A stretch of DNA of 56,441 nt from Deltaproteobacteria bacterium (GTDB lineage Bacteria > Desulfobacterota > Desulfobacteria > Desulfobacterales > Desulfobacteraceae), in NCBI GenBank assembly GCA_013151635.1, contig JAADHV010000065.1, positions 1 to 56,441 of the forward strand, read 5' to 3'. A program made the translations under genes and the position numbers. Shown here in pieces: positions 1-56,441 of the stretch (within the stretch, counting starts at the first letter, position 1; the number at the start of each line of letters is the position of its first letter). A model generated the notes under the pieces. The model saw nothing but the letters and a program-made list of their open reading frames with translations. It was not told the DNA's origin and did no database searches.

Positions 1-38
1 ATGGGAGACTGTGTGGGAGAGTAGAACGCTGCCAGATT
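1..38 (+). rRNA. rrf: 5S ribosomal RNA, 3' end (partial)
   Basis: The first bases carry the conserved GGGAGACTGTGTGGGAGAGT segment followed by a GCTGCCAGA-like 3' end, characteristic of bacterial 5S rRNA helices IV and I. A strong terminator follows within about 10 bases. The rest of the gene, and presumably the 16S-23S operon, lies to the left of the window. The exact 3' nucleotide is uncertain by a few bases. Confidence 0.88.
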
Positions 39-46
39 ATTCTCAT

Positions 47-86
47 AAAAGCCCTGACCGTTATTGCAAACGGTCAGGGCTTTTTG
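47..86 (+). terminator. Rho-independent terminator of the rRNA operon
   Basis: Positions 47-62 pair with 69-84 in a near-perfect stem of about 16 bp (core GCCCTGACCG/CGGTCAGGGC) with a 6-base loop, followed by a T run. It sits directly after the 5S 3' end and fits termination of an rRNA operon. Confidence 0.95.
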
Positions 87-183
87 TGTTTAGAATCATT
101 TTTATTTTATTGATATAATGTCAATACCATTCTAAAATCTTTTTTGATAATTCCATAGAAAGTGAATATAAAAAAAATGGATT

Positions 184-258
184 GTTCATGAGTAATGGCA
201 TCTTGCCGTGCTCAGTCCCGGCAGCAAGGCTATTGGAATACACACTTTGCTCATGAAC
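184..258. other. Long nested hairpin, possible structured RNA or dispersed repeat
   Basis: GTTCATGAG (184-192) is exactly complementary to CTCATGAAC (250-258). Inside, 194-199 pairs with 229-234 (one wobble), and CTTGC (202-206) pairs with GCAAG (224-228) or, in a shifted register, the neighbouring GCCG with CGGC. No convincing coding frame occupies the stretch. It lies between the rRNA terminator and the 3' end of a leftward gene. It could be a small RNA, a REP-type element or a fold-back remnant; the sequence alone does not decide. Confidence 0.45.
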
Positions 259-321
259 TTTTATAAGTTTCATAAGGACAAGGCTCTAATGGATTTTTTA
301 AAAGAGTGTCATGTGGAGATC

Positions 322-348
322 TATAAAAATTGGAAAATGGATTTTCCA
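322..348 (-). terminator. Rho-independent terminator of the DUF917 gene
   Basis: TGGAAAA (331-337) pairs with TTTTCCA (342-348) around a 4-base loop, and on the minus strand the stem is followed by a T-rich tract. It lies 12 bases beyond the stop codon at 360. Confidence 0.65.
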
Positions 349-359
349 CAATCCGAAAT

Positions 360-1967
360 TTAAGATAGATCATTTTTGACAAAGGCCCAGGGAGAACAGG
401 GAAGCGTTGCAATTGATTCCCTGCTGAAATGTTTGTAAGTGCCTTTATTGTCATAATTCAAGTCATAGGCAATTACCTTGAGTGTGCCGCCTTGTTCGGC
501 CCAGTAGTGAACAGGCGCTGTATATTCCGGTGAAGCAAGCGTAGGAAGGGTTCCATCCATGGTATAACGGATGGAGATATTTGCAACATTGCCGCAATCA
601 ATCTGTATCAGGTACCGTCTTGCACCGGCACCTATATTGTCCTTGCTCCAGCCATTCGGGATGATATCAATATTTGGTTTTGGAATCCTGTTCAAGTCTT
701 CAATTGATTCATAATTATCAGGGCAGGTAACACCCGGATCAATGTGAATCTTGTTTTTAATCGCATCAAGAATTCCCTGGATTCCTTTTAAAAAAGAGTT
801 TTCCAGGTATGGGGTCCGCATATCAGGGTAAGGAATACCGATAATAGAGGTTTCACTGTTTTGAAAAAAATTCAGGTTTGTATCAATTTCTGAATTTGAA
901 TAAGATAATCCGTTCTCCCAGAATTGATCTTTGAGCAAATAACAAATGGCATCAGGTGCAATCACGGAATACTTTTTTATGGTTGTTGTTCCGTCAGTGA
1001 CTTCATATTTTGACAGGACATTTTCATTTTCATAGTAAACAGTATAAGATTCTTCAGGGTTTTTTTTATTTTTATAGGTGACCATGCCGTCTGACTGTGC
1101 TCCTGAAGTCGTGTGTTTGCTTTTTACGACGCCATCGAACAGGGTAAATATTGTTTTTGATACAATATTTGAAAGAGAATTCCCCCCTGCCCTGCCTTTT
1201 GGCGGTATCAGGGTTTGATAGGCCAAAGACGGGCTTGAAGCCTGGTACATGATTTCACCGATTTTTTTAGATTGGGTGATACCGAATCTTGGCAGGTTGG
1301 ATATCTTTTTAAGATCCTGGCCGCTCATTTTATATAAAGCAAATCCAGCCACATCCTTGTACTCTTTTTCGTGTTCTTTCATGGTATTGTTAATAAAGAG
1401 TTCAGCCTCATCTGGCGTTTCGGGATGTCCTATAACAAAAAAGTGGTTCTTTTCTTCTCCTCTTGCTGCAACAACCAGGGCACCCATTGGTATATTATCG
1501 CTTGCAAATACGGTCATGTCGAGTTCTGCTACGGCCCTGCCCACTGAAGCTCCATCAATGAGAAAGTTTTTATTTTTATATGCGATAATCATGGGGACGG
1601 CTACATTTACGGCACCGATTTCACCAAACAGGATCCCGGTTTCTCCAAGTGATGAAACAACAGGGCCTTTTTGATTCATTAAATCATAATAGGCATTGAC
1701 TCCACATGTGAAATCAGGGTTTTTCTGCATTTTTTCAGGGGCGAAAAGCTCTGCAACAAATGCAAGCAGGCACTGGTCCGGCACCCCAGCAGAATTATAC
1801 AGGTCTATGCTGACCCCGGCACCTGTAATTCCACTTTGATCAAGGAATTTTAAAGCAAGAGTTTTAGAGCCACCACCGCCGGATGCGAACAGGGTTGCTC
1901 CCTGGATAATATTTTTAAAATCCTGTGGCTGGCCAAGTACTATTTTATTTGCCTTTGGTGAATTCAT
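360..1967 (-). CDS. DUF917 family protein with C-terminal FN3/CHB_HEX-like domain
   Basis: The protein has about 535 residues. The N-terminal half has the DUF917 hallmark ASGGGGS motif near residue 30 and the GASVGRAVAELDM segment near residue 145; the family includes S-methylthiohydantoin desulfurase-like proteins. The last ~80 residues (IRYTMDGTLPT, YTAPV, KVIAYD) resemble the chitobiase/hexosaminidase C-terminal beta-sandwich, an unusual appendage for this family. The ATG at 1967 is preferred over a TTG 14 codons upstream because GGAG lies 6 bases before it. No signal peptide is seen, so it is probably cytoplasmic. The substrate is unknown; amidohydrolase-like or desulfurase chemistry on a hydantoin-like compound is only a family-based guess. 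Confidence 0.8.
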   Translation of the reverse strand: MNSPKANKIVLGQPQDFKNIIQGATLFASGGGGSKTLALKFLDQSGITGAGVSIDLYNSAGVPDQCLLAFVAELFAPEKMQKNPDFTCGVNAYYDLMNQKGPVVSSLGETGILFGEIGAVNVAVPMIIAYKNKNFLIDGASVGRAVAELDMTVFASDNIPMGALVVAARGEEKNHFFVIGHPETPDEAELFINNTMKEHEKEYKDVAGFALYKMSGQDLKKISNLPRFGITQSKKIGEIMYQASSPSLAYQTLIPPKGRAGGNSLSNIVSKTIFTLFDGVVKSKHTTSGAQSDGMVTYKNKKNPEESYTVYYENENVLSKYEVTDGTTTIKKYSVIAPDAICYLLKDQFWENGLSYSNSEIDTNLNFFQNSETSIIGIPYPDMRTPYLENSFLKGIQGILDAIKNKIHIDPGVTCPDNYESIEDLNRIPKPNIDIIPNGWSKDNIGAGARRYLIQIDCGNVANISIRYTMDGTLPTLASPEYTAPVHYWAEQGGTLKVIAYDLNYDNKGTYKHFSRESIATLPCSPWAFVKNDLS

Positions 1968-2020
1968 TTTTGTCTCCGGCTGATGGGTTAAATTTATTGT
2001 GGAAACCAAGTTTTTATTTT

Positions 2021-2137
2021 TTACTTTACTAATTGTCCTGTATCCGGGTCAAGAGTTTTTATGGTGCCGGCATAACAGGCACTTGTACCAAAGCATATGC
2101 CGAGGATAAATGGTTTTGGATCAACATCATCAGCCAT
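2021..2137 (-). CDS. Possible 38-residue micro-ORF upstream of the DUF917 gene
   Basis: An ATG at 2137 opens a 38-codon frame ending in TAA at 2021, just ahead of the DUF917 start at 1967. The peptide contains ICFGTSACYAG and ends DPDTGQLVK, which looks more protein-like than random AT-rich sequence. The ribosome-binding site is weak and there is no recognised family. It could be a true small protein or a remnant of a longer gene. Confidence 0.3.
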   Translation of the reverse strand: MADDVDPKPFILGICFGTSACYAGTIKTLDPDTGQLVK

Positions 2138-2178
2138 GGATAATGAGAATTACAGAAACCGGGGTAAAGTGAAAAATT

Positions 2179-3264
2179 TTAGACCATAAACCCTTTTTTA
2201 ACTTTTGAAATACCGGGGATAATGGTCTGGGTCCTGTTTATCCCGCTAATTTTACGTATACGCTGGTCCACAAATTCTGCAATAATTTCAGCATCAGATG
2301 CCAGAAAATCTCTTCTCAAGACAATTTTCACAAGGATATCAATGGCCCCGTGTACAGAGTGAACTTCCTGGACTTCATCCATGTCAAATAATTTGTCAAT
2401 GACCTTTATTTCTGTTGATGTGTTAATATCGATCATTATAAATGCTGTTATGGTGCGTTTCATTTCAGGGTAATCAGGGGTGCTTTTTTCAAGCATGGCG
2501 GTCCTGAAGGCTTCCATGCTTTTTGGTATCAGCCGGTCAATGCCTATGCCATATCTCCGGTTGGAGGTTCTCTCCCAATGATGATAAGCAATATAGGTGT
2601 ATAGATCGGCAACACTTCTTTTGGGGAAATATTTGATCAGATCCCCGTTGCTTATGATGGTGGTTAAAGGTATATAAATCGTATTATACCAGTCTAAGGC
2701 AGCTTTTTTAAAATCATTTTCCTTGCCTGATATATTGGTTAAATGGTTTTTATGGTTTTTGATCTGCTTTTCTAAAAAATTATATTTCCCCACTTCAGTC
2801 AGGTCAATTTTTTCGGACAATCCTGTTTTTTCGCAAAACTTTTTTTTCTCAATATATAAAAGGTTTTCCATGGTATTTTTTGCTGAAAGCAATTCAACCA
2901 CTTTTGCCTGGATATCAAATCGTCCCAACTCTTTTGCCGCAGCAACCCTGTGGTTGCCGTCCAGAACATAATAGCCATCTCTGATTTGATACAGTTTTAC
3001 CGGGGGCAGATATTTCCCGTCCCGCATCGCCCTTTTGATATCGGTAAATCGTTTCCCCGATATATGCTTTTTCGGTCTGAACTGGGAGTCGAAATCGTAA
3101 TATTTTCCAACACTGCCGATAATTTTTCCAAGATCAACAGTTTTGACTCCATGGCTAATGAATTCAACATCCTCTTCTTGTTCCTGCTGTTCATTAAAGG
3201 AACAGACATGGTTGCCCGGTTCAATTTTCCCTGGTGAAAAAAGATGCCTGAAAAAATTTTTCAT
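2179..3264 (-). CDS. ParB-like nuclease-fold protein fused to an AsnC/Lrp-type RAM domain
   Basis: 361 residues. Around residues 40-125 there is a ParB/Srx-type fold with the conserved DGNHRVAAAKELG motif. The middle (about 150-260) contains a DWYNTIYIP...ISNGDLIKYFP...DLY.YIAYHHWE pattern reminiscent of DUF4032-type regions. Residues 270-345 (AFIMIDINT, IDKLFDMDEVQEVHSVHGAIDILVKIV) match an AsnC/Lrp ligand-binding (RAM) domain. No helix-turn-helix is visible. The start is 2 bases beyond the stop of the leftward metallophosphoesterase, so the two are co-transcribed. A ligand-responsive regulator is a reasonable inference, but the biochemical role is unknown. Confidence 0.75.
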   Translation of the reverse strand: MKNFFRHLFSPGKIEPGNHVCSFNEQQEQEEDVEFISHGVKTVDLGKIIGSVGKYYDFDSQFRPKKHISGKRFTDIKRAMRDGKYLPPVKLYQIRDGYYVLDGNHRVAAAKELGRFDIQAKVVELLSAKNTMENLLYIEKKKFCEKTGLSEKIDLTEVGKYNFLEKQIKNHKNHLTNISGKENDFKKAALDWYNTIYIPLTTIISNGDLIKYFPKRSVADLYTYIAYHHWERTSNRRYGIGIDRLIPKSMEAFRTAMLEKSTPDYPEMKRTITAFIMIDINTSTEIKVIDKLFDMDEVQEVHSVHGAIDILVKIVLRRDFLASDAEIIAEFVDQRIRKISGINRTQTIIPGISKVKKGFMV

Positions 3265-3266
3265 GG

Positions 3267-3875
3267 TTAGACCTCTAAAATTGTGTACCCGCAGGTGTTA
3301 ATCACTTTAGTTGTGTCAACTATTGTAATTCTCTGTTCATGGGTTTTAAACTCTTTATGAATGTGGCCGTGGATTAAAATTTCCGGTTTCCTTTTATTTA
3401 TTAATTTGACAAAACTTTCAAACCCCATATGACAACGGTCTTTGGCATCATGGATGTTTCTTGGCGGGGCATGGGTGGCCACAAGGTGGATGCCGCCTTT
3501 TCTCCAGATAGGAAACCACATGCCAAAAATAATCTTTTTCATTTCCTTGTCCGTATACTGATTTGCACCACCATTATACCATATGGAGCCTTCAAGGCCC
3601 AGAATATTTAAGGATTTAAACCGGACAAGCTTTGCGTGAATGTTTTCACACCCTGCAGGATTGGATGGTGAGTACCGGATATCATGGTTGCCTTTAACAT
3701 AGAATAAAGGCCTGTCAAGCCTGTCCCTCAGAAATGAAAGGTATTCCGGTGCCAGGTCGCCGCAGGAAATGATAAGGTCAGGAGGGACAAGGGTTTTGTT
3801 TTCAACCATCTTAGTCAATGATTTGTCAACAAAATCCGAGACTGTAAGGATTCTTAAATTGCGGGGGGCAGGCAT
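3267..3875 (-). CDS. Calcineurin-like metallophosphoesterase
   Basis: 202 residues with the full metallophosphoesterase signature in order: an N-terminal Asp in VSDFVD, ISCGDLAPE, VKGNHD (about residue 62), VATHAPP (about 135) and HGHIH (about 170). These supply the dinuclear metal ligands. The compact length fits the YfcE/MJ0936-like phosphodiesterase group. The ATG at 3875 has an AGAAAG-type ribosome-binding site. It is the first gene of a leftward cluster with the ParB/RAM protein and probably the DUF917 gene. The substrate is unknown. Confidence 0.85.
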   Translation of the reverse strand: MPAPRNLRILTVSDFVDKSLTKMVENKTLVPPDLIISCGDLAPEYLSFLRDRLDRPLFYVKGNHDIRYSPSNPAGCENIHAKLVRFKSLNILGLEGSIWYNGGANQYTDKEMKKIIFGMWFPIWRKGGIHLVATHAPPRNIHDAKDRCHMGFESFVKLINKRKPEILIHGHIHKEFKTHEQRITIVDTTKVINTCGYTILEV

Positions 3876-4062
3876 AAATTACTTCTTTCTACCTGTTTGA
3901 TTATCGTTCATTAAACCCTGCGCAATATTATTATGTGTATTCGTTGTTTGCCCTGCCCCTGCTATTATAAAGCCTGAAAATATAAGTCAAGGAAATAAAT
4001 AAGTGCTTCTTAAAATTCCGGACAACCTGTTTAGAAAATAAGGTGATAGTATAAATTATGGG

Positions 4063-4091
4063 TTGACATTTAGTGCTTAGCAAGGTATGTC
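4063..4091 (+). promoter_or_regulatory. Candidate promoter of the amino-acid ABC operon
   Basis: TTGACA at 4063-4068 is separated by 17 bases from TATGTC at 4086-4091, about 200 bases ahead of the binding-protein gene. The -35 box is perfect but the -10 box is weak. It overlaps a hairpin at 4085-4112. Confidence 0.35.
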
Positions 4092-4186
4092 GCTATTGTG
4101 GTAGCAACATACAGGAGGATTGCTGAAGATAACAAATAATTCTTGCCATTTCAAATGATTGTGCTACATATTAGTCTCATTTGAAA
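4085..4186 (+). promoter_or_regulatory. Leader with two hairpins upstream of the binding-protein gene
   Basis: First hairpin: GTATGT (4085-4090) with ACATAC (4107-4112), extended by GCTA/TAGC around a 6-base loop. Second: TTTCAAATGA (4149-4158) is exactly complementary to TCATTTGAAA (4177-4186), with 18 bases between. AGGAGG at 4113-4118 lies between them and precedes a short frame with only non-ATG starts whose stop falls in the left arm of the second hairpin. This could be an operator pair or an attenuation leader. The rest of the 415-base gap is AT-rich with nothing else recognised. Confidence 0.4.
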
Positions 4187-4290
4187 CAGGGTTTTATTAT
4201 TTTTTAACTATGACTTTTTGAAAGGTTGCCCGGATAATAATTTTTCAGGCTGCCGGAATAAGTCAAACTTTTTAACTTAGGAGGGGAAAG

Positions 4291-5112
4291 ATGAAAAAAG
4301 TACTCATTTCGTTGTTTGCAATGGCGTTTCTATTAGTGTCGGCGCTTGCATTTGCAGATGATATTAACCTGGCTAAAAAATCAACCATTGAAACAATTCT
4401 TCAAAGCAAACAGCTTCGTGTCGGTTTTGAATCCGGCTACATGCCGTTTGAAATGACCAATAAAAATGGTAAATTCATGGGCTTTGACATAGACCTTGCA
4501 AAAGCTCTTGCCAAATCAATGGGCGTAAAATTTGTTCCCGTGAATACAGCCTGGGATGGTATTATTCCGGCTCTTGTAACAGACAAATTTGATATTATCA
4601 TTGGTGGAATGACCATTACCCAGTCCAGAAACCTCCAGATCAACTTTTCCACTCCTTATATTATTGTAGGCCAGGCAGTCCTTTTAAATAAAAAATATGA
4701 AGGCAAGATTAAATCCTACAAAGATCTTAATGATCCGAAATACACCATTGTTTCAAGACTTGGAACAACCGGTGAGCAAGCTGCTAAAAGAATGATCCCA
4801 AAAGCAAATTACAAAGCATTTGAATCAGAAGTAGAAGCTTCCATGGAAGTTATTCAGGGCAATGCAGATGCCATGATCTACGACCTTCCTTTTATTGAAA
4901 AAGCCCAGGCCCAGAATGGAGCGGGTAAAACAATTGCCCTTGACAAGCCCTTTACCTATGAACCTCTTGCCATGGCCATCAGAAAGGGTGATCCTGATTT
5001 CATGAATTTTTTGAACAATTTTTTACGTCAATATAAAGGTGACGGACTGTGGCAGAGATCATATAATAAATGGTTCAAGAGCACAGACTGGTTTGAAAAA
5101 GTCAGCGACTAA
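4291..5112 (+). CDS. Polar amino-acid ABC transporter, periplasmic substrate-binding protein
   Basis: 273 residues of the SBP_bac_3 family. A signal peptide (MKKVLISLFAMAFLLVSALAFA) precedes the mature protein. The family signature is visible as LRVGFESGYMPFEM, MGFDIDLAKALAKSMGV and WDGIIPALVTDKFDIIIGGMTIT. It should bind a polar amino acid in the periplasm and deliver it to the permease and ATPase encoded downstream; the exact amino acid cannot be read from the sequence. AGGAGG lies before the ATG. A terminator-like hairpin separates it from the permease gene. Confidence 0.93.
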   Translation: MKKVLISLFAMAFLLVSALAFADDINLAKKSTIETILQSKQLRVGFESGYMPFEMTNKNGKFMGFDIDLAKALAKSMGVKFVPVNTAWDGIIPALVTDKFDIIIGGMTITQSRNLQINFSTPYIIVGQAVLLNKKYEGKIKSYKDLNDPKYTIVSRLGTTGEQAAKRMIPKANYKAFESEVEASMEVIQGNADAMIYDLPFIEKAQAQNGAGKTIALDKPFTYEPLAMAIRKGDPDFMNFLNNFLRQYKGDGLWQRSYNKWFKSTDWFEKVSD

Positions 5113-5133
5113 GCATTTGATGTGATAGTTTTT

Positions 5134-5170
5134 AAGGCCGATAAGGAAATTTCCTGTCGGCCTTTTTTTT
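5134..5170 (+). terminator. Intercistronic terminator/attenuator
   Basis: AAGGCCGA (5134-5141) pairs with TCGGCCTT (5157-5164); the interior holds the palindrome AGGAAATTTCCT, so the stem is long. A T run follows (to 5170). It is placed 20 bases after the binding-protein stop and 34 bases before the permease start, and so probably raises binding-protein output relative to the membrane components. Confidence 0.85.
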
Positions 5171-5203
5171 AATTTTGTAAGATTTAAGGCTTAAATAAAA
5201 TAT

Positions 5204-6220
5204 ATGGACTCAAAAATATCCAATATTCAAAGGCTGAGTAATCCCACTGCCCGGTCATTTTCAATAGCAGGTTTTGTTGCACTGATGCTGCTGGCCATAG
5301 GATCAGTATATTATGCAACCTATACGGTTGAGTATATCTGGAGATGGTATAAGGTCCCGAAATACTTTATGTATAAGGATACAGTATCCATTACGGCGAG
5401 CTCCAACGGCACAGTAAAAGAGATCAGGGCAAACGGGGATAAATTTGACATAATTATTACCGATGATTTAGGAGATCAGACCTATACGGTTCCTAAAGGT
5501 TCCTTTGACCTTGAGGAGGGGGATTTTACATCGCCGGGCGATAAAATAGCAGAATATGAAGACGGGTGGAAGCCGGGACTTTTGACCATTGGTTTATGGA
5601 TTACTCTGAAAATCAGTTTTATCTCGACCATCATGGGAATTCTTCTTGGAATTTTAGGCGGTGTGGCCAGGGTGTCAGACACCCCGATTCTTAAATGGAC
5701 AGCCATTACCTATGTGGAAATTGTAAGAGGTTCCCCTTTGCTGGTCCAGATCATGATTGCCTATTTTGTCCTTGGGACCACAATCAATAAAATTCTCACG
5801 ATGCATGGTTTGCCTAAACTTGAGCCTGAATGGTATGGAATTGCAGCACTTTCCGTTTTTACAGGGGCGTATGTGGTAGAGATTGTGCGTGCAGGAATAG
5901 AGGCCATTCATCCAGGACAGGTGGAAGCGGCCCGGTCAGCCGGGATGACCTATTTTCAGAGCATGTATCATGTTATTCTCCCCCAGGCGCTGAAAACCAT
6001 CCTGCCGCCATTGGCAGGTCAGTTTATCAATCTGATCAAGGATTCATCCCTTCTGGGTATGATATCCATCAGGGAATTGACAAGGGCAACCCGTGAGGGG
6101 ATTACCACAAGTCTCCAGACGTTTGAGCTATGGATTATGTGTGCAATTCTTTATCTGATCATGACCTTTACACTTTCCATGTGTGTACAATATCTGGAAC
6201 GGAGGACTTCAAGAAAATGA
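5204..6220 (+). CDS. Amino-acid ABC transporter permease with a periplasmic insert
   Basis: 338 residues; ordinary GlnP/HisM-type permeases have about 220-240. A first membrane segment lies at about residues 18-40. It is followed by about 70 polar residues with alternating beta-like pattern ([40 protein letters not shown]) that resemble a barrel-sandwich/lipoyl-like fold. The canonical permease starts near 125 ([17 protein letters not shown]) and has the [22 protein letters not shown] coupling-helix EAA motif. The stop overlaps the ATPase start (ATGA). The ribosome-binding site of the ATG is weak, so the start is moderately certain. Confidence 0.9.
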
Positions 6221-6948
6221 TAGAAGTAAAAAATATTTATAAAACATTTTTTGTCCCCCACGAGGTCAAAGCCCTTGTAGATGTCTCAAATAAAATTGAA
6301 GCCGGGGAAGTTGTGGTCGTGATAGGACCGTCAGGCTCAGGAAAGAGTACTTTTTTAAGATGCTTAAATCGCCTGGAGACTGCTGATCACGGGCAGATTT
6401 TTGTTAACGGCGTGGATATTTTTGATCCGAAAACCGACATTAATAAAGTCCGGGCTGAAATGGGAATGGTATTCCAGTCCTTTAACCTTTTTCCCCATTT
6501 GTCCATACTTGGAAACGTGACTGTTTCACAGAAACTGGTAAGAAAAAGGGGAAAGGAAGAGAGTGAAGAAAAGGCCATGATGCTGCTTAAAAAAGTTGGT
6601 ATAGCAGACAAGGCCGATGCATATCCGTCAAACCTTTCCGGCGGCCAGCAGCAGCGGGTTGCCATTGCAAGGGCCCTTGCAATGGACCCTAAAATCATGC
6701 TGTTTGACGAGCCCACATCCGCGCTTGATCCTGAAATGATCGGCGAGGTTTTAGATGTTATGAAAACCCTTGCCAAAGAAGGCATGACAATGGTCTGTGT
6801 CACCCATGAAATGGGATTTGCAAAAGAGGTGGCAGACAGGGTAATTTTTATGGATGAAGGACAGGTGATCGAAGAAGGCACACCCGAACATTTTTTTGTC
6901 AACCCCGAACATGCCAGGACAAAGCTTTTCTTAAAACAGATTTTGTAA
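6217..6948 (+). CDS. Amino-acid ABC transporter ATP-binding protein (GlnQ/HisP type)
   Basis: 243 residues. Walker [10 protein letters not shown] (about 33-41), Q-loop in [12 protein letters not shown], signature [15 protein letters not shown], Walker [15 protein letters not shown] and H-loop VTHEMGFA are all intact. The product energises the permease at the inner membrane. The ATG at 6217 overlaps the permease stop and has GGAGG 11 bases upstream; this start matches the family better than an in-frame ATG at 6130 inside the permease gene. The 243-residue length is typical. Confidence 0.95.
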
Positions 6949-6964
6949 AACAGGCGTTTATAAA

Positions 6965-7275
6965 ATGGCACAAGATGCAAGTCATCCCAAAGTTTTTGAT
7001 AAAAGCATGATGACCTGTCAATATGCCCAGGGTGGTCCGTATGCTATTTGCTGGTTTTATGTGCAAGAAAGGAATTAAAGATCCGGTATAATTCCCTGAA
7101 ATATCTGGCCCCATACAGGATCGGTGTGGTAAACGGATATGTGAATACACCGGAACTTGACAGGGCTGATTTTCTTAAGAAAGACGGTGTGACCAATGAT
7201 TTGCAAAATATAAGAAAACTGGTTCGGGGCCGTGTTGATCTCATTCTTGAAGAGAAAAACCTTATGGATTTTTAA
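6965..7275 (+). pseudogene. Decayed SBP_bac_3 substrate-binding protein fragment
   Basis: From 7048 one frame encodes KYLAPYRIGVVNGYVNTPEL...DLQNIRKLVRGRVDLILEEKN, the characteristic second-lobe region of SBP_bac_3 proteins. The preceding piece (QYAQGGPYAICWFYVQE) is in a different frame starting at 6965, so a frameshift near 7050-7070 joins them. The N-terminal lobe and signal peptide are absent. It directly follows the ATPase gene and looks like the relic of a second binding protein of the same system. Confidence 0.7.
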
Positions 7276-7311
7276 CCGAATAAATAAAAACCGGAACATA
7301 ATGTAGAATTT

Positions 7312-8538
7312 ATGAAAATTCTTGTGATCAATACGGGCAGTTCCTCCCTGAAATATAAATTGTTTGATATGAAGAGCAATAAAGCTCTGGCCGGCGGCAT
7401 TGTTGAGAGGATCGGGGAAAGCCAGTCCGGGATCAGCCATACGGTTTTGTCAAACAGCCATGAAAATACAGTTTATATTAAAAAAAGAATTGCCGACCAT
7501 AGCCAGGGAATGCACGAAGTTGCGGAACTTATCGTAAATGTAAAAACCGGGGTGATTGAAAATATAGAAACTATTGATGCCATAGGCCATCGTGTGGTAC
7601 TGGGCGGAGAAAAATCAACAAGCGCAAGCTTAATCAATGATAAAGTAAAAAAAGCAATAAAAGAAAACAGCAAACTTGCCCCGTTGCATAACCCTTCAAA
7701 TCTGGCCGGGATTGAAGTTGCCGAACATATTTTTCCCGGCAAACCCAATATCGCCGTGTTTGATACTGATTTCCACAACTCCATGCCGCCGGAAACATTT
7801 TTATATGCCCTTCCCTATGAATTCTATGAAAAGTATAAAATTCGCAAATACGGGTTTCACGGGACATCACATAAATACGTGGCCCAAAAAGCGTCAAGGC
7901 TTATGGGAAAAGCCCCGGGCCGGACAAATTTAATTACACTCCATCTTGGCAATGGCTGCTCTGCCTGTGCTGTTGAAAATGGAAAATGCGTGGATACTTC
8001 CATGGGAATGACACCTCTTGCAGGTTTGATGATGGGAACCCGTCCGGGGGATTTCGATCCAGCCATCATCGGGCACCTTCTTGAAAATACAGATATGGAT
8101 AAAAAGCATCTGTACCGCATGCTCAATAAGGAGAGCGGGTTAAAAGGTATTTGCGGCCTGAATGATATGAGAGATATCCATGCAAAAGCCCGACAAGGGG
8201 ATGAAAGAGCAAATCTTGCAATAAAAATGTTTTCTTACCGCATAAGAAAACAGATCGGGGCTTATTTTGCTGTTCTCGGGAATGTTGATGCCATTGTTTT
8301 TACAGCAGGAATCGGTGAAAATGATCATATCATCCGGTTAATGGCTTGTGAAAATCTTTCATCTTTTGGTGTAAAAATTGATTCCAAGAAAAACAAAGCC
8401 CCATCTTCAACACCTTTTTGTATCCATTCTGAATTAAGCCACGTCCAGATATGGGTGATTCAGACAGATGAGGAACTCCAAATCGCAAGGGAAGCCGTCC
8501 AGGTGCTAAATACCCGTTCTAAATCATACGAAATATAG
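7312..8538 (+). CDS. ackA: Acetate kinase
   Basis: 408 residues, the normal length. The N-terminus MKILVINTGSSSLKYKLF is the family signature; IGHRVVLGGE, FDTDFHNSMP, YGFHGTSHKYV, LHLGNGCSACA, MGMTPLAGLMMGTRPGDFDP and FTAGIGEND are the expected ASKHA active-site blocks. It interconverts acetyl phosphate plus ADP with acetate plus ATP, providing substrate-level phosphorylation or acetate activation. No phosphotransacetylase gene is adjacent. The ATG at 7312 has only a weak, distant GGAA. Confidence 0.97.
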   Translation: MKILVINTGSSSLKYKLFDMKSNKALAGGIVERIGESQSGISHTVLSNSHENTVYIKKRIADHSQGMHEVAELIVNVKTGVIENIETIDAIGHRVVLGGEKSTSASLINDKVKKAIKENSKLAPLHNPSNLAGIEVAEHIFPGKPNIAVFDTDFHNSMPPETFLYALPYEFYEKYKIRKYGFHGTSHKYVAQKASRLMGKAPGRTNLITLHLGNGCSACAVENGKCVDTSMGMTPLAGLMMGTRPGDFDPAIIGHLLENTDMDKKHLYRMLNKESGLKGICGLNDMRDIHAKARQGDERANLAIKMFSYRIRKQIGAYFAVLGNVDAIVFTAGIGENDHIIRLMACENLSSFGVKIDSKKNKAPSSTPFCIHSELSHVQIWVIQTDEELQIAREAVQVLNTRSKSYEI

Positions 8539-8563
8539 TTCTTCTGCAACGAAAAATCAATAA

Positions 8564-8739
8564 AAACGCGATGTCGTTGAATTCAAGCCGGGTGAAAAAT
8601 CAGAACTGCCTGAATTTATTGTATTATTTAAATTCAGGGCAATGGCATGGATATTGAACTGATCGAACAGGATGAAGAAACAGCTTGGGGAAAAATAAGC
8701 GGATCAGGCATTAATATTTTATACAAGGAGGAAAAATGA
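8564..8739 (+). pseudogene. Frameshifted small ORF translationally linked to the downstream Fe-S gene
   Basis: Frame one (8564 onward) reads KRDVVEFKPGEKSELPEFIVLFKFR and then stops. From 8647 the other frame reads MDIELIEQDEETAWGKISGSGINILYKEEK and ends in TGA at 8737-8739, overlapping the ATG of the next gene. The two pieces read as one continuous protein of about 57 residues interrupted by one frameshift near 8640. It is a recent pseudogene, a sequencing error or, less likely, programmed frameshifting. The family is not recognised. Confidence 0.5.
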
Positions 8740-9980
8740 CGCGCATATTCACTTCTGATATTCGGGACAGTTTAAGAAAAGACAGGCCGGACCCGTTTCC
8801 GGTGCATATTCTTGACAGGGTGGACAGGCCCACAACCGTTATTCGTGATGACAAGGTCCAAAGGGTGGATGAAAGAGACGGTGGGTTCTGCAGGGCTGGA
8901 AAAGGGGAGTTCGGGAAAAAGCTGAAAAAAGAATATAAAAGGTTTGTGGGAAAACATCCTTTATCCGGTGCATTGTGTACCATGGGCGGGGCACTCGGGC
9001 ATCTTGTGGACGAACCTGTAAAAATTGAAGAAGCTGGCCAAACGCCTTGGGGCGTATCTTCCTGGGCTCCCATGCCCAATATGTCACAAACCATTGCCCC
9101 TGGAACAGATGATCCAAAAACAAATGCCTGGCATATAAAAGAGACAGCTTATTTTTTAAGGTCTGATATTGTCGGAATCTGCAAGCTTCCGGGATATGCC
9201 GTGTTTTCTCACTCCAAGCATAATGGTAAAAAAATCGAACTTAACCATAAATATGCTGTTTCCATTCTTGTGGATCAGGATTGGAGAACGTCGTCTGCGT
9301 TCAAAGGAAATGACTGGATCAGCAATTCCATGAGTTTTATATCTTATGCCAGTTCAGGATTTATCGCCTGCATCCTTGCAGATTATATCCGGCGGCTTGG
9401 CTATCCTGCCAGGGCACACCATGCCATGAATTACCAGGTGGTTGTTCCCCCGATTCTTTTATGGTCAGGCATGGGAGAAATGTCCCGCATGGGGGATGTT
9501 GTTGTTAATCCTTTTTTAGGACCAAGGTATAAGGCTGCTGTCGTAACAACAGATATGCCCCTTGAAATAGACAGGCCCATTGATTTCGGGCTTCAGGATT
9601 TTTGTAGAAAGTGCGGAAAATGTGCTGAAATGTGTCCTTCCCAGGCCATCAGCTATGGGGATAAAATTATGCACAACGGGTATGAAAAGTGGGGTCATGA
9701 TGTTGAAAAATGTACTTCCATGAGAATTGGCAACCCCAATGGTTCCGGGTGCGGTACCTGTATCAAGGCATGTCCGTGGAACAAGCCTTTTACACCCTTT
9801 CACCGGACGGTTAACTGGTTTTTGAGAAAGTTTCCGTCCACCCGCAGGTTTGGTATTTTTTGTGATGATCTTTTAGGGTATCATAAACCAGACTATAGGC
9901 ATAAATGGTGGCTGGATCTTGACTGGGTGAACGGCAAGTTCATAAAACCCGGAAAATCGGGATATACAAGGAAAGGGTAG
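8736..9980 (+). CDS. Reductive dehalogenase-like 4Fe-4S protein
   Basis: 414 residues. The C-terminal third has two [4Fe-4S] motifs, CRKCGKCAEMCP (about 288-299) and a second set C...CGTCIKACPW (about 325-350). The middle region (DYIRRLGYPARAHHAMNYQ, GMGEMSRMGDVVVNPFLGPRYK, TDMPLEIDRPIDFGLQDFC) matches the corrinoid-binding RdhA-type core. Respiratory RdhA proteins start with a Tat signal and are followed by a small membrane anchor; neither is seen, so this is probably cytoplasmic. Corrinoid-dependent reduction (dehalogenation, epoxyqueuosine reductase-like or other) is a family inference. A strong AAGGAGG precedes the ATG. Confidence 0.82.
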   Translation: MTRIFTSDIRDSLRKDRPDPFPVHILDRVDRPTTVIRDDKVQRVDERDGGFCRAGKGEFGKKLKKEYKRFVGKHPLSGALCTMGGALGHLVDEPVKIEEAGQTPWGVSSWAPMPNMSQTIAPGTDDPKTNAWHIKETAYFLRSDIVGICKLPGYAVFSHSKHNGKKIELNHKYAVSILVDQDWRTSSAFKGNDWISNSMSFISYASSGFIACILADYIRRLGYPARAHHAMNYQVVVPPILLWSGMGEMSRMGDVVVNPFLGPRYKAAVVTTDMPLEIDRPIDFGLQDFCRKCGKCAEMCPSQAISYGDKIMHNGYEKWGHDVEKCTSMRIGNPNGSGCGTCIKACPWNKPFTPFHRTVNWFLRKFPSTRRFGIFCDDLLGYHKPDYRHKWWLDLDWVNGKFIKPGKSGYTRKG

Positions 9981-10042
9981 GATAAACACAGGCTGGTTTT
10001 ATAAATTCATTGCATATTTAAATAGCCGGGACTTTAAAACTA

Positions 10043-10071
10043 TTGATTTATACGTGTAAAATATCTATAGA
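10043..10071 (+). promoter_or_regulatory. Candidate promoter of the HDOD-kinase operon
   Basis: TTGATT (10043-10048), 17-base spacer, TATAGA (10066-10071), in the AT-rich gap ahead of the HDOD kinase. It is a moderate match to sigma-70. Confidence 0.35.
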
Positions 10072-10124
10072 AACTAATAGAGCTTTTGTATTAGAAGGAG
10101 TTTAATTTTTTTAACCGGTTATTA

Positions 10125-12263
10125 TTGTCTTGGGGAATAGTGCAAAAAAATATTTTTGAAAAAATAAAACAATCGAATAATCTTCCCCAGCTTCCCCAGG
10201 TCATGCTGAAACTGATCAAGGCCTGCAACAGTGAAAAAACAAGTATTGACGAGCTGACCGGGATTATTTCAACAGATCCTTCTTTAACATCCCGGCTCTT
10301 GCAGATTATCGGGTCACCCTATATTAATCTTCCTAAAGCCGTGAACAGCATAAAAACGGCTGTTGTCTACCTTGGGCTTGATACCATACGGAATATTGCC
10401 ATCAGCACCTCAGCCATGCGGTTTTTTAATTTTTCAAAGGCCGTTCCGGGGTTTGATACAGGAAGGTTCTGGTACCACTCTTATAAATGCGGAGTAATTG
10501 CAAGAAAAGTAGCAGAAGAAAATGATTTTTCCAACCCTGATGAATTCTTTCTTGCCGGTCTTTTGCATGACATCGGCCGATTGGTTCTATTGCAGAATTT
10601 CCCCGATGATTATAAGGCTATCCTTAAGACATCTTCCAACGAAGACCAGACCATGGCCGCTGAAATGGAAATGTTTGATACCGACACCCCCCAGGTCAGT
10701 GCATGGCTTTTCAGCCAATGGAATTTAAATCCGTTGATTTCAGATGCAGTACTTTTTATCAATGAAAGCATTGAACAGATTGAAGGCGCTCTTTCTCATG
10801 TAAAAGTGGTGTTTATTTCAAATTTCCTGGCCCGGCAGGAGGTCCTTGAAAAAATCCCTGATATTGCCTGCCTTACTGATATTCCCCAGGCAAGACTGGA
10901 ACAGATTTCAATTGAGGCTGAAGAAGAAGTTGCTGATATGGCCAAGAGCCTTGGCATTAACCTTGACGAGATTCAGGACACAATTTATGAGGATTCGTTA
11001 ACCTCGGAAATAAAGGACCTGTCTTTATTTTACGGCACACTTCAGAACCTGCTGCAAGCCAGGGACATTGATTCCGTATTGGATGTTGCCCAAAACGGGT
11101 TTAAAATTATTTTCAATATTTCAAGGGTATTTTATTTTCTTTTGGATGAAAAAAGAAATATTTTAACAGGATTCTGTACCAGCAATGATAAATCCCATAA
11201 GATTATAAAAACTATTGCCCTGCCGCTGTCAAACACATCGAGCCTTCTTGTGAAATGTGTAAAGCAACAGAAAGTTCAAAACAGCTTTAATGAAAAAGCC
11301 CCCCGGAAACTTGCAATATCGGACACACAGATTATCCGGTTGCTTGAAGCAGAAGGCTTGTATTGTGTTCCCATATATTCTTCAAAAAAAGCTTCCGGTG
11401 TAATGGCATTGGGAGTTGATAAAACAAAGATCAAAAGCCTTGATAACAGCAAAGGCCTGGTCCGGCTGTTTTCAAAGCAGACAGGTGTCTGCATCCAGAG
11501 CATACGGTTCCATAATGAGTATGCAGACAATATTCACGAAAAGAAAATGGAAGCCTATTCCACTCTGACCGATAAAGTTATTCATGAAATCAACAATCCC
11601 ATTGCAATTATTAAAAACTATATTGAAACCCTGAGCCTGAAATTGCCTGACAAGCACCCGGCCCAGGATGAACTTTCAGTGATCGGTGAGGAAATGAACC
11701 GGGTTGCAGGCCTTTTAGACAAACTCAGGAGTTTTTCAAGGCCTAAAATCGACGGATTTGAACCAGTGGATATTAACAAGCTTTGTCAAAGCATACTTGA
11801 GATTTTAAAAAAATCAATCCTGCTTCCAAAACATATTGAGGCCGTCATCACCATTGACCCTGAAATGCCAAAGGTAAAGACAGACCAGGACGGATTAAAA
11901 CAGGTTTTTATAAACCTTGTGAAAAATGCAGCCGAGGCCATGGATAAGGGTGGCAAAATAAGCGTCTCCACACGTTTTTTATCAGGGTCGGCCAAAATTA
12001 TGATTGATGAAAAAAAACGAATTCCCGGAAGCATTGAAATTATTGTTGCTGACAATGGACCCGGGATTTCTGAAAAAATAAAAGAAACATTGTTTGAACC
12101 TTATACCACAACCAAAATAGGTGCTGCCAACTCAGGCCTGGGACTTTCCATTGTCCACTCCATTATAAAAGAGTTGAACGGAAAAATTATTTGTGAGACA
12201 AAGCCTGGCAAGGGAAGCCGTTTTATCATCACGCTGCCTGTCAGCTCATCAAAGAGAAAATAA
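10125..12263 (+). CDS. HDOD-GAF hybrid sensor histidine kinase
   Basis: 712 residues, no membrane segments, so cytoplasmic. HDOD domain at about 15-215 with LAGLLHDIGRLVLLQNFP and LPQLPQVMLKLI; GAF-like region at about 300-460; dimerisation helix with phospho-acceptor His in IHEINNPIAIIKNYIE near 487; HATPase with N box NLVKNAAEAM, G1 VADNGPGIS and G2 SGLGLSIVHSI. No receiver domain is attached and no response regulator is adjacent. The start is uncertain: AAGGAG (10095-10100) is about 24 bases from TTG 10125, and GTG 10140 is an alternative. It is followed at 40 bases by the MshEN-like gene. Input could be a small molecule sensed by GAF. Confidence 0.85.
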   Translation: MSWGIVQKNIFEKIKQSNNLPQLPQVMLKLIKACNSEKTSIDELTGIISTDPSLTSRLLQIIGSPYINLPKAVNSIKTAVVYLGLDTIRNIAISTSAMRFFNFSKAVPGFDTGRFWYHSYKCGVIARKVAEENDFSNPDEFFLAGLLHDIGRLVLLQNFPDDYKAILKTSSNEDQTMAAEMEMFDTDTPQVSAWLFSQWNLNPLISDAVLFINESIEQIEGALSHVKVVFISNFLARQEVLEKIPDIACLTDIPQARLEQISIEAEEEVADMAKSLGINLDEIQDTIYEDSLTSEIKDLSLFYGTLQNLLQARDIDSVLDVAQNGFKIIFNISRVFYFLLDEKRNILTGFCTSNDKSHKIIKTIALPLSNTSSLLVKCVKQQKVQNSFNEKAPRKLAISDTQIIRLLEAEGLYCVPIYSSKKASGVMALGVDKTKIKSLDNSKGLVRLFSKQTGVCIQSIRFHNEYADNIHEKKMEAYSTLTDKVIHEINNPIAIIKNYIETLSLKLPDKHPAQDELSVIGEEMNRVAGLLDKLRSFSRPKIDGFEPVDINKLCQSILEILKKSILLPKHIEAVITIDPEMPKVKTDQDGLKQVFINLVKNAAEAMDKGGKISVSTRFLSGSAKIMIDEKKRIPGSIEIIVADNGPGISEKIKETLFEPYTTTKIGAANSGLGLSIVHSIIKELNGKIICETKPGKGSRFIITLPVSSSKRK

Positions 12264-12303
12264 GGATAAAGGCTTGAGGCCATTGCAATATCGAAGAATA
12301 ATA

Positions 12304-13251
12304 ATGCCTGAAATGGCAGGACCGTTAAAAACCGGCGAACTGCTTGTAAAAGAGGGGTTAATACGTCTTGATGATATTGATATGGCCCTTTCGATCCAGG
12401 AAAAGAAGCAGGATTCATTGACCCTTGGAAAGAAACGTTTTTTAGGAATGATTTTATGTGACCTGAACCTGGTCACACCGGTGGATAATTTTTATGTTCT
12501 TAATAAATATAATAAATTTACATCCATTCAATCTGTACTGGTGTCAAAAAATATAATTTCAAAGCAAGTTTTATTAAAAACGGAAAACGGATCGCATGAG
12601 CAGAATATTCCATTCATAAGCTTTCTTCTTAAAAAAAAGCTGATCTCTACTGTAAAAATGCAAGAATTATTGTTTGAGCTTTTCCATATCCCGTTTAGAT
12701 CAATAAGTGATTTTATCTTTAATAAAAAGGACAAAAAAGAACTCAGTCTGGTTCTGGATAAACAAAAGGCCCTTAAAAACGGGATTATACCGATGGTTTT
12801 AAAGGACAATACAATATTGTTCGGTATTACTGACCCTGAAAACATATTGTTCATACGAAATTTGAATGATCAATTTCCCCAATACCGGTTCAAGGTCTTG
12901 TTCATTCCTTTTTCCGGGTTTTCATGGTTTTATAAAATAATATATGACAAAACCGGGCAGGAAGTAAGCCCGGACAAAGGAGCATTAGATATTGCAAAGC
13001 TTTTAAGTTTTAAAACAATTATCCAAGATCCTGAACAGCAAAATGAATCCATAAAAACATTGTATGAAAGATATGAATTACTCAGGGAGTCAGCCGGGAA
13101 GCCAAGGCGTGATAACATGCAGAATGAATTTAAGGAATTTATTTTGCAAACCCATAAAAGAATCACACAAGAGTATAAAAGCAGGTGCATTGAGTTTTTT
13201 TTGAAAAAGGAAAATCAGGATATCAAAATTGTGGCGTTTCCAAAAAGGTAA
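12304..13251 (+). CDS. Stand-alone MshEN/GspE N-terminal-domain protein
   Basis: About 315 residues from the ATG at 12304, chosen because the sequence recognisable as family starts just after it (KTGELLVKEGLIRLDDIDMALSIQEKK). A second copy-like region around residue 100 (ISFLLKKKLISTVKMQELLFELFHIPFRSI) and IPMVLKDNTILFGITDPEN near 160 complete the T2SSE_N/MshEN pattern. These domains precede the ATPase in type II secretion and pilus motors, and some bind c-di-GMP. Here the ATPase is missing and the C-terminus is charged and coiled. It lies between a histidine kinase and a MinD-like ATPase. A c-di-GMP-responsive adaptor is an inference only. Confidence 0.65.
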   Translation: MPEMAGPLKTGELLVKEGLIRLDDIDMALSIQEKKQDSLTLGKKRFLGMILCDLNLVTPVDNFYVLNKYNKFTSIQSVLVSKNIISKQVLLKTENGSHEQNIPFISFLLKKKLISTVKMQELLFELFHIPFRSISDFIFNKKDKKELSLVLDKQKALKNGIIPMVLKDNTILFGITDPENILFIRNLNDQFPQYRFKVLFIPFSGFSWFYKIIYDKTGQEVSPDKGALDIAKLLSFKTIIQDPEQQNESIKTLYERYELLRESAGKPRRDNMQNEFKEFILQTHKRITQEYKSRCIEFFLKKENQDIKIVAFPKR

Positions 13252-13261
13252 GTGAACCATT

Positions 13262-14308
13262 ATGGCAAGAATCATTACAATTACCAGTGGAAAAGGCGGG
13301 GTAGGGAAAACAGGTATAAGCCTTAACCTGTCTTTGTCTCTGGCATCAGAAGGATACAAAGTCTGCCTGTTTGATGCAGACCTTGGCCTTGCCAATGTGA
13401 ATATTCTAACCGGCATATATCCCAAAAAGGATCTTGAATCCGTGATATCGGGACAATTTGGTTTAAATGAAATCATCATAAAAGACTTTCAGGGCATTGA
13501 TATAATTCCGGGAAGCTCAGGGGTGGAAAAAATCGCAGACCTGACCCGGACTCAGACTGGAACTCTCATCAGCGCTTTTCTAGATATTAAAGACTATGAT
13601 TATTTTATTTTTGACACATCAGCCGGTATCTCATCCCAGGTTCTTTCCTTTTGCATGGCATCCCATGAAATCATCCTTGTGGCCACCTGCGAGCCAACAT
13701 CCTTAACCGATGCATATTCAATGCTCAAAGTATTGTCAAAGTATCAATATAAGAACCCTGTCAAAGTCGTGATCAACCAGGTCAAGCAAGGCAAGGCCGC
13801 CCAAAAGGCCTATGCAAAGTTGAAAGATACTGTGAAAAGATTTCTTTGTATCAATGTGGAACCTCTGGGAATTGTTGCATGGGATAAGAATGTCAGGGCC
13901 GCAGTTATTTCCCAGACACCTTTTTTCATGCTTTTCCCTGATACAATTGCATCAAAGTGTATCAAAGCCATTACCCAAAAATTAATAAACAGGGCTGACA
14001 GCACCGGGGATATGCCCTTAGAGATTTTCTGGGACAAGTGCCTGTCTTTTTTTGAGAAACATTATAAAATAAAAAAAGACCCGGTTCTTCAAAAAGCGCC
14101 TTTAAAAGAAAAAGACCCGGATACTTTGAAAGCACTTTCCAATATTGAATCCAAACTTTCTATGTTGATAAAAGAAGTGGGTGCCATTAAACAATTTATT
14201 GAAATCCATGAATTTGCTGCAAAGAAGAGCCGCAATAAAAAAAATCAGGCACCCGGGCCCAAAGAAATTGCCCTTGATTTTGAATCCTGGCTTAAAAAAG
14301 GATATTGA
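13262..14308 (+). CDS. FlhG/MinD-like ParA-family ATPase
   Basis: 348 residues. The deviant Walker A GKGGVGKTGISLNLS (about 10-24), Walker A' LFDADLGLANVNILTG and Walker B-like DYFIFDTSAGISSQVLSF are typical of FlhG/MinD. The C-terminal ~80 residues are an extra charged, helical tail ending EIALDFESWLKKGY. It forms an operon with the HDOD kinase and MshEN protein (10-base gap). No flagellar gene is nearby, so a positioning role for a pilus, secretion or chemosensory complex is possible but not shown. No canonical MinD membrane-targeting helix was recognised. Confidence 0.87.
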   Translation: MARIITITSGKGGVGKTGISLNLSLSLASEGYKVCLFDADLGLANVNILTGIYPKKDLESVISGQFGLNEIIIKDFQGIDIIPGSSGVEKIADLTRTQTGTLISAFLDIKDYDYFIFDTSAGISSQVLSFCMASHEIILVATCEPTSLTDAYSMLKVLSKYQYKNPVKVVINQVKQGKAAQKAYAKLKDTVKRFLCINVEPLGIVAWDKNVRAAVISQTPFFMLFPDTIASKCIKAITQKLINRADSTGDMPLEIFWDKCLSFFEKHYKIKKDPVLQKAPLKEKDPDTLKALSNIESKLSMLIKEVGAIKQFIEIHEFAAKKSRNKKNQAPGPKEIALDFESWLKKGY

Positions 14309-14318
14309 TGTTTAAAAA

Positions 14319-14361
14319 AAAAGAATCAAATCTTATGCAGATGGATTTGATTCCTTTTTTT
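14319..14361. terminator. Terminator between convergent genes
   Basis: GAATCAAATC (14323-14332) pairs with GATTTGATTC (14344-14353) across an 11-base loop, followed by C and a T run on the plus strand and preceded by an A run that would serve the minus strand. It lies between the converging MinD-like gene and the duplicated-domain gene, so it may act in both directions. Confidence 0.85.
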
Positions 14362-14388
14362 ACAGTATTGGTTCAAATTTATACTGGC

Positions 14389-14925
14389 TTAATTTGAACC
14401 CGTGATATTTTTGTCCACAACCATACCGTCTTTGATTAGAAAATAAGTATAACCTATTTCCGGATCTTTTGGGCCGAAAGTCAGCTTTTTAATGCCGTTG
14501 TCATAGTCATGGTTGCTGACAGGGTTTCCCCATCTGGCTTTCAACTCGTCAACAGTCAAGGGGTTTGCATTATAGTAATCAGCCATGAGTCCTCTGGGTT
14601 CCGGGTTGTTTTTTATTCCGGAAGCTTTTTTTGAGCCTGTATCATCCGTGGTTCCCCTGTCAATTACCCGGCCGTTCCGGGTTAGAAAATAAGTATAACC
14701 TATTTCCGGATCTTTTGGGCCGAAAATCATTTTTTCAGCGCCATCGTCCATTTTAATAACATTGACAGGTTCTCCATAGGATGCCTTTAACTGGTCTGCC
14801 GTCATGGGGTTGGTTTTGTAATATGAGGCAAGCCAGCCGGCATTTGCCTGTCCAGGGATACTAATTGCCATTGAAAAACAGAAAACGGCGATCATTAAAC
14901 TTGTTTTTACCATATTTTTTTTCAT
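14389..14925 (-). CDS. Secreted duplicated-domain protein under a sigma-54 promoter
   Basis: 178 residues. A signal peptide (MKKNMVKTSLMIAVFCFSMAISIPGQANA) precedes two copies of a ~65-residue unit: YYKTNPMTADQLKASYGEP...IFGPKDPEIGYTYFL and YYNANPLTVDELKARWGNP...TFGPKDPEIGYTYFL. The unit has a helix then beta strands, loosely like BamE/SmpA folds, but the family is not identified. 44 nucleotides are identical between repeats (14436-14479 and 14682-14725), pointing to recent duplication or conversion. AAGGA precedes the ATG. Transcription probably depends on sigma-54 and the divergent activator. Presumably periplasmic or surface-exposed. Confidence 0.8.
   Translation of the reverse strand: MKKNMVKTSLMIAVFCFSMAISIPGQANAGWLASYYKTNPMTADQLKASYGEPVNVIKMDDGAEKMIFGPKDPEIGYTYFLTRNGRVIDRGTTDDTGSKKASGIKNNPEPRGLMADYYNANPLTVDELKARWGNPVSNHDYDNGIKKLTFGPKDPEIGYTYFLIKDGMVVDKNITGSN
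14436..14725. repeat. 44-bp exact direct repeat inside a coding sequence
   Basis: Positions 14436-14479 and 14682-14725 are identical over 44 bases and encode the same FGPKDPEIGYTYFL segment in the two domains of the secreted protein. Identity includes third codon positions while flanking domain sequence has diverged. Confidence 0.9.
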
Positions 14926-14986
14926 TTTGTTTCATCCTTAGTTTATAAAATATTATAAGTTATGTGTTTACCTGGAAAAGAACAAA

Positions 14987-15002
14987 TGCAATGCTTGTGC
15001 CA
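14987..15002 (-). promoter_or_regulatory. Sigma-54 promoter (-24/-12)
   Basis: On the minus strand TGGCAC-N5-TTGCA matches the sigma-54 consensus with the obligatory 10 bases between GG and GC. It is about 62 bases ahead of the duplicated-domain gene and divergent from a sigma-54 activator gene. Confidence 0.8.
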
Positions 15003-15084
15003 TAGGATAATATAGAAGAAAAATATAATTATTCCAGCATATTGCATGCAAGAGGTTAAAAATTGTCCAAGCGACATTCTTTTC

Positions 15085-15127
15085 AACTTGAAATAGTAAT
15101 TTTCAAATAGTAATATAAATTCAAGTT
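15085..15127. promoter_or_regulatory. Candidate activator binding region (UAS)
   Basis: AACTTGAA (15085-15092) and TTCAAGTT (15120-15127) form an exact 8-bp inverted repeat, and AAATAGTAAT occurs twice between them. It is placed about 85-125 bases upstream of the sigma-54 promoter, the usual distance for enhancer sites, and also just ahead of the activator gene (possible autoregulation). Confidence 0.45.
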
Positions 15128-15153
15128 TAATTATAAATTATCAAGGTCAAAAA

Positions 15154-16788
15154 ATGTTAGCCAAAGACATTAAGTTATCGGAAATATTAAGCCAGGAACC
15201 CGGAACAGGATTTCCCCTGTTTGGTGCCCAGCGAATGATAATAAGCGGGTTGCCGGCCATGAGCCGGTTATTGAAACAATTACTTACCCTTATCGGCCCT
15301 GAACAGCTTGCCGGCGTCCTTTCCAGGTTCGGCTACCAGATAGGCATGGCAGGTGCCTTGAAGATCGCAGCCCTGTATGATTTTGATTCACCAATGGAAT
15401 GGCTCAAATCATTCAAATATATTGGCAGCATTGCAGGAATTGCAGATTCTATGATTGAAATTCAGCATTTTGACAGGGAAACAAAATCACTTAAATTTTC
15501 CGTGATTTGTAAATCTTCATTTGAGGTGGAATGCTGGAAATCCATATCAACAGACATGGCGCCAAATCCCATCTGCCACATTTCAACAGGGGCGCTGAGT
15601 GGATTTGCAAGCGTGGTGTTTGGAAGTGAAGTATTGGCAAAGGAGGTAGCCTGCCAGGCCCAGGGACATAAGCATTGTTTTGCCGAGGGAAGGTCAGCTT
15701 CGGATTGGGGACTGTCATCTGCCCAGGTAAGAGAGCTTTGGGCGCAGCTGGAGATGAATCCTTTTGAAAAAGAGATAGAATTGCTGGAAGAAAAATTAAA
15801 AAAAACACAAAAGGACCTTGCCAGGCAAAAAGAAAAAATCCATGATCTGGAGGCCCAAACAACTCAGATTGGTGACAAGGACGGGATTATTTATAGAAGC
15901 GGCAATATGAAAAAATTGATTCTTCTTGCAGATAAAGTAGCCCCCACTCATTCAATAGTTCTGATCCAGGGTGAAAGCGGTACAGGAAAGGAAGTGCTTG
16001 CAAGGTATATCCATAACCATTCGGGCCGGTCTGAACATCCTTTTTTTGCTGTTAACTGCGCTGCCCTTCCCCCAAAGCTCCTGGAATCAGAGCTTTTCGG
16101 GCATGTAAAAGGTGCTTTTACCGGTGCGAATTCAAACCACAAAGGCTTGTTTCTGGAAACCGGTAAAGGCTCTTTTTTCCTTGATGAAATCGGAGAGCTT
16201 CCACTTGAACTCCAGTCAAAATTATTAAGGGTTTTGCAGGAAAAGGAAATCAGGCCTGTCGGCGGTTTAAAATCCATTCCCACTAAAGCGCGTATTATTG
16301 CTGCAACAAACCGTGATTTAAAGACATTGGTCAAAGAAAAAATGTTTCGGGAGGATCTGTATTATCGCCTTGCCGTATTCCCTTTGACCGTGAAGCCCTT
16401 GCGCGATCGCAAAGAAGATATCCTCCTGCTTTCCCGGCATTTTCTTGAACAATTGCGGCCAGGGCATCCGGGATTTTCACCGGCAGCGATCAGGATGATG
16501 GAAACTTATCCCTGGCCGGGTAATGTCAGGGAGCTTGAAAACTGCATTGAATACGCTATAATTTTAGCAGGACAGGACAGAATCATGCCGGAACATTTTC
16601 CACAGTCTATCGTATCTGAAGACCCTCTGACGGCGATTTCTTCTGATCTCCCTACATTAAAAGAACTGGAAAAAAGGTATACCAGGCTGGTACTGAAAAC
16701 TACAAACCAAAACAAGCAAAAGGCTTCCAAAATTCTTGGCACAAGCGTTACTACATTATGGCGGCGGATAAAAGAAATGGGAATGTAA
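15154..16788 (+). CDS. XylR_N/V4R sigma-54-dependent transcriptional activator
   Basis: 544 residues. N-terminal XylR_N/V4R ligand-sensing module (about 15-185, with V4R cysteines near 141, 167 and 175), a coiled-coil B linker (about 200-237), then a complete AAA+ domain: GESGTGKE 273-280, ELFGHVKGAFTGA ending at 325 (sigma-54 contact loop) and FFLDEIGELP 341-350. A Fis-type HTH ends the protein (NKQKASKILGTSVTTLWRRIKEMG). XylR/DmpR-type sensors bind aromatic effectors. It is divergent from a gene with a clear sigma-54 promoter, the likely target. AAGG lies before the ATG. Confidence 0.92.
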   Translation: MLAKDIKLSEILSQEPGTGFPLFGAQRMIISGLPAMSRLLKQLLTLIGPEQLAGVLSRFGYQIGMAGALKIAALYDFDSPMEWLKSFKYIGSIAGIADSMIEIQHFDRETKSLKFSVICKSSFEVECWKSISTDMAPNPICHISTGALSGFASVVFGSEVLAKEVACQAQGHKHCFAEGRSASDWGLSSAQVRELWAQLEMNPFEKEIELLEEKLKKTQKDLARQKEKIHDLEAQTTQIGDKDGIIYRSGNMKKLILLADKVAPTHSIVLIQGESGTGKEVLARYIHNHSGRSEHPFFAVNCAALPPKLLESELFGHVKGAFTGANSNHKGLFLETGKGSFFLDEIGELPLELQSKLLRVLQEKEIRPVGGLKSIPTKARIIAATNRDLKTLVKEKMFREDLYYRLAVFPLTVKPLRDRKEDILLLSRHFLEQLRPGHPGFSPAAIRMMETYPWPGNVRELENCIEYAIILAGQDRIMPEHFPQSIVSEDPLTAISSDLPTLKELEKRYTRLVLKTTNQNKQKASKILGTSVTTLWRRIKEMGM

Positions 16789-16870
16789 ATTTCATTGAAA
16801 ATACAAATCAAAGTGGTAAAATATCAAAACAAAGAAGTTAAACCGCTTGTAAATAAAGAAAGGATGCTTT

Positions 16871-19800
16871 GTGAAATCCACAGCTCTTGAGGTTAATTTA
16901 TCCGACACAAAGGTTGATGTTGTCATCGACTCAAAATACAATGTTTTCCTTGATATTGTTTCTTCTTATGTAGGGATCAAGAACCGGATGAACATTTTTT
17001 TAGAAGAGTTGTCCCATCCCTATAAAAATTGGGAATTTATTGTAAGTGAAGCAAGACACCTTTCCCTTCAATATTTTTACTTATACAAGCCTCATCCTGA
17101 AGGCAAAAGGGCATTGGAGCTTTTTGCCGATATCTTTTTTGCTTCATTTGAATCAAATTCCGGTTCAAAGGTGAAAACAAGTGCTGCGGATAATTTGATG
17201 CTTTTTTTGCAGCATATTGTTAAAGAATCAAAGGATGACTTGGATGGTTTTCTTTTGGTGATTGAAAAAGCGGTCCGGAAAATTGAATCCTATGAAACAA
17301 AAGATTTTTATTTTTTTGTAAGGTCTTATTACCAGCCTGATAAAATTGCAAAAAATCTGCTTTCCTACCTTAATGGTGATGCTGCTGTTTTCAAACCTTT
17401 AAACAGGTTCCTGGTAAAATTCTATGACAGTTCATTTAACTACTGGCTCAAACAGGAAGACCCGATTGCCTGGATAGGCCAGAATATTGATGTAACTATG
17501 CTTGATGACGGCTTGAAGTCCATATTGATGAATGTCTCCCATAAAAATATATTAAACTGGCGAAAAAAACTTGAAGCCGTCATACAGATATTGGACAAAG
17601 ACCCGCGCTATGCAACACAAGAATTAATATCCCTGGTCAGCTATCAGAATTTTGTCAGCCGGGTATGGGAAGTGCCCAAAAAAATAATGGCTGTGAAAGG
17701 GGATGATACGGCATGCTTCCATTTGAAACTCAGCTTTCTTTTTTATATTATTCATATCCCCGGACTTGCCACCATCCATGTGCAGGCCTTGCGGGACATT
17801 AACACCACCCTTACCCACCTGATCGGTGATAATGATTTTAAAAACGATATAAATATTGTTGACCAGACATTTTCTCTGCTCAAAGAGCATAAAGGCAAAT
17901 ACCCTGAAACCGTTCTTGACTGCATTCATAAAATTGGAGATGCAGTTTACAAAACATCAAAGATTGAACTTATCAATCATTTTATAGACAGGGCGGTTGA
18001 TCATGGTTTCCAGTTTCCAATGATTGAGGGGACAGGCGAAGACTGGCAGATAAAGAGCAATGCTGCCCATGTTAAAAATATCCGCGTTTTCCTCGAGCTT
18101 ATTGCCCAGCATCCTAAAAAATCAAGAAGGCTGCTGTCGGCCTTGATTATATCCCTGGCCATCGGCGGTGTTTTTATCAAAGATACAGATCTTTTTCCGC
18201 GTGACATTACAAAGTTTTTAAATTCAGATATTGAGCCTGTGTTTAATCTTGTAAAGCAGTTAGCAAGGTTGCTGCCAGCTTTTTTTAATGAAATAGGGGC
18301 AGAAGGGCAACTAAGGGATATTTCAACTATGCTGGATGAGTCCTGCCAGCGCAAAGACAGGCTTATTCATTTCTTAAGAAAACAATGCCATGTTGAAAGT
18401 TCAAGCCGGATCGTGGATTTTATCGAAGAAGTGATTCTTTTCTGGAAGACTGGTGAGAAAAAAAAGCTGGAGCCTTATGTTCCCCCGTCCATGTATTGTG
18501 AAATCAGGTCGTCAGGTGTTTTTGTTGACGGGCCGAGACAAATCCTTTTATTCCTTGAATCAAAAGACATTTCCCTTCCCAATGATTACCTGATCTATAC
18601 AGAGGAGGCTATCAATAATTTAATTGATGAGGTAAAAGGAGTTTCTGACCAGGATATTGCAAGGGTCAAAATGATATTTGGTTTCCACAGGCTCTTAAAC
18701 CAGAAATACAGGACCGATAACCTGGAACTTAAAAAATACCTGGCTTCGTTTAATTCTGAAAATTTGCCGGATACCCAAAAACTTCTTTTGGCGCTTGAAG
18801 AGAAAAACCTGGAAAATAAGATCCTGTCACTTATTTCCTACATGAAAGAGCTTAAAAAGATTATTATTTCCAATAAAGTTTATGAAGCTAATGAGGCTAT
18901 TTATTATAAACGCCATTTTGCCGTTGATATACCATCCATGTACGGAAGCTACAATGAAGCAAAATTTGATGCCCTGGGGCTGACTCTCAGGGTTGAAAAT
19001 ATCCTTAATGTCCTGTTTGAAGAATTGATCAACAGCATTGACCTCCAGGTTATCACCAAGTCTACTTTTAAACGGATTTACAGTATACTGAACCTGTTTA
19101 AAATGGCTTTGGACCTGGATGGAATTTCATCCAACCAGCTTGATGTACAAATGGATTTTTTAAAATTTTCAGTGGACATCAGAACCTGCACCTTTACACA
19201 GTACCTGGATATTTTTAAGGGGTTTACAAGGGCTGTGGCAGATATCATCAATGATCATTTTAATAATATTCATGCCAATAATTTATTCCATATAGAATCA
19301 AGGATAGGAAAGGATCAGATCCTTGAAAAATACCTGCCCAAAGAATCCAAAAACCGTAAATCAAAACTGGACCAGCGGGTGGCCGAGATTTTTTTTATGG
19401 ACAGGATTGCAACTTCCCTCGGGCTTCAGCAGATAGATGTGTTTTTAAACAGGATTTTACAGACCCTTTTTCAGCAGTCTGAAAAGTTGTCACAAATTCA
19501 TTTGAGCAGGCTTTTAAACTATGATCCCAAATGTGCAGTCATTGAAGTCGGCAGCTTTGATCCCATAAGTAATAATATTATATTTCTTGGGAATAAGGGG
19601 TTAAACCTGATCAAATTAAAAAAAATAGGCGTGGAAGTCCCGGAAGGCTTTATTATTACCACGGAAGTCTTTAAATGCCGTGAAATTATTAATAATTACA
19701 AGCCGGCCAATATCAATTTTAAAAGATATGTCACAAAAATGGTGGCTAACCTTGAAAAGAGAACCCAAAAAAGGTTTGGAGATCTTAAACATCCATTGCT

Positions 19801-21043
19801 GTTGTCGGTCAGGAGCGGCTCTTCCATTTCCCAACCCGGCATGCTTGATTCATTTTTAAACGTGGGACTGAACGAGGAGATCGCGGCAAGCATTGCAAAA
19901 GCAAGCAAGAACCCATGGTTTGCCTGGGACTGTTACAGAAGGTTTATTCAAGGGTATGGAATGGCGTTTGGAATCACAAGAGATGAGTTTGACCATATAA
20001 TTTATAAAAAAAAGCACGAGTGCGGAATAGAGTTTAAACGATATTTCACAGGCGACCAGATGAGGGTCATTTCCCTTGCCTATAAACAATTATTGCTTGA
20101 TTCCGGGATTGAATTAATCGAGTCTCCCGCTGACCAGCTGTTCCTGGCCATTGACAAGGTTTTTTCATCCTGGAAATCAAAAAGGGGAAGGGATTACAGG
20201 CGGATTATGGGGATATCCGATGACTGGGGCACTGCTGTTACAGTCCAATCCATGGTGTTTGGAAACCTGTCAAGGCGATCTGGATCAGGAGTCGTGTTCA
20301 GTCACAGTCCTAAACTGCCGGGGGATACGGTACGGCTTTGGGGGGATTTTACCATTGGCAACCAGGGAGAGGACGTTGTGTCAGGCCTTGTAAAAACCCT
20401 TCCTATTTCAGAAATCCAGAGGGAATTGGAGGACAGGGATTCAAAGATAAGCCTTGAGGAAAGTTTTCCAAATACATATAAGCAATTAAAAAGAATCGTG
20501 CATCACCTGATTTATGACGAAGGATGGAACCCCCAGGAAATTGAGTTCACCTTTGAAGGAGATGCCATAGGAGACCTTTTCATCCTTCAGGCAAGGGATA
20601 TGTCACAAAGGGACAGGAAAAAGATTGTGGATTTTGATGTAGATCCCGAGATTCTTGATAAAGCATATCTTGGTCAGGGAATAGGTGTAAGCGGTGGTGC
20701 CATGAGTGGCAGGATCGTCTTTACACTGGAGGAAATTGATATATTCAGGAAAAAAGACCCGGATGCCAGCTTGATTTTATTGAGGAATGATACAGTACCG
20801 GACGATATCCTTGAAATTGATGCCGCAGATGGAATTCTGACAGCCAGGGGCGGGCTTACTTCCCATGCTGCTGTCGTAACATATAATCTTGGTAAAACCT
20901 GTGTGGTGGGATGTGAAAATCTTGTTTGCAATGAGCATAAAAAAGAGTGTATGCTCAATGGAATCAAAATGGTCACGGGTGATTATATCAGTGTTAACGG
21001 TCAAAAAGGATCAGTATATAAAGGTGCAATCAAGATAACTTAA
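16871..21043 (+). CDS. Giant PPDK-like ATP-grasp and phosphohistidine-domain protein without PEP domain
   Basis: 1390 residues, GTG start with AAAGGA 8 bases upstream. The first ~900 residues are helical and unrecognised. From about 910 (NKGLNLIKLKKIGVEVPEGFIITTEVF) it follows pyruvate phosphate dikinase: LSVRSGSSISQPGMLDSFLNVGLN, GTAVTVQSMVFGN, GNQGEDVVSG, and the mobile phosphohistidine domain GGLTSHAAVVTYNLGKTCVVGC near the C-terminus with the catalytic His. The C-terminal PEP/pyruvate TIM barrel is absent. It could therefore phosphorylate a non-pyruvate acceptor, as rifampin phosphotransferase does, or need a partner. A GAPDH-like gene follows 13 bases later. Function unknown. Confidence 0.82.
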   Translation: MKSTALEVNLSDTKVDVVIDSKYNVFLDIVSSYVGIKNRMNIFLEELSHPYKNWEFIVSEARHLSLQYFYLYKPHPEGKRALELFADIFFASFESNSGSKVKTSAADNLMLFLQHIVKESKDDLDGFLLVIEKAVRKIESYETKDFYFFVRSYYQPDKIAKNLLSYLNGDAAVFKPLNRFLVKFYDSSFNYWLKQEDPIAWIGQNIDVTMLDDGLKSILMNVSHKNILNWRKKLEAVIQILDKDPRYATQELISLVSYQNFVSRVWEVPKKIMAVKGDDTACFHLKLSFLFYIIHIPGLATIHVQALRDINTTLTHLIGDNDFKNDINIVDQTFSLLKEHKGKYPETVLDCIHKIGDAVYKTSKIELINHFIDRAVDHGFQFPMIEGTGEDWQIKSNAAHVKNIRVFLELIAQHPKKSRRLLSALIISLAIGGVFIKDTDLFPRDITKFLNSDIEPVFNLVKQLARLLPAFFNEIGAEGQLRDISTMLDESCQRKDRLIHFLRKQCHVESSSRIVDFIEEVILFWKTGEKKKLEPYVPPSMYCEIRSSGVFVDGPRQILLFLESKDISLPNDYLIYTEEAINNLIDEVKGVSDQDIARVKMIFGFHRLLNQKYRTDNLELKKYLASFNSENLPDTQKLLLALEEKNLENKILSLISYMKELKKIIISNKVYEANEAIYYKRHFAVDIPSMYGSYNEAKFDALGLTLRVENILNVLFEELINSIDLQVITKSTFKRIYSILNLFKMALDLDGISSNQLDVQMDFLKFSVDIRTCTFTQYLDIFKGFTRAVADIINDHFNNIHANNLFHIESRIGKDQILEKYLPKESKNRKSKLDQRVAEIFFMDRIATSLGLQQIDVFLNRILQTLFQQSEKLSQIHLSRLLNYDPKCAVIEVGSFDPISNNIIFLGNKGLNLIKLKKIGVEVPEGFIITTEVFKCREIINNYKPANINFKRYVTKMVANLEKRTQKRFGDLKHPLLLSVRSGSSISQPGMLDSFLNVGLNEEIAASIAKASKNPWFAWDCYRRFIQGYGMAFGITRDEFDHIIYKKKHECGIEFKRYFTGDQMRVISLAYKQLLLDSGIELIESPADQLFLAIDKVFSSWKSKRGRDYRRIMGISDDWGTAVTVQSMVFGNLSRRSGSGVVFSHSPKLPGDTVRLWGDFTIGNQGEDVVSGLVKTLPISEIQRELEDRDSKISLEESFPNTYKQLKRIVHHLIYDEGWNPQEIEFTFEGDAIGDLFILQARDMSQRDRKKIVDFDVDPEILDKAYLGQGIGVSGGAMSGRIVFTLEEIDIFRKKDPDASLILLRNDTVPDDILEIDAADGILTARGGLTSHAAVVTYNLGKTCVVGCENLVCNEHKKECMLNGIKMVTGDYISVNGQKGSVYKGAIKIT

Positions 21044-21056
21044 AAAGAGGAAACAG

Positions 21057-22307
21057 ATGAATACAGGAAATGGGATAACACTTGGAATTAACGGACTTGG
21101 AAGGATAGGAAAGCTTTCTTTGTGGCATCATGCCGGCAGGAAATATTTTGATACCATAGTGATCAATATCGGCCGGGACGTGGGCAAATCTTTTCAGGAT
21201 ATTATTCATTATATTGAAAGAGACTCAACTTATGGACGGCTTGATTCTTTTCTTTACGGCCATCAGGCAGAGCCTGTTATCAGCGATGTTGACGAAGCCG
21301 CAGGCTCTTTGGATGTGAACGGCGTAAAGGTAAAAATATTAAGGGACAACAGGAATCCAAAAGATATTGCATGGGCCAAACATGATGCTAAAATTGTTGT
21401 GGATACAACAGGTCAGTTTTTAGACCCTTCACTTGAAGCATCTGCCCCGAAAGGATCTATCAGGGGCCATATAGAAGCCGGTGCCCAGAAAGTAATTGCA
21501 TCTGCCCCTTTTAAACTTAAAGAAGGTGTGAAAATACCTGAAGACACCGTGACAACAGTCATGGGAATCAATGATGGAGACTATGACCCTTTAAGGCATA
21601 ATATTATTTCCAATGCATCCTGCACAACCACATGCCTGTCCCATATGATCAAGCCGTTACTGGATTATTTTGGTATTGAAAGAATCCTTTCCGCCTCCAT
21701 GGCAACCGTGCATGCCGCCACAGGCTCCCAGCAGGTATTGGACCGTCTGCCGAAAACCAATGCCATGGACTTAAGAAAAAACAGGTCTATTTTAAATAAT
21801 ATAATTTTAACCACAACAGGAGCTGCAAAAGCACTGCAACTGGTTATCCCGGAAATGGCAACAGTCGGGTTTATTGCAGAATCGGTACGAATTCCCACTT
21901 CCACAGGTTCTTTGATCATCCTTGTGATGAATTTCCAGGAAGAGTTGAATAAAAAGCCGATCCGGCGTGAAATGGTTAACTCAATTTATGAGAATGCAGT
22001 AAAAGCCAATACAAACGGTTACCTGATGTATACGGATAAACAGAATGTCTCTTCAGATATCATCGGGACCCCAAGGGCTGCCGCTGTTATTGAAGGCCAT
22101 GAAACCCATTCGCGAACCGGGGCCATTAATATCAATCTTGAACATGTAAGAGGCATAGATAAAAATATACTTGATATGATAAAAAACCAGGTCACGAGCA
22201 TTCAGGTTACCCAGACAGTGATTTACGGGTGGTATGACAATGAAATGGCAAGTTATGTTAACATGCTTGGTGACAGGACCGTATCCATTGCAGAGGCGAT
22301 GCACTAG
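21057..22307 (+). CDS. Atypical glyceraldehyde-3-phosphate dehydrogenase-like protein
   Basis: 416 residues against the usual ~335. Rossmann motif GINGLGRIGKLSLWHH at 10-25; catalytic Cys189 in SNASCTTTC (normally SNASCTTNC), His219 in ATVHAATGSQ and C-terminal GWYDNEMASYVNML. After the second beta strand the usual Asp that selects NAD is replaced by INIGRD, which may allow NADP. Extra segments lie around 75-110 and 125-165. Oxidation of an aldehyde phosphate by covalent thioester catalysis is the family reaction, but substrate and cofactor are open. AAAGAGGAAACAG precedes the ATG. It is in an operon with the PPDK-like gene upstream and a DUF3108 gene downstream. Confidence 0.85.
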   Translation: MNTGNGITLGINGLGRIGKLSLWHHAGRKYFDTIVINIGRDVGKSFQDIIHYIERDSTYGRLDSFLYGHQAEPVISDVDEAAGSLDVNGVKVKILRDNRNPKDIAWAKHDAKIVVDTTGQFLDPSLEASAPKGSIRGHIEAGAQKVIASAPFKLKEGVKIPEDTVTTVMGINDGDYDPLRHNIISNASCTTTCLSHMIKPLLDYFGIERILSASMATVHAATGSQQVLDRLPKTNAMDLRKNRSILNNIILTTTGAAKALQLVIPEMATVGFIAESVRIPTSTGSLIILVMNFQEELNKKPIRREMVNSIYENAVKANTNGYLMYTDKQNVSSDIIGTPRAAAVIEGHETHSRTGAININLEHVRGIDKNILDMIKNQVTSIQVTQTVIYGWYDNEMASYVNMLGDRTVSIAEAMH

Positions 22308-22316
22308 ATAAGACAG

Positions 22317-23099
22317 ATTAAAAAAAAGTTAAATATAAAGGATCAATTATTTTTTGTTGTACTGACGGGTATAATATTGTTCTCAAAGCCTTCCAGCTAC
22401 GCCGGCCCAAAGGTTTTGCCGTTTTCCTTTGGAGAAAAAATCCGCTATTCTGTCAGATGGGAAATGATCCGGGCCGGAAAAGCATCGTTCAAGGTTCTTC
22501 CTTTTACAATGGCCAATGGAGAGAAAGCATATCATTTTATACTTGATGTAAGATCAAACAGATATATTGATATGCTTTTCAAAATCAGGGACCGGCTGGA
22601 AGGCTTTACAGATATTAAGTTTACAAAATCTTTTTTATACAGGAAGACACAATCCGGCAGGGAAAAAAAGCAGGTGGAGGTTCAATTTGACTGGGAAGCA
22701 AACACAGCCACCTATTCAAACTTTGGCGGGAAAAGAGATCCTGTCAGGATTCCTTTAAATGCTTTTGATCCGCTTTCAGCTTTTTATAAAATGCGGACCC
22801 TGGATCTTGAATCCAATCAAGACCTGTCCTTTCCTGTGACGGATGGGAAAAAATATTTCATGCAGAAAGGCAAGGTGATTGGTAAAGAAAAAATAACCTT
22901 GCCGTCAGGCAGCTTTGATACATATGTGCTGGCCCCGCAGGTAAATCATTTTTCAGGTGTGTTTAAAAAGAGTGAAAATCCAAGCGTAAAAGTATGGGTT
23001 ACGGCAGATGATCGGAAAATTCCCGTAAGAATAAAAGTAAGGGTATTTATAGGCAGCGTCATCTTTGACCTTGTTTCTGTGAGATACGGTGGGCCCTGA
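22317..23099 (+). CDS. DUF3108 family exported protein with a non-AUG start
   Basis: The recognisable domain (FSFGEKIRYSVRWEMIRAGKASF...YHFILDVRSNRYIDMLFKIRDRLEGFTD) is DUF3108, a beta-rich envelope protein. In frame upstream of 22377 the sequence reads KKKLNIKDQLFFVVLTGIILFSKPSSYA, a textbook signal peptide, so translation starts earlier than the TTG at 22377. No ATG/GTG/TTG exists in frame between the preceding stop (22305) and this peptide; ATT 22317 or ATA 22308 are the only plausible initiators. The start given is therefore provisional. It follows the GAPDH gene by about 10 bases. Likely periplasmic. Confidence 0.7.
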   Translation: MKKKLNIKDQLFFVVLTGIILFSKPSSYAGPKVLPFSFGEKIRYSVRWEMIRAGKASFKVLPFTMANGEKAYHFILDVRSNRYIDMLFKIRDRLEGFTDIKFTKSFLYRKTQSGREKKQVEVQFDWEANTATYSNFGGKRDPVRIPLNAFDPLSAFYKMRTLDLESNQDLSFPVTDGKKYFMQKGKVIGKEKITLPSGSFDTYVLAPQVNHFSGVFKKSENPSVKVWVTADDRKIPVRIKVRVFIGSVIFDLVSVRYGGP

Positions 23100-23177
23100 A
23101 ATGCGAACCTTGGGTAGCCTGCCTGGGGGACACGCAATCATTGACTAAAAAAAATATAGAAAATCAAAAAAAAACTA

Positions 23178-23206
23178 TTGACAAATAGAATTCAAGTTAA
23201 TATATA
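23178..23206 (+). promoter_or_regulatory. Promoter of the TetR/TRAP catabolic operon
   Basis: TTGACA (23178-23183), 17-base spacer, TATATA (23201-23206): a near-consensus sigma-70 promoter. The first palindromic operator begins 9 bases after the -10 box, over the expected start of transcription. Confidence 0.75.
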
Positions 23207-23214
23207 CAAAAAAT

Positions 23215-23324
23215 CTACCGTACGGTAGGTAGGCATTTTAAAGAATATTAACAATTTGAATTGCTATATATCAATAAATCTAAATTGTTATATAGGTAAT
23301 ATCTACCGTGCGTACGGTAGATAT
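23215..23324. promoter_or_regulatory. Two TetR-type operators (CTACCGT/ACGGTAG)
   Basis: Site 1: the 14-base perfect palindrome CTACCGTACGGTAG at 23215-23228. Site 2: ATATCTACCGT (23299-23309) and ACGGTAGATAT (23314-23324) with a 4-base spacer GCGT. Both share the same half-site. They lie between a strong promoter and the TetR gene at 23422, so autoregulation and control of the downstream catabolic genes are likely. Confidence 0.8.
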
Positions 23325-23421
23325 TATTTAAAATAATACCTTTTGCGATGACGGATCTGAGTACAACCAAGGCTGAATTGAAATCGATATCACGAAAAAC
23401 AAAACAGGAGGATTTTCATCT

Positions 23422-24036
23422 GTGAATTCCACAAAAGAGACCATTAAAAAGGCAGCCATCAATTTGTTTTATAAAAAAAGCTATTTTGCCACGGCCATGA
23501 GCAATATCGCCCTTGACAGCAGTATACGCAAAGCCAGCATCTATCATCACTACGCAAGCAAGGAAGATATACTTTATGATATCCTCATGACAACCATGAA
23601 AGAATTAACCATCTATATAGAAACCTGTCTTGAAGGGGTTGAAAATATTGAAAACAGGATGCGGGCCGCAGTAAGGGCCCACGTCAAATTTCATTGTGAC
23701 CGCCAGAAAGAGGTGTTGATCTCTGACAGTGAACTCAGGGGGCTTACCGCAAATAATTATAAAAGCTTTGTAGCCCAGCGGGATGCCTATGAAAAAATAT
23801 TCCAGGACATGATTATCCAGGGAATGGACCAGGGATATTTTGCAGCCGGGGATGCCAAGGTGATCTCCTATGCCATACTGACCATGTGTACGGCAGTAGC
23901 CCACTGGTTCAACCCCAAAGGACGTCTGTCCGGAAACCAGATTTCCAATATATATGAAGAACTTGTTGTAACACGATTGTTAAGAGAATCACTCCCGCTG
24001 CATTCTTTTGAAAATTCTGTTTTGGAAGAAGAGTAA
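23422..24036 (+). CDS. TetR/AcrR family transcriptional regulator of the catabolic operon
   Basis: 204 residues from a GTG with AGGAGG 10 bases upstream. The N-terminal HTH (AAINLFYKKSYFATAMSNIALDSSIRKASIYHHYASKEDIL) is typical TetR. The C-terminal part resembles the FadR/BenM-free TetR_C ligand domains that often bind acyl-CoA (MCTAVAHWFNPKGRLSGNQI). It heads the TRAP/CoA-ligase cluster and has two operators in its own upstream region. The effector may be the substrate's CoA thioester, by analogy with other catabolic TetR regulators. Confidence 0.9.
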   Translation: MNSTKETIKKAAINLFYKKSYFATAMSNIALDSSIRKASIYHHYASKEDILYDILMTTMKELTIYIETCLEGVENIENRMRAAVRAHVKFHCDRQKEVLISDSELRGLTANNYKSFVAQRDAYEKIFQDMIIQGMDQGYFAAGDAKVISYAILTMCTAVAHWFNPKGRLSGNQISNIYEELVVTRLLRESLPLHSFENSVLEEE

Positions 24037-24084
24037 AACGGGAAATTTAACTATAATGCACCAACCAGACAAAGGAGACGTACA

Positions 24085-25161
24085 ATGAAAAAAGAAAAAT
24101 ACACTGGAATACGGACACCCCGCCCCAGGACCGGGTCTGCTCCCAAAACTCTTTTCATTTTAATGGTATTGCTCATTGCACTGTTTATGATGGCATCTCC
24201 TGTTTTGGCCGGAAAGTCATACAATTGGAAAATCAGCCAGGGAATTGCCGAAGATCACCCAGCCGCGGCTCGCTGCAAACAGTTTGCCCGGATTGTAAAA
24301 GAAAAATCCAAGGGCCGGATGAAGCTTAATTATTTTCCGGCAGGCACCCTGGGTGACTGGTCAGAGCAGATTGAAGCCAACCGGATGGGAACCCTGGAAA
24401 TCGGACTCAATGCCGGCTCCACCTCCTATAACCCAAAGACCAATCTTATGTTCATGCCCTATCTTTTTTCTTCCTGGGATGAGGCACGGGCTGCCATCGG
24501 TTCAAAAGGATGGCTGACCCCCATATTCAATGATCTCTACTCAACCATCGGCCTCAAGGTGCTGGGCATTTATTTAAATGCCTGGGACGGCATGGCTTAT
24601 ACGAGCCGGGTAAAAAATTTAGTTAAAGTACCGGCTGATGCCAGGGGTAAGGGGATCAAGATGCGGGTTCCCCCCATCCGGATATTTGAAGTTTATATAC
24701 CTACCCTTGGTTTTATTTCCACACCAGTGGCCTATTCGGAAACATTTACCGCCCTGCAGACAGGGATAGTTGACGCCAGGTCTGCCTGTCCTGCGGTTGA
24801 AGCCTATGTCATGAGGGATGCCATAAATACCTATGTGGCCACAAGGGATGCTTTTGAATACTGGTTTCTGACCATGAATAAAAAACTATGGGACTCTCTT
24901 TCTCCGGCAGATCAGGCCATTCTTACCGCCAGTGCAGACAAGGTTATGGCAGACCAGGCTGTGGCAGCAGAACAGGATGAAAAGGATTTTATGAACAAAC
25001 TCACAAAAGCTGGAGTCAAGGTTTATGAAGTCAGTGACCAAGAGTGGAAACTATCAGCCAAAGCTGTCAGGGAAAAGGCATGGCCAATCATTGAAAAAGA
25101 ACTATTGGGAACTGAACTCATGAACAAAATCAAGCAGCATGCAACCCCTATTTCTCAATAG
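24085..25161 (+). CDS. dctP: TRAP transporter substrate-binding protein (DctP)
   Basis: 358 residues. A long N-region with a membrane-inserting signal peptide (about residues 20-43, ending VLAGK) then the DctP fold: NWKISQGIAEDHPAAARCKQF, FPAGTLGDWSEQIEANRMG, LNAGSTSYNP, and a conserved MRVPPIRIFEVYIPTLGFISTPVAYSE region including the Arg that grips the carboxylate. It is the first gene of dctPQM. The substrate is probably an organic acid that the downstream ligase then activates. AAAGGAG precedes the ATG. Confidence 0.93.
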   Translation: MKKEKYTGIRTPRPRTGSAPKTLFILMVLLIALFMMASPVLAGKSYNWKISQGIAEDHPAAARCKQFARIVKEKSKGRMKLNYFPAGTLGDWSEQIEANRMGTLEIGLNAGSTSYNPKTNLMFMPYLFSSWDEARAAIGSKGWLTPIFNDLYSTIGLKVLGIYLNAWDGMAYTSRVKNLVKVPADARGKGIKMRVPPIRIFEVYIPTLGFISTPVAYSETFTALQTGIVDARSACPAVEAYVMRDAINTYVATRDAFEYWFLTMNKKLWDSLSPADQAILTASADKVMADQAVAAEQDEKDFMNKLTKAGVKVYEVSDQEWKLSAKAVREKAWPIIEKELLGTELMNKIKQHATPISQ

Positions 25162-25217
25162 GAAAAATTTTGTCCGGAAAGGTCTTCCTTTCCGGATCCG
25201 GCCAAAGGGAGAAAAAA

Positions 25218-25739
25218 ATGTCCATGAGAACCGTTCAAAAAACAGCCCTTGCAATTGATCATGTGTTAACCAATTGCCTGACACTGCTCATCGTTCTGGG
25301 CGGCATTCTTATGACCCTGACGGTGGTGCTCCAGGTACTGCTGCGCTATGTGTTTAAACAACCCCTTTTCGGCCTTGAAGAGTTTTCACGCCTGGTGGCC
25401 ATATGGATTTATTTTCTGGGTGCTGTCTTCAGTACCAAAACTGACAATCATGTCCAGGGGGATGTGGCAAATAAATTTATAACAGGAGAACGGGCAAGGA
25501 TTATTCTGAGGACCATTGTCTGGGTACTCTGCCTTGTGACCTGTATCTTGTTTCTTTATCATTCCGGGACCTATTCCTGGTGGATCTATGGCACTGGGGA
25601 GCGGACTCCAGGCCTGTGGTGGCCCAGGATCATCAGCGTTGGCAGCATGTTTTTCGGCGCAGCCCTCATGACTCTCTACAGCCTGACTAATGTGATCAAA
25701 TATCTGACATGCGCCTTAAATTATACGGAAGACCCTTAA
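25218..25739 (+). CDS. dctQ: TRAP transporter small permease (DctQ)
   Basis: 173 residues from the ATG at 25218, which has AGGGAG 6 bases upstream; an earlier in-frame GTG-type opening is less likely. Four hydrophobic segments; the family motif RYVFKQPLFGLEEFSRLVAIWIYFLGA is clear. It is the small membrane subunit joining DctP to DctM. It ends 11 bases before dctM. Confidence 0.9.
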   Translation: MSMRTVQKTALAIDHVLTNCLTLLIVLGGILMTLTVVLQVLLRYVFKQPLFGLEEFSRLVAIWIYFLGAVFSTKTDNHVQGDVANKFITGERARIILRTIVWVLCLVTCILFLYHSGTYSWWIYGTGERTPGLWWPRIISVGSMFFGAALMTLYSLTNVIKYLTCALNYTEDP

Positions 25740-25750
25740 AGGAGCGCCCC

Positions 25751-27052
25751 ATGACAATTGTACTTTCTATATTAATGGTGGTTATATTGATGATGTTGAT
25801 AGGCGTACCCGTGGGTTTTGCATTTGGTCTCGGCGGGTTTGCCACCCTGTTTTTCACAGGGATTGATCCGAGATTTGCCATGCCCGCTGCCTTCAGGTCC
25901 ATCGAATCCTATACTCTCATGGCCCTGCCCCTGTTTATCCTTGCAGGAGGCTTGATCAGCGAATCCGGTATTTCCCAGCGACTCTTGAATTTTACCATGT
26001 CCATTGTGGGCAGAACAAAGGGGGGACTGGGTGTGGTCTGTGTGGTCACCTGCACTATTTTCGGTGCCATTTCAGGCAGTGCATCCGGAGCCATTGCCGC
26101 CATCGGGTCCATCATGATTCCGGAAATGACAAGGCAGGGATATCCCAGGGGGTATGCAACAGGGCTTGTGGCCACCTCCTCCATGCTGGCCCTGCTGATT
26201 CCCCCCAGTATCCCCATGATTGCATTTGCCATGACTGCACAGATTTCCATTTTGTCGGCTTTTTTAAGCACCTTGATTCCCGGGCTTTTAATGATGATAA
26301 GTTACAGCCTGGTCAATATTTTTTTGAGCCGCCGTATGGAAAATCTTACCATCGCGCCCAGGCAATCTTCAAAGGAAAAAGTCAAAGAAATCGGACGTAC
26401 CACCAAACAGGCCACCTTTGCCCTGTTAATGCCGGTCCTGGTCCTGGGAGGTATTTACGGGGGAGTTTTCACCCCCACGGAAGCGGCAGCCATCTCTGCC
26501 ATCTATGCCGTGCTGGTTGGGTTGGTCCTATACCGGGTCATGACTGTTAAAAAAATGTTTTCCACCATAAAGAGCGCCATGATCACATCCGGAGCCATTA
26601 TGATCCTGCTGTTTTTCATTTTAATGGTTTCCAGAATCATGGTAACCCTTCAAGTACCCCAGCACCTTACCCAGGCCATGTTCAGCATCACCACCAATAA
26701 ATGGGGGGTCCTTCTGATGCTTAATATTATTTTACTGGTTATGGGCATGCTGGTGGATGATGTGTCCGGCAACATTCTTTCAGCCGCTATCCTCCTGCCG
26801 GTTGCACAGTCCGTTGGCATAGACCCGGTTCACTTTGCGGCTATTTCTGTCACCAATCTTTCCCTGGGCAATGTCACACCCCCCTGCGCCCCCATGCTTT
26901 ACCTTGCCGGAATGATTGGAGGCAACGTGCCCCTGAACGAATATATAAAACCAGCCGGATATTTCATGATATTCGGTGCATTGCCCGTGATACTTATGGT
27001 AACCTATGTGCCTGAATTCGCACTTTTTTTAGTTGACATGTTTTTAAGATAA
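25751..27052 (+). CDS. dctM: TRAP transporter large permease (DctM)
   Basis: 433 residues from the ATG at 25751, with AAAGGAG just upstream. About 12 hydrophobic helices, with the DctM signatures MALPLFILAGGLI, GSASGAIAAIGSIMIPEM, VATSSMLALLIPPSIPMI and the C-terminal NVTPPCAPMLYLAG. It forms the sodium-coupled channel subunit at the inner membrane. It is followed by the enoyl-CoA hydratase after 21 bases. Confidence 0.94.
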   Translation: MTIVLSILMVVILMMLIGVPVGFAFGLGGFATLFFTGIDPRFAMPAAFRSIESYTLMALPLFILAGGLISESGISQRLLNFTMSIVGRTKGGLGVVCVVTCTIFGAISGSASGAIAAIGSIMIPEMTRQGYPRGYATGLVATSSMLALLIPPSIPMIAFAMTAQISILSAFLSTLIPGLLMMISYSLVNIFLSRRMENLTIAPRQSSKEKVKEIGRTTKQATFALLMPVLVLGGIYGGVFTPTEAAAISAIYAVLVGLVLYRVMTVKKMFSTIKSAMITSGAIMILLFFILMVSRIMVTLQVPQHLTQAMFSITTNKWGVLLMLNIILLVMGMLVDDVSGNILSAAILLPVAQSVGIDPVHFAAISVTNLSLGNVTPPCAPMLYLAGMIGGNVPLNEYIKPAGYFMIFGALPVILMVTYVPEFALFLVDMFLR

Positions 27053-27073
27053 TTTGAATTTTTGGAGATGAAC

Positions 27074-27838
27074 ATGGAAAATGAAACCGTATTGTACCAC
27101 CGCAGCAAGGACGTTGGAATTATTACCCTTAACCGCCCCCATCGCCTCAATGCCATTAACCTTGATCTGCTTAAAGGGTTTATGAAACAGCTTGACAGGG
27201 CAAAACAGGATACAGGTGCCAGGGTGATTATTCTGACAGGAGAGGGAAAATCCTTTTGCGCTGGCGAGGATCTAAAAGAGACCGCTTCCGGCAAAAGCCT
27301 GGAACAATGGATGGATGAAGCGGAAAGACTCCAGGAAATCCAGCGCATGACCATGAAGCTGGGTAAGCCCATTATTGCTGCGGTGCCCGGATATGCCCTG
27401 GGCGGGGGATGTGAATTCGCCATGGGATGTGACATCAGGATTGCCTCAGAAGCTGCTGTATTTGGATTTCCCGAAACCACAGTGGGCATGACCGTTACCA
27501 ATGCCGGCACAAAGATCCTGACTCATCTTGTGGGGCTGGGTAAGGCCAAGGAACTTGTATTGACCGGTGATTTCATTGATGCACCCCAAGCGTTAAAAAT
27601 CGGTCTTGCCAACAAGGTGGTGGCACCCGGAAATCTCATGGATGAATCAATGGCCATGGCTGGAAAAATTGCCAGCCGCTCCCCCCTTGCAGTCAGCCTG
27701 TCACGAACTGCCATTGACCATGGCATGGAGGCCAGCTTTGACCAGATCATGGAGCTTGAAAAAAGCCATTTGCTTATCTGCGCCCAAAGCGGAACAAAAT
27801 TTGTGGAAAAGCGGCTCAGGGAAATGAACAAAAAATAA
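27074..27838 (+). CDS. Enoyl-CoA hydratase/isomerase family protein
   Basis: 254 residues. The oxyanion-hole blocks FCAGEDLKE and IAAVPGYALGGGCEFAMGCDIRIA, the first catalytic Glu in CEFAMGCD and the second region FGFPETTVGM are intact. GGAG six bases before the ATG at 27074 selects this start. It would hydrate a 2-enoyl-CoA or perform a related crotonase reaction in the same pathway as the ligase downstream. The exact substrate is unknown. Confidence 0.9.
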   Translation: MENETVLYHRSKDVGIITLNRPHRLNAINLDLLKGFMKQLDRAKQDTGARVIILTGEGKSFCAGEDLKETASGKSLEQWMDEAERLQEIQRMTMKLGKPIIAAVPGYALGGGCEFAMGCDIRIASEAAVFGFPETTVGMTVTNAGTKILTHLVGLGKAKELVLTGDFIDAPQALKIGLANKVVAPGNLMDESMAMAGKIASRSPLAVSLSRTAIDHGMEASFDQIMELEKSHLLICAQSGTKFVEKRLREMNKK

Positions 27839-27880
27839 CCGGACGATTTTAAAAATTTATATGCATCACAGGAGAAGGAA

Positions 27881-29212
27881 ATGGATCAGACAATGTTTAA
27901 TCCGGATATGGAATCCATATCTGGAACAGACCAGGAAAAAATGGAGAAAGCCCTTCTCCTTGACCAGATTGAGTATGTATACGGGTACAGCAAAATGTAC
28001 CAGGACAAATTTACAAAGGCCGGCATTAAAAAAGATAAAATAAAGGATGTAAAGGACCTTGCGCTTCTTCCATTTACCACCAAACAGGAGCTGCGGGATT
28101 CCCAGAAAAGACTGGCCCCGTTTGGCGATTTTCTGGCCGCCCCTGCTGAAAAAGTCAACCGGGTTCACCGGACATCCGGCACCACGGGCAGCTTTGTATA
28201 TACAGCCTTGACAAAAAACGACCTGGACCTGACCCACAATTGCGGGGCCAGGGCATTCTGGGCAGGAGGGCTGCGCCCCCATCACCGTGTTGTCCACTGC
28301 CTGAATTACTGCATGTGGATGGGCGGATATACGGATCATGCCAACCTGGAGGCAACCGGGGCCACTGTCATTCCCTTTGGGGTGGGCAATGCCAGGCAAC
28401 TGATCCAGGTCATCAAAGACGCCGGAATAAATGCCATTTCATCCACACCTTCCTACCCCAGACACCTGGAAAAAGTGGTTAAAACAGAATTCAACATGGA
28501 CCCGGCGGAACTCGGACTTAAACTGGGATTGTTTGGCGGCGAACCTGGCCTTGAAAATCCCGTATTCAGGCAGCGGATTGAAAACACCTGGGGAATGAAG
28601 GCCCAGAATGCCAACTATGGGGTTTCAGATGTATTGTGTAATTTTGCTTCCGTGTGCCAGGATAATTACAAGCTCCATTTCCTGGGGCAGGGCGCATTGC
28701 TTATCCAGCTGATTGATCCTGAGACACTGGAAAATATTCCGGTTACGGAAGGGGCAGTAGGTGAAATGGTTCTGACCCATCTGAAAAAAGAAGCTCAGCC
28801 CCTGATCAGGTACCGGACATCTGATCTCATGGAAATCCTCGAAACAGGTCCGTGTGAGTGCGGCAGAACAGGATTCCGGTTCCGGATTGTTGGAAGAGCC
28901 GATGATATGCTCCATGTAAAAGGCATCAATGTATTTCCCAACGGCATTGCCATGGTCCTGGAAGATATGGTTCCCAATGTCACAGGTGAATTCCAGATCA
29001 TTCTGAATCATCGGTCACCGTATACCAGCCTTGATATAAAAGTAGAGCATGGCACACAGATCACACCTGACAGGATGCCGGGTCTGAAATTAAAAATTGA
29101 GAAAAAGATCAAAGAAACTTTGAACTTTAAAGGGATTGTTGATCTCGTGAAACCCGATTCAATTAAACGGACCAAAATGGGAAAAGCAAGAAGGGTTATC
29201 CGGAATTATTGA
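27881..29212 (+). CDS. PaaK-like phenylacetate/aryl-CoA ligase
   Basis: 443 residues, normal for the PaaK group. Motifs: HRTSGTTGSFVYTAL (P-loop, about residue 98), NANYGVSDVL (Y-G-x-S/T motif), RYRTSDL, CECGRTGFRFRIVGRADDMLHVKGINVFP and C-terminal Lys in KRTKMGKARRV. It makes an acyl-CoA with ATP and coenzyme A (AMP and pyrophosphate released). Aromatic or hydroxy acids are usual substrates. The TRAP transporter upstream probably delivers the acid. AGGAGAAGG gives a strong ribosome-binding site. Confidence 0.92.
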   Translation: MDQTMFNPDMESISGTDQEKMEKALLLDQIEYVYGYSKMYQDKFTKAGIKKDKIKDVKDLALLPFTTKQELRDSQKRLAPFGDFLAAPAEKVNRVHRTSGTTGSFVYTALTKNDLDLTHNCGARAFWAGGLRPHHRVVHCLNYCMWMGGYTDHANLEATGATVIPFGVGNARQLIQVIKDAGINAISSTPSYPRHLEKVVKTEFNMDPAELGLKLGLFGGEPGLENPVFRQRIENTWGMKAQNANYGVSDVLCNFASVCQDNYKLHFLGQGALLIQLIDPETLENIPVTEGAVGEMVLTHLKKEAQPLIRYRTSDLMEILETGPCECGRTGFRFRIVGRADDMLHVKGINVFPNGIAMVLEDMVPNVTGEFQIILNHRSPYTSLDIKVEHGTQITPDRMPGLKLKIEKKIKETLNFKGIVDLVKPDSIKRTKMGKARRVIRNY

Positions 29213-29342
29213 TAATATTGGCATAGAACTTTTCTATATGAAAGTGTTTTTTTACTGGTATTAACAATTTGATAAATTGTCAGGTTCAGTCTAAGTCATC
29301 CTTATGAATAACCTTGATATTATTGGGAAAGGAAATTTTCAA
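29213..29342 (+). other. Gap between ligase and reductase genes with a short palindrome
   Basis: A 130-base AT-rich gap containing ACAATTT (29264-29270) and AAATTGT (29274-29280), an exact 7-bp inverted repeat with a 3-base spacer. It could be an operator or a weak processing hairpin. No clear promoter is seen. Confidence 0.3.
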
Positions 29343-30623
29343 ATGAGTGATGACAATACAAGCATGTGGAAAAATTTAGGATTGGACCTTAAAGCCCATG
29401 ATGTCCTGCTCGGTGTCCTCGGGCAGGCATATCAGGACATTTACCTGTCACAGGAGAACCGTCCCCGGGGAATGGAGTATTTTGATTTTGTTATGAGTGA
29501 GATACACGGTCTCAGGATAAAAGAACTGCTGGATGAGAAAGAAAAAAAACGTAAAATTATCGGCAGTTATTGCGTATTTGTCCCTGAGGAAATTGCTCTG
29601 GCAGCTAATGCAACCCTGGTCGGTTTATGTTCGGGCGCGGATTTTGCTGTTGAGCAGGTGGAAAAATACCTGCCGAGAAATACATGTTCCCTTATCAAGT
29701 CCTCTTTCGGGTTCAAGCTTGCCAAGGTCTGCCCCTATCTTGAATGTGCAGACATGATAGTGGGGGAAAATACCTGTGACGGCAAGAAAAAAGCCTATGA
29801 AACCATGGGCACCCTGGTTGACAATCTTTATGTCATGGATTTGCCCCAGATGAAATCAGATAATGGACGAAAACTCCTCCGGTCTGAATATGACCGGTTT
29901 AAATCAGCTGTGGAAGAACTGACAGGGGTTGAGATAAGCGTTGACTCATTAAAGGAGGCCATCAGGACTGTAAATGAAAAAAGGGCGGCAATCCACAGGT
30001 TATCACAGCTGAGGATTGCTGATCCGGTACCGATTTCAGGTTTGGATGCACTTTTAGCAAACCAGGTCTTCTTTTATGACAATCCTGCCCGGTTTACACA
30101 ATCTGTAAACAAGATTTGCGATGAACTGGAAGAACGCATCAGCAAAAAAAAAGGAGTGTTTCCTGAAAAAACACCCAGGATTTTATTTTCCGGTTGTCCC
30201 ATGGCTGTTCCCAACTGGAAGCTGCCGTGGATTGTGGAAACATCCGGTGCCGTTATTGTGGGTGAAGAATCCTGCGTGGGAGAACGGGGAACAAGGAACC
30301 TTACGGATGATTCAGGGAAAACTGTGGATGCACTCATGGATGCGGTTGCCGACCGGTATTTCAAGATTGACTGTGCAATTTTTACCCCGAACCAGGACAG
30401 GCGTGACCATATTTTGGAAATGACCAGAGCCTATAAGGCCGACGGGGTTATTCACTATGGCCTCCAGTTCTGTCAGCCCTATAACATGGAATCCATTCCG
30501 GTTGAAAAATTACTGGAAGAAGAGGGCATCCCCTGCCTGCGGATTGAAACTGATTATGGAATGGAGGATGTGGGCCAGATCAAGACAAGGGTGGAAGCCT
30601 TTATTGAACAGATCCAGGATTAA
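29343..30623 (+). CDS. Double-cubane-cluster anaerobic reductase (2-hydroxyacyl-CoA dehydratase family)
   Basis: 426 residues from ATG 29343 (AAAGGA 9 bases upstream; ATG 29304 has no ribosome-binding site). The N-terminus MWKNLGLDLKAHDVLL, RPRGMEYFDFVMSEIHGLRIKEL and cysteine motifs LCSGADF, NTCDGKKK, FSGCPMAVPN and EESCVGERG match the single-subunit double-cubane proteins, relatives of benzoyl-CoA reductase and 2-hydroxyacyl-CoA dehydratase. Such proteins carry a [Fe8S9]-type cluster and perform ATP-driven low-potential reductions when charged by an activase. The activase gene follows directly. The substrate is unknown; an acyl-CoA of the same pathway is likely. Confidence 0.87.
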   Translation: MSDDNTSMWKNLGLDLKAHDVLLGVLGQAYQDIYLSQENRPRGMEYFDFVMSEIHGLRIKELLDEKEKKRKIIGSYCVFVPEEIALAANATLVGLCSGADFAVEQVEKYLPRNTCSLIKSSFGFKLAKVCPYLECADMIVGENTCDGKKKAYETMGTLVDNLYVMDLPQMKSDNGRKLLRSEYDRFKSAVEELTGVEISVDSLKEAIRTVNEKRAAIHRLSQLRIADPVPISGLDALLANQVFFYDNPARFTQSVNKICDELEERISKKKGVFPEKTPRILFSGCPMAVPNWKLPWIVETSGAVIVGEESCVGERGTRNLTDDSGKTVDALMDAVADRYFKIDCAIFTPNQDRRDHILEMTRAYKADGVIHYGLQFCQPYNMESIPVEKLLEEEGIPCLRIETDYGMEDVGQIKTRVEAFIEQIQD

Positions 30624-30648
30624 ATAATTAAAATTTTATGGATGGGCA

Positions 30649-31407
30649 ATGATATTCGCAGGCATTGATATTGGCTCCAGGACAGTGGAACTTGTACTGG
30701 TTGAAGGCGGCAGGGTCATTGAAAGCCGCCAGTCCGAGACAGGGTTTGATCCGGTTTTTGAAGCCAAAAAGCTTCTTGAGGGGCTTGAATTTGATGGTAT
30801 TATGGCCACAGGTTATGGTCGAAATCTTTTTGAAAATGCATTTGAAAATGCAGGTACAGTGACGGAAATAAAGGCCCATGCAACAGGTGCCAGGGCGGAA
30901 TTTTGTGATGCCGGGACCGTTCTTGATATTGGCGGGCAGGACAGCAAGGCTATCCGCCTTGATAACAGCGGGCGTATAAAAAAATTTGAGATGAATGACC
31001 GCTGTGCTGCGGGTACAGGAAAATTTTTAGAAATCATGGCTGAAAATCTCGGGTTCAGCCTTGACAATTTCGGGCCTGCAGCTCTTACTGCTAAAAAAGA
31101 TCTGGTCATCAACAGCATGTGTACTGTGTTTGCCGAATCCGAGGTCACGTCATTGATCGCCAGGGGAGCCGACAGAAGTGAAATCGCACGCGCCCTGCAT
31201 AGAAGTGTGGTCAGGCGGGCCGCTGGCATGCTGGGCCGGGTATCATCATCCGGCCCGATTGTTTTTTCAGGAGGTGTTGCAAAAAATGCATGCATCCGGG
31301 AACTGCTTTCAGACACGCTTGAAAGGGAAGTTATGGTTCCCCGATATCCCCAGATGGTTGGTGCTTTGGGCGCGGCTTTGATTCTGGAAAGCCGCGCTTT
31401 TAAATGA
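30649..31407 (+). CDS. ASKHA-family acyl-CoA dehydratase/reductase activase
   Basis: 252 residues. IDIGSRTVELVLVEGG, LDIGGQDSKAIRL, NDRCAAGTGKFLEIMA, NSMCTVFAESEVTSLI and FSGGVAKNACI are the HgdC/BcrD-type motifs; the two Cys (in NDRC and NSMC) bridge a [4Fe-4S] cluster at the dimer interface. It hydrolyses ATP to push an electron into the partner double-cubane protein encoded 25 bases upstream. A terminator stem forms within its last codons. Confidence 0.93.
   Translation: MIFAGIDIGSRTVELVLVEGGRVIESRQSETGFDPVFEAKKLLEGLEFDGIMATGYGRNLFENAFENAGTVTEIKAHATGARAEFCDAGTVLDIGGQDSKAIRLDNSGRIKKFEMNDRCAAGTGKFLEIMAENLGFSLDNFGPAALTAKKDLVINSMCTVFAESEVTSLIARGADRSEIARALHRSVVRRAAGMLGRVSSSGPIVFSGGVAKNACIRELLSDTLEREVMVPRYPQMVGALGAALILESRAFK
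31370..31401 (+). terminator. Rho-independent terminator inside the activase 3' coding end
   Basis: GCGCGGCTTT (31370-31379) pairs perfectly with AAAGCCGCGC (31388-31397) around an 8-base loop, followed by TTTT. It encodes the last residues of the activase (GAALILESRAFK), so the terminator is coding. Confidence 0.85.
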
Positions 31408-31419
31408 GGTCATGAAAAA

Positions 31420-34400
31420 TCAGCTTAAATCGGCCTGGCCCGGTCCAAGGAAAAACTTCCTTGTTTTGCCATAGCCGGTTTTAAGTTTAAGCTTGCTGTT
31501 TTCAATCAAAGCATAGAGTGTCGGGACAACAACAAGGGTCAGAACCGTTGCGATCATAAGTCCAAAAATAACGACAATTGCCATGGATCTCCACCACTGG
31601 CTGGATTCACTTGCCATTGAAACTGCCATGACATGGAAATCATAACTGATACCTGTGACCATGGGCAAAAGCCCGAGGATAGTTGTAATGGCCGTCAACA
31701 TAACAGGCCTTAACCTGGTGGCCCCGGCAGCAACGACAGAGTCCCTTATACTCATGCCGCTATCTCTGAGCTTATTGGTGTAATCAATAAGAACAATAGC
31801 ATTGTTTACAACCACCCCGGCAAGGGAGATGATGCCCACCCCTGTCATGATTATTCCAAATGGCGAGTTAATAACGGCAAGGCCCCAGAAGGCACCGCCT
31901 AGTGACAGGATTACGGATGTAAGGATGATGACGGGCTGGATTACGGAGTTAAACAAGGTCACAAGGATCAGGAAGATTAAAAAAAGTGCAATTATAAATG
32001 CTTTTAACAAGAATGCCTGGGATTCTTTCTGGCTTTCATCCTCTCCTGTGAATTTATATTTATACCCGGCAGGCAGCTTAATCTTTTTAAGCATCTTTAA
32101 GGCCTGCATCCTCACAAGAGTTCCAGTGGTCTTTAATTCATCAATATTCGCCTTGACCGTGACAACACGTTGATGGTTTTTTCTTATAATATCCCCCATA
32201 GTTCCCTTATATTCAATGCTTGCAAGGGTGGTTAAAGGGACAATTTCTCCTGTGGCCGTGGAGATCATGAGCTTATGGAGGACGTCTGCCACTTTTCTTG
32301 AGGGTTCGGAAAGCCTGACCACAATGTCATAATCATCATCCCCTTCATAAAAGGTTGAGACGTTAAGGCCGTTATAGGCTGTTTTCAATGCGCTGCCAAT
32401 GGAACTTGTGGTAAGGCCGAAAAGGGCTGCTTTCTGGCGGTCAATCCTGACCTGGACACTTGGCAGGCTGCCCTGGTAATCATCCCGGATGTCTTTGACG
32501 TGGGGAATTTTTTCAATAACTTTTTTTATATTCTCAGCTATTTTGCTTAAAATACTAAAATTATTCCCTGAAATTTCAATATTGACTGGAGGCCCTGTGG
32601 GAGGGCCTTCCTGCTGCTGATCAACAGTGATCCTCACACCTGCAATGTTTTTGACCCTTTTTCTCAGCTCTTCAAGGTCGTCTTCGGTTGGAGATTTTCT
32701 GTCTGCAAAATCAATAAACTGGATGCCTATGTGGTTGGGAAGGTTGGAGTCAAAAACAGATCCGCCTGAATTTTGAACAACCTTGGTAAAGATATGTTCG
32801 ATATTATTGATATTGCTGGGAGCCATAAACTTTGTGCCGTCTGCATTTTCATGTTCCTGAAGTCTCATGGCATCCTTGTAGTCCATGGTCTTGTTCCCGG
32901 TAATGGCTATTTCTACTTTTTTTATGGTCCTGTCAATGAAATCAAGGTCTGCCCCTGCCGGAGGATCAATATTTATATATACTGATCCGGGATCAATGGG
33001 GGGAAAAAATTCTATGGGTTTTTCAACACCGATTTTTAAAAACCATATCTGGACAAAAATGATCAGCACAGCAAAAGACCCGATCAACACCGTGATTTTA
33101 TAATCAAGTGCTTTGTTTAAAATTTTTGAATAAAGTTTTAACCACAATCCCTTGATTTCAATTGGCTTTTCTCCCTGGGCCTCTATTTCTTTTGCAGTGA
33201 GTATTTTTCCATCGCTGTTTGTTTTTCCCTTCATAAAAAAAGCGCACATGGCAGGGTTGATCACAAGAGCGACAAAAAGAGACGAAGATAATGTCACAAT
33301 CAGGGTAATAGGAAGGTATTTCATGAACTCACCCATGATGCCCGGCCAGAAAATCATCGGGAAAAAAGCGGCAATAGTCGTCAGGGTAGAGCCTATCACA
33401 GGCCAGGCCACCTCTCCTGTTGCCTTCATGGCAGCGTCCACTTTTGGAACGCCCTGCTGCATATAACGGTAAATATTTTCAATAATTACGATTGCATTAT
33501 CCACCAGCATTCCCAGGGCAAGGGTCAAAGAAAAAAGCACAACCATGTTAAGCGTATATCCCATGGCCTGGAGGACCGCAAAAGATAAAAACATTGAAAA
33601 AGGTATGGCGATTCCTACTAATAAGGCATTTCTAAGTCCAAGCGCAACAAATAAAATTGCAACAACAAGAAGGAGGCCTGAAATAATATTATTCTCAAGG
33701 TCAGCCACCATATGCCGGATATCTTTTGATTTATTCATAAGCTTGGTAATGGTGGTGTTTTTCGGGAATGTTTTTTTTGCCTCTTTTATAATAGTGTCAA
33801 TTTTGTCGGAAATAAAAATAATATTTTCCCCGACCCTTTTTTTAACGGATATATTGACCGAATTCACGCCATTCAAGCGTGACCGTGAGGTTTCTTCCTT
33901 GATGCCGTCAACAACGGTTGCAACATCCTTTAAATAAATGGGCTTGCCGTTGTGGGTTGCAACAACAAGGGAAAGGATTTCCTCGGGTGTTTTAAATTCT
34001 CCCGGAACCTTAAGCTGGTACCTGCCGTCCCCAAGGGTGATGGCGCCACCGGACGTGTTCTGGTTCTCACTTACAACCGCTCTTTGCAATGATGTAATGG
34101 GAATCCTGTAATATGCAAGTTTATCAGGATCAACTTCTATCCTGATTTCCCTGTCCTGACCACCGGTCACTTCAACTTCAAGGACTCCTGGCACGGCTTC
34201 AATGTCATCTTTTAAATCATCTGCGATTTTCTTTAACACTCTCGGACCGCTTGTCCCTGCCAGGGAATAAATAACTATGGGCATTTCCGAGAAATTAACC
34301 TCAAACACGGAAGGGTCATTTTCAAGGTCGGACGGAAGATCATTTTTTGCTTCATCCACTTTGTCCTTGACCTTTGTTAATACCTCATCAATATCAGTAC

Positions 34401-34692
34401 CTGGTAAAAATTCAATATTGATCCGGGACAGGCCCTGGGAACTTACGGAACTGATATTTTTTACCTTGTCCAGTCCTTTGAGTTTTTTTTCAATCTTTAT
34501 GGTGATGCTGGTTTCAATATCAGATGCAGAGACCCCGCGGTAGTCGGTCTGTACAAATACATAAGGAATGGTAATATCCGGGTCACTCTCCCTTGGCAGG
34601 GCTTTATAGGAATAAATACCAATGCCCATAATTATAAGGGCCAAAACCAGGACGCTGGTTCTGTTTTTTATGGCAGTATCAGAGATAATCAT
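31420..34692 (-). CDS. RND efflux transporter, HAE1/AcrB-type inner-membrane pump
   Basis: 1090 residues with the two-half RND organisation: N-terminal TM (VLVLALIIMGIGIYSYKALPRESDPDI), periplasmic PN/PC, a TM block at about 350-560 with LALGMLVDNAIVIIENIYRYMQ, and a repeat in the second half (ISLAGVVVNNAIVLIDYTNKL). The Asp in GMLVDNAIV is the proton-relay residue of the family. Its ATG overlaps the adaptor stop by 4 bases. No outer-membrane TolC gene is present here. The substrate (drug, solvent or lipid) is unknown. Confidence 0.93.
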   Translation of the reverse strand: MIISDTAIKNRTSVLVLALIIMGIGIYSYKALPRESDPDITIPYVFVQTDYRGVSASDIETSITIKIEKKLKGLDKVKNISSVSSQGLSRINIEFLPGTDIDEVLTKVKDKVDEAKNDLPSDLENDPSVFEVNFSEMPIVIYSLAGTSGPRVLKKIADDLKDDIEAVPGVLEVEVTGGQDREIRIEVDPDKLAYYRIPITSLQRAVVSENQNTSGGAITLGDGRYQLKVPGEFKTPEEILSLVVATHNGKPIYLKDVATVVDGIKEETSRSRLNGVNSVNISVKKRVGENIIFISDKIDTIIKEAKKTFPKNTTITKLMNKSKDIRHMVADLENNIISGLLLVVAILFVALGLRNALLVGIAIPFSMFLSFAVLQAMGYTLNMVVLFSLTLALGMLVDNAIVIIENIYRYMQQGVPKVDAAMKATGEVAWPVIGSTLTTIAAFFPMIFWPGIMGEFMKYLPITLIVTLSSSLFVALVINPAMCAFFMKGKTNSDGKILTAKEIEAQGEKPIEIKGLWLKLYSKILNKALDYKITVLIGSFAVLIIFVQIWFLKIGVEKPIEFFPPIDPGSVYINIDPPAGADLDFIDRTIKKVEIAITGNKTMDYKDAMRLQEHENADGTKFMAPSNINNIEHIFTKVVQNSGGSVFDSNLPNHIGIQFIDFADRKSPTEDDLEELRKRVKNIAGVRITVDQQQEGPPTGPPVNIEISGNNFSILSKIAENIKKVIEKIPHVKDIRDDYQGSLPSVQVRIDRQKAALFGLTTSSIGSALKTAYNGLNVSTFYEGDDDYDIVVRLSEPSRKVADVLHKLMISTATGEIVPLTTLASIEYKGTMGDIIRKNHQRVVTVKANIDELKTTGTLVRMQALKMLKKIKLPAGYKYKFTGEDESQKESQAFLLKAFIIALFLIFLILVTLFNSVIQPVIILTSVILSLGGAFWGLAVINSPFGIIMTGVGIISLAGVVVNNAIVLIDYTNKLRDSGMSIRDSVVAAGATRLRPVMLTAITTILGLLPMVTGISYDFHVMAVSMASESSQWWRSMAIVVIFGLMIATVLTLVVVPTLYALIENSKLKLKTGYGKTRKFFLGPGQADLS

Positions 34693-35849
34693 TGCAAGAT
34701 TTCCTCCATATCCCGGATGGTTTTTGTCACATTGACCCTTTCCCCGTCTTCAATAATGCGTTGGCCTGCAACAACAACTTTTTCACCCGGGAAAAGTCCT
34801 TTGGGAATTTGAGTTTTCCAGCCATCCAGAAAGCCCATGGTAACCGGCCTGAAGTGGGCAACACCGTTGTTTTCAATATATACGCCAGTCTCTTTATTAT
34901 GGTCTACAAGGGCATACATGGGCACAGCAAGGCCCCGGGGGTCTTGCTGCTTTATTATTTTCACCCTGGCAAACATATCGGGAAGGATTGCTGCATCCTT
35001 GTTATCCACTTTTATTTCAAGATTATACAAACGGGCCATGGAGTCTGTGGTTTTATACAGATAATGGTATGCACCTGAATAGGTCTTCCCCTTCAGAGCA
35101 TCAATTGTCACCTCAAATGTTTTAAGCTTACGAACGGCATCAACATCGGATTCCGGGATGCCGACCACTATTTTAAGTTTATCTATTTGAATGATCCTTA
35201 CAACAGGATCTCCTGAATTTAGAAATTTGCCGTTCTCAATATGGATACGATCTGCAATTCCCCTCATGGGAGAACGGATCGTACACCGGCTTAAGTTAAG
35301 TTTTGCATTCTCAAAAGCAGCCCTGGTGGTTTTTATACGGGCCACGGCATCATCTAGTTGAGACTGTGTAACAAAATTCTTTTTTACAAGAGCTTTCAGG
35401 CGTTTTCCATTTGCAAGTGCTGTTTCATAGGAGGCAAGAGTCGAGTCATAGGCATTTTGATAATCACTTTTGTCAATGACAGCCAGGATATCTCCTTTGT
35501 TCACATGGCGGCCTTCAAAGACTTTTTTATTGACGACTTTTCCTCTTATTTCCGAGACCACTTCTAATGATACCCAAGGTTTTGCAACACCGGGAAGGCT
35601 TATTTTTTCCATGACCATAGAAGGGACAAGTTCCATTGTCACAACATTGGTCAATGCCTTTGGTATGGCTTTCTCATTGGATTGTTTTTGTGCAAGTGCA
35701 GCTTTTTCTGCAGAGATTTTTTTACCCAGGGGCAGTATGATAAGCAGAATGGAAAACAAGACCACGATAAAGGGTATGCCTCTCCATATAAGTCTTAATA
35801 TCTTTCTTCCAATTTTTTTACTATTATCAGATTTGGTTTCCATAAACAT
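34689..35849 (-). CDS. RND efflux periplasmic adaptor (membrane fusion protein)
   Basis: 386 residues. One N-terminal membrane segment, a lipoyl half (VVSEIRGKVVNKKVFEGRHVNKGDILAVID), a hairpin (residues about 125-185), the second lipoyl half (LNLSRCTIRSPMRGIADRIHIENGKFLNSGDPV) and a beta-barrel. It links the pump to an outer-membrane channel. A second ATG at 35843 has better spacing to GAGGA, so the start may be two codons later. It forms an operon with the pump and is divergent from a TetR regulator. Confidence 0.9.
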   Translation of the reverse strand: MFMETKSDNSKKIGRKILRLIWRGIPFIVVLFSILLIILPLGKKISAEKAALAQKQSNEKAIPKALTNVVTMELVPSMVMEKISLPGVAKPWVSLEVVSEIRGKVVNKKVFEGRHVNKGDILAVIDKSDYQNAYDSTLASYETALANGKRLKALVKKNFVTQSQLDDAVARIKTTRAAFENAKLNLSRCTIRSPMRGIADRIHIENGKFLNSGDPVVRIIQIDKLKIVVGIPESDVDAVRKLKTFEVTIDALKGKTYSGAYHYLYKTTDSMARLYNLEIKVDNKDAAILPDMFARVKIIKQQDPRGLAVPMYALVDHNKETGVYIENNGVAHFRPVTMGFLDGWKTQIPKGLFPGEKVVVAGQRIIEDGERVNVTKTIRDMEEILQ

Positions 35850-35882
35850 GTCCTCATATGTTTAAAATAAAATTGCTATGCA

Positions 35883-35910
35883 AAAATATAGCTATTTTGT
35901 CTGTTTTCAA
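35883..35910 (-). promoter_or_regulatory. Candidate promoter of the RND adaptor-pump operon
   Basis: On the minus strand TTGAAA-N16-TATTTT, about 35 bases ahead of the adaptor start. A fair sigma-70 match. Confidence 0.4.
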
Positions 35911-36016
35911 GGGGTGTTTTATAAATTCATTGTTAAAATTTTCTTAAGGCCCCGATGCTACAATAATCATATACAAAAGTATAGTAGAGTATTGTAAAAA
36001 AATGTTACAAAAATTC

Positions 36017-36059
36017 TTGACAAGCTAAATATAAAGTTTTATTTTGTGACTGGTGGTCA
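36017..36059 (+). promoter_or_regulatory. TetR promoter with overlapping 13-bp operator
   Basis: TTGACA (36017-36022), 17 bases, TATTTT (36040-36045), directly followed by TGACTGGTGGTCA at 36047-36059. The same 13-base pattern (TGACTRRTRGTCA) recurs at 36765-36777. Binding there would block initiation of the TetR gene at 36091. Confidence 0.7.
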
Positions 36060-36090
36060 CGATTGTTCCGGGGAGAAGGGAAAAAATATT

Positions 36091-36699
36091 ATGGGTGTAG
36101 CCGACAGGAAGGCAAGAGAGTTTAAGCGCAGGGAAGAGGATATTATAAGGGCGGCCTTTGAATTGTTTGCAGAGCATGGCATTGAATTTGTCACCATTGA
36201 TATGATTGCAGAAAGGGCTGAAGTCGGCAAAGGTACCATTTATAAACATTTTACAAGCAAGAATGATATATTTGCCGTACTTATTATCCGCCAGGGGCAT
36301 GAACTCCTTGATCTTTTGGGATCGGTTCCCTCAGATGCCCCGGTTCTTGTGCAGATAAAAAAGACCATGCGCGTTTTCTGGGACATGCAGGTCGGGGATA
36401 TCAGGAAGTTTGCCGTCTATAGAAAGTGTGACCACCTCCTTTTAATGGATGATATGGCACCCGAAGTGTTAATCCAGTTTGAAAAGCAGAGCAACATGAA
36501 AAACAAGTTCATAAGAAGCTTGATAAAAAAGGCCATTGATGAACAGATTTTCAAGGATGAATCGGTTGATAACCTTGTTGCAGCGGCTGTCGGGTTATTC
36601 CAGGGCATATTTGATTCTATTCTTGCAGGAGAGGTCAGACCTTCTGAAGAATTATATAACCTGCTTGAGAGTATGGTTTTTAAGGGGTTTATGAGATAG
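36091..36699 (+). CDS. TetR family regulator between two export systems
   Basis: 202 residues from ATG 36091. A longer GTG opening at 36046 is rejected because it would lie in the operator. N-terminal HTH: IIRAAFELFAEHGIEFVTIDMIAERAEVGKGTIYKHFTSKNDIF. The C-terminal part is helical and typical of ligand-binding TetR_C. Divergent to the RND pump operon and upstream of the MMPL operon; operators at 36047 and 36765 suggest it represses both itself and the MMPL genes, and perhaps the pump. Confidence 0.9.
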   Translation: MGVADRKAREFKRREEDIIRAAFELFAEHGIEFVTIDMIAERAEVGKGTIYKHFTSKNDIFAVLIIRQGHELLDLLGSVPSDAPVLVQIKKTMRVFWDMQVGDIRKFAVYRKCDHLLLMDDMAPEVLIQFEKQSNMKNKFIRSLIKKAIDEQIFKDESVDNLVAAAVGLFQGIFDSILAGEVRPSEELYNLLESMVFKGFMR

Positions 36700-36730
36700 C
36701 ATCTGTTTCTAATGTTGCGCGGATTTTTTT

Positions 36731-36753
36731 GCTCACAGAGTGAGTATTTTTTT
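36731..36753 (+). terminator. Terminator after the TetR gene
   Basis: CTCAC (36732-36736) and GTGAG (36740-36744) form a 5-bp stem with a 3-base loop, extended by a G-T pair, followed by A and seven T bases. It lies just before the next operator. Confidence 0.6.
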
Positions 36754-36763
36754 GACCCATTAT

Positions 36764-36801
36764 ATGACTAATAGTCACAAACAGACTATGATAGCTTATC
36801 A
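36764..36801 (+). promoter_or_regulatory. MMPL operon promoter with TGACTAATAGTCA operator
   Basis: The perfect palindrome TGACTAATAGTCA at 36765-36777 overlaps a possible -35 (ATGACT) with TATGAT (36786-36791) as -10 after 16 bases. An additional inverted repeat ATGATA-GCT-TATCAT lies at 36787-36801. It is about 60-85 bases ahead of the MMPL gene. Confidence 0.6.
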
Positions 36802-36851
36802 TGACTATTATTTCCTAGATTTTAACTTAAATATACTAAAAGGAAAAAAAA

Positions 36852-39446
36852 ATGAAATTAGATCGGTTTATCATCAGGGCGATTGTTGAATTTCCCAATG
36901 CAATCCTTGTTTTTTTTGTTGCGTTTTCGATTGGTGCAGCTCTTCTTCTCCCGGGGCTTCAAAGAGACCCGACACCTTATCTTCTGCCTCCCTCTCATGA
37001 AAGCCGGGTCAACCTGGCAAAATTACGGCAGAATTATACCGGTGCGAACGACAGCATCATTATCCTTCTGGAAGCAAAAAAGACTGTATTTAATAAAAGA
37101 ACGCTTTTACGGATAAAAAAAATGACTGCTGCATTTGAAAATATTCATCTTGTGACAGATAAAGACAGGGAAGAACTTTTGCGTTTAAGCAGGACAGCAC
37201 CAGTGGAAGTTGCATCAAAAATGCATGAGCTTGCGAAAGGCCATATTGATTCTGAAACCTGGATGCGCATAGATGAAATCAAAGAGGTCCTGTTATCGTC
37301 TCCTGAAGGAAATCAAAAAATTTTAAAAGCCCTTGATACATGGATGGAAAAATTGTCCCCGGTAATTAAGGTAACTTCCCTTGCCAACACAGACAATATT
37401 TTAGGGGCGAATGGAAAGCTTACCGTAAATCCTGTCTTTGATGAGATCCCTCAAACAAAAGAAGGGCTTTTGCAATTGGAGAAGCAAGTTCAGTCAAACG
37501 ATTTATTTAAAAATATTTTGTTTTCCAAGGGCGGTAAAAGCACAAGTATTATCATAGAACTTGGTTTGGGCGACGATGAAACCCAAAACCGGTACCTGAT
37601 TTACCAGCAGGTGAAAAATATTGTTGAAAATTTGGTTCCGGGAGATGAAAAAGAATATATCGCAGGGCTTCCGGTCGTGACAGGTGCACTTGGCAAAGTT
37701 ATGGAAAAAGACACCCAAAGGCTTTTTCCCATTGTCATATTTATTGTGGTGGCCTCGCTTTTTATCACGTTCAGGCAGTTAAAAGGGGTTTTTGTTCCTC
37801 TTTTTGTTGTGCTGCTTTCGCTTATTATTACCCTCGGATTAATGGTATTGTTTAAAATACCGCTGAATATTATTACCACCACACTGCCTGTGTTTATTCT
37901 TTCCATCGGGGTGGCCGACGGGATTCATATATTTTCCGAATACCGGGATAACCTGGCTTCAGGATATGGCAGGATGGAATCCATAGAAGCCACATTAAAA
38001 CACCTGACCATCCCGGTAATTATGACTTCGCTCACAACAGCCGTTGCATTTTATGCCATTTCCATGACCAGGATTATCCAGCTTAAGCATTTTGGCATAT
38101 TTGTTTCCATTGGTACAATTGTGGCCATGCTGTTTTCCCTTTTTTTTATACCGGCCCTCCTTGTCGTACTGCCGGAAAAAAATCATAAAAAAACTTCAAA
38201 CAACAGAAAAGAGGGCTCCAGATTTGAAACAGCATATGCTGATGCATTAGTCAGTATGACAAAAATTTTTGTAAACCATCCTGCCCTGACTTCCTTTGTC
38301 GCAGGGATAATATTTATTGTGTCCATATTCGGGGCCTCAAAGGTTTTAGTGGATAATAATAATGCAAAATATTTTTTAAAAGATTCAACTATTTATATCT
38401 CCACGGAAAAGCTCAATAAGGATGCGGCCGGCAGCTCTGTAATAAATCTTTTAATTAAAACAGATTCAAAGGAAAAAGAACCTTTTAAGAATCCTGAAAA
38501 TTTAAAATATGTGGAAGAACTGGCTGCCTTTGTCAAAACCCTGCCAAAAGTCGGTAAAGTCCTTGGTTTAACCGAGCTTATTAAAAGAATCAACTTTGTC
38601 CTTAATGACGAAGATCCTGCCTTTAACAGGGTGCCTGTGCACTTGGATTCCGGGCCGGGTACAAAAAATCTCATATCCCAGCTTTTACTGCTTTATGAAA
38701 ATGGCGGGGGAGACGCACTCTCTGATTTTACAGACTCAGATTACAGGAAGTTGAATATCCCTGTTATACTGCAGACAAATTCATCTCTGGATATTTATCG
38801 ATTAAGCCATGACGTGAAAGAGTTTGCAGCAAAAAATTTCCCGGATCATTTAAAGGTTGATTTAAGCGGTTCTGCAAGTGTTTCGGTTGCAGCAACAGAT
38901 GAAATTGTAAGCGGCCAGATGATAAGTATGATAGTATCTTTAGGTCTTGTCCTTATCATGCTTGTCTTTACATTCAAAAGGCTTTCCTATGCCACTATTG
39001 CCATGGTGCCCCTTGTTATGACCATTTCCATTAATTTTTCAATTATGGGATTTTTTGGCATCCCCCTTAATATCGGTACCGCCATTATATCGAGCATTGT
39101 TATTGGCATCGGCGTTGATTACAGTATCCACTACCTTTCAAGGTTAAAGAAAAATCTTGATATGGGCATGGATTTTTCAAGTGCTTTAAATAACACGGTC
39201 AGGCGCAGCGGGAAAGCCATTGTTTCCAATGCGTTTACCGTGGGCCTGGGTTTTGTGGCACTCTGGTTTTCCATTTTGACCCCGCTTATCATTATGGGCT
39301 GGATGATCACTGTCACAATGCTTGTCAGCGCTGTCTCCACCCTTGCATTAATACCGGTTCTCATCATTTTTGTTGAAAAAAGGGCAAACATGAAAAGAAA
39401 AGCAAATGAACCCCGGCGTTTAACGCTTCACCCGCAACAAGGTTAA
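36852..39446 (+). CDS. MMPL/RND-family lipid or hydrophobe exporter
   Basis: 864 residues with two repeated halves: TM1 at about 15-35, a large periplasmic loop, a TM block (about 275-445) with GVADGIHIFSEY, a second loop and a final TM block (about 690-850) with GIGVDYSIHYLSR. These motifs belong to the MMPL/Patched-like subgroup. Such pumps are smaller than AcrB and often carry lipids, hopanoids or sterol-like substrates. AAAAGGAAAA precedes the ATG. It is followed by a LolA-like and an outer-membrane protein, as in other lipid-export clusters. Confidence 0.88.
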   Translation: MKLDRFIIRAIVEFPNAILVFFVAFSIGAALLLPGLQRDPTPYLLPPSHESRVNLAKLRQNYTGANDSIIILLEAKKTVFNKRTLLRIKKMTAAFENIHLVTDKDREELLRLSRTAPVEVASKMHELAKGHIDSETWMRIDEIKEVLLSSPEGNQKILKALDTWMEKLSPVIKVTSLANTDNILGANGKLTVNPVFDEIPQTKEGLLQLEKQVQSNDLFKNILFSKGGKSTSIIIELGLGDDETQNRYLIYQQVKNIVENLVPGDEKEYIAGLPVVTGALGKVMEKDTQRLFPIVIFIVVASLFITFRQLKGVFVPLFVVLLSLIITLGLMVLFKIPLNIITTTLPVFILSIGVADGIHIFSEYRDNLASGYGRMESIEATLKHLTIPVIMTSLTTAVAFYAISMTRIIQLKHFGIFVSIGTIVAMLFSLFFIPALLVVLPEKNHKKTSNNRKEGSRFETAYADALVSMTKIFVNHPALTSFVAGIIFIVSIFGASKVLVDNNNAKYFLKDSTIYISTEKLNKDAAGSSVINLLIKTDSKEKEPFKNPENLKYVEELAAFVKTLPKVGKVLGLTELIKRINFVLNDEDPAFNRVPVHLDSGPGTKNLISQLLLLYENGGGDALSDFTDSDYRKLNIPVILQTNSSLDIYRLSHDVKEFAAKNFPDHLKVDLSGSASVSVAATDEIVSGQMISMIVSLGLVLIMLVFTFKRLSYATIAMVPLVMTISINFSIMGFFGIPLNIGTAIISSIVIGIGVDYSIHYLSRLKKNLDMGMDFSSALNNTVRRSGKAIVSNAFTVGLGFVALWFSILTPLIIMGWMITVTMLVSAVSTLALIPVLIIFVEKRANMKRKANEPRRLTLHPQQG

Positions 39447-39464
39447 GTCAAAGGAGAAAAAAAT

Positions 39465-40280
39465 ATGAAAAAATTATTTATCATAACAATATTATGTGTT
39501 TTTTTTACAACGGGATTTACCGCCCGGGGCTTTGCCGGGCCGACCGCGTTTGAGGTGGTGCGGAAAATGGATACCAGGGAAGACGGCGACACCCTTACCA
39601 CGGACACATTGATGATCCTGATCAATAAAAATAAGCGAAAACGCATCAGGAATATTAAAAATATCAGGAAAGACTATGGCCCTGATACCAGGGGGATTAT
39701 ATTTTTTTTAAGTCCGGCTGACGTGAGAAACACGGCCTACATGTCCTATGAGTGGGATGATGCCTCAAAAGAGGATGATTCATGGCTTTATCTCCCGGCC
39801 CTCCGGAAAGTCAAGCGCATAGCTTCCGCTGATAAATCAGGATCGTTCATGGGAAGTGATTTTACCTATTCCGACATTAACGGGATCAAAATTAATGACT
39901 GGGATTACACTTTTATAAAAGAGAATGTGAAAGAGAGAGGATTTGATACCTTTGTGGTCCGGGGGCTGCCTAAAAAAGAGTTAAAAGAAAAAGTCCTTAA
40001 AGAAACAGGCTATCTTAAAACCGTGATGTGGATAAGAAAAGATAATTACATGCTGGTCAAAGGCAAATACTGGGTAAAAAAGGGTCATAAAATTAAATAC
40101 TTCAAGGCTTCGGATATTAAAAAAGTGGATGATATATGGACTGCCTGTAAATTGACCATGGTAACGACAAAAAAGGGAAAAGTCACACATTCTTCTGTCT
40201 TGAAATTTTCAAATATCCGGTACAATACGGTAATTGATGATGCAACATTTACCACAAGGCGCATGGAACGAGGGTTATAA
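39465..40280 (+). CDS. LolA-like outer-membrane lipoprotein-sorting family protein
   Basis: 271 residues with a signal peptide (about 1-25, ending GFAG). The pattern FEVVRKMDTREDGDTLTTDTLMILINK, SYEWDDASKEDDSWLYLPALRKVKRIASADKSGSFMGSDFTYSDI is typical of the LolA-like family that partners MMPL transporters. It should carry a hydrophobic molecule across the periplasm. AAAGGAG precedes the ATG, and the stop overlaps the start of the next gene (TAATG). Confidence 0.88.
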   Translation: MKKLFIITILCVFFTTGFTARGFAGPTAFEVVRKMDTREDGDTLTTDTLMILINKNKRKRIRNIKNIRKDYGPDTRGIIFFLSPADVRNTAYMSYEWDDASKEDDSWLYLPALRKVKRIASADKSGSFMGSDFTYSDINGIKINDWDYTFIKENVKERGFDTFVVRGLPKKELKEKVLKETGYLKTVMWIRKDNYMLVKGKYWVKKGHKIKYFKASDIKKVDDIWTACKLTMVTTKKGKVTHSSVLKFSNIRYNTVIDDATFTTRRMERGL

Positions 40281-41758
40281 TGGGTAAAATCAGAATCAGT
40301 AAAAGGCCCTGGCTTTTTGGTTTGGTATTTTTTTTGTGGTTTGCATTGGCCCAGGCCTGGCCCGGCCTTGCCGTTTCTGCGGGGGCGGATAATCAATTAA
40401 TTACAGAAGATGACCCAAAAGGATTTGAGGATGGATTTGAGGATAATGATCCGTTTGAAGAAATTGACATAGATGCTCTCACAAAAGAGAACGTCCAAAA
40501 TCAAGACGGGAAGTTCCTGGTCGGCGGGTTTATAGAGATTGAATCTGAATATGCCTTTCATAAAAATGATGAAAAATTGTCAGGGCTAAAGCCTCTTCTT
40601 TTCATTGAGACAGAATATAAAATAAATGAAAATTATAAGGTTAAAGCTTCGGGGCAGGCTTTTTATGATATGTCCTATGATATTGAAGCAAAAGATAACA
40701 ACAAAGGCTCAAACCTGGATGATGAAAAAAAAGCTTTTGGCCTGAAAGATTTTTACCTGGACGGGAAAATGGGAGATATATTTTCTGTTAGAATCGGCCG
40801 GCAGATTATTGCCTGGGGGGATTCGGATTATGCCAGAATCACGGACGTGGTAAACCCGAGGGACCTGACAAGTCCCGGATTAACGGACCTTGAAGATGCA
40901 AGACTGCCTGTTGCAGCCTTTCGCCTGTCAGCCTTTTTTAATGCCTGGTCTTTTGATTTTGTCACCGTGCATGAGCATCCAGGCTCAAAGATATCGGGAA
41001 AAGGATCGGATTTTGACTATTATACGCTTTTGCGAAGCCCTGTGATTTTAATCAATGACAAACATACGCCGGATTCCGGAATAAAAAATACAAGTTTTGC
41101 CTTCAAGGCCACCCATGCCTTTAATGGCGGGGATATCTCTTTTGTTGCGGCAGATACTTTTGATGACAAGCCATTCCTGAGTTATGACGGCCCGGCAAAC
41201 GGGATCATGGTATTTACGCCTGAATATGGCAGGATCATAACTTATGGGGTTTCTGCAAGCCTTGCAAAAGGCTCAGGCCTTTTCAAGTTTGAAACAGCTT
41301 TTACCCGGGATAAAAAAATTATGCGGAACGATGTCCTTGCAAATATAAGCTCCGGACTTGATAACTCATTGATAAAGACAACCAGCAGCAAAAACCAGGT
41401 ATCTTCCCTGGCAGGTGTAGAATATACAGGGTTTACCGATCTTAGGCTGAGTTTTGAAGCCCAACTGATCCACACCCTTAATCATCGAGCCTTTTTGAGC
41501 GTGGATGAAAACGAGTATCTGACCTATTTTAAAGCCACAAAGGACTTGCTCAATGAAACCCTGGAACTTGCGCTTTTCTGGGTTTTTATGAACCCTGGCC
41601 AGGGCAATATCTTAAGGCTTTCAGGCACCTTGGATATCTTTGACGCTTTAAGTGTCGGGGCAGGTATGGTTTTTTATGACGCAGCAGACCTCTCTTCGGA
41701 CCTTCACCCTTACAAAGACCGGGACAGGGTTTTTATAAGGGTGAAATATAGTTTTTAA
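40280..41758 (+). CDS. DUF1302-like outer-membrane beta-barrel protein
   Basis: 492 residues. A signal peptide (about 1-35), an acidic linker (EDDPKGFEDGFEDNDPFEEIDID) and then alternating beta-barrel strands ending in the outer-membrane consensus RVFIRVKYSF (terminal Phe). FYLDGKMGDIFSVRIGRQIIAWGDSDYARITDVVNPRDL is the DUF1302-like signature. Third gene of the MMPL operon, probably the outer-membrane end of the export route. Confidence 0.85.
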   Translation: MGKIRISKRPWLFGLVFFLWFALAQAWPGLAVSAGADNQLITEDDPKGFEDGFEDNDPFEEIDIDALTKENVQNQDGKFLVGGFIEIESEYAFHKNDEKLSGLKPLLFIETEYKINENYKVKASGQAFYDMSYDIEAKDNNKGSNLDDEKKAFGLKDFYLDGKMGDIFSVRIGRQIIAWGDSDYARITDVVNPRDLTSPGLTDLEDARLPVAAFRLSAFFNAWSFDFVTVHEHPGSKISGKGSDFDYYTLLRSPVILINDKHTPDSGIKNTSFAFKATHAFNGGDISFVAADTFDDKPFLSYDGPANGIMVFTPEYGRIITYGVSASLAKGSGLFKFETAFTRDKKIMRNDVLANISSGLDNSLIKTTSSKNQVSSLAGVEYTGFTDLRLSFEAQLIHTLNHRAFLSVDENEYLTYFKATKDLLNETLELALFWVFMNPGQGNILRLSGTLDIFDALSVGAGMVFYDAADLSSDLHPYKDRDRVFIRVKYSF

Positions 41759-41769
41759 ACGCCATGCGT

Positions 41770-43416
41770 TTAGCTGTATTGTGCCCGGATATCTTTTTTG
41801 CTGATTTTGCCCACGCTGGTTTTAGGTATAACTGCATCCAGGACAATTTTTTCCGGTACGCCGTATTTCGGGATAACGCCTTTTTCCACAAAACTCATGC
41901 AGAACTTTTTAATTTCATCTTCTGATACCGAATCTTGAAACCCTTCTTTCAGCATGACCAGGGCAAGGGGCCGTTCCCCCCACTTTTCATCGGCAATCCC
42001 GACAACCGCAACTTCATTGACAGCTTCATGCTGGCTTATGATATCTTCAATCTCAAGGGAAGAAATCCATTCCCCGCCTGTTTTAATAATGTCCTTTAAC
42101 CTGTCTGTGATCTTTAAATAACCCTCGGGGTCGATCACGCCGATATCTCCTGTGTGAAGCCACCCGTTTTCCCAGAGTTCTTCGCTTTTTATCTCGTCCT
42201 TTACATAGCCCTGGGTCAACCAGGGAGTCCTGGTCACGATTTCCCCTGCACTTTTCCCGTCATGAGGAATAAAATTTCCGGCCGGGTCAACAATTTCAAG
42301 CTGGACATTGGGGACAGGAAGCCCTGTTTTGCAGCGGATGTCCACCTGATCGTCCTCACTCCATTGAAGCATATGCGGTTTGATATTGGCAAGGGTCAGC
42401 AAGGGGCAGGTTTCAGACATTCCATACCCGGTATAAAGATTGATGCCATGGCTTAGGGCCTCCTTGCAAAGTCCTTTGGAAAGCGCTGACCCTCCGATAA
42501 CAACTTTCCATCCTTTAAGGTCGATATTGTTGATGGACGGGCTTGTCACAAGCATGTTCATGATGGTTGGCACACAGTGGGAATACGTGACCTTTTCCCC
42601 GACGATAAGTTTTAAGAGCATTTCAGGTTCATACCGGCCGGGGTAAACCTGCTTTGCACCCAGGAGCGTCATAAGATAGGGCATGCCCCAGGCATGAACA
42701 TGGAACATGGGAGTCATTGGCATGTATACATCGGAAGAATTGATATTGGCCTGGGCATCATAGGCGCAAAGTCCTGACATGGCCCCATAGGTATGGAGTA
42801 CGATCTGCCTGTGACTGAAGAAGACCCCCTTGGGACGACCTGTGGTGCCTGTGGTATAAAATGTTGTAGCCATGGTGTTTTCATCAAAGTCAGGGAATTC
42901 GTAACCATCCGGGGAATCTGTGATAAGGGCTTCGTATTCTCCTGCAAAATCAAGGCTGGAATCGGGCGGAACAGGTTTGTCCGCAAGAAGGACAAGGTGC
43001 TTTACGGTTTCAAATTGATCTTTTACGGTTTCCAGCAATGGAACAAAATCTTCATTGACCAGGATGATATCATCTTCTGCATGGTTGATGGTATAAATAA
43101 GCTGTTCAGAGGTAAGCCTGATGTTGATGGTGTGAAGGACTGCCCCCATCATGGGGATAGCAAAAAAACATTCCAGGTAGCGGTGGCTGTCCCAGTCCAT
43201 GACAGCAACAGTATCACCCGGTTTAACCCCGAGTTTTTCCAGCATGTTTGCAAGTTTCTTGACCCTGTTCCCAAAATCTTCATAATTGTATCTGAAGCTG
43301 TCCCTGTAAATAATTTCCTGGGATGGCGAATAGATTAAGGGAGTGTCCAGAAGATGTTTGATTAAAAGCGGATAATTGTAAGCACTGGGGGTCGGGTTGA
43401 CAAGTTTTGTTTTCAT
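41770..43416 (-). CDS. Fatty-acyl-CoA synthetase-like AMP-forming ligase
   Basis: 548 residues. AMP-binding motifs TTFYTTGTTGRPKGVFFSH (about 185-203), GYGMSE, GWLHTGDIGVIDPEGYLKITDRLKDIIKTGGEWISSLEIED and C-terminal Lys in PKTSVGKISKKDI are complete. It resembles the AlkK/medium- to long-chain fatty-acyl ligase group. It activates a fatty acid to acyl-CoA. AAGGAGG precedes the ATG. It converges with the DUF1302-like gene (11 bases apart) and has a separate promoter. Confidence 0.92.
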   Translation of the reverse strand: MKTKLVNPTPSAYNYPLLIKHLLDTPLIYSPSQEIIYRDSFRYNYEDFGNRVKKLANMLEKLGVKPGDTVAVMDWDSHRYLECFFAIPMMGAVLHTINIRLTSEQLIYTINHAEDDIILVNEDFVPLLETVKDQFETVKHLVLLADKPVPPDSSLDFAGEYEALITDSPDGYEFPDFDENTMATTFYTTGTTGRPKGVFFSHRQIVLHTYGAMSGLCAYDAQANINSSDVYMPMTPMFHVHAWGMPYLMTLLGAKQVYPGRYEPEMLLKLIVGEKVTYSHCVPTIMNMLVTSPSINNIDLKGWKVVIGGSALSKGLCKEALSHGINLYTGYGMSETCPLLTLANIKPHMLQWSEDDQVDIRCKTGLPVPNVQLEIVDPAGNFIPHDGKSAGEIVTRTPWLTQGYVKDEIKSEELWENGWLHTGDIGVIDPEGYLKITDRLKDIIKTGGEWISSLEIEDIISQHEAVNEVAVVGIADEKWGERPLALVMLKEGFQDSVSEDEIKKFCMSFVEKGVIPKYGVPEKIVLDAVIPKTSVGKISKKDIRAQYS

Positions 43417-43439
43417 GATTCCTCCTTGAATTAGATTTT

Positions 43440-43535
43440 TTCATGTATGCTTGTTTTATAGGTGCTTTAAAAAGCCAAGTAAATAAGTAAAGGAACCAAA
43501 TTCATGTATGCCAGGGACTTAAATCCATGTAGGCA
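43440..43535. promoter_or_regulatory. Promoter of the acyl-CoA ligase with repeated TTCATGTATGC sites
   Basis: On the minus strand TTTACT-N17-TATAAA (43455-43483) is the likely promoter. TTCATGTATGC occurs exactly twice (43440-43450 and 43501-43511), with a degenerate third copy TCCATGTAGGC at 43525-43535, so the promoter is flanked by repeats, one near the transcription start and one upstream. A regulator binding there is plausible. Confidence 0.5.
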
Positions 43536-43554
43536 AATCACCTATATGTCCATT

Positions 43555-43646
43555 TATATGAAAGTCTTTGCAATCCAAATCAGGACTTTCATGTTTTGTT
43601 GTGGGCAAAGTCTGGTGAAATACCAGGTCTGCCCGTGGCCGTTATT
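43555..43646 (+). repeat. 92-bp two-hairpin repeat, copy 1
   Basis: Stem 1: ATGAAAGTC (43558-43566) with GACTTTCAT (43584-43592). Stem 2: GGGCA/TGCCC (43603-43607, 43630-43634) enclosing CTGGT/ACCAG (43612-43616, 43622-43626). Copies lie at 48620-48711 (same strand) and 49348-49440 (inverted). Copy 1 begins 9 bases after the stop of the NarL-type regulator. Confidence 0.85.
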
Positions 43647-43654
43647 TTAAAAAA

Positions 43655-44323
43655 TCAGGCAGGAGGTTTAAAAATGCCTGTTTCTACAAAAATAACGGCA
43701 TTTCTAACAAGGTCTCCGCTGTGTTTTATTCCAAGTTTTTCCTTGATTCTTTCCCTGTAGGTGCCAATGGTTTTAACGCTGATGTTCAATAACCTTGCAA
43801 TTTGACCGGAAGAATATCCTTTGCCAATATACTGGAATGTTTCAAGTTCCCTGTCTGTCAGGCATTTCAGGGGCGATTCGCAAACAAGCTCTGGTTGATT
43901 CCTGAACTTATTTAAAATATTGCTCATGATTTTCGGACTGACATAAATATGGCCGGATAAAATCTGGCGGATGGCTGTTACAACGGATTCAGAGGCTTCA
44001 TGCTTCATTATGTAGCCTTTAGCGCCTGCCATGATACATCTTTCAGCGTGAAGGGATTCATCATGCATGGACAGGACAAGGCAGGATATTTCTTTATGGG
44101 CGTTGCTTATAAACTTGACAAGGTCCATGCCGTTGCTTTCTTTTAATGACAGATCCACAATTACAAGGCAGGGGGCCTTTTTTTTAATTAATTCCATACC
44201 GCCTGCCACATCCAGGGCATCGCCGCAAACCATCATGTCTGTTTCATTATCAATCAATTCTTTCAGGCCCATCCTGAAAATGGGATGATCTTCAACAATG
44301 AGTATTTTTATTTTACCAGACAT
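43655..44323 (-). CDS. NarL/LuxR-family response regulator
   Basis: 222 residues. Receiver domain with phospho-acceptor Asp in LVIVDLSLKESNG (about residue 57), conserved Lys in GAKGYIMKHEASE, and a C-terminal LuxR-type HTH (LTDRELETFQYIGKGYSSGQIARLLNISVKTIGTYRERIKEKLG). The start overlaps the kinase stop by 16 bases, so the pair is translationally coupled. The target genes are not evident. Confidence 0.94.
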   Translation of the reverse strand: MSGKIKILIVEDHPIFRMGLKELIDNETDMMVCGDALDVAGGMELIKKKAPCLVIVDLSLKESNGMDLVKFISNAHKEISCLVLSMHDESLHAERCIMAGAKGYIMKHEASESVVTAIRQILSGHIYVSPKIMSNILNKFRNQPELVCESPLKCLTDRELETFQYIGKGYSSGQIARLLNISVKTIGTYRERIKEKLGIKHSGDLVRNAVIFVETGIFKPPA

Positions 44324-46887
44324 GATTCATGCTCGATTTCAAGTTCAACAAGAGTTCCGCCTTCCCGGGCATTGGCAATGTTTAGAACAGCACCGATCCT
44401 TGTTGCCCTGTATTTCATTAACTTCATACCCATACCGCTTGTCCGGGACAGGTCTTCTATCCCTGTCCCATCGTCTTTGACTTTTAATGTGACGGTTTTG
44501 TTTTCATCCGTCAAGGAAATCACAATGTTTTTTGCCTTTGCATGTCTAATTGCATTGTGGATTGCTTCATGAGCGATGTAATAGATGTGAGTTGCAACAC
44601 AATGATCCTTGATAATGCACAAGCCCTTGCTTTTTAAGGTGCAGTTTATTTCATAAAGATCTTTTATGGTTTCGGCAAGTGCCTCAAGGGAGGGGCCAAG
44701 CCCGTGTTCCGGCAGATTGATCGGAAAAAGTCCTTTTGAAAGCTGCCTTGTTTTTTCAATACTGTCTAAAATAAGTGAGCGTATTTTCTCAGCATTCCTG
44801 GCCTGGTCAATGGAGGCGGTTTGAAGTTTCTGGGTTAAAATTTTAATCATGACTTCAATTCCAATGAGCTGAGGGCAAAGATCATCGTGGAGTTCCATGG
44901 CGATTTTCCGGCGCTCCCTTTCACTTATGTTGAGGACTTCTTGTTCAAGCTGCCTTGATTCCGTGATGTCTTCCATGGCGACCAGCATGCAGGACTCACC
45001 CCAGACATATACAATTTCAGCTGATATCACCCCGGTTCGTTTTTTCCCCATGGCGTTTAAAAAACCTATTTCAGTGTTTTGAAGCCTTCCTTTTTTTTGT
45101 ATGGTCTCAATTATTTTTTTCCCCCTGGCAGGGGAAATAAAAAATTTTAAAGCCATCAATTCCTTTCCTATAAGCTCAAAAAGGCTGTACCTGGTAATTT
45201 TTAAAAAGCTGTCATTAACATTGATTATCCTGAAATCTTTTAATGCAGCGATAAACATGCCGCTGGGGCTGCTTCTGAATGCCTTGGAAAACATTTCTTC
45301 TGAAAGCCGGAGTGCTTTTTCGCTTTTTTTACGTTCGCTTACATCCCTTACAACACCGCTGAACCCTTTTGGAAAATGATCAGGATCTTTTACCAGGGAC
45401 ACAGAAGTTTCAACCGAGCAAAAAGACCCGTCAGGCCTTATAAAATCAAGCTCAGATGTCTGCATTGCAATGCCTGAGTGTTTTATCCTGTCAAAAATAG
45501 AAGAGATTTTTTTATGATTTTTTGAATTTAAAAATGTTTGAATAGGCTTTTCCAGGAGCGTTTTGTGCCGGACCCCAAGCATCTTTTCCATGGAATGATT
45601 GCAAAAGGTGAAGGTTCCTTTTAAATCTATTTCAAAATATCCTTCCTCCATCCGCTCCAGGATGGTCCTGTATTTTTCTTCACTGATTCTAAGGGAAAGC
45701 TCGGTTTGCTGATGCCGGCGGATTTCTGATTCCAGGCTGCTGCTGTACACTTCAAGCTTTTCCATGAAATTGTTGAAATATTGAGCCAGTTGTCCGATTT
45801 CATCTTTTGATTCTACCGGCATCCGGACGGTGAGGTTTCCGGATGCCCCTCTGGCAAACCTGTCCATAAGGGATTTTAAAGGGTTTATCACTGTATTGTT
45901 AATCATAAGGGAGGTTGCAGATACAAGTACAATAATCAGGCCAATAGTTATGGCAATGATATCCCTGATAGTTTTAAGCGGGGAAAACATTTCATCAAGA
46001 TAACTTGCCGATGCAACAATCCAGTCATACTCAGGGATATAGTTAAAGATCACGATTTTTTCCCGTTCTTTTTTTTCCCCGGGGTTTTTCCAGGTATAGA
46101 CGGCTTTCCCGTTTTTCAGCCGGCAGATATCCCTGACAAAGTGATGCCCCTGTTTATCAACTGCATTAAAATAATTGCCGGAAAGGAAAGGATGCACAAC
46201 CAGGTTGCCCAGGCTGTCAATAATATAGGCATAACCGGTTTTTCCGAATTTGAGCGTTAAAACACTTTTTTTAAAATCAGAAATATGGATCAGCTCCTTG
46301 AATTCCTCCCGGTAGGAAGAAACGGAAATGATCCAGTCCCATGGTTTAAAATAGGCCATGTACATGGCTTTTGGCCTTTTATGCAGTTCCCCCGGGTTTT
46401 TCCAGTCATATTCCAGGTAACCGTTTTTCATGGCGATCATTTTTTTTACAAACGGGCGGTCCATGAAATTTTTCCCGGCAACCCCGGGGTTTGGGTGCTC
46501 AATAGCGACCCCTTTGGTATTTGCGCAGAAAATATATCCTGTTTTACCAATGGTCTGGGAAAATAAAATCCTGCGCGCCTTTTTTTTTGCATCTGCCTCT
46601 GATAGTTTCCCCTTGGTGTAGTCTTTATAGATCATCTCAATGATATCCCTGTTTTTTTCAGCAATGGCCCTGAGATAATTTTTAATGGATGTGTTGGCCG
46701 CGGTCCTGACCATATTGAGAATCGCGCCAGTGGAATGGGTAAGTTCGCTTTCAATGTTTTTCTCAATGGTTGACCGGACCTGTATATAAATCACGGCACC
46801 ACCCAGCAAAGTGGCAAGGATGAAAATTAAGGTGTACCCGCCCAGCAGTTTGGGCCGGATCTTTAGATTTAGAAAAAAGTGCCTCAA
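44308..46887 (-). CDS. Tandem-Cache, HAMP, PAS hybrid sensor histidine kinase (NarX type)
   Basis: 859 residues. Membrane segment at about 13-36; two Cache-like sensor units (about 95-200 with KTGYIFCANTKGVAIEHPNP and 200-315 with KTGYAYIIDSLGNLVVHPFL), each ending in a similar Y.WKNPGE and DWI(I/V)(S/A)S motif, a second membrane helix near 320, HAMP, a coiled coil, two PAS domains (about 410-640), HisKA_3 with the His in ERRKIAMELHDDLCPQLIG and a HATPase with HEAIHNAIRHAKA and DDGTGI. Sensing of a small carboxylate or amino acid in the periplasm is a typical Cache role. Paired with the response regulator downstream. Confidence 0.92.
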   Translation of the reverse strand: MRHFFLNLKIRPKLLGGYTLIFILATLLGGAVIYIQVRSTIEKNIESELTHSTGAILNMVRTAANTSIKNYLRAIAEKNRDIIEMIYKDYTKGKLSEADAKKKARRILFSQTIGKTGYIFCANTKGVAIEHPNPGVAGKNFMDRPFVKKMIAMKNGYLEYDWKNPGELHKRPKAMYMAYFKPWDWIISVSSYREEFKELIHISDFKKSVLTLKFGKTGYAYIIDSLGNLVVHPFLSGNYFNAVDKQGHHFVRDICRLKNGKAVYTWKNPGEKKEREKIVIFNYIPEYDWIVASASYLDEMFSPLKTIRDIIAITIGLIIVLVSATSLMINNTVINPLKSLMDRFARGASGNLTVRMPVESKDEIGQLAQYFNNFMEKLEVYSSSLESEIRRHQQTELSLRISEEKYRTILERMEEGYFEIDLKGTFTFCNHSMEKMLGVRHKTLLEKPIQTFLNSKNHKKISSIFDRIKHSGIAMQTSELDFIRPDGSFCSVETSVSLVKDPDHFPKGFSGVVRDVSERKKSEKALRLSEEMFSKAFRSSPSGMFIAALKDFRIINVNDSFLKITRYSLFELIGKELMALKFFISPARGKKIIETIQKKGRLQNTEIGFLNAMGKKRTGVISAEIVYVWGESCMLVAMEDITESRQLEQEVLNISERERRKIAMELHDDLCPQLIGIEVMIKILTQKLQTASIDQARNAEKIRSLILDSIEKTRQLSKGLFPINLPEHGLGPSLEALAETIKDLYEINCTLKSKGLCIIKDHCVATHIYYIAHEAIHNAIRHAKAKNIVISLTDENKTVTLKVKDDGTGIEDLSRTSGMGMKLMKYRATRIGAVLNIANAREGGTLVELEIEHESCLVK

Positions 46888-46921
46888 TACCTGTTGTGAT
46901 TATCCCTGTTTATATATGATC

Positions 46922-46947
46922 AAAAAGCCTTGCAGCATTAATGCAGG
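46922..46947 (-). terminator. Candidate terminator after the flavoprotein gene
   Basis: On the minus strand a bulged stem CCTGCA/TGCAAGG (46928-46947) is followed by a T-rich tract (46922-46926). It lies about 45 bases beyond the flavoprotein stop and ahead of the kinase start. Confidence 0.4.
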
Positions 46948-46992
46948 TACAATAACAAGCTTGTTTTAAATATTCAAGGACAAGTAAAAGGA

Positions 46993-48594
46993 TCAAAAAC
47001 TCTGCAAATTTTTAAAATCTTTTAAAACAAGGCCGGCAGCCTGTCTTCCCGCCATCATGACCGGCGTATATCCGCCGCCGTGGGACCATGCAGAGGCAAG
47101 ATAAAGGCCGTTTAAAGGCGTCTTTGACTTTAAATGGGAAATGTCGCGGTTAAATCCGTAAATGGCGCCTTCAGGGTTTTTTGTATAAAACATGTTGGTC
47201 AGAGGGGTGCCTGTTTCCATGACCTCAATCATGGAGGACAGGCCCGGTATTAATTTTTTTTCAACCCTTTGAATAAAAGCCCGAGCAATTTTTTCCTTTT
47301 CTTTGTTGTAGGCATCTTTTTTACCATTAAAATAATCTCTTTCAAATTTTTTCCAGGGGGTAAAGTCAGACAGGCACATAATGGAAATCGTTGATTTCCC
47401 CGGTGTGGAATAATCCTTGAACAGGTTGTCATAAAGGGTGATACTTAAATTGGAGTCAGCAAGGTTGTTTTTTGAAAAGAGCATATCATGGCTTATATCC
47501 GTGTTCTGGGCAAGATCAATTTCATAGTTTTTAATATGATCGGTTTTTTTGTCCAGGCCAAGCCAGACCACAAAGCTTGAAAGGGACGTCTGCCTTTTTT
47601 TGACCTGCCGGGCATAGTCCGGGGGGATCAGGTTTGAATGCACCATTTTATTAAATAACGCCGGAGCGCTGCAATTGGCAATGACAGCTTTTGCAGGGTA
47701 TTTTTTACCTTTAATGTCTGTTACGCTTTCTATGCTTTTTTTAAGATCAAACCCAATATTTCTTACCTCGGTATTATAAAGGATTTTTCCATGATTTTTT
47801 TCAATACATAAAGAAAGGGTATCGCTCAAATCCTGGGATCTTGTTTTATAATACTGCCCCCCGTGAACCAGGTATTCTCCTGTGGCAATGGCATAGAACA
47901 ATGCATTGATGCGGGAAGGCAAAAGCCCGTAATATCCGGAAAAGACAGCCATGCAGTATTTAACGTCCTGATCGCTTACATGGATGTCCATCCATTGCTC
48001 AAGGGACAGGTCTTCAAGTTTTTCCATCATGGAAATCTTAAACCTTCTGCCTTCCCACAGTTCTGAAATCACCTGTTCCATTTCAGAATAAAAATCATAT
48101 ATGCCGGGCTTTTCATGGGGGAAAGCTTTGGACATTGCTTTTTTTACACCTTCAGGATTTTTTGCAGGAAGGGTCACATCAAATTTTGGTGTAATAATCC
48201 TTTTAAGCTCCGGTGTATGCGCAATCTTAAGTTTGTCCCAGATGCCAAGGTCTGTCAATATCATCTGGGGCATGGCATGTTCTGCAACCGTTGCATGCAA
48301 AGATACATCAAAAGTAAAGTCTTCCCGGTCAAAAGATGTGGCATATCCGCCCGGAACAGAATGCTGTTCAATCAGGGTCACATCAAACCCGTACCTGGAC
48401 AGGTAAGCTGCCGAGACAAGCCCGCCAAGCCCTGCCCCGATAACAACAATCGGAAAGTTTTTTTTATCGGGAATGCTTGATGCAATTGCGCCAAATCCTG
48501 TCCAGTCTATGGCAGCGGCACTGGCTGCCATCAATATTGTCTTGAAGAATTTTCGCCTGGACAGCGTATGGCTTAATTTATCGGGAAATCCCAT
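46993..48594 (-). CDS. Tat-exported FAD-dependent oxidoreductase (CrtI/retinol saturase-like)
   Basis: 533 residues. N-terminal Tat motif SRRKFFKTILMAASAAA (about 12-28) then the FAD Rossmann motif VVIGAGLGGLVSAAYLSRYGFDVTLIEQHSVPGGYATSF and C-terminal GLYLASAWSHGGGYTPVMMAGRQAA. The fold matches the phytoene desaturase/carotene isomerase/retinol saturase group, which oxidises or saturates polyene lipids. Export suggests a periplasmic substrate. AAGGAG precedes the ATG. A copy of the 92-bp repeat lies just upstream; the kinase gene lies downstream. Confidence 0.86.
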   Translation of the reverse strand: MGFPDKLSHTLSRRKFFKTILMAASAAAIDWTGFGAIASSIPDKKNFPIVVIGAGLGGLVSAAYLSRYGFDVTLIEQHSVPGGYATSFDREDFTFDVSLHATVAEHAMPQMILTDLGIWDKLKIAHTPELKRIITPKFDVTLPAKNPEGVKKAMSKAFPHEKPGIYDFYSEMEQVISELWEGRRFKISMMEKLEDLSLEQWMDIHVSDQDVKYCMAVFSGYYGLLPSRINALFYAIATGEYLVHGGQYYKTRSQDLSDTLSLCIEKNHGKILYNTEVRNIGFDLKKSIESVTDIKGKKYPAKAVIANCSAPALFNKMVHSNLIPPDYARQVKKRQTSLSSFVVWLGLDKKTDHIKNYEIDLAQNTDISHDMLFSKNNLADSNLSITLYDNLFKDYSTPGKSTISIMCLSDFTPWKKFERDYFNGKKDAYNKEKEKIARAFIQRVEKKLIPGLSSMIEVMETGTPLTNMFYTKNPEGAIYGFNRDISHLKSKTPLNGLYLASAWSHGGGYTPVMMAGRQAAGLVLKDFKNLQSF

Positions 48595-48619
48595 GATATA
48601 CTCCTTTTTTTATTTGTTT

Positions 48620-48711
48620 TATATAAAAGTCTTTGCAAGCCAAATCAGGACTTTCATGTTTTGTTGCGGGCAAACTCTGGTGAAATACCAGGTCTGCCCG
48701 TGGCAGTTATT
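48620..48711 (+). repeat. 92-bp two-hairpin repeat, copy 2
   Basis: Same length and orientation as copy 1 with only a few substitutions. Its right end overlaps the stop codon of the DUF2141 gene (48707-48709). Confidence 0.88.
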
Positions 48712-49138
48712 GAATGGTTATAGTGATTTTCTTTTTTGGAGAATAAAGCTTGAAAACAGCCTCTTCATATTCAGGGGGCCCCAAAGTCCCCCTTGCATTG
48801 TTTGAAAATCCATACCTTTCTGTTGGAATACCAAAAATCCTTGTGTCAAGCTCATTGTTACCGTTTTCATCATGAAAAACTTTAAGGGCATATTCTCCAT
48901 ATGGGAGCAGGATGGTTTTTATGACCTCTTTATTTATGATTTTCAAATTAAATCCTTTGAATGGTGTTTCAGCATTATAGTTTTTCTTTGAATTTACTAT
49001 GGCTATTTTTGCCACACCATCTGAGTTCTCAAATCCTGTGATATGAATTGTCAGCCTGGAACTGCCCTGAACTGCAAAGGCCGTGCTGACCGCCAGGATC
49101 ATGAAAATAAATGAAAGAAAAATACTTGGGCGTTTCAT
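48707..49138 (-). CDS. DUF2141 family secreted protein
   Basis: 143 residues with a signal peptide (about 1-22, ending STAFAVQG). The mature part (LTIHITGFENSDGVAKIAIVNSKKNY, YALKVFHDENGNNELDTRIFGIPTERYGFSNNARGTLGPPEYEEA) is a clear DUF2141 domain, often next to membrane lipid or carotenoid-type genes. AAAGGA precedes the ATG. The gene is bracketed by inverted copies of the 92-bp repeat. Function unknown. Confidence 0.88.
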   Translation of the reverse strand: MKRPSIFLSFIFMILAVSTAFAVQGSSRLTIHITGFENSDGVAKIAIVNSKKNYNAETPFKGFNLKIINKEVIKTILLPYGEYALKVFHDENGNNELDTRIFGIPTERYGFSNNARGTLGPPEYEEAVFKLYSPKKKITITIQ

Positions 49139-49204
49139 TTTTTTGTCCTTTCTTTTTTAAAAGTTCACTTATCGTAAGCTCTTTATCCTTTTGCTGCAAT
49201 TTCA

Positions 49205-49300
49205 TTGGGACAGGCGGCAGAAAAAGGAGGATGAAATGATAAAATTAAAGAATGAATGATAAAATTTTACGAATATCTTATTATTGATTTTTTACGATAA
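49205..49300 (+). other. Intergenic region with an isolated strong ribosome-binding site
   Basis: AAAAAGGAGG (about 49223-49232) precedes an ATG that opens only a 7-codon frame (MIKLKNE). It might be a leader peptide or the decayed start of a gene. Nothing else is recognised before copy 3 of the repeat. Confidence 0.25.
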
Positions 49301-49347
49301 TCTTGTTAATTGACAAAATCATAGAATCTTTTCGGACCAACATTTCT

Positions 49348-49440
49348 AATAACTGCCACGGGCAGACCTGGTATTTCACCAGAGTGTTTGCCCACAACAA
49401 AATATGAAAGTCCTGATTTGGATTGCAAAGACTTTCATAT
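49348..49440 (-). repeat. 92-bp two-hairpin repeat, copy 3 (inverted)
   Basis: The reverse complement of copies 1 and 2, one base longer. It ends 23 bases before the radical SAM gene, so it lies in its 5' leader. Confidence 0.88.
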
Positions 49441-49463
49441 GAAAGAAAGGTGATTTTTTTATA

Positions 49464-51011
49464 ATGAAAATCGGTGTCCTGGAACTTTTAAGCGAGAATG
49501 CAAACAGGTCCTTCTGCCAGATGCCCCATAATTTTTTTGTGGTCAGGCAATATGCCAGCATTATGCCGCAGGCTGTGAGCGTGTGGATAAGAAAGCTTGG
49601 GCATGATGTATTCTATGCAACATATTACGGGCAAAAAGATCCCATAAAACTTGTACCCCATGACCTTGATATTATTTTTATTTCATGCTTTTCCCGGGGC
49701 AGCGGCCTTGCATATGCCCTGGCAAAACTTTTCAAAAAGAAAAATCCAAAAATCCTGACGATTTTAGGCGGCCCCCATGCAAAACAATTCTCTTTTGATG
49801 CGCTGCGGTTTTTTGATGTGGTGGTAAAAGATTGTGATGAAACTTTGATTAAAGAAATTTTAGGCGATTTTCCAGAAAAAAGTATCGTTACAAGCCTTAG
49901 GAAACTAAAAGAAATCCCGACTATTGAAGAGCGTCTCCCGGAAATAAGGACAGCCAGTTTCTGGAATTCAAAGCCGTCGAGGTTTTCCTTTATCCCTATC
50001 CTTTCCAGTACAGGCTGCCCTTATTCCTGTGATTTCTGCGTGGACTGGAATTCGCCTTACAATCCTTTGCCCCTTGAAAGGGTAGAGCAGGACCTTTTGT
50101 TTGCGGCAAATAATTTTCCCGGGGTAAGGATTAATTTTTATGACCCTAATTTTGGTGTTAAATTTGATGATGTCATGAATGTCATTGAAAAAATACCCCA
50201 CCCGAAAAAGCACTGGTTTTTAACGGAAGGATCTTTAAATTCATTAACAAAAGACCGCCTCAAAAGAATGAAAGACGCAGGATGTCTTTGTGTTATCCCG
50301 GGTATTGAATCATGGGATGCCTATTCAAAAAAAGCAGGCATTAAAAGCTTTGAGACCGCCCGGGACAAATTAAATGAAATAGTTGACCATTTTGAATTGA
50401 TTCATCAATACATTCCCATTATCCAGGCAAATCTATTGTTCGGCCTTGATACGGATTCAGGAGAAGGCCCGGTTATTCTGAATAAGGAGTTTATCTCGAA
50501 AACCCCTTATACATCCCATTCATTGAATATCCCTGCGCCTTTTGGCGCGACTCCCTTATTTAAAAGGTACCTGGATAAGGGCAGGATTTTAACATCATTG
50601 CCGTTTACTTTTTATTGCAAGCCATATCTTGCCACTACTTTAAAGCATTACCACCCCATTGATTTTTATGAAAAGATTATTGATATATTTTCCCATATGA
50701 CATCCCCCGGCATGCAGTTTCATGCCGCCAGGACCACAAGAAGCTGGATATTCAAAGGGTATCACCCCATACGAACTGTCAGCCTCAGGCTCATGATCCG
50801 AACCATGAAGCAGATTTTAAATCTTTTAAAAAAAGACCATCAGTTCAGAAGGTTCCATGAAGGAGAATCCCGGGTTCTGCCCAGCTATTACCACCGCCGG
50901 TATGACACTCTTTTAGGGCCTTATAAGGATCTTGTATCCTGCGAGGAGAGAATCCCCCGGCTGGAAAATTTTGAAACCGCAGACCGGGAATTTAAAAAAA
51001 CCGGAACATGA
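49464..51011 (+). CDS. B12-binding radical SAM protein
   Basis: 515 residues. An N-terminal cobalamin-binding-like Rossmann domain (about 30-140: LGGPHAKQFSFDALRFFDVVVKDCDETLI) precedes the radical SAM core with CPYSCDFC (about 188-195; CxxxCxxC). The rest of the barrel and a helical C-terminus of about 130 residues complete it. These enzymes typically methylate or rearrange unactivated carbons. Its 5' leader carries a 92-bp repeat. The gene ends 40 bases before a LytS-type kinase. The substrate is unknown. Confidence 0.88.
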   Translation: MKIGVLELLSENANRSFCQMPHNFFVVRQYASIMPQAVSVWIRKLGHDVFYATYYGQKDPIKLVPHDLDIIFISCFSRGSGLAYALAKLFKKKNPKILTILGGPHAKQFSFDALRFFDVVVKDCDETLIKEILGDFPEKSIVTSLRKLKEIPTIEERLPEIRTASFWNSKPSRFSFIPILSSTGCPYSCDFCVDWNSPYNPLPLERVEQDLLFAANNFPGVRINFYDPNFGVKFDDVMNVIEKIPHPKKHWFLTEGSLNSLTKDRLKRMKDAGCLCVIPGIESWDAYSKKAGIKSFETARDKLNEIVDHFELIHQYIPIIQANLLFGLDTDSGEGPVILNKEFISKTPYTSHSLNIPAPFGATPLFKRYLDKGRILTSLPFTFYCKPYLATTLKHYHPIDFYEKIIDIFSHMTSPGMQFHAARTTRSWIFKGYHPIRTVSLRLMIRTMKQILNLLKKDHQFRRFHEGESRVLPSYYHRRYDTLLGPYKDLVSCEERIPRLENFETADREFKKTGT

Positions 51012-51051
51012 TTATTGCGATTTTGCCAAAATTCAGTATCATGGTTTTGAA

Positions 51052-52107
51052 ATGAAAATTAAAAAAAGGAAGCAGGAAATCAAATCGCAAGATACAATTA
51101 AATCTCTTATTATTACTTCTATATTTAACATCATTATTGCCGTAATATTAACCTATTTTGTTCTAAAGGAGTATAATTTTTTTGATGTGCTTGTTATTTC
51201 ACAGCTTATGGGTTTGTCCATATGCTTTTTTGTAACAAACAGCATTGGTTTTGCCAGGCAGAATAAAAATATATGGATCATAGCATTCATTGCTCTGGGC
51301 TTGATAGCAGGTATTTTTACAGGCTCTTTTTTGAGCTGGGGTTTTTTATTTTTTTTTCGGGATATTGAATTTGATTATTTTTTAAAACACGTGGTTTCTT
51401 ATTCTGTTGGTTTTGGGTTTATTTTTGGCGTGCCCGTCATTTATTTTTTTTCTTCCCGTGAGAAAATTATAGAATCGGAAAAACAAATCAGGGAAGAGAG
51501 GATCAAGCGCCTGACAATGGAAAAAGAAGCGGCCATGACAACCCTGAAGCTTTTGCAGGCCCAGATCGAACCCCATTTTCTTTTCAACACCCTTTCAAAC
51601 GTGATTTCTCTTTTTGATACTGATGTTGAAAAGGCAAGGGCAATGCTCATCAATCTTAATGAATATTTAAGGGTTTGCCTTAAAAGAACCCGCCGGGAAA
51701 TGATCACTCTTTCACGTGAGCTGGACCTTGTACGACAATACCTTGAAATATTTAAAATAAGAATGGGAAAAAGGCTCTCCTATGAGATTAATGACCATAC
51801 TGATATTCTGGACCTTCCTTTTCCTCCTTTAATCATCCAACCCCTTGTTGAAAACAGCATTAAATACGGGATCGAACCAAAACTTGATGGCGGCACGATA
51901 AAAATAGACTGCCGGATTCAGGAGAACAGCCTTGAAATAGTAGTTGCAGACACTGGAAAGGGACTGGATGAAGATGCCAATAAGGCAGGCATAGGAATCA
52001 ACAATGTCAGCATGAGGCTGGAAAGTATTTATGGAAACAAGGCAGGTCTGATACTCAGGCAAAATCATCCAACAGGGATAAAAGCCGTGATCAAGGTGCC
52101 GGTATGA
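51052..52107 (+). CDS. LytS/YehU-type sensor histidine kinase
   Basis: 351 residues from ATG 51052; an earlier in-frame start at 50932 inside the radical SAM gene is rejected. Four hydrophobic segments at about 20-140, then the His_kinase domain with phospho-acceptor His in LLQAQIEPHFLFNTLSNVISL and ATP-binding motifs PPLIIQPLVENSIKYGI and VVADTGKGLDE. It pairs with the LytTR regulator that overlaps its stop codon (ATGA). Confidence 0.92.
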   Translation: MKIKKRKQEIKSQDTIKSLIITSIFNIIIAVILTYFVLKEYNFFDVLVISQLMGLSICFFVTNSIGFARQNKNIWIIAFIALGLIAGIFTGSFLSWGFLFFFRDIEFDYFLKHVVSYSVGFGFIFGVPVIYFFSSREKIIESEKQIREERIKRLTMEKEAAMTTLKLLQAQIEPHFLFNTLSNVISLFDTDVEKARAMLINLNEYLRVCLKRTRREMITLSRELDLVRQYLEIFKIRMGKRLSYEINDHTDILDLPFPPLIIQPLVENSIKYGIEPKLDGGTIKIDCRIQENSLEIVVADTGKGLDEDANKAGIGINNVSMRLESIYGNKAGLILRQNHPTGIKAVIKVPV

Positions 52108-52868
52108 AAATTTTTACTGCCATTATTGCAGATGATGAGGAAAATCTAAGAATTGCCATATCTGTTTTATTGGAACGTTTATGGCCTGAGTTACAGATCC
52201 TCGGGCAAGCACAAAACGGGATTGAAGCTTTGTCGTTAATTGAAAAGGAACAACCTGATATTGCATTCTTGGATATTCAAATGCCGGGAATGACAGGTAT
52301 CAATGTGGCAAAAAAAGTATCCAATGACTGTAAAATTGTTTTTATCACAGCTTTTGATCAATTTGCAATCCAGGCATTTGAAAGTGAGGCCGTGGATTAC
52401 ATACAAAAGCCTGTTACTGAAAAACGCCTGGAAACAACCATTGCCCGCTTGAAAAAACAATTGAACAATTGCAGGCAGTCCCGGGATTTTGATCTGAAAT
52501 TTAAAAAAGTACTCCAGATGCTGGAAAACAGGGATACACCGGATTATCTAAGATTGATAAAGACAAGGACAGGGTCAGAGTTCAGGTTTGTCCCGGTTTC
52601 CCAGGTATTATATTTTAAAGCAGAAGACAAATATACAATTGTACAGACAGCCGAAAAGGAATATTTAATCAAAACCCCCATTAAGGATCTTGAAAAAAGC
52701 CTTGACCCCGGAAACTTCCTGCGGGTCCATCGAAGCTCTATTGTCAATATTGAAAGAATACGGAGTATCAAGCGTTCTTTTACCAACAAGATGATTTTAG
52801 GTTTTGACCTTACAGACCACACCATTTCTGTCAGCAGATCATATGAACACCTGTTTAAAGGGATGTAG
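52104..52868 (+). CDS. LytTR-family response regulator
   Basis: 254 residues. Receiver with the acceptor Asp in IAFLDIQMPGMTG (about residue 57), and a LytTR DNA-binding domain at about 145-250 (LIKTRTGSEFRFVPVSQVLYFKAEDKYTIVQT, FLRVHRSSIVNIERI). It overlaps the kinase stop by 4 bases. LytTR proteins bind direct-repeat operators; the target is not evident here. Confidence 0.94.
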   Translation: MKIFTAIIADDEENLRIAISVLLERLWPELQILGQAQNGIEALSLIEKEQPDIAFLDIQMPGMTGINVAKKVSNDCKIVFITAFDQFAIQAFESEAVDYIQKPVTEKRLETTIARLKKQLNNCRQSRDFDLKFKKVLQMLENRDTPDYLRLIKTRTGSEFRFVPVSQVLYFKAEDKYTIVQTAEKEYLIKTPIKDLEKSLDPGNFLRVHRSSIVNIERIRSIKRSFTNKMILGFDLTDHTISVSRSYEHLFKGM

Positions 52869-52897
52869 CCTTTTTTACAAGGCATTAAAAAATATTT

Positions 52898-53569
52898 TCA
52901 GCCGTTGGGAGGACCGGCAGTTTGCCCTGTGGAGGCAATTTTCCCGGAGTCCATGACAATAAGGGTGTCGGCAAGCCTTGAAATTTCCTCTAAGGAATGC
53001 GTGACATACAGCACAGGAATTTCAAATTCAGTACACAACCTGGAAACAAAGGGCAGGATTTCCGCCTTTCGGGGCTGGTCAAGGGATGCAAAAGGCTCAT
53101 CCATAAGGAGCAGGTCAGGATTGGTAAGCAATGCCCGGCCGATGGCCACACGTTGTTTTTCCCCGCCTGACAGTCTTGACGGTCTCCTGTCAAGTAACTG
53201 GCCAATACCTAAAAGCTCCACCACCTGGTGAAATGTTATGGAAGACTCGCTGGTTGATGTGTTCCGCATTCCATAAGCCAGGTTGCTGCGCACCGACAGG
53301 TGGGGGAATAAGCGGCCATCCTGGAATATATATCCGATATTGCGTTTTTCAGGCGGCAGGTTTATTTTTGCATTTGAATCAAACAGGTTTCGGTGATTCA
53401 CTGTAATATGTCCTGCATCCGGGCGGACAAGTCCTGCCACCATGTTGATTACCGAGGTTTTTCCCGCCCCGGAGGGCCCGAAAAGCGCGATAACCTCTGT
53501 AACATCAGATTTAAATGCAACATTGATAAAACATTTTCCTAATTTTTTTTCAAGCTTGATATCCAGCAT
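52898..53569 (-). CDS. modC: Molybdate ABC transporter ATP-binding protein, short form
   Basis: 223 residues. Walker A FGPSGAGKTSV, Q-loop IGYIFQDGRLFPHLSV, signature RLSGGEKQRVAIGRAL, Walker B LLLMDEPFASLD and VTHSLEE are intact. The usual ModC has about 350 residues with a C-terminal Mop/TOBE domain that binds molybdate; here it is missing. The gene is 3 bases after modB. Confidence 0.92.
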   Translation of the reverse strand: MLDIKLEKKLGKCFINVAFKSDVTEVIALFGPSGAGKTSVINMVAGLVRPDAGHITVNHRNLFDSNAKINLPPEKRNIGYIFQDGRLFPHLSVRSNLAYGMRNTSTSESSITFHQVVELLGIGQLLDRRPSRLSGGEKQRVAIGRALLTNPDLLLMDEPFASLDQPRKAEILPFVSRLCTEFEIPVLYVTHSLEEISRLADTLIVMDSGKIASTGQTAGPPNG

Positions 53570-53572
53570 AAC

Positions 53573-54271
53573 TTATCCGTTCAAGGTGGCGGTAAACCAC
53601 CTGGACAGCAGTTCGGAAATTAAAAGTGCCATCATGGCTATGAAAACAGATAAAAGGCAAAGCCTCATGGCAGAGGCTTCACCATTCGGCATCTGGATCA
53701 GGGTATAAAGGGCAAGCGGCAGTGTCTGGGTTTCACCTTGAATGTTGGATACAAAGGTAATCGTGGCCCCGAACTCTCCAAGACTCCTTGCAAAGGCAAG
53801 AAGAATCCCGGTAATAATTCCGGGTATTATCAGGGGCAGGGTCACGGTAAAAAACACACGCAAAGGCCCTGCTCCCAGAGTCCGGGCTGCGTTTTCAATG
53901 CCCTGATCAACCGCTTCGATGGAAAGCCTGACGCTGCGAACCAGAAGGGGGAATGCCATTACGCCGGATGCAATGGCTGCGCCTTTCCAGGTGAATGCAA
54001 CACTGATTCCAAGATATTTGAACAGCAATGCACCAATTATACCGTTTCTTCCCAAAAGAATAAGAAGCAGGTAGCCGATAACAACAGGCGGGAGTACCAG
54101 CGGCAGATGAATAAGCCCATCAAGAATGCTTTTCCCGGGAAAATTTTTACGGGCCAACACCCAGGCAATTAAAATTCCAAATGGAAGGATGCCGGCAAGG
54201 GCCCATCCTGAAACCCACAGGCTCAGTCGAAGCGCTTCCAGTTCAATTGATGTCAGATTAAACAGGTTCAT
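53573..54271 (-). CDS. modB: Molybdate ABC transporter permease
   Basis: 232 residues, about five to six membrane segments. Family markers: ILDGLIHLPLVLPPVVIGYLLL, the EAA loop IENAARTLGAGPLRVFFTVTLPLIIPG, and LAFARSLGEFGATITFVSNIQGETQTLPLALY. It overlaps modA by 4 bases (ATGA). Confidence 0.94.
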   Translation of the reverse strand: MNLFNLTSIELEALRLSLWVSGWALAGILPFGILIAWVLARKNFPGKSILDGLIHLPLVLPPVVIGYLLLILLGRNGIIGALLFKYLGISVAFTWKGAAIASGVMAFPLLVRSVRLSIEAVDQGIENAARTLGAGPLRVFFTVTLPLIIPGIITGILLAFARSLGEFGATITFVSNIQGETQTLPLALYTLIQMPNGEASAMRLCLLSVFIAMMALLISELLSRWFTATLNG

Positions 54272-55050
54272 TTATAAATTAAAAAGCCATATTTTTTAAA
54301 TATGACTTTTACCTGTTGTGATTTTAAAAATAATATAAATCGCCTGGCCTGGTCAGTTTCATGCCCCTGGACGATTGCCGCAGGGTAACAAACAGGAGGA
54401 TGGCTTGTACCGGGGAAAACACCCACAATTTTAACCTTGCTCGTGATAGCGGCATCGGTTTGATAAACCAGCCCCAAAGGAGCCTCCCCTCTTTCAACCA
54501 GGGCAAGAGCGGCCCTGACATCTTTTGTCCGTGCAATTTTTCCCTTAAGGGATGAAAACAGTCCAAGGTTATCAAGTGCTTTTTCCCCATAGATTCCGGC
54601 AGGAACGTGGTCTGGATCCCCCATGGCTAACCGCCCGCCTTGAAGCATGGAAACAAGATCGGTGTTTTTACTCATTTCAATATGTTCAATCGGACTTGAA
54701 ACCGGTGCAATGAGAACGATACGGTTGCGTAAAAGATTAAATCGACTGGAGGGTACGATAAGTTCTTTTTTTTCAAGAAAGTCCATCCATTTTAAATTAG
54801 CGGAAATAAAGATATCAGCCGGTGCCCCGTATTCAACCTGTTTGGCCAGGGTGGAAGAAGCGGCAAAAGCTGTTATTACCCGCTGACCTTCTCTTTTCGC
54901 AAAAATCTCACAGATCCTGGTCACAGCGTCTGTCGTGGATGCAGCAGCAAAAACCATAAGTCTGGCCTTTTTTAGCGTCTGTCCAAATAAAGGATGGACA
55001 CCAAAAATAACAATAAAAACCAGCAGTCCGAAAGTCCATCTTTTTTTCAT
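54268..55050 (-). CDS. modA: Molybdate ABC transporter substrate-binding protein
   Basis: 260 residues with a signal peptide (about 1-24, ending LFGQ). LMVFAAASTTDAVTRICEIFAKREG, FAASSTLAKQVEYGAPADIFISAN, GDPDHVPAGIYGEKAL and LVYQTDAAITSKVKIVGVFP are the ModA signatures. It should bind molybdate or tungstate in the periplasm. TTTGGAG lies 6 bases before the ATG. Confidence 0.95.
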   Translation of the reverse strand: MKKRWTFGLLVFIVIFGVHPLFGQTLKKARLMVFAAASTTDAVTRICEIFAKREGQRVITAFAASSTLAKQVEYGAPADIFISANLKWMDFLEKKELIVPSSRFNLLRNRIVLIAPVSSPIEHIEMSKNTDLVSMLQGGRLAMGDPDHVPAGIYGEKALDNLGLFSSLKGKIARTKDVRAALALVERGEAPLGLVYQTDAAITSKVKIVGVFPGTSHPPVCYPAAIVQGHETDQARRFILFLKSQQVKVIFKKYGFLIYK

Positions 55051-55056
55051 TTAATG

Positions 55057-55102
55057 CTCCAAATTATTGATCAATCATTTTTTAACTGTCAAATGCCTTA
55101 TT
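55057..55102 (-). promoter_or_regulatory. Candidate modABC promoter
   Basis: On the minus strand TTGACA is followed after 17-18 bases by a weak -10 (CAATAAT), with the palindrome ATTGATCAAT (55066-55075) lying between the boxes. No ModE-type operator is seen. Confidence 0.35.
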
Positions 55103-55111
55103 CAGCCCTTA

Positions 55112-55639
55112 CTAAATTCTATTGAAAAATGGCTTGGCTGAATTGGAAAGCCAGTCTACAAGATGGGTCATATGATCTGCCTTAAATTCAAAAACAAGGC
55201 GATCAAACGGCCTTTTTTCCGAAAGTGTATGAAAGCGGACTTTTTCCCTTATTTGTTCGAAATAATGAATTTGCCGGTCAATTAACCCTTTGCTGCCGTT
55301 TATTGAAAAATAGTGGAAAAAAAAGAGCTTGGCAATAAATTCCATCCTGAACTCTCTGACATGCAGGACCGGGCTGTGGAGCCAGTTTAGAAGGAGTTTT
55401 TTCCCGGTATCAGTAAGGTCAAATACCCGTTTGGAGGGCCGGGATTCCTGATGCTCCATGCGTGCCGTGACGAGCCGGTCGTTTTCCAGACGTTTAAGCA
55501 AAACATAAAGCTGGCTGTTACTGATATGCCATACATTCTCAAGATGTGAATCAATAAATTGAATCATTTCATATCCGTGCTTTGGGCCTGACAAAAGCGT
55601 TCCCAGCAAAACAAAATTAACAGACGGCTTTGGTTTCAT
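55112..55639 (-). CDS. PadR family transcriptional regulator
   Basis: 175 residues from ATG 55639; a longer opening at 55699 would start inside its own promoter. N-terminal winged helix (LLGTLLSGPKHGYEMIQFID, QLYVLLKRLENDRLVTARMEHQESRPSKRVFDLTDTGKKLLLNWL) and a C-terminal helical dimerisation domain. The region upstream carries a palindromic operator in its promoter, consistent with autorepression. The relation to modABC (61 bases downstream) or to the nitroreductase is unknown. Confidence 0.9.
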   Translation of the reverse strand: MKPKPSVNFVLLGTLLSGPKHGYEMIQFIDSHLENVWHISNSQLYVLLKRLENDRLVTARMEHQESRPSKRVFDLTDTGKKLLLNWLHSPVLHVREFRMEFIAKLFFFHYFSINGSKGLIDRQIHYFEQIREKVRFHTLSEKRPFDRLVFEFKADHMTHLVDWLSNSAKPFFNRI

Positions 55640-55657
55640 TTTTTTAAAATAAATTAT

Positions 55658-55699
55658 ATATTCCACTTTGCTATATTCCAATATGGAATATTTTGTCAA
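55658..55699 (-). promoter_or_regulatory. PadR promoter with operator in the spacer
   Basis: TTGACA (minus strand, 55694-55699) and TATAGC after 18 bases enclose the palindrome ATATTCCA-ATA-TGGAATAT (55673-55691). A further half-site ATATTCCA lies at 55658-55665, 15 bases away. Repressor binding would occlude the promoter. Confidence 0.7.
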
Positions 55700-55763
55700 G
55701 TCTTATATAATCAAATATTTCCTGTTTAATATTCTTCCGAACAATATGCTAAGCTTTAATTTG

Positions 55764-55790
55764 TAAAATATCAGGTGTGATACCTGATAT
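55764..55790 (-). terminator. Terminator overlapping the nitroreductase stop codon
   Basis: ATATCAGGT (55768-55776) pairs perfectly with ACCTGATAT (55782-55790) around a 5-base loop, followed on the minus strand by TTTTAC. The stop codon (55771-55773) lies in the stem. Confidence 0.65.
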
Positions 55791-56441
55791 CAGGTGCCTT
55801 TCTTACAGGTGCCCTGTAATATTTTAATTTTGGGAATCCCACCATGACTGCGCCATGGCAGGTATGATTTGCAGGAAATTTCAATTTTTCCGCCAGGGCC
55901 GGCCACTGGCTTGCGGCATAGTTGACATAACCTGCCCAGCAGCTTCCAAGGCCGAATCCGGGCAGGGCAAGCTCCAGGTATGCTATGGCTGTGTGGCAAT
56001 CTGCCGCAGCACTTCCAAACTCGTTAGAGGCATATGCAAAAGCAAGCTGGGGTGCGTCCCTGCATATTCTGTCAACACCCTTGTCCCATTGGTCAATCAG
56101 AGTTTTCATGTTCAAAGTCAGAGCGACCTGGGGGTGGGTCTTTGAAATATATCTCATCCAGTCGATCACATGGGCTCCGATGTTTTTAACATCAGCCTTT
56201 TTGTTTACAACAAGCCATTTCACAGGTTGCTTATTGCTGCCGGTGGGTGCGCAGCATGCAATTGCAAGGGCTTTTTCAAAAAGCTTTTCTGGCACAACTT
56301 TGTTTTTGTAGCGCCGGACAGCCCTTCTGGACCTTAAAAAATGTTCTGCCTGTCCTGGTGTCAGAACAAGGTCTTTTTCAACCGGCATGCACAGGTCCGG
56401 TGAAAGAAATTCAAGGCTGAAAGCAGCTTTAGGGCAAACCG
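55771..56441 (-). CDS. Nitroreductase family protein with N-terminal ferredoxin-like segment (partial)
   Basis: The frame stays open to the right edge. The sequence before the ATG at 56388 reads VCPKAAFSLEFLSPDLCMP, with VCPKAAF resembling the last cysteine block of a [4Fe-4S] ferredoxin domain, so the gene is probably cut by the window. The nitroreductase core follows: FLRSRRAVRRYKNKVV, APTGSNKQPVKWLVV and GFGLGSCWAGYVNYAASQWP. It is a flavin (FMN) reductase possibly fed electrons by its own Fe-S clusters. The total length and the real start are unknown. Confidence 0.85.
   Translation of the reverse strand, partial: VCPKAAFSLEFLSPDLCMPVEKDLVLTPGQAEHFLRSRRAVRRYKNKVVPEKLFEKALAIACCAPTGSNKQPVKWLVVNKKADVKNIGAHVIDWMRYISKTHPQVALTLNMKTLIDQWDKGVDRICRDAPQLAFAYASNEFGSAAADCHTAIAYLELALPGFGLGSCWAGYVNYAASQWPALAEKLKFPANHTCHGAVMVGFPKLKYYRAPVRKAPDIRYHT

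Follow-up and report, generated by a model that had tools for sequence, protein, structure and literature searches.

The double-cubane cluster protein (DCCP) has been described as an ATP-driven protein with an octanuclear iron-sulfur cluster and an unclear physiological role, in a work that also gives the [8Fe-9S] ligands of BzdN as Cys36, Cys73, Cys100, Cys263, Cys293 and Cys327 (PMC11971306). The source organism of structures 7yyl and 6eno is C. hydrogenoformans (PMC7306483). A link between DCCP and selenium was named earlier in one preprint, where it is called provisional (PMC10418091), and Table 1 of Lin et al. 2015, in its list of STRING partners of selenium genes, names an activase together with subunits of 2-hydroxyglutaryl-CoA dehydratase; neither term occurs elsewhere in that text (PMC5322559). 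Regarding carboxylate degradation, Desulfococcus multivorans is reported to form a ligase, a hydratase, methylcrotonyl-CoA carboxylase (MCC) and HMG-CoA lyase on isovalerate; for phenylacetate, the proteins reported are a CoA ligase, a hydratase and a TRAP system (PMC5109826, section 9 for the latter).

The locus compared here with these systems lies in a stretch of 56,441 nucleotides (the window). We consider it quite probable that two independent modules adjoin each other here, in a variable site flanked by a DUF3108 gene and an RND gene. One would be a regulated operon for a carboxylate; the other, the DCCP/activase pair, would have been relocated.

Layout of the locus and identity of the reductase pair

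A preliminary description had reported genes for a TetR regulator, a TRAP transporter (DctPQM), an enoyl-CoA hydratase (ECH), a PaaK-like ligase, a single-subunit DCCP and its activase running in one direction. This arrangement was borne out, all of them being present, open and on the + strand between 23422 and 31407. Two operator-like palindromes that the description did not mention are also included in the features of the locus:

22377-23099, + strand: DUF3108 gene (PF11306), left flank of the insertion site
23215-23228: TetR operator-like palindrome 1, CTACCGTACGGTAG, position kept upstream of TetR
23303-23320: TetR operator-like palindrome 2, CTACCGTGCGTACGGTAG, motif recurring upstream of TetR in relatives
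23422-24036, + strand: TetR-family regulator (PF00440, TetR_N; PF17932, TetR_C_24)
24085-25161, + strand: DctP, TRAP solute-binding protein (PF03480)
25170-25739, + strand: DctQ, TRAP small permease (PF04290)
25709-27052, + strand: DctM, TRAP large permease (PF06808; TIGR00786 above cut-off)
27062-27838, + strand: enoyl-CoA hydratase/isomerase family protein, ECH (PF00378; crotonase-type matches)
27881-29212, + strand: PaaK-like acyl/aryl-CoA ligase (PF14535; TSGTTG motif present)
29213-29342: gap between the two modules, 130 bp, 27% GC
29343-30623, + strand: DCCP (NF040772 above cut-off; 6eno/7yyl; six ligand cysteines)
30649-31407, + strand: activase (DCCP reductase), ATP-dependent (TIGR00241 above cut-off; 4eht, 7yyl_E)
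31420-34692, - strand: RND efflux-type gene, named by eye, right flank of the insertion site

Intergenic distances from TetR to the ligase are, in order, 48, 8, -31, 9 and 42 bp, followed by 130 bp between the ligase and DCCP (start at 29343) and 25 bp between DCCP and the activase; 12 bases separate the end of this gene stretch from the convergent RND gene. The DCCP frame is open from 29304, and both homology and the Shine-Dalgarno-like sequence AAAGGAAA favour the start at 29343.

The identity of DCCP is indicated by a score of 480 bits against NF040772 (cut-off 350) and by a match of 458 bits, over residues 17-437 of 439, to the C. hydrogenoformans DCCP (7yyl, 6eno). Its residues Cys77, Cys115, Cys145, Cys311, Cys344 and Cys377 (counted from 29343) align, within a single subunit, with the six BzdN ligands, and each of them is invariant in all 80 relatives compared (the best 80 of 308 loci, 70-81% identical). 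The window pair thus resembles the C. hydrogenoformans system in its six ligand cysteines and in having the activase next door, but it carries a cysteine at position 285, as do 80/80 relatives (best 80 of 308), where the 6eno/7yyl protein has a threonine. BzdNO (class I benzoyl-CoA reductase, 8s02) and 2-hydroxyisocaproyl-CoA dehydratase (3o3m) share with the window pair the HGD-D family and activase-driven electron transfer, but both are two-subunit acyl-CoA enzymes, whereas the window DCCP is one subunit. No second HGD-D subunit was found beside DCCP: the contig of the window holds one HGD-D match, and the other four in the genome form two pairs, on contigs C4 and C18. The protein also falls far below the models for subunits of benzoyl-CoA reductase and 2-hydroxyacyl-CoA dehydratase (89 bits vs a cut-off of 454 for TIGR03190, 64 vs 421 for TIGR02263, and 121 vs 700 for NF052456). 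The activase contains Cys119 and Cys158, presumably the [4Fe-4S] ligands. Together, the two proteins would constitute a complete ATP-driven low-potential reductase, in which the activase, by analogy with C. hydrogenoformans, would drive electrons into the [8Fe-9S] cluster of DCCP. Further marks of the DCCP family, beyond sequence, are the presence of this cluster and the reduction of small molecules (acetylene, azide, hydrazine).

The predicted carboxylate operon and its putative operators

Orthologs of the ligase were found in 12 other genomes among 389 searched (67-89% identity, with next-best matches at 40% or below). The hydratase gene is retained at 11 of these 12 loci and lies directly upstream of the ligase in nine. 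In five relatives an MCC-like set, composed of TIGR03084, a biotin carboxylase, BCCP and an MCC-type carboxyltransferase, occurs 3' of the ligase (L159, L160, where it ends at the contig edge, L165 and L166, plus L164, with a remnant only). In the genome of the window the set is located on another contig (C70), where the carboxyltransferase is 86% identical.

The sequence upstream of the TetR gene was also conserved. All five relatives with this regulator (L159, L161, L162, L165 and L166) carry the palindrome motif, with at most two mismatches, in the 300 bp that precede the TetR gene. A relaxed pattern (at most two mismatches, spacer of 2-6) matched in the 300 bp upstream of TetR at 6/6 loci, window included, against an expectation of 0.02 derived from the remaining sequence of the 14 loci compared; 1-15 of 1000 shuffles did as well. 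In the 4.2-Mb genome, the 14-base pattern has a single perfect match, palindrome 1, and one more place with one mismatch; since the reversed control pattern matches more places (nine vs two, at most one mismatch), the evidence for the operators is their position and not their frequency. The palindromes are therefore taken as putative TetR operators, sites defined by conservation, to which binding, repression and a ligand are assigned by inference. Altogether, the comparison supports TetR-TRAP-ECH-PaaK as a predicted uptake, activation and hydration operon, conserved in relatives and under operator control, and that part of the TetR-switched acyl-CoA pathway proposed in the preliminary description stands.

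The top NCBIfam match of TetR is a FadR model, at 49.5 bits vs a cut-off of 200. No NCBIfam model was above cut-off for ECH among the matches listed, and its Glu118 and Glu138 occupy the positions of the two catalytic glutamates. The ligase matches PaaK (2y27) and 2-hydroxyisobutyryl-CoA synthetase (6hdw) in the PDB; as it scores 250 bits against TIGR02155, below the equivalog cut-off of 646.3, and PaaK models in general stay below cut-off, it is, by its sequence, PaaK-like only. In the proposed mechanism the operon would be induced by its substrate: TetR would bind the two palindromes upstream of its own gene, the TRAP system would import the acid, the ligase would convert it to its CoA thioester, and the hydratase would act on this thioester. 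The acyl-CoA would then be handed on to enzymes whose genes lie elsewhere, with the MCC-like set on C70 as the most likely candidate.

A short branched or unsaturated acid appears to fit best as the substrate. The isovalerate cluster described in D. multivorans comprises a CoA ligase, an enoyl-CoA hydratase, MCC and a regulator. As described, it has the same kinds of enzyme as the relatives of the window operon, but the ligase there goes by the name acyl-CoA synthase (AcsA6), and the passage on this cluster names no TRAP system (PMC5109826). The window differs from that cluster in having its carboxylase on another contig. Contig C70 also encodes an acyl-CoA dehydrogenase whose best PDB matches are isovaleryl-CoA dehydrogenases. 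A branched-acid route is not proven, because the best NCBIfam model for this dehydrogenase is acryloyl-CoA reductase (below cut-off), the carboxyltransferase has its best PDB match (577 bits) in 9tps, where the chain bears the name propionyl-CoA carboxylase, and no HMG-CoA lyase was found above cut-off in the genome (124 bits at best vs a cut-off of 246). An aromatic acid such as phenylacetate, an alternative that concerns the substrate only, seems to us rather unlikely. PaaK is indeed the nearest named family, and the proteins formed by D. multivorans on phenylacetate include a TRAP system, but the PaaK score of the ligase lies below the equivalog cut-off, the carboxylase found 3' of the operon in relatives is of the MCC type, and MCC and HMG-CoA lyase accompany ligase and hydratase in isovalerate-grown D. 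multivorans (PMC5109826).

Linkage of the reductase pair and origin of the adjacency

The preliminary description had inferred a specific carboxylate as the substrate of DCCP from its linkage to an uptake and activation system, and had expected the order of ligase, hydratase, DCCP and activase to be kept in related genomes and DCCP genes to have ligase or TRAP neighbours. At the loci examined, DCCP and the operon were not seen together. DCCP and activase were found at 0/12 of the other ligase-ortholog loci. Conversely, no DctP, DctQ or PaaK-like ligase was detected, counting matches of at least 60 bits, near DCCP at any of the best 80 of 308 loci, which have more than 2 kb of upstream sequence in 69 cases and under 5 kb in 26. 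The activase, on the other hand, lies within 2.5 kb downstream of DCCP at 57 of the 71 loci with room for it (best 80 of 308). Within the loci examined DCCP pairs thus occur apart from the TRAP/ligase set, an outcome that the preliminary description had named as refuting its proposal. At one locus (L086) a TetR (47%) and an ECH (53%) are encoded 9-10 kb from DCCP on the opposite strand. At the genome level co-occurrence gave no positive signal: within the family, DCCP occurs in 4 of the 10 genomes that have the ligase ortholog and in 48 of the 76 that lack it; a wider, class-level search found it above cut-off in 114/241 genomes.

These data make it very improbable that all the genes belong to a single TetR-switched pathway, with DCCP and activase reducing or dehydrating the acyl-CoA that ligase and hydratase deliver, and so acting on a carboxylate-derived substrate. 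Such a pathway would agree with the common strand, the gap without a terminator, the shared insertion site and the homology of DCCP to subunits of benzoyl-CoA reductase and hydroxyacyl-CoA dehydratase, but it is opposed by the lack of linkage in both directions, by the genome-level distribution and by the carboxylase set that occupies the place after PaaK in five relatives, once as a remnant. The inclusion of the reductase pair is thus the part of the earlier proposal that is not supported. Since the pair was not found with this acid-uptake operon in the relatives examined, its neighbours at the window locus do not reveal the substrate of the reductase, and one tempting clue to the role of DCCP, the carboxylate operon next door, is removed.

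The 130-bp gap showed no terminator, and a sigma-70 consensus scan of it gave at best 8/12 matches, with shuffles as good in 89% of cases. Among the relatives, a consensus promoter upstream of DCCP was detected at p<=0.05 in 3/80 (best 80 of 308). A TTGATT-17-TATA-like spacing seemed common to several relatives by eye and was dropped, as the sigma-70 scan gave no confirmation. With no terminator and no promoter better than chance in the gap, a single transcript over the eight collinear genes, by read-through from the TetR operon, is possible, but co-transcription of this kind would not show that the modules share a pathway.

The flanks point to a variable site. The DUF3108 gene adjoins the RND gene in L219, L220 and L221 (55, 11 and 0 bases between stops), the site being empty in three same-genus genomes, and a similar RND gene is present in L216, L217, L219, L220 and L221. 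No direct repeats of at least 9 bases were found between 23080-23300 and 31350-31550. Both modules may have arrived together, because the GC content of both is above that of the flanks. A variant in which the pair landed behind the operon as a recent one-off recruitment, read through from the TetR promoter with no chemical role or with a new accessory one, is somewhat unlikely in our judgement: the adjacency of operon and DCCP was found only at the window locus, the gap lacks a terminator or a clear promoter and one site holds both modules, but the gap, at 27% GC, may hold a promoter missed by the sigma-70 consensus.

Selenium genes around the reductase pair

With two independent modules as the preferred reading, the relatives offer a different clue to the function of the pair. 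Selenium genes (SelB, SelD, YedE, YedF, Se/S carrier and LysR_Se genes) neighbour the orthologous pair at 31 of the best 80 of 308 loci, vs 0/20 and 0/10 in controls, or at 29/80 when the two weakest loci are left out (L043, YedF 38%; L080, SelB 33%); the remaining 49/80 have none of the five selenium genes. In these 80 loci 54 matches were seen vs about 1.4 expected, a figure calculated for five genes in each 4.5-Mb genome and for loci independent of one another; as the loci are related, it is not a true probability. Physical linkage was used instead of presence or absence because YedF and SelD, above cut-off in 68/86 and 74/86 family genomes, are too common to inform.

The earlier observation of DCCP/DCCPR in selenium gene clusters (PMC10418091, PMC5322559) matches the pair of the relatives and not the window copy. 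The present counts strengthen this clue: in sulfate reducers, the orthologous pair is part of selenium clusters much more frequently than the controls are, so that the idea can be tested directly. As the same pair is often inside selenium clusters of other sulfate reducers, we favour a selenium-linked reduction over a carboxyl-CoA substrate. We advance only tentatively, as a minority possibility, the more specific proposal that the DCCP/activase of sulfate reducers is an enzyme of selenium metabolism, an ATP-driven [8Fe-9S] reductase that would free or reduce a selenium compound for SelD, for instance by reductive deselenation, and that the window copy moved from a selenium cluster to its place behind the carboxylate operon. 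Related thiouridine desulfidases remove sulfur, which offers a parallel for such a reaction.

None of eight selenium queries matched in the 56-kb window, and in the smallest starred set of the tree that includes the window protein only 2/14 relatives are selenium-linked. Over the whole tree, selenium-linked loci are spread over many clades, and the genome of the window itself encodes, above cut-off, YedF on contig C63 and SelD on contigs C2, C32 and C119.

The eight genes and the double-cubane pair

Gene calls and profile searches of the window confirmed the eight genes of the preliminary description at their position and strand.

23422-31407, forward strand: genes for TetR, DctP, DctQ, DctM, an enoyl-CoA hydratase (ECH) and a PaaK-like ligase (module 1), then a double-cubane cluster protein (DCCP) and its activase (module 2)
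22377-23099, forward strand: DUF3108 gene, left flank
31420-34692, reverse strand: RND efflux-type gene (named by eye), right flank

The DCCP belongs to NF040772, scoring 480 bits in the profile search (cut-off 350), and its closest PDB entries were 7yyl (458 bits) and 6eno (457 bits), both of the C. hydrogenoformans protein. The ECH sequence retains both glutamates expected of hydratases, and the activase carries Cys119 and Cys158 where the ligands of the bridging [4Fe-4S] cluster are expected. With DCCP residues counted from the start at 29343, Cys77, 115, 145, 311, 344 and 377 align with the six BzdN cysteines that bind [8Fe-9S] (PMC11971306). Each of these six putative ligands was invariant in 80/80 DCCP relatives (the best 80 of 308), as were Cys96, 130, 259 and 285; at the place of Cys285 (codon within 29343-30623) the 6eno/7yyl protein has Thr instead.

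Linkage of the two modules and their variable site

The preliminary description had proposed a single TetR-switched acyl-CoA pathway including the DCCP, with a specific carboxylate as its substrate. The observation of the genes was correct, but this attractive inference failed the conservation test suggested there: the linkage was found in 0/80 DCCP loci (best 80 of 308) and 0/12 other ligase loci. All locus counts given here come from relatives that are not mutually independent, with unequal locus lengths and many draft assemblies.

The DCCP loci, the best 80 of 308, came from named genomes and encode proteins 70-81% identical to that of the window; upstream room exceeded 2 kb in 69 and 5 kb in 54. 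With a threshold of at least 60 bits, none of these 80 contained DctP, DctQ or PaaK; DctM gave two remote matches (27 and 29%) 8.5-9.1 kb away, and ECH appeared in four (30-53% identity). A TetR was found in one, L086, paired there with an ECH and accompanied by a BrnQ-type transporter and a CoA-transferase, 9-10 kb from the DCCP on the opposite strand. Within the same best 80 of 308, the activase lay at most 2.5 kb downstream in 57 of the 71 loci with room, and anywhere in the locus in 64/80.

Ligase orthologs (67-89%) occurred in 12 genomes besides the window's, among 389 of the class, where the next-best matches reached 40% or less. ECH was directly upstream of the ligase in 9 of these 12 loci, about 5.5 kb downstream in two, and not seen in L169, where the 4.8-kb contig truncates the ligase; TRAP genes adjoined the ligase in 5/12 and TetR was present in 5/12. 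DCCP and activase were absent from all 12, and from eight further loci around weaker ligase homologs. Across 86 family genomes, a DCCP over the cut-off was found in 4/10 with a ligase ortholog vs 48/76 without (Fisher p 0.18, direction negative), and the three other genomes holding both carried them on different contigs each time. No other genome examined shows the two modules side by side.

The DUF3108 and RND genes adjoin in three same-genus genomes (L219, L220 and L221), with stops 55 bases apart, 11 bases apart and overlapping, respectively; the 8.3-kb stretch that separates these convergent genes in the window is absent there. In two more genomes of the genus, L216 and L217, the gap is filled by other genes (3.2 and 6.5 kb).

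Occupied DUF3108-RND sites
Window 23100-31419: the eight-gene stretch
L216:7752-10985: other cargo
L217:8051-14584: other cargo

In L214, L215 and L218, DUF3108 was present and RND was not found in about 8 kb beyond; L213 ends too near DUF3108 to show whether RND follows. The GC content of the stretch's genes is 43-50%, vs 40-45% for nine neighbours computed, and no edge repeats of the stretch were found. From the occupied, empty and other-cargo states of the site, the stretch either is a variable insertion here or was lost elsewhere. Since neither terminator nor promoter was found in the gap between module 1 and the DCCP, read-through into the latter is possible. We describe the region as a carboxylate operon, regulated and of a known type, next to a reductase pair that is also known.

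Regulation and likely acid of the carboxylate operon

The order TetR-TRAP-ECH-PaaK is conserved in L159, L165 and L166, and partly elsewhere. A CTACCG-n-CGGTAG palindrome (two mismatches at most) occurs twice within 300 bp upstream of the window TetR, and palindromes of this type lie within 300 bp upstream of TetR in 5/5 relatives that retain this TetR, against 0.02 expected, as judged by the remaining sequence of those loci. This conservation supports a putative autoregulated control of the operon.

After the ligase, L159, L160, L165 and L166 encode a TIGR03084 protein, biotin carboxylase, BCCP and carboxyltransferase; the set is cut by the contig end in L160, and L164 holds a remnant. The carboxyltransferase matched best a 9tps chain named propionyl-CoA carboxylase (577 bits), followed by MCC beta chains of mitochondrial and bacterial origin (559 and 552), AccD1 (538) and geranyl-CoA carboxylase (450); other chains named propionyl-CoA carboxylase beta scored 270 bits or less. 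We read it as being of MCC/GCC type. The window's genome has such a set on contig C70 (carboxyltransferase 86% identical), accompanied by an acyl-CoA dehydrogenase whose top PDB matches are isovaleryl-CoA dehydrogenases; among NCBIfam models, acryloyl-CoA reductase scored highest for it, though below cut-off. L167 has a Liv-type ABC transporter as its uptake genes, and members of the same families were found in L168. Desulfococcus multivorans grown on isovalerate is reported to form a ligase, a hydratase, MCC and HMG-CoA lyase (PMC5109826). The window's genome gave no HMG-CoA lyase match over cut-off. We infer that the acid of module 1 would be short, branched or unsaturated.

The TIGR03084 protein, a metal-binding protein of DinB/MDMPI-like kind, lies between ligase and carboxylase genes in relatives (e.g. 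L159:11376-12182), with homologs in L160, L164, L165, L166 and L212, and a copy stands beside the carboxylase genes on C70. Upstream of that methylcrotonyl-CoA-carboxylase-like set, L212:15357-16520 encodes one 387-aa protein with two TetR_N stretches. The ligase ortholog of L163 is near a proline-racemase-family gene, and FAD-dependent DAO-family oxidases are near those of L163, L167 (by Pfam) and L169 (clustering with them).

Racemase/oxidase neighbours of ligase orthologs
L163:7552-8553
L163:1719-2891
L167:1899-3110
L167:13807-15063
L169:3635-4756

These neighbours hint at another substrate class, e.g. hydroxyproline-derived acids.

Selenium genes around double-cubane proteins of relatives

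At least one of SelB, SelD, YedE, YedF and a selenium LysR regulator was found in 31/80 DCCP loci (12, 10, 14, 13 and 5 loci, respectively), or 29/80 without two weak matches (L043, L080), and the DUF3343 Se/S-carrier protein in 14/80, all among the best 80 of 308. The same scan found selenium genes in 0/20 ligase-side loci (279 kb), 0/10 flank or carboxylase loci (132 kb) and nowhere in the window. They occurred in 3/18 further DCCP-family loci from same-family genomes, some of them paralogs at 34-40% and some perhaps identical to places among the 80. L092 carries, one after another, SelB, DCCP, activase, YedF, YedE, Se/S carrier, a carbohydrate-kinase-like gene and SelD, and L068, L078 and L112 are arranged similarly. 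In the tree, selenium-linked loci are scattered over many clades. No count of this linkage for sulfate reducers was found in the literature searched. The linkage seen in these loci is a useful pointer to selenium.

Most SelD matches over cut-off, among those listed, contain one in-frame TGA (e.g. G000:C2:34729-35658, in the window's genome, and many family genomes), as expected if SelD is itself a selenoprotein.
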